DNA from: a virus
Direction: 5' to 3' (one strand)
Length of the DNA: 26,399 nt
Virus record (IMG/VR): IMGVR_UViG_3300025769_000706
Location: 1-26,399 of that record
Shown here piece by piece: positions 1-26,399 of this stretch. The notes beneath the pieces are model-generated. The model searched no databases, was not told where the DNA came from, and was given only the letters and a program-made list of their open reading frames with translations. How positions within the stretch are numbered: position 1 is the first letter of the stretch; each line of letters begins with the position of its first letter. The position numbers and the translations under genes are program-made.

Positions 1-46
1 CATCAGTAGAAAAGATGGCAAATGATTAATAGTAGGGTTTGCCATA

Positions 47-514
47 ATGATAGAAGTATTAGCTTTAGCAGGTGCAGTTACTAAGATAGCTGGTGCAGTT
101 AGTTCTGCAGTTAAAGCTGGTAGTGATATAGCAGACTTACTGCCTCACTTTGGTAAGCTTGCTAAATTAGAAGCTGACATTAGTTTAGCTGAACAAGGCA
201 GACATAAAGGCCCACTAGGTAGACTAAGCTCATCTGAAGAAGAAGGCTTTGCAATTGCACAAGCCAAGATGAAACATAAAGAAGCACAGAACGAATTACG
301 TGAAGTGTGTAGACTATATGGACCACCGGGAATGTGGGATCTTGTTGTGAAAGAACAAGCTGCTGCTAGGGTTAGACAAAAAGAAGCACTAGAGGCACAA
401 GCTAAAGCAAGAGACAGATTGTTCTGGGGTATATCTTTAACAATAGGTGTAATATTATTCTTAGGTGGTACAGGTGCAATGATCTGGGGTCTTAACGAAG
501 TAGTAAACGGATAA
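47..514 (+). CDS. Single-TM phage protein, probably virion or lysis associated
   Basis: The protein has 155 residues. Residues 1-30 are a hydrophobic, Ala/Gly-rich, possibly amphipathic stretch. The middle, about 40-125, is charged and helical (many K, E, Q and A). Residues about 126-148 form one clear transmembrane helix (FWGISLTIGVILFLGG) followed by a short tail. It is the first gene of the plus-strand virion operon, six bases upstream of the next gene. The ribosome binding site is weak (TAGGG about nine bases before ATG). I do not recognise a named family. A C-terminal TM anchor with a helical cytoplasmic domain would fit a holin-like, spanin-like or minor virion protein, but no residue proves any of these. 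Confidence 0.75.
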   Translation: MIEVLALAGAVTKIAGAVSSAVKAGSDIADLLPHFGKLAKLEADISLAEQGRHKGPLGRLSSSEEEGFAIAQAKMKHKEAQNELREVCRLYGPPGMWDLVVKEQAAARVRQKEALEAQAKARDRLFWGISLTIGVILFLGGTGAMIWGLNEVVNG

Positions 515-519
515 TAAAT

Positions 520-3495
520 ATGGCTAAACCAATAAAACCTACAAAACCAACTGAACCTGCTGCGGTAGCTAAACCTGAACAAGAGTTAGGAAATAATCCC
601 GGTAATTGGGGTTGGGTGTGGAATGAATATTATACTGATCGTCCACATATGCAAGCCGCTGTTTGGAAAAATATGGTTACAGGAGAATTTAAAAAGACTC
701 CTTTTCGTGATATTCGTAATGACAAAGGTCAGATCCAGAAAAACTTACTTCATAAAGAAGGCAATGAATTTGGTGCAAAGCTTAATGAACCTTACAAAGC
801 TTGGAAATCTTTATCGAATAAGTACGATGCTTATAATAACTATGTTTCAGCCTCCGAGCAATATGAAAAAGATCTAGAAAAATACAATGAAGATGAAGCC
901 ACTTATCAAACAGAATTAGCTGCTTATATTAAAGGTTTAGAAACAGCAGCTGAAAAAGCTAAAGCAGAAGAAGAAGCTAGATTAGAAGCGGAAGAAAAAG
1001 CTAGAATTGAAGCAGAGGAAAAGGCTAGAATTGAAGCAGAAGCTGAGGCTGAAAGACTTCGTTTAGAAGCCGAAGAAGCAGCTAAAGCAGAGGCTGAACG
1101 TCTTAGGCTTGAAGAAGAGGCTAAACTAAAAGCCGAAGAAGAAGCTAAAGCAGAGGCTGAACGTCTTAGGCTTGAAGAAGAAACACGTAAAGCTGAAGAA
1201 GCTCGTAGAGCTAAAGAAGAAGAAGATGCTAGAATAGCTGCAGAAAAAGCTAGACGTACTGCAGAAGCACAAAAAGTTGCTCAAGATAGAATAGAAGGTC
1301 GTAGACCAGAAACATATACCCCTTACTCAGGTGAAGGTGCTTCTACTTATGACCCTCCCGGATATGAAGTTGGTGAAGCTGCCCCTTTATCTGGACCTAC
1401 AAGTGCTCCTTCAAGCACTGCAGATATGCCTTCACAAGTATTTTCTCCTCAATATATTCAAGGTGCTGTACCACAAACGGTATCACTTCCTTCAGATACA
1501 ACAACAGGAATGAGTCAAACAGTTATGTATTCAAATGAATTAGGACAACAAATACCTGTTACAGAAATTGATGGTAAAGCTGTAACATACGTACCACCGG
1601 GATACTCTAAAATGGGTATGGCACAAGGTGGATCAGTTGGTTATGCTGAAGGTGGAGACACTAATTTAAATGCTAAGTATAAACTAGCAACTAAGTTTTT
1701 AGGTTACAAAGGTCCAAAAACTGAAGCTGGACTTAATGACTTTGCTAAATCTAATCCCGCAGTAGCTGCTCGTATGGGTATGTATGAACAAGCTATGGCA
1801 AAAGGTGGTATGGTTCGTGGTTTGCAAGAGGGTGGTGATAATATTAGTTACACAAGTGGTGTGATTCCAATGTTTTCCTCAGCTTTAAGACAAACATTTC
1901 AACCTATGCAAGCTCCTGTATCTTATATTAGACCAACAGATGGTCAATTTATATCTCCTTATGCAGGTCAAGTGTATGGTCAAGCACCAACTACTACAGC
2001 TGCAACGGTAGGACAAGTATCTCAAGCTCAAGCACCTACATATGTTCCAGCTTCTACTTATCAAGCAGGTACAGTTAGTCCTTATGTTCAAGCACAAACT
2101 GCAGCTATGCCTAATGTCTATGGAACAATTCGCCCCGGAGCACAAATAGATGCAGCCCAACAAAACAAATCTGCAGTATCAGATCTTGAAGCTGCTCAAG
2201 GTGCAGCTTTTACTATGCAGAATCCTACACAACGGGAGTTGCAAGATGGTGAATTAATTAGTGGTGTGGCAGACGCTGCTAAAGCCGCTAAGTTTACTGA
2301 ACAGATTGAGGCTGCTCAAGCTACCCCAAGCAAACAAGCCACTGTACAAGGCCAATTAGAGGGTCTTATGCAACAGTTTGAAGGTGGTGATACACCTGCA
2401 TGGGCTGCTGGTGCAATGCGTAATGCTATGGGTGCTATGGCTGCTCGTGGATTAGGTGCTAGTAGTCTTGCTGGTCAAGCTGTTGTGCAAGCTGCAATGG
2501 AATCTGCTTTACCTATTGCTCAAGCTGATGCACAAACAGTTGCATCTTTTGAAGCTCAGAACTTGTCAAACCGTCAACAACGTGCTATGCTTGCGGCACA
2601 ACAACGTGCTCAGTTTATGGGTCAAGAGTTTGACCAAGCATTCCAAGCTCGTGTTCAGAACTCAGCACGTATTGGTGATATTGCTAATATGAACTTTACT
2701 GCAGAGCAAAACATAGCTCTTGAAAATTCTCGTGCAGTAAATACTATGCGCTTGTCAAACTTAAATAATCGTCAAGCTATGGTAATGGCAGAAGCTGCTG
2801 CATTGTCGCAACTTGATATGGCTAATTTAAGTAATAGACAACAAGCTGCAGTACAGAATGCTCAGAACTTCTTAGCTATGGATATGGCTAACCTTGATAG
2901 AAAACAACAATCTGCAATGTTTAGAACGCAACAAAACATTCAAGCTTTGTTTACAGATCAAGCTGCTGAAAATGCTGCAGCACAATTTAATGCTGCTAAT
3001 GAAAATCAAACCAGACAATTCTTTTCATCTTTGTCTGCACAAACTTCACAGTTTAATGCCTCACAAACTAATGCAATTAATCAATTTAATGTAAACTCTA
3101 TTAATGCTATTCGTGAGTTTAACTCTAACTTGCAACAACAACGTGATACATTTAATGCTACAAATAGTTTAGTAGTAGCTCAAGCTAATGCTCAGTGGAG
3201 ACAGAATATTGCAACTTTAAATACTGCTGCTCAAAATGAAAGCAATAGAGAGTTTGCTGCTACTATTAATGCTATGACTTCTAAAAATATTGACGCAGTT
3301 TGGCAACGTGAACGTGACCTAATGAGTTATAACTTTACTTCAGCTGAATCAGCTAAAGACAGAGCTATGCAAATTCTTTTAGGTGAGCAAACATTAGAAG
3401 CATTAAAAGAAAAAATAGGCTACGCAGAAGATTCTGCAAAAACAGAGTTTATTACTAGGTTTTTGTTTGGTGACTTCGGTGGGATATTCGGATAA
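520..3495 (+). CDS. Large coiled-coil and Gln/Asn-rich virion protein
   Basis: The protein has 991 residues. An N-terminal globular part (about 25-110, Trp/Tyr-rich) is followed by a highly charged Glu/Ala/Lys/Arg coiled coil at about 110-256 that contains a 21-residue tandem repeat. A Pro/Ser/Thr/Tyr-rich linker (260-370) comes next. Two Gly-rich motifs follow, MAQGGSVGYAEGG and, some 60 residues later, MAKGGMVRGLQEGG; such motifs recur in marine phage virion proteins. From about 680 to the end there is a Gln/Asn/Ala-rich helical region with repeated motifs such as NLSNRQQ and NLDRKQQ. It lies between a membrane protein and a lysozyme in the late operon, so a structural, tail or ejected role is inferred. 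No enzymatic motif is visible. Confidence 0.8.
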   Translation: MAKPIKPTKPTEPAAVAKPEQELGNNPGNWGWVWNEYYTDRPHMQAAVWKNMVTGEFKKTPFRDIRNDKGQIQKNLLHKEGNEFGAKLNEPYKAWKSLSNKYDAYNNYVSASEQYEKDLEKYNEDEATYQTELAAYIKGLETAAEKAKAEEEARLEAEEKARIEAEEKARIEAEAEAERLRLEAEEAAKAEAERLRLEEEAKLKAEEEAKAEAERLRLEEETRKAEEARRAKEEEDARIAAEKARRTAEAQKVAQDRIEGRRPETYTPYSGEGASTYDPPGYEVGEAAPLSGPTSAPSSTADMPSQVFSPQYIQGAVPQTVSLPSDTTTGMSQTVMYSNELGQQIPVTEIDGKAVTYVPPGYSKMGMAQGGSVGYAEGGDTNLNAKYKLATKFLGYKGPKTEAGLNDFAKSNPAVAARMGMYEQAMAKGGMVRGLQEGGDNISYTSGVIPMFSSALRQTFQPMQAPVSYIRPTDGQFISPYAGQVYGQAPTTTAATVGQVSQAQAPTYVPASTYQAGTVSPYVQAQTAAMPNVYGTIRPGAQIDAAQQNKSAVSDLEAAQGAAFTMQNPTQRELQDGELISGVADAAKAAKFTEQIEAAQATPSKQATVQGQLEGLMQQFEGGDTPAWAAGAMRNAMGAMAARGLGASSLAGQAVVQAAMESALPIAQADAQTVASFEAQNLSNRQQRAMLAAQQRAQFMGQEFDQAFQARVQNSARIGDIANMNFTAEQNIALENSRAVNTMRLSNLNNRQAMVMAEAAALSQLDMANLSNRQQAAVQNAQNFLAMDMANLDRKQQSAMFRTQQNIQALFTDQAAENAAAQFNAANENQTRQFFSSLSAQTSQFNASQTNAINQFNVNSINAIREFNSNLQQQRDTFNATNSLVVAQANAQWRQNIATLNTAAQNESNREFAATINAMTSKNIDAVWQRERDLMSYNFTSAESAKDRAMQILLGEQTLEALKEKIGYAEDSAKTEFITRFLFGDFGGIFG
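1081..1181 (+). repeat. Tandem direct repeat inside the coiled-coil coding region
   Basis: A stretch of about 38 bases at 1081-1118 recurs identically at 1144-1181. The 63-base offset equals 21 codons. The encoded unit contains AEAERLRLEEE. The identity at DNA level, including synonymous positions, indicates a recent in-frame duplication rather than only protein-level constraint. Confidence 0.85.
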
Positions 3496-3507
3496 TAGGA
3501 AAAATAA

Positions 3508-4272
3508 ATGAGTATGTATTCTAAATCTTATGCTGATATGTCTAAACTTATGGACAATCCAGAGCTTTTACCTTCTCTATCTAGTGATAGAATACAGAAG
3601 TCTGGTTTAGCCGCAAGAAAAAATATGGTTACTGAAGCTAGTTATTTAGATATAGATGATCCTTCTTTAGGTTTAAACCCTGCACCAGAGTTGGCAGCTA
3701 GATTTAAACAATATAAAAAGTATAGCGACAATGCCTCTACAGCTAGGGAGGCAATGATAGCTAAAATAAATAAACAAAAAGACTTAACTAAAAATACTTC
3801 TCAAACAAAAGATGTTGTATCTTCATCTGATAGTTTAATGTCTAGACCAAGTAAAAGTACAAATATTGTTGACTTTATTAAAGACATAGAAGGTTTTAAA
3901 GAAAAAGCTTATTGGGATGTTAAGCAATATACTATTGGCTATGGAACTAAAGCTAAGAGTGAGAATGAAACTATAACAGAAGAAGAAGCTCTTGAACGTC
4001 TTAATGACGAATTAAAAATTGTTGAAAAAGATGTAAGAGAATTAGAAAAAGGTTATGATGAAAAGTTTACTGACTCTCAATTTAAAGCACTGATGTCTTT
4101 TAGATACAATGCAGGTAAAGGGAACTTAAATAAATTATCGGACAATGGAACTAGAGGTATTGATGAAATAGGTGACATGCTTCTTGAGTACGTATACGCT
4201 GGTAAAAAGAAACTTCCCGGTTTAGTTAAAAGAAGACAAAAAGAATACGAACTATTTAATGAGGGTAACTAA
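3508..4272 (+). CDS. Virion-type lysozyme (GH24 fold) with N-terminal extension
   Basis: The protein has 254 residues. Residues about 118-254 are a T4/P22-like lysozyme (glycoside hydrolase 24), which hydrolyses the glycan strands of peptidoglycan. The catalytic triad is visible: E128 (IEGFKEKAYWD), D137 and T142 in YTIGYGT, which correspond to E11, D20 and T26 of T4 lysozyme. The spacing D to T is one residue shorter than in T4. A conserved SFRYNAG segment follows near residues 193-199. Residues 1-117 are a low-complexity polar extension without signal peptide. The position inside the virion operon, between two structural genes, suggests a virion-associated enzyme used for entry rather than a free endolysin, although a lysis role cannot be excluded. 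The start is supported by AGGAAAAATAAATG. Confidence 0.85.
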   Translation: MSMYSKSYADMSKLMDNPELLPSLSSDRIQKSGLAARKNMVTEASYLDIDDPSLGLNPAPELAARFKQYKKYSDNASTAREAMIAKINKQKDLTKNTSQTKDVVSSSDSLMSRPSKSTNIVDFIKDIEGFKEKAYWDVKQYTIGYGTKAKSENETITEEEALERLNDELKIVEKDVRELEKGYDEKFTDSQFKALMSFRYNAGKGNLNKLSDNGTRGIDEIGDMLLEYVYAGKKKLPGLVKRRQKEYELFNEGN

Positions 4273-4817
4273 TGAGTATTATATTCGCAGCACCTATTCC
4301 CGGTCAATCACTTACTACAGAACCTAAAGGTTTACCTTTTGAAAGACCACCTAAAATAGTTGATCCTATTGAGGCTTTAGATCTGCATATTGAAAATATA
4401 ACTAGAACAGAAGCATTAGAAGATGCTTTTTATTTTCTTGAACAAGGTTTAACACTTACTGCTTTAGTTGAAGGTGTTCTTAGGAGTGCTGTTATGGAGG
4501 GCTTACACAGTATAGATGTAAGTCTTATTATTGCACCAGTACTACATGAGTATATTAAAGGTTTAGCTCTTGAAGCTGATGTAGAATTTGACGAAGGGTT
4601 TGATAACGAAGAAACTAAGAAAGCTCTTACCTACGAAAGAGACCGTTCTCGTGCTAGAGATATGTTAAATAAACTTCGTGAAGAAACTGGAGAGTTTCCT
4701 GAAAAAATTTCAAGTGATGTTGCTCCAGAAGAAACTGAAAAAGAACCTATGATGGAAGAACCAAAAGCAGAGGTTGAGCAACCAGCCCCTCAAGGCTTGA
4801 TGGCAAGGAGACAGTAG
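4272..4817 (+). CDS. Conserved marine-phage protein of unknown function, probable virion component
   Basis: The protein has 181 residues. It begins with a Pro-rich segment (PIPGQSLTTEPKGLPFERPP), then a helical core with a conserved-looking IDVSLIIAPVLHEYIKGLA segment, and ends in an acidic Glu/Pro tail finishing LMARRQ. From memory it resembles an uncharacterised protein family found beside structural genes in cyanophages and other marine phages; this is recognition of pattern, not a search result. Its ATG shares the A of the TAA stop of the lysozyme (TAATG), with GAGG seven bases upstream, so translation is probably coupled. No catalytic motif is visible. Confidence 0.8.
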   Translation: MSIIFAAPIPGQSLTTEPKGLPFERPPKIVDPIEALDLHIENITRTEALEDAFYFLEQGLTLTALVEGVLRSAVMEGLHSIDVSLIIAPVLHEYIKGLALEADVEFDEGFDNEETKKALTYERDRSRARDMLNKLREETGEFPEKISSDVAPEETEKEPMMEEPKAEVEQPAPQGLMARRQ

Positions 4818-5831
4818 ATGGGATGGAGTTGGGCAGGTGCTTTAAGTGGCATGGATAAAATACAAGCTAAAAGACTAAAAGAAAAAGAACTAGAGGATGA
4901 ACGTGAAAAAAGTCTACTAGGTTTATATCTTGCTAAATTAGAAAAACAAGCAACAGCTAAAACTAGTGACAAGTACACTACTGCTGCACAGTCTGCAATG
5001 AAACTGCAAAAAAGAGTTAGTGGTGCAGATCTTAGTGAAGAAGATGTAGCTTTTTTTAATAATATTATTGATGATCCATTTGCTGCAGAAGAGGTTCTTA
5101 ACTTCTTAGATACTAATGTTGATGTTACAGGAACACCTATTCCACTATCGGATGTCAGATCAATGATGAATATTGTTCAATCTAATATCCCTGAAGAAGA
5201 AAAGATAGATTACATGAGTTTAATTACTGGTGCTGATCTTTCTGATAAAAGTAAATACTATGAACTAGCTACACAGCTAACTAATATTACTACTACTCCG
5301 GGTCGTACAATTCTTACTGATGTTAAACCTGAAGCTAGGGTTATACCAAAAACTCAAGAAGAACTTTTTGAAAGACAGTTAGGTATTGTTTCTGGCAACT
5401 TATTAAGAAATGCTAAACAGTTTGTTAAAGATAAGAACTACGATACTACCAACCAACAGGTTGTTGATACACAAAGAGCTATTAATTTAATTAATACTGG
5501 TAGTAAAGATTCTATTCAGATTGGTAGAGATATACTAATGGAAGTATACTTAACTCCTGAAAACTTTAAAGAAGACTTTTTAGAGAATCACCCTGAAGCG
5601 TTTAAAGGTTGGGAGAAAAACTATTACTTACCACCTTCGTTAAAAGCTGGATCAGAACCTACTAAAACACCTGCACCAAAACCAAAGGCAACATCAGTAC
5701 CTGAGGTAGCTATAGATGATTTACTTGAAAACAGAAATAATCCACAAGTTGTAAAAGACTTTAATGATGCCTTTGGTCACTTAGGAACTTCAGCAGAAGA
5801 ATATATAAGACAAAGAACACGAGAGCGATAA
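4818..5831 (+). CDS. Hypothetical phage protein, probable internal virion protein
   Basis: The protein has 337 residues and is mostly helical and polar. The N-terminus (GWSWAGALSGMDKIQAKRLKEKELEDE) runs from a small hydrophobic segment into a charged helix at about 12-50. Near residues 275-295 there is a Lys/Pro/Thr linker, followed by a short C-terminal helical region. No TM segment, signal peptide or enzyme motif is visible. AAGGAG seven bases before ATG supports the start, and the stop overlaps the next gene as TAATG. Placed between a conserved virion protein and a 1170-residue protein, it could correspond by position to the internal virion proteins of T7-like phages, but sequence similarity was not established. 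Confidence 0.8.
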   Translation: MGWSWAGALSGMDKIQAKRLKEKELEDEREKSLLGLYLAKLEKQATAKTSDKYTTAAQSAMKLQKRVSGADLSEEDVAFFNNIIDDPFAAEEVLNFLDTNVDVTGTPIPLSDVRSMMNIVQSNIPEEEKIDYMSLITGADLSDKSKYYELATQLTNITTTPGRTILTDVKPEARVIPKTQEELFERQLGIVSGNLLRNAKQFVKDKNYDTTNQQVVDTQRAINLINTGSKDSIQIGRDILMEVYLTPENFKEDFLENHPEAFKGWEKNYYLPPSLKAGSEPTKTPAPKPKATSVPEVAIDDLLENRNNPQVVKDFNDAFGHLGTSAEEYIRQRTRER

Positions 5832-8800
5832 TGACAAATTACTTTGATAAGTATCTTGTAACAGAGCCTGTAGATACTGAAGAAGAAGAAAAGGATCGTG
5901 AAAACTACTTTGATAAATATATAACGGAAGATATTAAAGTAGATTCTTCTCCTGCATTACCAGAGGCTGGTACATATACTCAAGATGATATAGTAGAAAA
6001 TGATTATGCCTACTCTATTGTAGAGGGGTATATGCGTGATAGATATGGTGATGAATCTGTAAAAGATGAAACCAAAGAATCTGTTGTTGACAGTTTTTTA
6101 AATAACCGTAGAGGTGTAGTATCAGGAAACTCCGTAAGGGGTTTAGCTGAGATGGACTACATTAACGACATAAAAGATGATGCAGATAAAAAGGCTAGGG
6201 CTGCTAAAGCGTACCAGTTGTATGAGAATATGGCTGGTATTTTTAGTAAAGAAACATCTATTGCTGAAAAAGCTGAAGGACTAATGGACTTTAGTAGAAG
6301 TGTAGTACTTGATCCAGTAAACCTTGTTGGTGGTTTAATTGGTAAAGCTGTTGCTGGTGGATCTCTTCGTGTAGGAACTAAAGGAGCACAAAGGGTTGCT
6401 CTTGAGGCAATGAAAAAAGAAGGTACAGAAGAAGCTGCTAAAAAAGTAGGTACTAAAGTATTTACTGATGGAGTAAAAGCTGCTCGTACTGGATCTAAAA
6501 CTAAGATAGCTGCATACTCACAGAATGTATTAGGTAAAACTGCAGCACAAAGACTAGCTACTAAGGCAGCTATTACAGAGATAGGTGTTGTAACTAGTGT
6601 TGATGCTATGGTTGGCTCAGGTATGGAGTACCTGTATCAAGAGGGTATGGTAGATGTAGAAGCACAAGAAGATATTAGTTATTTATCAGTAGGTGTTGCT
6701 GCACTTGGTGGTATTCTTCTTGGTGGATTGCAAGCGGGATTAGTTGCTAGACGGGGTGTGTCGGATACAGCATTGCCTAGTACAGTACTACCTGAACCAA
6801 AAACTGAGGGTTTTGTTTCTGAGGTTTCTGAAACTATTGGTGCGTATGTAAATCAAGATAAAGTTAATGTTGGTAGAGATTGGAAAACAAAATTAAAAGG
6901 TGGTGCAGTACTATCTAAAGATAGTAAAGATTTTGGTGTAGAGTTTGTACAAAATTTATTGTTTGGTCATGCTGATGAAGAAGGCAATGTTATATTAAAA
7001 GGTATGACTCAGGTTGCATATGAACGTGGATTCGTATGGGCTAAACGATTTGAAGATGATAAGTTTAGTAACTGGATGGCAGACCTAATTTCTGAGGTAA
7101 GTAATAAAGAAGCTCAAGGACTATTACGTTCTATAGAAAAAGCAACTGGTAATAAAATTAAAGTTAAAGGTGAAGATGGAAAAGTAATACCTAGATCTAA
7201 GGTTACTGGTCGTGATATAGGCGATATTTTTGCGTATAAAATATCTCAAGTAGGTACTGCACTTGGTGCAACAGGTAACTCAGCTAGACAACTAGGTATG
7301 TCTATTAGTGATAAACAACTTAAAGATTTGTATGACTCTGCTTTAGATGGTGGGTTTGTAAAGGACACTAAAAAGAAACCTAAAGAACCTAGTAAGTTTA
7401 TGGAAGGCACTGCTAAAGTTCAAAATAGATTAATAAGATTATTAGTTTCACACCCTTCTACCAGTGCTTTAAATGTAATTGGTTGGGGTGCGAACTCCGC
7501 ATTACAAAGTGCATCAGATATGTCTGTAGCATTAATTTATGCAGGTAAAGGTACTCTGCAAAAGCTTATAGGAATGACAGAAGAAGGTGCTAATACACAA
7601 AGAATAGCTAAAGCACTTATTGAATCCAATGCCCAAAGAGTAAGATTTTTATTAGATGCTGACATGACTTACACTGCTTTTGAATCAGCGCTGCAAAGAA
7701 ATTCTGAGGCATTGGAAAAATTAAACAGCGTACTTCCCGGTGGTGTAGAAAACACTAATCAACTTTTAACTGGTGGTAAATTTACCCCAGATCAAAAACT
7801 TGTTGGATTAGCTATAGATGAAAAAATTGACTTAATTCAAAGACTATCTTTAGTACAAGCACAAGATGCATTTACTAAGTCGCAAGAGTTTTTATTCCAG
7901 ATGGATAAAAAACTTAGGATTGCCACAGGTAAAGGTTGGAATGATTTTTATCGGTCACAAAACATTGGGGATATGACACTTCAAAAGTACATGGCATCAA
8001 AAGAATATCGTGATATAGAGGCTAGTGCTGTTGATGATACAATAGAAGCTATATTTTCTAAGTCTTACAAGTCTAGTGATGGCATAGGTAAACTTGCTGG
8101 TATGTTAGAGGACGCTAGAAATATGCCGGGTCTTGGTATGATAGTTCCTTTTGGAAGATTCTTTAATAACACTATAGGTTTTTTAGGTAAAAACACTACA
8201 GGTGTAAACGTTATTTTAAAAGCTGCAGGTAAGTATGAAGATATGTCTTACGAAGAAGCTATATCTAGGTCATTAGTTAGTGCTGGTATTATTTACACAC
8301 TAGCACAACAAGAGATAGAAAATGTAAAGCAGGGTTTGCCTATGTATGCGGCTCAAGATCCTTTAACAGGTGAGGTCTTTAGTCAACAATATGACTTCCC
8401 TGTTTCAGCATACAAAGGTGCAGCAAGAATAATGGCACTTAGTTTAATGGGTGAATACCAGCAAGCAATAAAAGCTTTTGGTCAGTTTACTCAAGACTTT
8501 GGACTTTCAGGGTTACTTAGAAACTTAGATAAAACACAACGTGATACATTAGAAGCTATTAAATTTATGGCTGATCCTGAAAGAAGAGATGTAGTTAAAG
8601 GTATGGAAATAGTTGGCACTACATTAGCAACTCAATATGTTAATCCTTTGATCAGGCCGCTAGAACCATTGAATATTTTAGCTGGTGTTGCAAGAGGTGA
8701 AGATGCAGCACCAATTGACAGGGTTCAAAATAATAAATTAATTAATAATGCATTTCGTTATGTAGATAATATCATTCCTCTGTTTACAGGTAAACCACTA

Positions 8801-9343
8801 GCAGATCCTAGAGAGACTGCAGCAGGTGGTAGGGCTGATATACAATCAACTAAAGTATTGGGTGCTAGAATCATTAGGCTTACTGACACACAACGTGTGA
8901 TGAATAAAATGGGTCTTAGAGATTTTGATTTAAATACTGCTAAGAAGATAAGAGATCAAGCACCGAAAGCAGCTAATGCTCTTAATGGTATCGTGTTTGA
9001 TATTATGGAAGCTGAGTCTAGCCTACTATTAGAAAGTAATTGGTTTAATAAATTAACTCAACAACAAAAACTAGATCATTGGAATGGTGATGTTGTACCA
9101 AGAGTAAAAGATTTAGCTAAAACATTTTTAAGAATGCAGTACTCTGGTCCTGAAGAAGTAATTTCACTGCAATACGACATAACATCTAAGTATCCTAAGA
9201 AAGGTATTCAAAAAGCAGTAAAAGAATTAGGCTTAGGTGAAGTAGAAGACTTAGAACAAAACGAGTTATTTATTTTACAACAGTATTTAAATACTGAAAA
9301 GTCACTAAGAGATCTATCAAGATTCCAAAAGATGACAGAATAA
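5831..9343 (+). CDS. Giant internal (ejected) virion protein candidate
   Basis: The protein has 1170 residues and is the last gene of the late operon. The N-terminus carries a duplicated motif, NYFDKY at residues 3-8 and again at 25-30, separated by an acidic linker. Residues 157-178 (VVLDPVNLVGGLIGKAVAGG) and about 284-306 are hydrophobic, Gly/Ala-rich and could insert into a membrane. The remainder is long and helical without a recognisable enzyme domain; the lysozyme activity is encoded separately upstream. By size, position and membrane-active segments it is a candidate for a T7 gp15/gp16-like ejection protein. It ends four bases before the terminator hairpin. Alternative: a tail-associated structural protein. 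Confidence 0.8.
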   Translation: MTNYFDKYLVTEPVDTEEEEKDRENYFDKYITEDIKVDSSPALPEAGTYTQDDIVENDYAYSIVEGYMRDRYGDESVKDETKESVVDSFLNNRRGVVSGNSVRGLAEMDYINDIKDDADKKARAAKAYQLYENMAGIFSKETSIAEKAEGLMDFSRSVVLDPVNLVGGLIGKAVAGGSLRVGTKGAQRVALEAMKKEGTEEAAKKVGTKVFTDGVKAARTGSKTKIAAYSQNVLGKTAAQRLATKAAITEIGVVTSVDAMVGSGMEYLYQEGMVDVEAQEDISYLSVGVAALGGILLGGLQAGLVARRGVSDTALPSTVLPEPKTEGFVSEVSETIGAYVNQDKVNVGRDWKTKLKGGAVLSKDSKDFGVEFVQNLLFGHADEEGNVILKGMTQVAYERGFVWAKRFEDDKFSNWMADLISEVSNKEAQGLLRSIEKATGNKIKVKGEDGKVIPRSKVTGRDIGDIFAYKISQVGTALGATGNSARQLGMSISDKQLKDLYDSALDGGFVKDTKKKPKEPSKFMEGTAKVQNRLIRLLVSHPSTSALNVIGWGANSALQSASDMSVALIYAGKGTLQKLIGMTEEGANTQRIAKALIESNAQRVRFLLDADMTYTAFESALQRNSEALEKLNSVLPGGVENTNQLLTGGKFTPDQKLVGLAIDEKIDLIQRLSLVQAQDAFTKSQEFLFQMDKKLRIATGKGWNDFYRSQNIGDMTLQKYMASKEYRDIEASAVDDTIEAIFSKSYKSSDGIGKLAGMLEDARNMPGLGMIVPFGRFFNNTIGFLGKNTTGVNVILKAAGKYEDMSYEEAISRSLVSAGIIYTLAQQEIENVKQGLPMYAAQDPLTGEVFSQQYDFPVSAYKGAARIMALSLMGEYQQAIKAFGQFTQDFGLSGLLRNLDKTQRDTLEAIKFMADPERRDVVKGMEIVGTTLATQYVNPLIRPLEPLNILAGVARGEDAAPIDRVQNNKLINNAFRYVDNIIPLFTGKPLADPRETAAGGRADIQSTKVLGARIIRLTDTQRVMNKMGLRDFDLNTAKKIRDQAPKAANALNGIVFDIMEAESSLLLESNWFNKLTQQQKLDHWNGDVVPRVKDLAKTFLRMQYSGPEEVISLQYDITSKYPKKGIQKAVKELGLGEVEDLEQNELFILQQYLNTEKSLRDLSRFQKMTE

Positions 9344-9345
9344 AT

Positions 9346-9365
9346 AAGGGGGCAAAAGCCCCCTT
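9346..9365. terminator. Bidirectional hairpin terminator between convergent operons
   Basis: An eight-base-pair stem (AAGGGGGC with GCCCCCTT) encloses an AAAA loop. It begins just after the stop of the plus-strand late operon and lies a few bases before the stop of the last minus-strand gene. On the plus strand it is followed by T-rich sequence (TATCTATT), on the minus strand by TATTTATT. It is well placed to end transcription from both directions. Confidence 0.85.
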
Positions 9366-9368
9366 TAT

Positions 9369-9587
9369 CTATTCTACATCATCGTCTAGCATATAGTCTG
9401 CCCAATCATATGCTTCACGTTTTATATCAGCTTTATGTACATGACCCGGAGATCTAGACAACAATGCCGCCATTGCTTGACCAGCCATAAATCTACGTGC
9501 AGTTAGTGGCTTGGTTTTAGTTGGCGGTTTTCTATTTTGTTGTCTGTATTTTTTAGCTTCCTCTTCTAGTTTTAATTTTCTGCTCAT
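9369..9587 (-). CDS. Small phage protein, unknown function
   Basis: The protein has 72 residues: a very basic, Lys/Arg/Gln-rich N-terminal half (to about residue 33), then a helical half containing MAGQAMAALLSRS and an acidic end (YMLDDDVE). It is the last gene of the leftward transcription unit. The start overlaps the end of the upstream 58-residue gene by 35 bases; AAGG about ten bases before ATG supports it. Similar short proteins occur in phages but I do not know a function. Confidence 0.65.
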   Translation of the reverse strand: MSRKLKLEEEAKKYRQQNRKPPTKTKPLTARRFMAGQAMAALLSRSPGHVHKADIKREAYDWADYMLDDDVE

Positions 9588-9729
9588 TTAGTTTTACCTT
9601 TTCAAGGTTATAGAAATAGGCTTTATTAAAGCCCATCTCCCAATCCCTGTTTTGTTTTGTATTTTTAGAGTAAGGATTACCCAACTTACCAGTTTTAAAA
9701 GCTCTCATACCTTCATCATACGGTTTCAT
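9553..9729 (-). CDS. Ribosome modulation factor/CrpP-like small protein
   Basis: The protein has 58 residues. Its core EGMRAFKTGKLGNPY, a gap, then RDWEMGFNKAY matches the RMF/CrpP pattern: a G-x-x-A-x-x-x-G helix start, then a conserved PY, then W-x-x-G-[WF]. Bacterial RMF has 55 residues and the same order of motifs (AGIAG, CPY, QWLGGW). The Cys before PY in RMF is Asn here. RMF binds ribosomes and promotes their dimerisation; whether this phage protein binds ribosomes is inference. It begins in an ATGA overlap with the DUF3310 gene and runs 35 bases into the next gene, so it is translationally embedded in the operon. A basic C-terminal tail (KIKTRRGS) is extra. Confidence 0.6.
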   Translation of the reverse strand: MKPYDEGMRAFKTGKLGNPYSKNTKQNRDWEMGFNKAYFYNLEKVKLNEQKIKTRRGS

Positions 9730-9959
9730 TTATGAATCTCCTTCATAGTTTCCAACATTTTTCGTAAGTACCATTCAGCTTTTTCCATATCCTCAACAGG
9801 ATTACCTTTATATCCATGTCGATGTTGATATTTAATTAAGTTACCATGACAGTAACCTTTAAACTCTTCTGGTGTTAAAACCTGTTTGATGTAATCAATA
9901 CACTCCACTCCATTGCCTAACTTATAATGCGCTGGATTGTTTACTGGATCATTATTCAT
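9726..9959 (-). CDS. DUF3310 family protein
   Basis: The protein has 77 residues and shows the DUF3310 pattern across its whole length: NNPAHYKLGNGVECIDYI, then HGNLIKYQHRHGYKG, then EDMEKAEWYLRKML. As I recall, the domain is common in phages and also occurs in the T7 gp1.7 nucleotide kinase, so a role in nucleotide metabolism is possible, but this stand-alone version has no visible kinase motif. ATGA overlaps link it to both neighbours. It is encoded downstream of the RNR and MazG genes, which fits a nucleotide-related role. Confidence 0.85.
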   Translation of the reverse strand: MNNDPVNNPAHYKLGNGVECIDYIKQVLTPEEFKGYCHGNLIKYQHRHGYKGNPVEDMEKAEWYLRKMLETMKEIHK

Positions 9960-10411
9960 TTGATTTCCACTAGCTCTGCTTCTGTGTAAGGGATATGATA
10001 GAATGTTTCATGCTCTGGCATTCTATAGTTTGGACCTTTTGGTTTTTGAATGCAAGCATCTGTCATTTGAGTACCATTAATTTTCCACGCTTTATTATAA
10101 CCCCTATTGAATACAAAGAAATTCAAGTTGTTTAAATTATCTTTATACTTTTCTACTAGTCTTCGTTTACGTCCGGGTATTCTAACCTCTGCCCAATGGG
10201 TAGGCCAATCACCATTCCATTGTGCCTTACGTTCAGCTTCATGGTAGTAAGTAACCCCATCTTTTTCTGACTTAACATCTGCATAGTAATCTTCAGTAGA
10301 GCTAAGGATAGTGTGACCTTCAGCTTCTAAGTACTTGATAAGTGCTTCTTTAGATGGTGTGTCAACTTTGTCATAGACTTTTTTTCTGAAAGGTCTTACA
10401 TATACATCCAT
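9956..10411 (-). CDS. Putative PD-(D/E)XK-like nuclease
   Basis: The protein has 151 residues from the chosen ATG, which has GGAG six to seven bases upstream; an upstream in-frame extension has no ribosome binding site and overlaps the preceding gene. The pattern DYYADV (D45) followed by a beta-strand-like YYHEAERK (E60-x-K62) fits the D...(D/E)-x-K core of PD-(D/E)XK enzymes. A downstream GDWPTHWAEVRIPGRKRRL segment looks conserved. If active it would cut or resolve DNA. It is the third candidate nuclease of this superfamily in the window. The family assignment is a judgement from the motif alone. Confidence 0.55.
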   Translation of the reverse strand: MDVYVRPFRKKVYDKVDTPSKEALIKYLEAEGHTILSSTEDYYADVKSEKDGVTYYHEAERKAQWNGDWPTHWAEVRIPGRKRRLVEKYKDNLNNLNFFVFNRGYNKAWKINGTQMTDACIQKPKGPNYRMPEHETFYHIPYTEAELVEIK

Positions 10412-10439
10412 GATGTACTCCTTTGTAGTGAGATTTGAA

Positions 10440-10628
10440 TTATATACTCTTTGGTATTTCGAAGCAATAGGTATTTGCAGTCGCATCTGGTGATGGTTTA
10501 GTACTCATCAATCTTTCTTCCATCGCTATTGCTACTTTCATACATGTATTGTAATCAGTAAATAGTGAGTGAAAAGCTTGAACTTTCATGTTACCTTGAA
10601 AGCTCATGATGAGTACTAAAACATACAC
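10440..10628 (-). CDS. Small exported or membrane-associated protein
   Basis: The protein has 62 residues with a GTG start that shares its G with the TAG stop of the preceding gene (TAGTG), which argues for coupled translation. Residues 1-10 (MYVLVLIMSF) are hydrophobic; the rest is polar with two cysteines (C29 and C55) that could form a disulphide outside the cytoplasm. The hydrophobic stretch is short for a full TM helix, so export is uncertain. I do not recognise a family. Together with the 30-residue membrane peptide before it, it could belong to the lysis or superinfection functions, but nothing proves it. Confidence 0.6.
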   Translation of the reverse strand: MYVLVLIMSFQGNMKVQAFHSLFTDYNTCMKVAIAMEERLMSTKPSPDATANTYCFEIPKSI

Positions 10629-10720
10629 TAGAACAAACCTGAGACTGTATCCACTACCAGTGGGATAACAAAGTCTGCTAACACTACTACACCTGCTATT
10701 GCTGTTATAACTTCAAACAT
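10628..10720 (-). CDS. Tiny membrane peptide
   Basis: The 30-residue reading frame begins MFEVITAIAGVVVLADFVIP and is almost entirely hydrophobic, enough for one membrane helix. AAGGAG lies six bases before the ATG, and the stop TAG overlaps the GTG start of the next gene. It sits in the short interval after the RNR gene, which would otherwise be empty. The Shine-Dalgarno sequence and the coupling support it being real; its function is unknown. Confidence 0.6.
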   Translation of the reverse strand: MFEVITAIAGVVVLADFVIPLVVDTVSGLF

Positions 10721-10730
10721 ATTTTTCTCC

Positions 10731-12650
10731 TTATGTTATGTCTACCATTTCACAAACATCACCTGTACAGGCCATTGTTTGCATTGATACCGTGTTATCT
10801 TCTTTTTCGTACTCTGAAAGTTTTGACCAATCAATAGATTTAGGCATAGTCAATAGTACATTGTTGTAAGTATTACTGTCAACCTCTTGATAAGGTGCTT
10901 GCTGATAGGTATGCTCATTGTATGGTAGAAATGACACACCTGACATTTCATCAAAGTGTTTATAAACAAACGCACCTACTTCAAACCACTCATCCTTACG
11001 TACATTTATTGTTACGCTAGGTTTATGTTCGCACCATGAACGTTGATAAGCCAACCAAGTTTCAAGCTGCTCAATGGCTGATACTTCTTCTGTAACGACA
11101 GCACTGACAGGTGATTTTTGTGGGAAACTAAACACTGTTGTTTGATCTGGCTTCATAACACAAGGCTCACTGGGAATGCCTTGATCTATCATAAACTGTG
11201 TTAGTGGATCTTTATTATCACCACGGACAGTACGGATATAATAGGGACTGTGACGAGCATGTATGCCACTGGCACTATCCACCAATTGTGAGACCGTGCC
11301 CGAAGGCTTGACGCATGTAATTGCAGCAGCAACAGGTATACCAAGACGGTCAGCCCATTCAGCATTAGTAGATACACAAATCCCACGAAGGTGTTCAAGA
11401 GTCTTCTCCAATCCTTTGTTACTTAGAGTCATCAAAGGGTTGTCCATTATCCCTGTGAGTGACACACCAAGCAGTCGTTCTTCTTCTGTATTTCTAGACC
11501 ACACCTTTCGCAAGTAGGGGAACTTAGTGTATGTAGATTGGACAGTTCCCAAAATTGTTGCCAGACGGACCTTTCGTTCAAGATCCTCCACACTGTCTGT
11601 GGCACGGACAACAACCTCTGTAAGATTACAGAATTGATATGGACGAAGGATAATTTCACTGCAAGGATTAGTTCCGAACTCATAGTCTGGATTACGTCTA
11701 CCATTTTTAGCAGCTTGGACTTTACTTGCTTGACGATTGAATACACCACGTTCTCCACTTCCTGATTCTACTAATGCCATCCACTCTCGCATAAAGGATA
11801 CAGCATCTGGCTTCTCTGTATAGCTCACAGAGTTATTAGCTAAGGCACGTTGTGGGTCATTCTCCCACCATGCACCTGACTTAGCATGACGCATACGATC
11901 ATCACTGAGATTACTCAAAGAGATCATAGCTGACCTACGTACACCACCTACTACAACTACCTCACCGATCTTACACATAATGTCATGGCACTCAATGCTA
12001 GATAGCTTACGTCCTTGTGCAGATTTAAAAGTATTAATTACAAAATTAAATAGATCCACTAAAGGTGCTGGGCCAGAGGCTCTACCACCAAACGTCTTTA
12101 GTTTAGCACCAGCAGGTCTAACTTTAGATACATCCCACTTAGGAATCTCACCACTATAAAGGAGTGCAATTAATTGTCGAAGACCCTTAGCCCAAGCTTC
12201 CTTGGAGTCGCCAACAACAACAGTAGTCTCACTGTCGAACAACTCAGGAATTTCTGGGAGCTTACTGATGAACTGCCTCTCAACACTGAACCCGACACCA
12301 GTACCACACAAGAGGACAAACATAGCCTCATCGAAGGACTTAGGGTCATCTACGGGTAAATAACTGCAGTTATACATACAAGTGTTGTCACGATTAGCAG
12401 CAGGGCCAGCAGTCATCATTGCTCGCATGGAGGGCATAACCTCTAATCCAAGAATAGCTTGTTCAATGTCGTGAGCAACATTAAAGTTATATTCACTATC
12501 ACCACTGTTAACTACAGGCTCAACTACGTTATTCATATAACGATCTACTGTTTCATCCCAAGACTCCCTTCGTCCTTCGTCTTCAAGCCATCGTGCATAT
12601 CGTGATGTATGGATAAATGATTGATAGTCTGTTGGTAGGTAGTTACTCAT
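10731..12650 (-). CDS. nrdJ: Adenosylcobalamin-dependent class II ribonucleoside-triphosphate reductase
   Basis: The 639-residue enzyme reduces ribonucleotides to deoxyribonucleotides using a B12-derived radical, supplying dNTPs for phage replication. Visible class II residues: the loop NPCSEI with N328, thiyl-radical C330 and E332; C341 in FCNL, eleven residues after C330, as C408/C419 in the Lactobacillus leichmannii enzyme; a first redox Cys at C95 (or C91); and the C-terminal shuttle pair C628 and C633 (CTGDVC), spaced five as in that enzyme. It is about 100 residues shorter than the L. leichmannii enzyme. No activase or beta subunit gene accompanies it, as expected for class II. The start follows GGAG and lies in an ATGA overlap with mazG. 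Activity depends on host cobalamin. Confidence 0.95.
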   Translation of the reverse strand: MSNYLPTDYQSFIHTSRYARWLEDEGRRESWDETVDRYMNNVVEPVVNSGDSEYNFNVAHDIEQAILGLEVMPSMRAMMTAGPAANRDNTCMYNCSYLPVDDPKSFDEAMFVLLCGTGVGFSVERQFISKLPEIPELFDSETTVVVGDSKEAWAKGLRQLIALLYSGEIPKWDVSKVRPAGAKLKTFGGRASGPAPLVDLFNFVINTFKSAQGRKLSSIECHDIMCKIGEVVVVGGVRRSAMISLSNLSDDRMRHAKSGAWWENDPQRALANNSVSYTEKPDAVSFMREWMALVESGSGERGVFNRQASKVQAAKNGRRNPDYEFGTNPCSEIILRPYQFCNLTEVVVRATDSVEDLERKVRLATILGTVQSTYTKFPYLRKVWSRNTEEERLLGVSLTGIMDNPLMTLSNKGLEKTLEHLRGICVSTNAEWADRLGIPVAAAITCVKPSGTVSQLVDSASGIHARHSPYYIRTVRGDNKDPLTQFMIDQGIPSEPCVMKPDQTTVFSFPQKSPVSAVVTEEVSAIEQLETWLAYQRSWCEHKPSVTINVRKDEWFEVGAFVYKHFDEMSGVSFLPYNEHTYQQAPYQEVDSNTYNNVLLTMPKSIDWSKLSEYEKEDNTVSMQTMACTGDVCEMVDIT

Positions 12651-13033
12651 CTATTATCTCCGCTTCCCTTTAATACACCACGTTGCTCTCTGTCATCTAG
12701 CTTTGCCATGTTCATCTCCATAACTTTACGTAGATTACCACCGAAGATATTTGCCAAAGCCACTGTGTAAAACAACACATCACCTAACTCTTTCAATATA
12801 TCTTCATCACTAAATTTATTCTTGTCCCGAAAGAGTTTCTTTATCTTTTCAGATACCTCACCTGCTTCACCAGCAAGGCCAAGAGTATTTTCTATCAGAC
12901 GATCACGCCCTTTAGTTAATATCTTGTCCTCTACAAACTGGCTATAAAAACGAACAGGATCTTTCTCGTAGTCTGGACTATTTTGAAACATATCAAAATA
13001 GCCAAACGCTTCTAGATCACTCCGATTTATCAT
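12647..13033 (-). CDS. mazG: MazG-like nucleotide pyrophosphohydrolase
   Basis: The protein has 128 residues from the ATG chosen because AAGG lies eight bases upstream; two in-frame starts slightly earlier (GTG and ATG) have poorer spacing. The MazG metal-binding pattern is visible: LAGEAGEVSEKIKK (E56, E59) and ELGDVLFY (E82, D85). Such enzymes hydrolyse NTPs or dNTPs, and phage copies have been proposed to alter (p)ppGpp or clean the nucleotide pool. The ATGA overlap with nrdJ places it in the nucleotide module. A roughly 45-residue N-terminal extension precedes the MazG core. Confidence 0.88.
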   Translation of the reverse strand: MINRSDLEAFGYFDMFQNSPDYEKDPVRFYSQFVEDKILTKGRDRLIENTLGLAGEAGEVSEKIKKLFRDKNKFSDEDILKELGDVLFYTVALANIFGGNLRKVMEMNMAKLDDREQRGVLKGSGDNR

Positions 13034-13223
13034 CCTCATCACCTTCCAATGATTGTTTCAATTCATTTGTTTTCATCTGTTGAATTGCATTTACACATTG
13101 GATCATGTGGTTTAAAAGATTTGCAGAGTTAGAACCTAAATTTAAAATATTTAGGATCTCTTTCTGTTCATCATTCATGTCTTCGATTTCATATTCTTTA
13201 TCGTCTAGTGTTAGTTTAGTCAT
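13017..13223 (-). CDS. Small conserved phage protein, unknown function
   Basis: The protein has 68 residues. It begins KLTLDDKEYEIEDMNDEQK, continues as a helix (about 20-55), and ends in an acidic tail EGDEDDKSE. The N-terminal pattern (a short strand with DDKEY followed by a helix) resembles small proteins common in phages, possibly the DUF6447 type, from memory. It overlaps mazG by 17 bases and the upstream gene by eight, so it lies in the same transcript. No function can be assigned. Confidence 0.65.
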   Translation of the reverse strand: MTKLTLDDKEYEIEDMNDEQKEILNILNLGSNSANLLNHMIQCVNAIQQMKTNELKQSLEGDEDDKSE

Positions 13224-13398
13224 CTGTTTTTACCTCACAGTTTATTACAGTTATATCGTCTAAGTCATACAGGACATCCTGTATTAGTTCTTGAATCACA
13301 TTCAGATTATATCTTGGATCTGACTCAAAAAAGTTTGCATCTGGTTCTACCTTTATATTGACAGTAACCTCATATCGGAAACCCCTAGTTATACTCAT
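13216..13398 (-). CDS. Small hypothetical protein
   Basis: The protein has 60 residues, is acidic and probably alpha/beta: a strand (FRYEVTVNIKVEPD), a helix (LNVIQELIQDVLYDLDD) and a final strand (TVINCEV). The layout recalls a half ferredoxin-like fold. It overlaps the following gene by eight bases and has a G-rich stretch (GGGG) before its ATG. No family is recognised. Confidence 0.6.
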   Translation of the reverse strand: MSITRGFRYEVTVNIKVEPDANFFESDPRYNLNVIQELIQDVLYDLDDITVINCEVKTDD

Positions 13399-13411
13399 CT
13401 AAAACCCCATG

Positions 13412-13645
13412 TCAATCTTCCATTTTAATTTCTATAGGTTCAATATTTTTTGAAAAATATTTTACCATTTCATAAGCATCGTTAAAGCTATCAAAGAAAT
13501 ATTCTATATCTTCTACCTTACCATCTACCTCTACCTTACATAGGTTGTAATGTACATCATCTAAATCAGGATGCTCTAAGGGATATGGACCTGATATGAC
13601 ATCCCAAATTTTAACTGGCTTATCTCTAAGATCACTGTTTACCAT
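13412..13645 (-). CDS. Small hypothetical protein
   Basis: The protein has 77 residues and is acidic, with alternating strands and a helix (SFNDAYEMVKYFSKN). The start has AGGA six bases upstream and overlaps the end of the resolvase-like gene by 14 bases. No cysteine cluster, TM segment or enzyme motif is visible and no family is recognised. Operon position between DNA-processing and nucleotide genes is the only functional hint. Confidence 0.65.
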   Translation of the reverse strand: MVNSDLRDKPVKIWDVISGPYPLEHPDLDDVHYNLCKVEVDGKVEDIEYFFDSFNDAYEMVKYFSKNIEPIEIKMED

Positions 13646-13982
13646 CTTTATTCCTAAGCAATTTTATGTAGTGATCTAGCTCAGTTACTACTAACCATTT
13701 CTGTCTATCTGAACGATAGAAAACTACAGGTGGATTATCTGTGTGATTGTCTGCTTGTGACATCCAAGCATAGACTGTTTTAAGTGCTGACTTTCTCCTT
13801 TTAACTTCTATTGATATAGGTATTAACTTACGTGCTGCTGGTGACAATTGTATATCTGCACCAGTATCACCCATGACAGTTGACTTTATATCATCAGGCT
13901 CAAGTTCAGGAAATGCTTTTAGTAAAGCATCCCTGATTTCTTGCTGGCCTAACCTGCCTTTCTGCTTACCTTGTTTACTCAA
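13632..13982 (-). CDS. PD-(D/E)XK endonuclease, Holliday-junction-resolvase-like
   Basis: The protein has 116 residues. The nuclease core is visible as E15 in the first helix, D43 in GADIQLS, E59-V-K61 in ISIEVKRR, and Q76 in the following helix, which is the usual PD-(D/E)XK order. Such small phage proteins are archaeal-Hjc-like resolvases or structure-specific endonucleases that could debranch replicating DNA. It starts with TTG inside an ATTGA overlap with the exonuclease stop; there is no nearer ATG until residue 37, which would remove E15, so TTG is the likely start. Part of the replication and recombination operon. Confidence 0.75.
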   Translation of the reverse strand: MSKQGKQKGRLGQQEIRDALLKAFPELEPDDIKSTVMGDTGADIQLSPAARKLIPISIEVKRRKSALKTVYAWMSQADNHTDNPPVVFYRSDRQKWLVVTELDHYIKLLRNKDGKQ

Positions 13983-14833
13983 TCTATTAACTCAGGTACT
14001 TTTGGTTTCTTAACCACATCAATCAAGTACTCCTTACGTCCACCAGCATATTGAAACACTCTTGCTTCAGGCCAACATGTCTTACGGTATTCACAACCAG
14101 AACAAGCAAAAGATAATTTAGTATTTTCAGATGTGTCTGACTGAGGTATAGGTGCTATTCGTTCCTCTGGTATATCTCCAGACACAACCTCTTTTACTTT
14201 TTTAACTTCTTGTTCTTTATTTTTTAACTCTTCAGTAAAGTCGTATGTATCTAAACAAAGTTCAAAGTTATCTTTCTGTACGACAAGGAAAGCACCACGT
14301 TTTTTATCTGTTACAAGTGGATCATCTTTACCTGCATATACATATGAACTTAACTGACTGATGTAACCATAGGGATCGTCATCACGTAGTACATGATTTT
14401 TAAATTTCTGCATTCCATAACGTGACGCAGACTTAACATCTACTGTCACACCATCAATGACCGCATCCCTGTGACCTTTGATACCGTGAACAGACAAACG
14501 ATCCTGTTCACCTTGAACATCATGTCCTGCTGCCTTGGCTAAGGCAAGCAGTAGAGTTTCTAAAAGATCCCCGTAAAAGAAAAGACCAAGTAACTGAGGC
14601 TTTAATGGTGCAGCTTCTTCTGTTTTATTTATTCTATACCAAGTCTTTCTTTTACAGGGTGAACCCACAGAGGATAAACTTAAATATCCTCTGGGTTTCT
14701 GAGGTTCCTTAAACCTATCGTGTGCAACATCAGCTATACTACGTGCTAAGTATTCCGTAATTGTTCTATCCCACCCGCCCTTTCCTTCAATTACAGAATA
14801 AATATCTTCGACTAACGTATTTATATTAGGCAT
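13979..14833 (-). CDS. RecB/Cas4-like exonuclease with probable iron-sulfur cluster
   Basis: The protein has 284 residues. The RecB-family nuclease motifs are visible: E92 in the helix GDLLETLL, H121 and D123 in KGHRDAVID, D132-V-K134 in VDVKSAS, and Q160 in YGYISQLSSY. Four cysteines in Cas4/AddB arrangement, C60 in SPCKRK and C244, C247, C253 near the C-terminus (CSGCEYRKTC), are expected to hold a [4Fe-4S] cluster that staples the nuclease domain. In T7-like replication modules this position is held by the gp6-type exonuclease, so degradation of host DNA or processing of phage ends and recombination is inferred. There is no adjacent Cas1 or Cas2, so it is not a CRISPR gene. Confidence 0.85.
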   Translation of the reverse strand: MPNINTLVEDIYSVIEGKGGWDRTITEYLARSIADVAHDRFKEPQKPRGYLSLSSVGSPCKRKTWYRINKTEEAAPLKPQLLGLFFYGDLLETLLLALAKAAGHDVQGEQDRLSVHGIKGHRDAVIDGVTVDVKSASRYGMQKFKNHVLRDDDPYGYISQLSSYVYAGKDDPLVTDKKRGAFLVVQKDNFELCLDTYDFTEELKNKEQEVKKVKEVVSGDIPEERIAPIPQSDTSENTKLSFACSGCEYRKTCWPEARVFQYAGGRKEYLIDVVKKPKVPELID

Positions 14834-14843
14834 AACCTACTCC

Positions 14844-15383
14844 TTAAAACGGGATTTCTTCTGATGCAAGCTCAACATTATTAGTTTGTGCAGCGACTAC
14901 ACTACCTGACGTAATATCTTTAGTAAAAGGATCTGGGCCAGACATACCTGATGCACCATCGTATGATACATGCTTCATTACCTTAACACGTTCAAGTCGT
15001 GTAGTAACAGTGCTGTACTGTTTGTTCTTGTAGACATCTAGTTCTACCAGAACTTCAGAACCATTGCCGATAGGCCCATCAGCTTCAAAATCCCAGACAG
15101 TACCATCTGGTTTGTACACTGCAGGTGCTCCACCATCCCAATCATTGGGGGTATCAAACTTACGTGTAAACTTAAAGGCACGGCCTCGTCCTTCTGGATC
15201 ATCCTTACCTGATGACATGCAGCCAGCAGCTTTAATACGTGCTGTATTGTCCTCGTCAAGAATCATCTCAATCGTACAGCGTCCATCAGTGTCACGCCAC
15301 TGCCCTTGATAACCCTCAAGATCACGGTTTTGTTCAAATACTTTTGCCCATTGAGCAATACCTGTTACTGTTATTTTAGCCAT
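14844..15383 (-). CDS. Single-stranded DNA-binding protein, T7 gp2.5-like
   Basis: The protein has 179 residues and is beta-rich, typical of an OB fold. Signature features are the N-terminal VTGIAQWAKVFEQN segment, the central AFKFTRKFDTPNDWDGG region, and an acidic C-terminal tail with terminal aromatic residue (ELASEEIPF) that in this family contacts the polymerase and helicase. It coats single-stranded DNA and coordinates replication proteins. It follows the polymerase gene after the only sizeable intergenic interval in the module, which carries a promoter-like sequence. AAAGGAGTTAGCAAATG gives a strong ribosome binding site, suited to a highly expressed protein. Confidence 0.85.
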   Translation of the reverse strand: MAKITVTGIAQWAKVFEQNRDLEGYQGQWRDTDGRCTIEMILDEDNTARIKAAGCMSSGKDDPEGRGRAFKFTRKFDTPNDWDGGAPAVYKPDGTVWDFEADGPIGNGSEVLVELDVYKNKQYSTVTTRLERVKVMKHVSYDGASGMSGPDPFTKDITSGSVVAAQTNNVELASEEIPF

Positions 15384-15412
15384 TTGCTAACTCCTTTAAA
15401 GACTAGAATTGA

Positions 15413-15442
15413 ATTGTAGCATGTATTAAAAAGAACATGCAA
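15413..15442 (-). promoter_or_regulatory. Sigma70-like promoter before the SSB gene
   Basis: Read on the minus strand: -35 TTGCAT (15437-15442), an 18-base spacer, and an extended -10 TGCTACAAT with TACAAT at 15413-15418. Predicted initiation near 15406 would give a leader of about 23 bases ahead of the strong SSB ribosome binding site. The same TTGCAT-N14-ATGCTAC layout is found before the integrase. Host RNA polymerase use is inferred. Confidence 0.5.
15419..15440. promoter_or_regulatory. Inverted repeat in the SSB promoter spacer
   Basis: Perfect six-base arms GCATGT and ACATGC are separated by ten bases. The dyad fills the -35/-10 spacer of the promoter before SSB, the place where a repressor would act. 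No regulator gene is identified. Confidence 0.4.
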
Positions 15443-15450
15443 GAACTTTT

Positions 15451-17280
15451 TTAATGTATCTCGGAATATTTATTTCCGAACTGTACATCTATACCTAGAT
15501 CAACATTAAGTTTTAACTCCTTATTCAATTTATTAATAGCAGACACAAGTTTAAGTTTGTGTTGTTGTTCGTCACCTTTTTTAACAAGGTTAATTGATTC
15601 ATCGTGGAACTGACCTACAATATTTGGTCTTGCCATACGATAGTAAGCTACCCACTTATCAAAGCAGTAAGCACCTGTAGATTGATTGAGTGTAGAGAAT
15701 ACATCCTTCTCATATCGAAGAGTATGCCAGAACTTACTGACAGGATTTTGTACCCACATTTGTCCATTGATAAGCTTTACTTTCTTTAGGTTGTCTGCAG
15801 CAAACTCTGCGACAGACCAGTTACGTTCCCAGTATGCATTCAAAAGTTTTTTAGCTTCTTGTTCTGTCATACCAGTTTCTCTGGATAGTTTTGCTGCACC
15901 GACACCATAGGTAGCTGAGTAATTAACAACCTTATAGTTTTTTCGTAGTGACTTTAAATTAATTTGACCTGCATTATGCTTGTCGATATCTTCTTGTGTC
16001 ACCGCACCAGCATGTTTAGCTAAGTCTAAGTGTGGATCAAATCCATCCTGAGACATTTCTTCTACATACTTAGGGTCATATGGTTTCATATAGTGACGCT
16101 TAGTTGTATCTTCAAGTGATGTCATATCTGCACCACATAATACATAACCTTCTGGTGCTACAAGACAACCACGTATTTCTTTACCCCAAGGCTTATCTAT
16201 ACCCGGAAGATTTACTAAAGGCTTTTTGTGTTTGAATCTTAGTGTATTAGTAAGACCTTCAATCTCTGCCTTAACATAACCATCAACTTCACACTCTAAC
16301 ATACCTTTAAAGATTCCAAGCCTGTGTTGAATAACGGTAAGGCCATCAAGCACACTGACTGTAGGGTTGGCATCAATTAATAATTTAACTGAGTTAGTAA
16401 GCTCACCATTCTTTCGTACTTGTGGTATCTTACGATCCTCAACAAACTTAAATGTACAGGGCTTCCAACCTAGATCAAACAGCCATGCCTTTACTTGATC
16501 ACTGGACTTAGGGTTAGGCTCTTCAACTCCTTTTACTATTTCTATTTCACCGATATAGTCAGAGGGATGCATATGCTCTAGAAGTAAAGCATTCCATTCA
16601 GCACCCTGTTTAGATAGAGAACCATCTTTCTTATGCATTACCTTTGGCTTTGACTTCTTTCTAAACAAAGTACGCATAGGCATTACTGTTTTTAACTCAG
16701 TAATCTTTTCGTCCTGTTCAGCTTTAAGCTTAGCTACACAATCTTTAGCTAAATCAACGTCAAGCTTCCAGCCACTTTCTTCTGCAGCATAAGCACATTT
16801 CATTTTGAATGTAAGGTACTGAAAGAATCTATCAAGGTTAGATTTATCTTTGTAAACCATCATGAATCTTTGGATAAGATTTTCCCAAAGTCTTTTGGTT
16901 ATCTTAACATCTTCTTGACACCTATGTATGTACTCTTCTTGAGATAAGTTTACCCAATCATTTATCTCAGGCTTTGGTACACCAAAGTCTTCACCAAAAG
17001 AATCAAGATTGTGCTTAGGTCTATCAGTATTAATTACCCATGACATAGGTAATGTATCATACAACTTAGCTTTGATCTTAATACCTAAGATCTTTTCTAG
17101 TAATGGTACATCGTAACGTACAATGTTATGACCTATCAAAACCTTTTGATTAAGTAGTATGTTTCTCATTGCATCATAGTCACTGGTAGAACCCATAGGG
17201 ATTCTATCAGTAGTGAACGACATGCAATGTATTTTAGTGGCCTCATCTAAGAGGCCATCAGCTTCTACATCAAATATCAT
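15451..17280 (-). CDS. Family A DNA polymerase with 3'-5' exonuclease
   Basis: The 609-residue T7-type replicative polymerase is complete. Exonuclease motifs: D4-x-E6 (FDVEADG), N52/D57 (GHNIVRYD), and D124 (CQEDVKIT). Polymerase motifs: A with D385 (GADMTSLE), B as R446xxxK450xxxY454xxxY458-G459, and C as H559-D560-E561 (FHDE). The residue equivalent to E. coli Phe762 is Tyr454, as in T7, a state usually linked with virulent phages. The protein is somewhat shorter than T7 gp5 (704 residues), with a reduced region between exo and polymerase parts. Its ATG overlaps the primase-helicase stop (TAATG), as expected for proteins acting in one replisome. Confidence 0.95.
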   Translation of the reverse strand: MIFDVEADGLLDEATKIHCMSFTTDRIPMGSTSDYDAMRNILLNQKVLIGHNIVRYDVPLLEKILGIKIKAKLYDTLPMSWVINTDRPKHNLDSFGEDFGVPKPEINDWVNLSQEEYIHRCQEDVKITKRLWENLIQRFMMVYKDKSNLDRFFQYLTFKMKCAYAAEESGWKLDVDLAKDCVAKLKAEQDEKITELKTVMPMRTLFRKKSKPKVMHKKDGSLSKQGAEWNALLLEHMHPSDYIGEIEIVKGVEEPNPKSSDQVKAWLFDLGWKPCTFKFVEDRKIPQVRKNGELTNSVKLLIDANPTVSVLDGLTVIQHRLGIFKGMLECEVDGYVKAEIEGLTNTLRFKHKKPLVNLPGIDKPWGKEIRGCLVAPEGYVLCGADMTSLEDTTKRHYMKPYDPKYVEEMSQDGFDPHLDLAKHAGAVTQEDIDKHNAGQINLKSLRKNYKVVNYSATYGVGAAKLSRETGMTEQEAKKLLNAYWERNWSVAEFAADNLKKVKLINGQMWVQNPVSKFWHTLRYEKDVFSTLNQSTGAYCFDKWVAYYRMARPNIVGQFHDESINLVKKGDEQQHKLKLVSAINKLNKELKLNVDLGIDVQFGNKYSEIH

Positions 17281-18878
17281 TACGCCACCTGTGATTCTTG
17301 TGTAAACAAATCCTCTCTTAGTATGGTTGTTGATGGATCATAGTATACTGATCCAGCCCTACCTAACTTAGCAAAGGGTCTGTTTTTATCTACGATAAAG
17401 GTTGTTGTATTCTGTTCTACCTCGTCCTCACTTTCTGCTGTACGTTCTAGCTTAATACAGATGATTGCCTCTTCCTCAAGTGATGCAGCATACTTAGTAC
17501 GTCCATCATCATTGACTTGAGAGATAAAGATAACACCAATGTTTAGCTCCTTAGCTAACTGAGCCATACGTGAGCCTAGTGTAGTCAATGTGCTAGTAGC
17601 ACCATCTACACCTGAGTTAGATAGGTAGGCTAGACGTTGTACATGGTCAATAAATATATAGCCAGCACCATACACTGTAACAGCTAGACGTACATAATCT
17701 AGCAGCTTGAGTGGGTCATCGTGTGACATCATCTCAAAGATAATTGTCCTTTCACCTTTGGTTGCAATCTTAGCCGCTTCAATAACGTTTTGCTCTGACA
17801 CGTTGTTGTTGGCAGCATCTTCTTTAGTTCTAACGTTTACACCTAGATGATATGTAGCCATAGCACGGTAGGTGGTAGACTTCATTTCTTCCATGTGCAG
17901 CATTGCTACTGATGTATCACCATTGTTAAGTAACCCTGTCTCAAAGTATCTGATCACCTCAGTCTTACCAGTACCACGAGGGGCTTTGATAAATGTCAAT
18001 CCACCCTTAACCATACCACGAATCTTTTCGTCCAAGCCAGTGTGACCTGTTGGTACGTACTCATATGGATTCTCATTCTTGATTGCTGCTTCTACATCAG
18101 CATCAGAACAAAAGAAATTCTCTGGTGTATAACGTTGTGGTGATCGTGCAGCCCACATAAGTTTCTCATGCTTACCTGTTTCAAGAAACTCATTAGCATC
18201 CTTGCACTCAGTCATAGGTACATAATAAAACTTTTCAGGGAATGCCTGATACAATTTATCTGCAGCCCTACGTCCTGCATCATCAAGCTCACCTGCATAC
18301 ACAATTTCTTTGAATGATGTTAGGTATTTTAGGTTGTGCTTGATGAACTTTTCACCAATAGATGCAGAAGGTAAAGACTTAACAGGAAATGTTTTGCCAA
18401 GGATCTGATACAAACTAGCTGCATCAAACTCACCTTCTGTAAGATAGATACGTTTACCTGTACCAGCATTGAACTCAGGGCCAAACAGGTGGTTCATACC
18501 TAAGCCACGATCTTTGACCCATGATTTTGATTTGTCATTACACATACGGTATTTAATTGTGTGTGGGTACTTATATGCATAGCGTATATCCTCACCGTTC
18601 GGGCCAGTCTGTATTTGTATACCATATAGTTTGCATACATCAGGATCAATACCTCTGATGCCATCATACTTCACACCAGTGACTTGTATGTTTTGTGGTT
18701 GGATACGTTCTTTCAAGGGGTACTCCTGCTTAACCCAATCAAATGTAGTGGGCATGTTTTTCATTGGGTATGCCCTACTGCATGAGTGACAGTGACCGTA
18801 ACCATCATCATTCCAATTGAATGCATCTGAAGAGCTACAGTCTTCATAAGGGCAGGGTGAATGTGGATTATCTGACAT
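17280..18878 (-). CDS. Bifunctional DNA primase-helicase, T7 gp4-like
   Basis: The protein has 532 residues. An N-terminal zinc-binding domain has C9, C14, C30 and C33 (CPYEDC and CHSC). A TOPRIM primase domain follows, with YLTEGEFDA (E148) and AGELDDAG (D199, D200). A RecA-like DnaB-type helicase domain has Walker A RGTGKT (301-306), Walker B-like YIFIDHVQRL, and a sensor-like VIFISQVN. It synthesises primers and unwinds DNA ahead of the family A polymerase. Length is close to T7 gp4 (566). The start has AAAGGA upstream and overlaps by eleven bases the end of a newly noticed 46-residue membrane peptide gene. Confidence 0.95.
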   Translation of the reverse strand: MSDNPHSPCPYEDCSSSDAFNWNDDGYGHCHSCSRAYPMKNMPTTFDWVKQEYPLKERIQPQNIQVTGVKYDGIRGIDPDVCKLYGIQIQTGPNGEDIRYAYKYPHTIKYRMCNDKSKSWVKDRGLGMNHLFGPEFNAGTGKRIYLTEGEFDAASLYQILGKTFPVKSLPSASIGEKFIKHNLKYLTSFKEIVYAGELDDAGRRAADKLYQAFPEKFYYVPMTECKDANEFLETGKHEKLMWAARSPQRYTPENFFCSDADVEAAIKNENPYEYVPTGHTGLDEKIRGMVKGGLTFIKAPRGTGKTEVIRYFETGLLNNGDTSVAMLHMEEMKSTTYRAMATYHLGVNVRTKEDAANNNVSEQNVIEAAKIATKGERTIIFEMMSHDDPLKLLDYVRLAVTVYGAGYIFIDHVQRLAYLSNSGVDGATSTLTTLGSRMAQLAKELNIGVIFISQVNDDGRTKYAASLEEEAIICIKLERTAESEDEVEQNTTTFIVDKNRPFAKLGRAGSVYYDPSTTILREDLFTQESQVA

Positions 18879-19008
18879 TTGTTTTTCCTTTGATAAAGGT
18901 TTTTAAAATTCTGAAACCGAAGTATAGCAGCCAAAGAGGTATGAATGCAATACTACCTACGACAACAGATAAGGAAATTATGTACGGTATATACTCACTT
19001 ACTGACAA
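18868..19008 (-). CDS. Small membrane protein with TTG start
   Basis: The 46-residue frame starts MSVSEYIPYIISL, continues with a hydrophobic helix of about 24 residues (IISLSVVVGSIAFIPLWLLYFGF) and ends in a basic cytoplasmic tail (RILKTFIKGKTNVR), a positive-inside layout. TTG is the only suitable start; AAGGA lies nine bases before it. It overlaps its upstream neighbour by 14 bases and the primase by eleven, filling an otherwise empty 116-base interval. Function unknown. Confidence 0.6.
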   Translation of the reverse strand: MSVSEYIPYIISLSVVVGSIAFIPLWLLYFGFRILKTFIKGKTNVR

Positions 19009-19228
19009 AGGTTCTATTCCTTTGAATAGATCTAGTACGTTCTTCCTTAGTCATAGGTCTTATGTATCGTTTGTAGTCTACTACAATACCTGTATTCCAC
19101 CTTGTTGATTCGGCTTCTGCTTCTTTTTTTGTTTCAAATAAAAGAACTTCTGAATTATAAGTCCAAGGATTTTCCTTTCGTACTAAAGTATACTCACCTT
19201 TTTCTATCTCAATCTGAACTGCGTACAT
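18995..19228 (-). CDS. Small hypothetical protein
   Basis: The protein has 77 residues from the ATG with GGAG five bases upstream (an earlier in-frame GTG overlaps that Shine-Dalgarno sequence). It opens with a beta-strand (MYAVQIEIEKGEYTLV), has a helix (ETKKEAEAESTRWN), another strand (IVVDYKRYI) and a basic C-terminus. The strand-helix-strand plan resembles the small proteins at 21748-21948 and 21953-22213, but sequence similarity is weak. No family is recognised. Confidence 0.7.
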   Translation of the reverse strand: MYAVQIEIEKGEYTLVRKENPWTYNSEVLLFETKKEAEAESTRWNTGIVVDYKRYIRPMTKEERTRSIQRNRTFVSK

Positions 19229-19382
19229 CTTCACTCCTTTCTGATTCTAAACCTCGCTTTACTAACTCAACAAACCCAACGTCAAAGATAGCCATAAAGG
19301 TTTCTGGATCACACTCTACTTGTAGTGTAGCACTACCGTCTTCGTGTTCTTCTATATCTGTTATTCTAATTATATCACTCAT
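19209..19382 (-). CDS. Small acidic phage protein
   Basis: The protein has 57 residues: MSDIIRITDIEEHEDGSATL, then CDPETFMAIFDVGFVELVKRG and a polar end. Its ATG shares a base with the ThyX stop (TAATG), with GGGAG eight bases upstream. It overlaps the next gene start by 20 bases. Codon phase is open across the whole gap between thyX and that gene, which supports coding. The pattern 'strand, EDGSA turn, strand, helix' is familiar from small phage proteins, function unknown. Confidence 0.7.
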   Translation of the reverse strand: MSDIIRITDIEEHEDGSATLQVECDPETFMAIFDVGFVELVKRGLESERSEDVRSSD

Positions 19383-20074
19383 TATTCATTCTCCCTTAAT
19401 GCTTCCCACGATACAGGAAACAGCTTAGCCATCTCTGTGTCAATGTGCCCAGCTACAACCTGTGTCTCGTACTGTGTGTCAGGCTTACAACGTAAGTTAC
19501 AAATATCAGCAAACGCATCTAAGCTACCTGACCAGTACCACTCAGTGACCATGCTCTGAGGCAGTACCATACGTGCTTGCTCAGGTGCTACACCCTGTTC
19601 CAGTAGGTAGTTATATGTCTCTAGACTGTAGACATTTATCTCAGTCGGGTGGTAGGCTTGCCGCATTTGGTGATCCTCATAGAGTGTAACGACACCCTCA
19701 CTACCCTGTTTAGCATCTACGCTACGTCCACGCCACTCTGTTGGCTGATAGAACTCAGGCTCATGGTCAACATACCTACGGCTGATTTCATTCCAGCGTA
19801 AGAACTTATGCTTGACTAGCTGCCTAGCTACAAAGACAGGTGCCTTGACATGAAAGGATGCAAAGCAATGTCCAAAGGGTGACATGTGTTTATGCTTGGC
19901 TAAGTAGCGTATTAGTTTTGAATCAGCAGTATTTAGCACACCCATACCACCTTCGCCATCATGTAGTCCATCTTCTTGACCAGCCCATGTACTTTTTTTA
20001 TTAAAACTAACTCTTGCAGCATTAACTACAGACAGGTCACTGCCCATATGATCTATATAAAATGTTTGTAGCAT
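19382..20074 (-). CDS. thyX: Flavin-dependent thymidylate synthase
   Basis: The 230-residue enzyme makes dTMP from dUMP using FAD, NADPH and methylene-tetrahydrofolate. Family features: HKHMSPFGH (61-69), the ThyX signature region QLVKHKFLRWNEISRRY (85-101) with S98 at the conserved serine, and QARMVLPQ further on. The normally conserved RHR triplet of the signature is K88-H89-K90 here, a conservative change. Together with nrdJ and mazG it gives the phage its own dNTP supply. GAAGG about nine bases upstream supports the start. Confidence 0.93.
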   Translation of the reverse strand: MLQTFYIDHMGSDLSVVNAARVSFNKKSTWAGQEDGLHDGEGGMGVLNTADSKLIRYLAKHKHMSPFGHCFASFHVKAPVFVARQLVKHKFLRWNEISRRYVDHEPEFYQPTEWRGRSVDAKQGSEGVVTLYEDHQMRQAYHPTEINVYSLETYNYLLEQGVAPEQARMVLPQSMVTEWYWSGSLDAFADICNLRCKPDTQYETQVVAGHIDTEMAKLFPVSWEALRENE

Positions 20075-20293
20075 TTAATTTCTACCTTCTATGTCGGGAT
20101 TTTCAGGGTCAATATATTCATACTTATCTACATCACCGCCTAATAAACTTACAGCATCTATTAAACTATTATGTACATCATAATATAAACAACCATGTGT
20201 TGATGATACAGCATTACTACTAAGTACATCATTACTACCATCAAGTAAATATTTTAATGTTCTTATGACAGTTTCTGGGTTATGTTCTTTCAT
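20075..20293 (-). CDS. Small hypothetical protein
   Basis: The protein has 72 residues from the ATG with GGA seven bases upstream. It has an N-terminal helix (ETVIRTLKYLLDG), a Ser-rich turn with one Cys, a second helix (HNSLIDAVSLLGG) and an acidic C-terminus (YIDPENPDIEG). It overlaps the preceding gene end by 14 bases and abuts thyX. No family is recognised. Confidence 0.65.
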   Translation of the reverse strand: MKEHNPETVIRTLKYLLDGSNDVLSSNAVSSTHGCLYYDVHNSLIDAVSLLGGDVDKYEYIDPENPDIEGRN

Positions 20294-20420
20294 CACTCTT
20301 TCCTTTATGTTTTTCTTTTCGTTTAGGTACAGGTTTTTTCTTATCGGGTATTACCTGTTGTTTATACTTAGGTTGCCTAAGATCTTTAGCCATAGGATTT
20401 TTAATGTATCGTGTTGTCAT
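20280..20420 (-). CDS. Small basic phage protein
   Basis: The 46-residue frame begins MTTRYIKNPMAKDLRQPKYK and continues Lys/Arg-rich (KRKEKHKGK). The pattern NPMAKDLR..KY..QV...KK is, from memory, very common in short phage proteins of unknown function. It overlaps the upstream gene by 20 bases and the downstream one by 14 and fills the gap between them. Nucleic acid binding is conceivable from charge only. Confidence 0.65.
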   Translation of the reverse strand: MTTRYIKNPMAKDLRQPKYKQQVIPDKKKPVPKRKEKHKGKSDERT

Positions 20421-20586
20421 ACGGATAACCATGATATCTTTGTTCGTATTCTATTTCAAACCTTGCGTTGTTTGCAAGTAAAAATAATACCTGAGCTAAT
20501 TCATCTGCATATTCATCAATCAGTTGACCCTCTTGAAAACATGTAGCCCAATGCTCAAACACTTCTGGTGGTACTAGTCTTTTCAT
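20401..20586 (-). CDS. Small hypothetical protein
   Basis: The protein has 61 residues, acidic and helical (VFEHWATCFQEGQLIDEYADELAQ is helix-forming), ending with a Tyr/His-rich tail (YHGYPYDNTIH). Its start is in an ATGA overlap with the integrase stop and has AAGGAG upstream. No family is recognised. It would be co-transcribed with the integrase. Confidence 0.6.
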   Translation of the reverse strand: MKRLVPPEVFEHWATCFQEGQLIDEYADELAQVLFLLANNARFEIEYEQRYHGYPYDNTIH

Positions 20587-21686
20587 TTCTTTCTCCTTTC
20601 TAGTGCAGACTTAGCTGCAGCATAAGTATGCTTATGGTATGGATTAAGTGACGAGATATTCTGATGTCCTGTCACTGACATAATAGCTAGATGATCTACC
20701 TCTGAGTCGATCATTTCTACGATAGCACTCTTTCTTAAATCTCCAACACGCAAATCAGATGGTAGTCCTGCAGCTTCTTTTATTTGATTAGCGAGTACCG
20801 ATACCTGACCAATATTTAACGGCCTGTAAGCACCATCTGATGGCCTCTGGTGTGGTACTACATAGTCTTGGAAGTCCCAATCTTTTTTCTGCTGAGTGAG
20901 CATCTCCATAATCTCATCAGAGATTGGTAGCTCTACCTCTGCACCACGTTTAGTTTGTTTTATTTTAACTCTTTTATCTTTAAAATTAATTGAAGACCAC
21001 TTTAATAATCTTATATCAGTAGGTCTTTGTGCCCACTCATAGCACATCAAAACAATTAATCCTACATTACGCCAATCAAAATCAGTGAATGCAGTATCAA
21101 GAAACTTTTCTACTTGTTCCTGTGTCCATGTTGTATTCCTTGTTTCATGTTTTCTCTTACGAACTTTGGACATAGGGTTATACATAATTAAATCAATAGA
21201 TATACAAAAATTTATTAATAATGAAAAAATTCTTGCACACTGATTCCCTTTAGACACACTAACACTTTCACACCACTCTTCGTAAGCTTCAGTACAATGC
21301 ATAGCAGTAAGATCTTTTATTTTAATAGCACCTAATTTTTTATTATTAATACTTGTATTAGCAATCGCATCCATAGTGCTATCGTAAGTTCTTTGTGAGT
21401 TATATGCCAACTCTCTAAAGTGTGTAGTTGTTACATAGTATTTATAAATCTGTAATATCGTAGAGTTAGGCCCAATATTTCCTGCGACAATATCCCCACG
21501 TCTAAAGGCTTCCACCTTTTCTACTAGTCTAGGTATCTCATACCTAGCAGCCCTACCATCACGAAAGGTTTGTCTTTGTACGACACCAGAATCAATAGCA
21601 TCTTGAGGTGGTACAAATTTCCATGCAGTACCACTCTTTAAGGTTACTTTTTTAGTATATTTATACATAGTATTTATAATCCTCAT
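20583..21686 (-). CDS. int: Tyrosine recombinase (phage integrase)
   Basis: The protein has 367 residues. An N-terminal DNA-binding region includes a SAM-like segment (75-170), followed by the catalytic domain with R221 (AQRPTDIRLLKW), K246 (QTKRG), R318 (GDLRKSA), H341 (TGHQ) and nucleophile Y350 (NPYHKHT). The His normally three residues before the second Arg is replaced by G315. It would insert the phage at a host attachment site or excise it. Two starts are possible: 21686 (no clear ribosome binding site) and 21668 (GAGG 12 bases upstream). The second fits the promoter at 21704-21733 better because the first would leave a leader of only about ten bases. Confidence 0.9.
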   Translation of the reverse strand: MRIINTMYKYTKKVTLKSGTAWKFVPPQDAIDSGVVQRQTFRDGRAARYEIPRLVEKVEAFRRGDIVAGNIGPNSTILQIYKYYVTTTHFRELAYNSQRTYDSTMDAIANTSINNKKLGAIKIKDLTAMHCTEAYEEWCESVSVSKGNQCARIFSLLINFCISIDLIMYNPMSKVRKRKHETRNTTWTQEQVEKFLDTAFTDFDWRNVGLIVLMCYEWAQRPTDIRLLKWSSINFKDKRVKIKQTKRGAEVELPISDEIMEMLTQQKKDWDFQDYVVPHQRPSDGAYRPLNIGQVSVLANQIKEAAGLPSDLRVGDLRKSAIVEMIDSEVDHLAIMSVTGHQNISSLNPYHKHTYAAAKSALERRKK

Positions 21687-21703
21687 AGTAATACTTTAAA
21701 TTA

Positions 21704-21733
21704 AGAGTAGCATAGTAGGGTACTGCAATGCAA
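21704..21733 (-). promoter_or_regulatory. Promoter-like sequence before the integrase
   Basis: On the minus strand: -35 TTGCAT (21728-21733), an 18-base spacer and extended -10 TGCTACTCT with TACTCT at 21704-21709. The -10 is poor against consensus, but the layout TTGCAT-N14-ATGCTAC matches that of the promoter before SSB exactly, in a 61-base gap without a gene. Confidence 0.4.
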
Positions 21734-21738
21734 TACCC
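21718..21738. promoter_or_regulatory. 21-bp near-perfect palindrome, operator candidate
   Basis: The sequence is built as GGGTA-n-TGCA-n-TGCA-n-TACCC. Apart from the central base only one base pair (21723 against 21733) breaks symmetry. It covers the -35 element before the integrase and is well placed for a repressor or for recombinase or accessory-factor binding near an attachment site. Confidence 0.5.
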
Positions 21739-21747
21739 CACTAAAGT

Positions 21748-21948
21748 TTATGTTCTGTAACCGTCATCTTTCCAAGATAAAACCTTATTGATTTTATCAA
21801 TGCTACATAATGTTTTAACACATTCGTATATAGTTACAGTGCAATCTGCAAACGAAAGTTTGTTTGCTATATCAACACTATCCGAAAGAAGATCTTGATA
21901 AGATCCAGCTACTTTTTCATCCTTATGGATAACTTCTACATAGTACAT
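21748..21948 (-). CDS. Small hypothetical protein
   Basis: The protein has 66 residues: a strand (YYVEVIHKDEK), a helix (LLSDSVDIANKLS), a strand (CTVTIYECVKTL) and a Lys-rich end. The ribosome binding site is weak. The opening YYVEV resembles that of the adjacent gene at 21953-22213 (YYVVEMYVDE), suggesting the two may be diverged relatives of a common alpha/beta fold. Function unknown. Confidence 0.6.
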   Translation of the reverse strand: MYYVEVIHKDEKVAGSYQDLLSDSVDIANKLSFADCTVTIYECVKTLCSIDKINKVLSWKDDGYRT

Positions 21949-21952
21949 AACA

Positions 21953-22213
21953 CTAACGCTTACCCCCTTCTATCACAATTAGTTGTGGACTTCTTGGTTT
22001 AGATGTCAAAACACTTCGCAATTCTTCATACCTTTCCAAGTTATAGTCTCTCATTTTTATTACAGGTTCAGTATCCATGATGTCAAAGACAGCATTAGGA
22101 AATGCTTCTTCTAATTTTTCACAGATAAGACTAGCACTTTCGATGGTCGAGCACCTCATAATGAGGCACTCTTCCAACTCGTCAACATACATTTCTACTA
22201 CGTAGTAATCCAT
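21953..22213 (-). CDS. Small hypothetical protein
   Basis: The protein has 86 residues: strand (YYVVEMYVDEL), a Cys-containing strand (CLIMRCST), a helix (ESASLICEKLEEAFP), a strand (AVFDIMDTEP) and a basic C-terminal part ending VIEGGKR. AGGG lies before its start. The strand-strand-helix-strand plan could be ferredoxin-like. No family is recognised. Confidence 0.65.
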   Translation of the reverse strand: MDYYVVEMYVDELEECLIMRCSTIESASLICEKLEEAFPNAVFDIMDTEPVIKMRDYNLERYEELRSVLTSKPRSPQLIVIEGGKR

Positions 22214-22216
22214 GTG

Positions 22217-22435
22217 TTACCCTGCAAAGTGATACAGCTTACGTCCATAAGCATGTTCAATATACAAACTACGTTTGCCAAAGTGATAGGCGTTCATAGT
22301 ACTAAGTGGTTCATATTTAAACCAACCACGAGAGTCACGATTACGTTTACGGTACAATCCTTTCTTACCTAAGAGGTTGAAACGAAACCCTTTTGTTCCG
22401 TCATTGAGTGGTTTAGTTGCTACAAGTACAAACAT
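22217..22435 (-). CDS. Small basic hypothetical protein
   Basis: The protein has 72 residues and is strongly basic with many aromatic residues (GFRFNLLGKKGLYRKRNRD, then GRKLYHFAG). A good ribosome binding site (AAAGGAGTTAAAC before ATG) indicates efficient translation. The charge and aromatic content would suit nucleic acid binding, but no known fold is recognised. Confidence 0.65.
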   Translation of the reverse strand: MFVLVATKPLNDGTKGFRFNLLGKKGLYRKRNRDSRGWFKYEPLSTMNAYHFGKRSLYIEHAYGRKLYHFAG

Positions 22436-22457
22436 GTTTAACTCCTTTGTGTTTGTA

Positions 22458-22724
22458 TTAAGAATAATAAGGGTGATTGCAGAGGTGAGGAAATGCCATT
22501 CTTAACCTACCTTCTGCTCTAGATATACTTCTAGCATCATCTATCGTAATGTCAAACATTTCGTTAAGATTGCCTTCCGCTTCTTGTATTGTTTCATAGG
22601 CAAATTTAATTGCAGTTATTTGTTCCTCTGTTAAGTTACTGCATTTTTCTTCAAGCTCTATCCTACGTGCTTCTCGTTTGTCTGCCCACTCTTGATGGTT
22701 CTTTGCGATTTCTTCTGGTGTCAT
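22458..22724 (-). CDS. Small helical hypothetical protein
   Basis: The protein has 88 residues from the ATG that follows AAAGGA by seven bases; an earlier in-frame ATG lies inside the dyad repeat at 22737-22759 and would add five residues. The N-terminal half is a charged helix (EIAKNHQEWADKREARRIE) and the middle has ITAIKFAYETIQEAEGNL. No family is recognised. It is the first gene after dyad copy A. Confidence 0.65.
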   Translation of the reverse strand: MTPEEIAKNHQEWADKREARRIELEEKCSNLTEEQITAIKFAYETIQEAEGNLNEMFDITIDDARSISRAEGRLRMAFPHLCNHPYYS

Positions 22725-22736
22725 TGTAGTTCCTTT

Positions 22737-22759
22737 CATTCTCGGAAATTCCGTGATTA
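22737..22759 (-). repeat. Junction dyad repeat, copy A
   Basis: Minus strand: TAATCACGGA, then ATT, then TCCGAGAATG. It begins with the TAA stop of the DUF932 gene and ends just before AAAGGA, the ribosome binding site of the next gene. Its inner part CGGAATTTCCG is palindromic. Confidence 0.85.
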
Positions 22760-23596
22760 AGCTGCTAGTAAAAAGCGATCATCGCTAACCCACTTAGATA
22801 CCTCCTGTTCTCTACCCCACATTGAGGTAGCTTGTGTGTCATTACCTGTATTACGCAGATTAAAACCATTACGATTATCTGCATAAGATGCATAGTTAGT
22901 GAAGGCAGAGTACAAGGCCCACTTGTTTTCCCCACGAGTAAATGCTTCTGAACGGTATAGCTGATACATCTTCTTAGCTTTACGTTCTGATGGTATCATT
23001 GCTTCTAGCAATGCCTCTACATCTACATCTTTGAGACTAGTCTGCGCCCATGTTTTCATCTTGATAGACTGTTCATAAAAGTCAGACCGCAAATTAGATA
23101 GCTCATTTATGAATGAACTAAGTGAGAAATTAGAAGTGTTCTTCCTGCGAATCTTATCGTGATCACCACGTATACATCCATTGGTACAAAAGAAATCAAT
23201 AGCACCAAAGAATACCTGATTAGAGCATGACCCGTCAATACCATGTAATGATATAATACGATTACCTATCTCAGTTTCATGTCGATCAGTTTCTATTACA
23301 GTCTTCATGCTAGGTAGTGTGATGTCGAGCATAGCCCAAGCACCACCACGAGCAGTTCTGAAGTTAAACTCTGCATTATGTAAATCACCTTCTTGTAACT
23401 CCTGAGTCGCAGTGTCTACGACATTACGAAAGAAATCACCATGATTGGCGCAAGTAAAATCCTTACCAACAATACCAAGGTATTCACCTGTATTAGCATT
23501 GATTACATACTTCTTGTCTTTGAATTTAGTTTCCTCGAACTCTACTTCAAAGTCCAAGTGCTCTGGTACGAATGATGTTGTTGTATCAAATGGCAT
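22757..23596 (-). CDS. DUF932-like phage/plasmid protein
   Basis: The protein has 279 residues. It contains the DUF932 type of centre: IISLHGIDGSCSNQVFFGA, then IDFFCTNGCIRG, then a charged helix. These proteins are widespread on plasmids and phages and are of unproven function; an anti-restriction or DNA-related role has been discussed but not shown here. The start has a strong AAAAGGAG. The stop TAA is the first three bases of dyad copy A. It is the largest gene in the accessory block. Confidence 0.75.
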   Translation of the reverse strand: MPFDTTTSFVPEHLDFEVEFEETKFKDKKYVINANTGEYLGIVGKDFTCANHGDFFRNVVDTATQELQEGDLHNAEFNFRTARGGAWAMLDITLPSMKTVIETDRHETEIGNRIISLHGIDGSCSNQVFFGAIDFFCTNGCIRGDHDKIRRKNTSNFSLSSFINELSNLRSDFYEQSIKMKTWAQTSLKDVDVEALLEAMIPSERKAKKMYQLYRSEAFTRGENKWALYSAFTNYASYADNRNGFNLRNTGNDTQATSMWGREQEVSKWVSDDRFLLAA

Positions 23597-23609
23597 TAGT
23601 CTTCTCCTT

Positions 23610-23774
23610 TTACTCTACTTCCATTTCAGTTATAAATTCTAAAGCTTCTTCTTCATCTGCACTTTCAGTGTAATACGCCCAGAGATCTTCTTGGACGTAA
23701 TTAATTAACTGATCTATATCTAAACTGTCTGTCCATTTAGTTATAGCTTCTTCAAGTTTATCTTCGATATCCAT
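23610..23774 (-). CDS. Small acidic protein
   Basis: The protein has 54 residues and is strongly acidic (MDIEDKLEEAITKWTDSLD, then EDLWAYYTESADEEEALEF). The ATG chosen follows AAAGGAG by six bases, right after dyad copy B; an open frame continues upstream through the dyad but would overlap the preceding gene and lacks a better start. DNA mimicry or protein-protein inhibition is possible for such acidic phage proteins, but this is speculation. Confidence 0.65.
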   Translation of the reverse strand: MDIEDKLEEAITKWTDSLDIDQLINYVQEDLWAYYTESADEEEALEFITEMEVE

Positions 23775-23786
23775 ATCGACTCCTTT

Positions 23787-23809
23787 CATTCTCGGAAATT
23801 CCGTGATTA
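23787..23809 (-). repeat. Junction dyad repeat, copy B
   Basis: Identical to copy A over all 23 bases. Its TAA is the stop of the Cys-rich gene, and it ends next to AAAGGAG, the ribosome binding site of the 54-residue acidic protein. Confidence 0.85.
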
Positions 23810-24505
23810 GTGTTCTGATAGATGCACAATTTGTGTGCGGTTGATCGTCTTTTGTGCAAAGCAACCTGCCTTGCAGTCTTTGCAGTGACCCTTGAGATTC
23901 TTGTGAGTCTTAGGGCATAGGAACATTCTTGTTCCATAGACAGGATCAGATGTCAAGTCATCATCACCATAGAACATAATATTCCAATCATCATCAATCA
24001 ACATTTTCCATTCAGCTTTGCTGTTGGATGGGTCGAGTGATGCATTAATAGCACAGTTAGGTAGAGGCATAAGCTCTTTCTCAATCAGAGCTTTGAGGCG
24101 TGGATTACGCCATGCTCTGGTAGGAATCCACCATGTAGTATCCGGGTTAAGTAGGCACATAGTCTTGACACGGTACACATCAATTACATCTTTGAAGGCT
24201 TCGCCTCGTGTCATGTGACGAACACGACTAGTATCGTACCGTTTACGACTAAAAAATTTAGTAAAATCAGAGTTAGACTTGTTTAGTTTCTGCCAGATAG
24301 TTTCGCATCTGTCATCACGTTTAGCCATGTTAGGGTACAACTTGTATAACTTAACGTTATAACATGTGTCATCACAGTAATCTGTACGGTGGTCACAAGA
24401 ACCAGTGTGGTTCTCAGTATCATTTATCGGTCTGTCTGTTGCAGCCATGCCTATGTCGGCACAGTATCTGAATAGATCATTCATTTCTTGTGTTGATAAA
24501 GTCAT
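23807..24505 (-). CDS. Cys-rich phage protein, possibly GP88-like
   Basis: The protein has 232 residues. A Cys-rich N-terminal segment (SCDHRTDYCDDTCYN) is followed by VRHMTRGEAFKDVIDVY, NPDTTWWIPTRAWRNPRLK and PNCAINASLDPSN. A second Cys cluster lies near the C-terminus (CPKTHKNLKGHCKDCKAGC). The order CxxxCYN, R..GE, W-x-x-T/A-R, PN..I-x-x-S recalls the phage GP88/DUF7227 family, whose function is unknown; the assignment is by memory of the pattern. The Cys clusters probably bind zinc or iron-sulfur. The start codon lies in dyad copy C, which also supplies its GGAG ribosome binding site. Confidence 0.65.
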   Translation of the reverse strand: MTLSTQEMNDLFRYCADIGMAATDRPINDTENHTGSCDHRTDYCDDTCYNVKLYKLYPNMAKRDDRCETIWQKLNKSNSDFTKFFSRKRYDTSRVRHMTRGEAFKDVIDVYRVKTMCLLNPDTTWWIPTRAWRNPRLKALIEKELMPLPNCAINASLDPSNSKAEWKMLIDDDWNIMFYGDDDLTSDPVYGTRMFLCPKTHKNLKGHCKDCKAGCFAQKTINRTQIVHLSEH

Positions 24506-24525
24506 TCTCGGAATCTCCGTGATTG
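24503..24525 (-). repeat. Junction dyad repeat, copy C (variant)
   Basis: Minus strand: CAATCACGGA, then GAT, then TCCGAGAATG. It differs from the others in two places: its first base (C) and a change that creates GGAG nine bases before the ATG at its end. That ATG is the start of the following gene, and the previous stop lies eleven bases upstream. Confidence 0.8.
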
Positions 24526-24535
24526 GATGTTTCGT

Positions 24536-24928
24536 TTAAGTTCTGAACACCTTTATGACAGGTTTATTTTGTTTGTCAATATACAAATAAGCAACCTCGG
24601 CATGGTAGATCGGCTCATCGTGCTCATCTACAAATGTGTTCGCATGATATGGGTTATACCTGACACGCTCAAGCCTGTCTATGTCAGGATCATGGGCATA
24701 GTCTGGGTCTTGAAACCATAGATCAGCATCCACCTCAATGCTTTGAGGTCTAACAAACGCATGTACATTCTTGACCTGCTCATCCTGAGTCTTTGCCCAT
24801 CCTGCAGGTTGCACTGCAAAGACAGGCTTATGTGCTATGATACTATTAGTATGCCATTGAACCTTACCGTTTCTTTTCCTTACAGAAAAGACATGCTTGT
24901 GTAGGTTATAATATATCTCGGTCTTCAT
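24536..24928 (-). CDS. Conserved hypothetical phage protein
   Basis: The protein has 130 residues from the ATG preceded by GGAG six bases upstream (an in-frame ATG inside dyad copy D would add four residues). It begins MKTEIYYNLHKHVFSVRKR, contains KNVHAFVRPQSI, and ends in strands (AEVAYLYIDKQNKPVIKVF). The opening YNLHKHVFSVR with KNVHAFV is, from memory, a recurring pattern in phages of alphaproteobacteria. Beta-rich; no catalytic motif. Confidence 0.7.
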   Translation of the reverse strand: MKTEIYYNLHKHVFSVRKRNGKVQWHTNSIIAHKPVFAVQPAGWAKTQDEQVKNVHAFVRPQSIEVDADLWFQDPDYAHDPDIDRLERVRYNPYHANTFVDEHDEPIYHAEVAYLYIDKQNKPVIKVFRT

Positions 24929-24937
24929 TTGATTCTC

Positions 24938-24960
24938 CATTCTCGGAATTTCCGTGATTA
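24938..24960 (-). repeat. Junction dyad repeat, copy D
   Basis: Minus strand: TAATCACGGA, then AAT, then TCCGAGAATG. It differs from copies A and B in the central base only. Its TAA is the stop of the 132-residue gene, and the trailing ATGGAG forms part of the next ribosome binding site. Confidence 0.85.
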
Positions 24961-25356
24961 CAATTTGCTGCCTAAGACTAGCTCTCGTGATAGCTCATGC
25001 CAGCCAGTAGGCATACATAGATACGCCTTGTTCTGCTGCAAGTGTACAATTATATTACCTACAGACAGGCTAGTGTCACCCTTAGCAAGGGTGGTAACTT
25101 TAGCTTTACCATAGCCATTCCCTGCATCAAAGACAGCCTCTAGTGGGTCAACAGATTCAGATAGCACACCTAGATGCAGGAACTTGGTTGGATAATACAT
25201 GTTATGAAACAAAGCATCATTAACACTCTGTTCTGCAGACTTCTCATTAAGAAGTCTTAGATCAAAAGCAATCCTTGCTATCTCTGATTGAGGGTTCTCA
25301 TTAATTATGTCATAGACTTCTGGTCTGAACTGATAGACGAGGTAGGATCTGGACAT
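24958..25356 (-). CDS. Hypothetical protein
   Basis: The protein has 132 residues and is mixed alpha/beta. Segments: SYLVYQFRPEVYDII, a helix (SEIARIAFDLRLLNE), a Gly-rich turn (FDAGNGYGKAKVTTLAKGDTS) and strands (VGNIIVHLQQNKAYLC). GGAG eight bases before ATG supports the start. The stop is the first codon of dyad copy D. No family is recognised. Confidence 0.7.
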   Translation of the reverse strand: MSRSYLVYQFRPEVYDIINENPQSEIARIAFDLRLLNEKSAEQSVNDALFHNMYYPTKFLHLGVLSESVDPLEAVFDAGNGYGKAKVTTLAKGDTSLSVGNIIVHLQQNKAYLCMPTGWHELSRELVLGSKL

Positions 25357-25508
25357 TGGCTTAACTCCTTGTTGCCATTAATTTCCTTAGTTCTGTCACA
25401 GGATGAAACAGATGTCAAGGGTTTTGTTTTGAATAGCATCTGTCGATGCCATATAGACCGCCAATATTTGTCGGCACGTAGTGATTGTCTGTCACGTTTA
25501 CTCTTCAT
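25305..25508 (-). CDS. Possible small basic protein (doubtful)
   Basis: A 67-residue frame starts at an ATG with GGAG six bases upstream and overlaps the end of the upstream gene by eleven bases. Its first half (MKSKRDRQSLRADKYWRSIW) is basic and could be a real small protein; the second half is low-complexity and overlaps the next gene start by 52 bases, more than any other pair here. Alternatively the 141-base interval 25357-25497 is a regulatory gap with the promoter-like TTGACA at 25413. Confidence 0.3.
   Translation of the reverse strand: MKSKRDRQSLRADKYWRSIWHRQMLFKTKPLTSVSSCDRTKEINGNKELSQCPDPTSSISSDQKSMT
25390..25418 (-). promoter_or_regulatory. Candidate promoter with consensus -35
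   Basis: A perfect -35 TTGACA (25413-25418, minus strand) is followed after 17 bases by CAGAAC (25390-25395), a poor -10. It lies in the 141-base gap before the gene at 24958-25356. Alphaproteobacterial -10 elements can be degenerate, so it is only a candidate. Confidence 0.3.
25467..25480 (-). repeat. Short repeat TACGTGCCGACAAA
   Basis: This 14-base sequence matches 26307-26320 at 13 of 14 positions. Both copies lie on the minus strand in gaps between confident genes. Confidence 0.35.
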
Positions 25509-25737
25509 CCTCATCTCCACACATAGCATCCCATTCTTCAGGACTGATACCTGTCTTAATAAATTCACGTTGCTCGGCATCTAAGTTAGGCATTACATTT
25601 TGAATCAGTTCACCTGATTGTAGCCAGTATTCTATCTTACCTTGAGTCGTAGGTAAAACCATAGAGTTTACCTTACCTGAAAGCATAGACTTCTTGTGAA
25701 CAAATACTTTGTTCTCTGCAATGTGTTCTATCCGCAT
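25498..25737 (-). CDS. Small conserved phage protein
   Basis: The protein has 79 residues from the ATG with GGAG six bases upstream; an earlier in-frame start overlaps the previous gene and has no ribosome binding site. It begins MRIEHIAENKVFVHKKSM and ends EFIKTGISPEEWDAMCGDEDEE. The C-terminal pattern '(F/L)xxTGxxPEEWDxM(F)G(D/E)' is, from memory, recurrent among phage small proteins of unknown function. The beginning overlaps the upstream stop by a few bases at most. Confidence 0.7.
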   Translation of the reverse strand: MRIEHIAENKVFVHKKSMLSGKVNSMVLPTTQGKIEYWLQSGELIQNVMPNLDAEQREFIKTGISPEEWDAMCGDEDEE

Positions 25738-25738
25738 G

Positions 25739-25975
25739 TCATTCTCCTTTTGCATATGCTTTTGCTTTTACCAAAGCAATTATTAATTGATCGGCATTCA
25801 TGTGTCTCACTACATCATCATAAAAATCTGATGCTTTAGTCACATCATAAAACCATAGACTTGTATTAATAAATCCATGATCATCATGTATTAGTGCTAC
25901 CTCTACTAAGCCGCCAGTATCGGCAACAATGGATAAGGTATATCCATTACCTAAATCTAAAGGTACGTTACTCAT
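25739..25975 (-). CDS. Small hypothetical protein
   Basis: The protein has 78 residues and looks like a beta-hairpin plus helices: LGNGYTLSIVADTGGLVEVALI, then SLWFYDVTKASDFYDDVVRH and MNADQLIIALVKAKAYAKGE. AAAAGGAG precedes the ATG, just downstream of dyad copy E. Its start overlaps by four bases (ATGA) the end of the small 49-residue gene that reads through that dyad. No family is recognised. Confidence 0.7.
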   Translation of the reverse strand: MSNVPLDLGNGYTLSIVADTGGLVEVALIHDDHGFINTSLWFYDVTKASDFYDDVVRHMNADQLIIALVKAKAYAKGE

Positions 25976-26121
25976 TTGATTCTCCTTTTCATTCTCGGAT
26001 TTTCCGTGATTAGTTTTGCATTACTAGGGAAACGTTTAAGTATCTTCGATATTTGACGCATGTCACGACAGGTAAGATAAGAAAACATAAACCCCTCATC
26101 ATCATAGAAACATACACGCAT
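25972..26121 (-). CDS. Small Cys/Arg-containing protein reading through dyad copy E
   Basis: The 49-residue frame begins MRVCFYDDEGFMFSYLTCRD and ends basic (RMKRRIK). GGGGG lies a few bases before the ATG, and the stop forms an ATGA overlap with the next gene. Unlike the other copies, dyad E is out of phase with the TAA and is translated in frame as LITENPRM. The two Cys and the basic end could suit a regulatory protein, but there is no recognised fold. Confidence 0.55.
   Translation of the reverse strand: MRVCFYDDEGFMFSYLTCRDMRQISKILKRFPSNAKLITENPRMKRRIK
25990..26012 (-). repeat. Junction dyad repeat, copy E
   Basis: Minus strand: TAATCACGGA, then AAA, then TCCGAGAATG. It lies inside the 3' end of the small gene and just before AAAAGGAG of the next gene. 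It has the same AAA centre as the perfect palindrome at 26353-26371. Confidence 0.85.
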
Positions 26122-26123
26122 GA

Positions 26124-26279
26124 TCACCCCCGATCAAAAGCTAAAACAGAAAGTAACATTACTACAGGTAGTAATGATAATAATATTATAGGATTAATAG
26201 TAGTATAAGCTACTATTAATAATATACTTGAAGTAGATACAAGTATTAATAACCAAGCAAAAAATAATATAAAGTTCAC
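26124..26279 (-). CDS. Small two-helix membrane protein, holin-like size
   Basis: The 51-residue frame starts at GTG with AGGAG eight bases upstream. Almost the whole length is hydrophobic: a first helix FILFFAWLLILVSTSSILL, a short polar turn around AYTTINP, and a second helix IILLSLLPVVMLLSVLAF, ending DRG. A hairpin of two TM helices in 51 residues could be a small holin, a superinfection-exclusion peptide or another membrane effector; the early position argues against a holin. The stop lies two bases before the next ATG. Confidence 0.6.
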   Translation of the reverse strand: MNFILFFAWLLILVSTSSILLIVAYTTINPIILLSLLPVVMLLSVLAFDRG

Positions 26280-26306
26280 GGCATGTACTCCTATTCTTGA
26301 TAGACT

Positions 26307-26320
26307 TTTGTCGGCATGTA
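26307..26320 (-). repeat. Short repeat TACATGCCGACAAA
   Basis: Matches 25467-25480 at 13 of 14 positions. A shorter version, TACATGCCG, recurs at 26279-26287 with a 33-base offset, about three helical turns, just ahead of the GTG start of the membrane protein. Confidence 0.35.
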
Positions 26321-26350
26321 ATTAGCTACACACATACAAAAGAAAAAAAT

Positions 26351-26373
26351 CAATCACGGATTTTCCGTGATCG
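26351..26373 (-). terminator. Perfect-palindrome dyad (copy F) with terminator features
   Basis: Arms ATCACGGA and TCCGTGAT enclose AAA (26353-26371); with a G-U and a C-G pair the RNA stem extends to ten. On the minus strand it is followed at once by ATTTTTTT, the layout of an intrinsic terminator. It shares its left arm and AAA centre with dyad copy E, so it belongs to the same repeat family. Confidence 0.6.
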
Positions 26374-26375
26374 AC

Positions 26376-26394
26376 TATACTTCTTTGAAGTATA
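26376..26394. promoter_or_regulatory. Second perfect palindrome, operator candidate
   Basis: Arms TATACTTC and GAAGTATA enclose TTT, with the same 8-3-8 geometry as copy F four bases away. On the minus strand it contains a -10-like TATAGT at its edge (with 26374-26375), but the matching -35 would fall beyond the window end. It may be a repressor site or a structured leader. Confidence 0.4.
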
Positions 26395-26399
26395 AGCAA

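Follow-up and report, generated by a model that had tools for sequence, protein, structure and literature searches.

The 17-base mirror dyad TCWCGGA-N3-TCCGWGA, which recurs among the early genes on a fragment of an HMO-2011-like marine phage, very probably represents a set of DNA operators for a phage regulator. When relatives are compared, it seems to be one of several alternative DNA sites that close relatives swap together with a fast-evolving protein. Overall, we consider it likely from sequence comparison that the sites act in the manner of stoperators, as operators for a new family of phage regulators, with the product of the gene g1 as their likely reader. The sequence studied (the window, 26,399 nt) is the whole of IMG/VR record IMGVR_UViG_3300025769_000706, which extends no further. 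Phage affiliation was assigned by DNA similarity to the CRP phages and HMO-2011.

Table 1. Dyad copies and surrounding genes in the window
Feature	Position	Strand	Remark
Dyad junction copy 1, centre ATT	22738..22757	-	Between DUF932 gene and 93-aa ORF
Dyad junction copy 2, centre ATT	23788..23807	-	Between 232-aa GP88-like gene and 54-aa ORF
Dyad junction copy 3, centre GAT	24504..24523	-	Overlaps start of ORF 23807-24505
Dyad junction copy 4, centre AAT	24939..24958	-	Upstream of L5 gp82-like gene
Dyad junction copy 5, centre AAA	25991..26010	-	Within 51-aa ORF 25972-26127
Symmetric leader copy TCACGGA-N3-TCCGTGA	26352..26371	.	T run after it on minus strand
DUF932 gene, 279 aa	22757..23596	-	PHROG matches; early-block marker, bait for fetching relatives
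GP88-like gene, 232 aa	23807..24505	-	phrog_1392
Mycobacteriophage L5 gp82-like gene	24536..24940	-	phrog_586; internal ATG possibly true start
54-aa ORF between copies 1 and 2	23610..23774	-	Judged by site spacing to be missing in several relatives
Tyrosine integrase, 367 aa	20583..21686	-	phrog_1, 2.2e-36; downstream of early block

The five junction copies in Table 1 are exact minus-strand matches to ATCACGGANNNTCCGAGAAT, and the leader copy is its palindromic relative, with two mismatches on the minus strand and three on the other strand (26353-26372). All six sites lie where an initial annotation made from the sequence had placed them. The dyad repeat is real and above chance: with up to three mismatches the expectation is 0.04 copies, and the maximum among 100 shuffles was two. 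The record contains no further copies with up to two mismatches. The initial annotation had placed the element in a rightmost accessory block, and the copies are clustered there, although the block is the early-gene block, truncated by the right end of the window; relatives continue with more copies and the g1 gene.

At three of the five junctions the 5' edge of the element shares bases with the stop codon of the ORF before it (ends at 22757, 23807 and 24958), and at copy 5 the small upstream ORF continues through the element. A position directly upstream of a ribosome-binding site, as originally described, holds for four of the five copies but not for copy 3, where the sole Shine-Dalgarno-like GGAG near the start is created by the centre GAT within the element, whose 3' edge runs into the start codon. 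Orthologs in the relative L037 gave Pfam matches for the DUF932 gene (4573-5412, PF06067, E 4.5e-10), the GP88-like gene (3664-4362, PF17338, E 1.5e-05) and the L5 gp82-like gene (3099-3491, PF25735, E 4.8e-20). The annotated neighbours belong to different families, and whole-gene duplication is unsupported as the origin of the repeat, in line with the initial annotation. No tRNA was found in the window.

Exact matches were found in 21 contigs, of which G003, G005, G009 and G020 were dropped as each has a single copy in another context, taken as chance. The sites of this type (type A) number 96 in 18 records, some of them near-identical, and their division into junction and leader copies relies on a flanking-hairpin pattern. 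The dyad is kept in related phages, where the same junctions bear it, and it is not scattered: four long relatives (52-56 kb) carry 8, 8, 7 and 7 copies, all inside 4.4-5.1 kb. The phage-specific, junction-associated character proposed at the outset is upheld by these relatives. Among 58 type A junction copies, 40 have a start codon 12-17 nt after the site and 53 lie in one orientation, which the leader copies do not. This near-uniform orientation is left unexplained by a symmetric operator. TAA or TA precedes the site in 54 of the 58, a loose criterion that was set aside. Across 204 sites in 36 chosen loci, a Shine-Dalgarno sequence with ATG follows within 55 nt at 125 sites, against 26% of 7200 random positions, and 44 sites are inside ORFs of at least 60 aa, against 74% of random positions. 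A promoter scan of L037 returned 15 matches, compared with 17.5 in shuffles.

Location immediately before start codons would also suit an RNA hairpin near the ribosome-binding site governing translation or transcript ends, and in L037 the equivalent of the leader copy (1352-1380) scores as terminator-like, the symmetric copy overlapping that hairpin. However, the two W positions in 27 distinct leader contexts allow pairing in 14 and preclude it in 13, so that stem-breaking A/A and T/T combinations are as common as pairing ones. As the W positions vary independently of RNA pairing, a DNA site is favoured over an RNA stem; an RNA element was rejected as the main reading on this ground, and the action on mRNA first considered is not supported. 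In addition, dyad types with 1- or 2-base centres are unable to pair fully as RNA hairpins, and no Rfam family reached the gathering threshold in the window. We regard the RNA explanation as extremely unlikely.

The sites could alternatively mark gene-cassette boundaries, being short homology retained for single-gene exchange by recombination, as has been reported for the repeats of Cluster O mycobacteriophages (PMC4351075). Site spacing, the sole basis of this judgement, suggests that the 54-aa ORF and its upstream dyad are jointly missing from several relatives (1567 in, for example, G002, G013 and G021 versus 716+1050 in the window), and in G014 an extra 48-aa ORF begins at the ATG of junction copy 3. 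Homology alone, however, explains neither the dyad symmetry, nor the replacement of dyads between unchanged flanks, nor the linkage to g1 described below, and this explanation is very unlikely.

Ten dyad patterns (A-J, or eleven if type I is split by its centre) occupy the same early block across relatives. They are 13-17 bp overall, with up to 9 copies in one block, and none of 349 sequences has at least two copies of each of two patterns. Phages of types D and E are 97.8% identical in DUF932, 99% in a 288-aa protein and 98% in the integrase, yet at three junctions with 55/55 identical downstream bases they carry different dyads; the D phage contig does not include g1. Between L304 and L309, flank similarity pairs five sites, and both half-sites differ at every one of them; the flanks are 78-100% identical downstream and 60-100% upstream. 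A search for relic sites in 166 kb of array blocks found one foreign dyad, of type E and next to the J site of L212, and with 0-2 per shuffled set this count is not beyond chance.

Dyad type is tracked by one gene, g1, the first early ORF (~200 aa), which is absent from the truncated window and present in close relatives. Among pairs from 33 loci with DUF932 identity of at least 85%, median g1 identity is 80% for the same dyad type (67 pairs) versus 24% for different types (5 pairs); label permutation gives p=0.0002, which is indicative only since it rests on related loci. When relatives were fetched with the g1 protein of the B/F family, all of the best 80 of 201 carried the matching dyad, 76 of them with at least three perfect copies, and 8 of the 80 contigs overlapped an earlier retrieval. 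Forward tests of this kind are thin outside the B/F family. The A-family fetch gave 16 contigs, 13 already known; of the three new ones, two are short ends that each hold a single type A copy, and the third has type C. The E/I-family fetch gave five contigs, three already known; the two additions are of type E, and one of these, L342, also has a lone D dyad. Motif and g1 diverge together across types, with the exception of L209 and L222, which have a common TGTCAC outer half-site and non-matching g1 proteins; the split of type I into I1 and I2 was made post hoc, after this mismatch.

From these associations g1 is quite probably the regulator that reads the dyads. A host regulator or another phage protein might instead be the reader, with g1 merely linked, and it may be said for this that g1 has no recognised DNA-binding domain and that further early genes likewise differ between the compared phages. 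Nevertheless, phages with 96-98% identical DUF932 differ in dyad type, which is not predicted by a shared host factor, and the matching dyad in every one of the 80 loci kept from the B/F fetch speaks for g1. A host regulator was considered unlikely on account of such close relatives. The integrase was rejected as reader because its sequence is 95-99% identical between the members of four close pairs that differ in dyad type. Taken together, reading by a protein other than g1 seems distinctly unlikely.

Comparison of phages with GTCCAA and GTCCGA dyads placed the three most informative g1 columns (117, 116 and 109) in one predicted helix; this ranking sets aside one column that an embedded dyad encodes. 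The frame of g1 itself contains one dyad in the B/F family. Position 113 is Lys in 7/7, and Ala117 occurs in 6/7 versus 0/62. On the GTCCAA/GTCCGA tree the dyad base must have changed three times or more, and the corresponding pair test has 3 independent pairs only. Clustering of A-to-C differences in the g1 helix is weak (p 0.059, with 61 invariant columns, not 60). Searches of g1 gave no match above cutoff in Pfam and nothing better than E 0.0038 in PHROG. Against PDB sequences, a 17-residue stretch aligned to designed WRAP propellers (whole-sequence E 4e-09, no stretch passing alone), the remaining rows being weak. Foldseek and VIA-align searches with two AlphaFold models found no convincing fold: the best Z values, 5.7 and 3.1, fall in the range quoted for helical arrangements of a common kind, and the best viral row was an uncharacterised phage protein (E 0.12).

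Among the 45 distinct DUF932 loci whose upstream sequence reaches at least 4 kb, three or more dyads are present in 32, two in three, and none was detected in ten; these ten comparable loci without a detectable array lowered our confidence in the overall reading. When the ten were scanned more loosely, L131 yielded 9 against 3 in one shuffle and L217 yielded 6 against 3; the other eight were closer to shuffles, and further dyad types may exist among them. De novo dyad scans found an array in 25 of 80 and 16 of 81 loci, many of the array-less ones having little sequence upstream of DUF932. In 4.7-8.0 kb parts of CRP-2, -3, -4, -13, -207, -212, -603 and -738, no dyad with at least three copies was found de novo; CRP-2 has two copies of AACATT-N0, and CRP-738 has two dyads with 5-base arms, each present twice, in both cases exceeding shuffles by one.

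Under the operator reading, a phage-encoded and presumably dimeric regulator would bind dyads placed in the leader and just 5' of early-gene ribosome-binding sites, with the last helix of the g1 N-terminal domain as the putative recognition element. Repression of the early lytic genes by bound g1 would act at promoters and/or as a block to elongation, and would probably serve lysogeny and immunity. Whether repression and immunity are indeed the role of the dyad system is, in our estimation, evenly balanced. The dyads may instead be operators for a regulator with a lytic-cycle function (control of timing, activation, antitermination or copy number) that is unrelated to lysogeny. The integrase-bearing CRP-2, CRP-3, CRP-603 and CRP-207 show no array in the stretches searched, and CRP-3 is reported to integrate (PMC9038755); moreover, the genes that the sites separate belong to one operon, and control of timing is plausible there too. 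Alignment of DUF932 to bacterial genomes yielded no integrated prophage with an array, the matches being two loci on contigs equal in length and range that are binned in two unrelated MAGs. On the other side, among the 36 chosen loci an integrase is present in 30/30 with at least 2.5 kb beyond DUF932, and the rapid, concerted change of specificity resembles immunity-type diversification, which leaves a purely lytic role with some plausibility but rather unlikely. The widest version of the repressor reading, in which g1 would found a new immunity-repressor family with a helix outside described DNA-binding families, about ten specificities, operators rewritten in concert at each switch and one family with an operator in the regulator's own frame, is put forward tentatively.

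HMO-2011-type phages are reported as a dominant and broadly distributed marine group, for which PMC9038755 names an integrase, and the term 'repress' is absent from the main text of that paper. Among titles of the HMO-2011 literature concerned with palindromes or repressors, none is about such an array, a title-level result from which absence from print is not claimed. If the reading is correct, g1 would be the missing switch of these phages, and the immunity group of a metagenomic phage could be predicted from sequence through its dyad type. Close pairs with exchanged sites (D/E; L304/L309) make the joint change of a repressor and many operators testable.

Several known systems resemble the array. 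The SAS/ESAS of Cluster K mycobacteriophages are repeats at non-structural gene starts, and the ESAS inverted repeats vary by subcluster; the SAS, however, is asymmetric, includes the Shine-Dalgarno core and is typically 3-7 bp from the start codon (PMC3203893). An analogy to SAS, raised in the initial annotation, is in the strict sense not supported by the start-codon distances of the junction copies given above, and a Shine-Dalgarno-like sequence is within one of the five window copies.

The 17-bp repeats TGTTCGG-N3-CCGAACA of Cluster O share the architecture of type A, with 7-bp arms and a variable 3-bp centre; they are often intergenic and were suggested to be sites of a dimeric protein, their function being described as unknown (PMC4351075). 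They differ in sequence, in their more than 30 copies genome-wide, about one third of them coding, and in the lack of an integrase (PMC4351075), whereas the long relatives here have 7-8 copies in one block. In Bacillus prophage SPbeta, the repeated intergenic element SPBRE was established by ChAP-seq as the site of the master repressor MrpR, having been predicted computationally well before the protein came to light (PMC10516654). Its motif is 15 bp and MrpR has a tyrosine-recombinase fold (PMC10516654), while the phage integrase here does not track dyad type.

The likeness to stoperators and the probable binding by a phage regulator, both anticipated initially, are supported. The Cluster A mycobacteriophages (L5/Bxb1/TipsytheTRex) carry one short site many times over, at promoters and in short intergenic gaps and mainly in one orientation, and the motif differs between phages in step with the repressor (PMC9283540, PMC6550527). 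Their sites are asymmetric, with a length of 13 bp, and binding by the TipsytheTRex repressor is monomeric (PMC9283540, PMC6550527); the sites here are dyads lying in one block, their one-way bias is that of the type A junction copies, and g1 matches no repressor family in Pfam or PHROGs. Even so, the early genes here also have one site repeated in the short gaps between them, L5 gp82- and GP88-like genes lie among the sites, and, L209/L222 excepted, the co-divergence of motif and protein known from Cluster A recurs with g1 as the putative repressor.

The 26.4-kb window, itself a virus record, matches HMO-2011-type Roseobacter phages, e.g. CRP-1, by DNA similarity. Five copies of a repeat and one palindromic relative had been described at its gene junctions in the initial annotation, and all were recovered at the same places, with 0.04 matches expected by chance at that stringency. 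The core of the element is the dyad TCWCGGA-N3-TCCGWGA (type A), and the copies sit in a block of early genes that is read leftward here and encodes DUF932, GP88-like and L5 gp82-like proteins among others; the remainder of the block begins just past the window end. In one copy the centre is GAT, as at this junction in the relatives examined, which creates a GGAG, and the operator there seems to double as a ribosome-binding site. The symmetric copy is followed on the minus strand by a T run, the length of which differs among relatives, and could also serve as an intrinsic terminator. Elsewhere in the window, Glu/Ala/Lys-rich repeats within a 991-aa ORF perhaps form a coiled-coil.

An exact search for type A returned 26 stretches from 21 contigs, four of which, each with one isolated copy, were left out as chance. 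With two mismatches allowed, 21 of the 22 records searched gave a match, the sole miss being CRP-1. Four long contigs (52–56 kb) contained 8, 8, 7 and 7 copies confined to blocks of 4.4–5.1 kb, with one mismatch in 2 of these 30 copies. The 18 records kept, the window among them, held 96 exact copies, 58 of junction type and 38 beside leader hairpins. One orientation was shared by 53 of the 58 junction copies, which may result from stop/start codon overlap or from common descent of the copies; the leader copies had no fixed orientation (8 sense, 8 antisense, 22 symmetric). Pairing of the two W bases was possible in 14 and impossible in 13 of 27 distinct leader contexts, the outcome expected of a degenerate position in a DNA site and not of a conserved RNA stem. 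The leader of L037, a relative whose sequence reaches farther upstream than the part of the block in the window, is rich in short hairpins (CCCC-TAAA-GGGG types, ATACTTC-TTT-GAAGTAT); one of them, TTTAAATCGGAGATTTAAA, carries a Shine-Dalgarno sequence in the loop and lies directly ahead of an ATG. In locus G014 an extra 48-aa ORF begins at the ATG of a junction dyad, before a 232-aa gene, and represents the insertion of a gene precisely where the element lies.

Further dyads were obtained by de novo searches of the early blocks of relatives and are listed below together with the positions of individual features.

Positions of individual features and dyads obtained by de novo search
Feature	Sequence	Position	Detail
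Type A copy, centre GAT	window	24504-24523	
Symmetric type A copy	window	26352-26371	minus strand
Glu/Ala/Lys-rich repeats	window	945-1287	ORF 520-3495
Hairpin-rich leader	L037	1-1400	
Extra 48-aa ORF of G014	L037	3521-3667	compared with window 24505
Adjacent type E and type J dyads	L212	4846-4883	
Dyad inside g1 frame	L106	3949-3962	
Dyad inside g1 frame	most of L244-L323	about +383 to +452	from g1 start
Dyad inside g1 frame	CRP-1	428	
GTCCAA-N2-TTGGAC	CRP-1, CRP-345, many contigs		de novo search
GTCCGA-N2-TCGGAC	early blocks of relatives		de novo search
AGTCCG-N4-CGGACT	HMO-2011		de novo search
TCATGGA-N3-TCCATGA	early blocks of relatives		de novo search
GTGTTA-N2-TAACAC	early blocks of relatives		de novo search
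GTAACG-N1-CGTTAC	early blocks of relatives		de novo search
TTTTCA-N3-TGAAAA	early blocks of relatives		de novo search
TTTTAC-N2-GTAAAA	early blocks of relatives		de novo search
TGTCAC-N3-GTGACA	early blocks of relatives		de novo search; two versions by centre
GTGGTA-N2-TACCAC	early blocks of relatives		de novo search

De novo scans detected an array in 25 of 80 loci and, in another scan, in 16 of 81. Of the 45 distinct DUF932 loci with 4 kb or more of upstream sequence, 32 had at least three copies, 3 had two and 10 had no detected array. Two patterns with at least two copies each were found together in none of 349 sequences. In 36 chosen loci, a Shine-Dalgarno-like sequence and an ATG lay within 55 nt at 125 of 204 sites, compared with 26% for 7200 random positions; 44 of the 204 sites fell in ORFs of 60 aa or longer, compared with 74% of random positions. 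Two loci without a detected type (L131, L217) showed loose near-palindrome repeats around GCAGCATCTGCTAC and GCACACAGGTTGTGC in excess of a single shuffle, which are possibly further dyad types.

Dyads were replaced between close relatives. The contigs carrying types D (L149, also fetched as L161 and L175) and E (L150, also L165 and L174) are 97.8% identical in DUF932, 99% in a 288-aa protein and 98% in the integrase; at three shared junctions the 55 downstream bases are identical and the 25 upstream bases 76–96% identical, and the dyads differ, being GTGTTA-N2-TAACAC in one contig and GTAACG-N1-CGTTAC in the other. When the sites of L304 and L309 are matched by the likeness of their flanks (78–100% identity over 60 downstream and 60–100% over 40 upstream bases), all five differ in both half-sites; g1, the first sizeable early ORF, is 86% identical, and of seven other ORFs four are 94–100% identical, two 91% and 63%, and one has no match. 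L206, L209 and L212 carry three different types despite identities of 96–97% in DUF932 and 95–99% in the integrase. At one junction of L212 a type J dyad has a perfect type E dyad 19 bases away, which may be left over from a former specificity; by count alone it does not exceed chance.

In those of the examined representatives that extend far enough upstream, g1 is a 185–239-aa protein encoded past the first site, and it tracks the dyad type. Comparison was made over 33 loci with g1, DUF932 and type. Where two loci were 85% or more identical in DUF932, median g1 identity was 80% within types (n=67, range 33–100) and 24% between types (n=5, range 22–29). After regression on DUF932 identity, the g1 excess of same-type over different-type pairs was 13.6 points, against a maximum of 7.7 in 5000 label permutations; the p of 0.0002 is indicative only, the loci being related and type I having been split beforehand into I1 and I2 over differing g1 proteins. 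As a forward test, loci were fetched with the g1 protein alone. A GTCC-type dyad was present in all of the best 80 of 201 relatives of the B/F family (g1 of GTCCAA/GTCCGA phages), with at least three perfect copies in 76 and two in four; that of L315 was detected as TGTCCA-N4-TGGACA. A-family g1 returned type A in 15 of 16 loci and type C in L333; only L332, L333 and L335 were new contigs, and L332 and L335, both short ends, had one type A copy each. E/I-family g1 returned type E in 4 of 5 loci and type I in one; the only new contigs, L342 and L343, were both type E, L342 with an additional single D dyad. L209 and L222 form a counterexample, with common outer half-sites and no g1 similarity. 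In GTCCAA/GTCCGA phages one dyad lies within the g1 frame, in a low-complexity linker, and encodes SNVG or SDVG; this copy is not independent of g1, because it encodes part of it.

Pfam and PHROG searches gave no match above cutoff for g1, and structure models no convincing fold match. Covariation with the dyad was analysed in 69 distinct B/F g1 sequences (7 with GTCCGA, 62 with GTCCAA). Column 133, which ranked highest in information, corresponds to the dyad within the gene, and next came 117, 116, 109 and 98, with 113 fourteenth; 109, 113, 116 and 117 all fall within a predicted helix (108–124). Ala117 occurs in 6/7 GTCCGA and 0/62 GTCCAA proteins, and Lys113 in 7/7 and 11/62. Five GTCCGA proteins had a close counterpart among the GTCCAA proteins, and each differed from it at 113, 116 and 117. 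A tree computed with the helix region left out implies five changes of the dyad base, of which well-supported branches force at least three, with two of the seven GTCCGA rows on long, unsure branches; only three independent pairs were available for the pair test, so significance was unreachable. Of the 60 columns that do not vary in type A g1, 9 are changed in L333, three of them (116, 119, 122) at the equivalent helix (p 0.059), where K122 of A is aligned opposite A113 of B. These patterns are suggestive, not proof, that the predicted helix reads the dyad sequence.

An integrase was present in all 30 array loci tested, which fits a temperate role without showing one. CRP-2, CRP-3, CRP-603 and CRP-207 also carry an annotated integrase, and no array was found in the stretches of them searched; CRP-3 is reported to integrate (PMC9038755). 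No prophage was found in a genome scan. Apparently one 62.8-kb phage-like contig (L242, L243) was assigned to two MAGs, one of Flavobacteriales and one of Neomarinimicrobiota.

Most likely, the dyads are bound by g1 dimers, and g1 may act in repression and immunity. The arrays, where they are placed, the replacement of dyads between relatives and the linkage to g1 are observed, whereas binding, the reading helix, repression and immunity are inferred from them. The first dyad precedes g1, mostly about 120–310 bases from its start, which allows g1 autoregulation. At the junction dyads the target would be polymerase during elongation, or else initiation nearby; a scan of one locus showed no excess of promoter-like sites in junction gaps. 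The array would work like stoperators, but these are asymmetric 13-mers, and since the sites here are dyads the array is not classed with them. In form it comes nearest to the Cluster O dyad (7-3-7, function unknown), and SPBRE/MrpR is an earlier case of a repeated phage element known long before its repressor.
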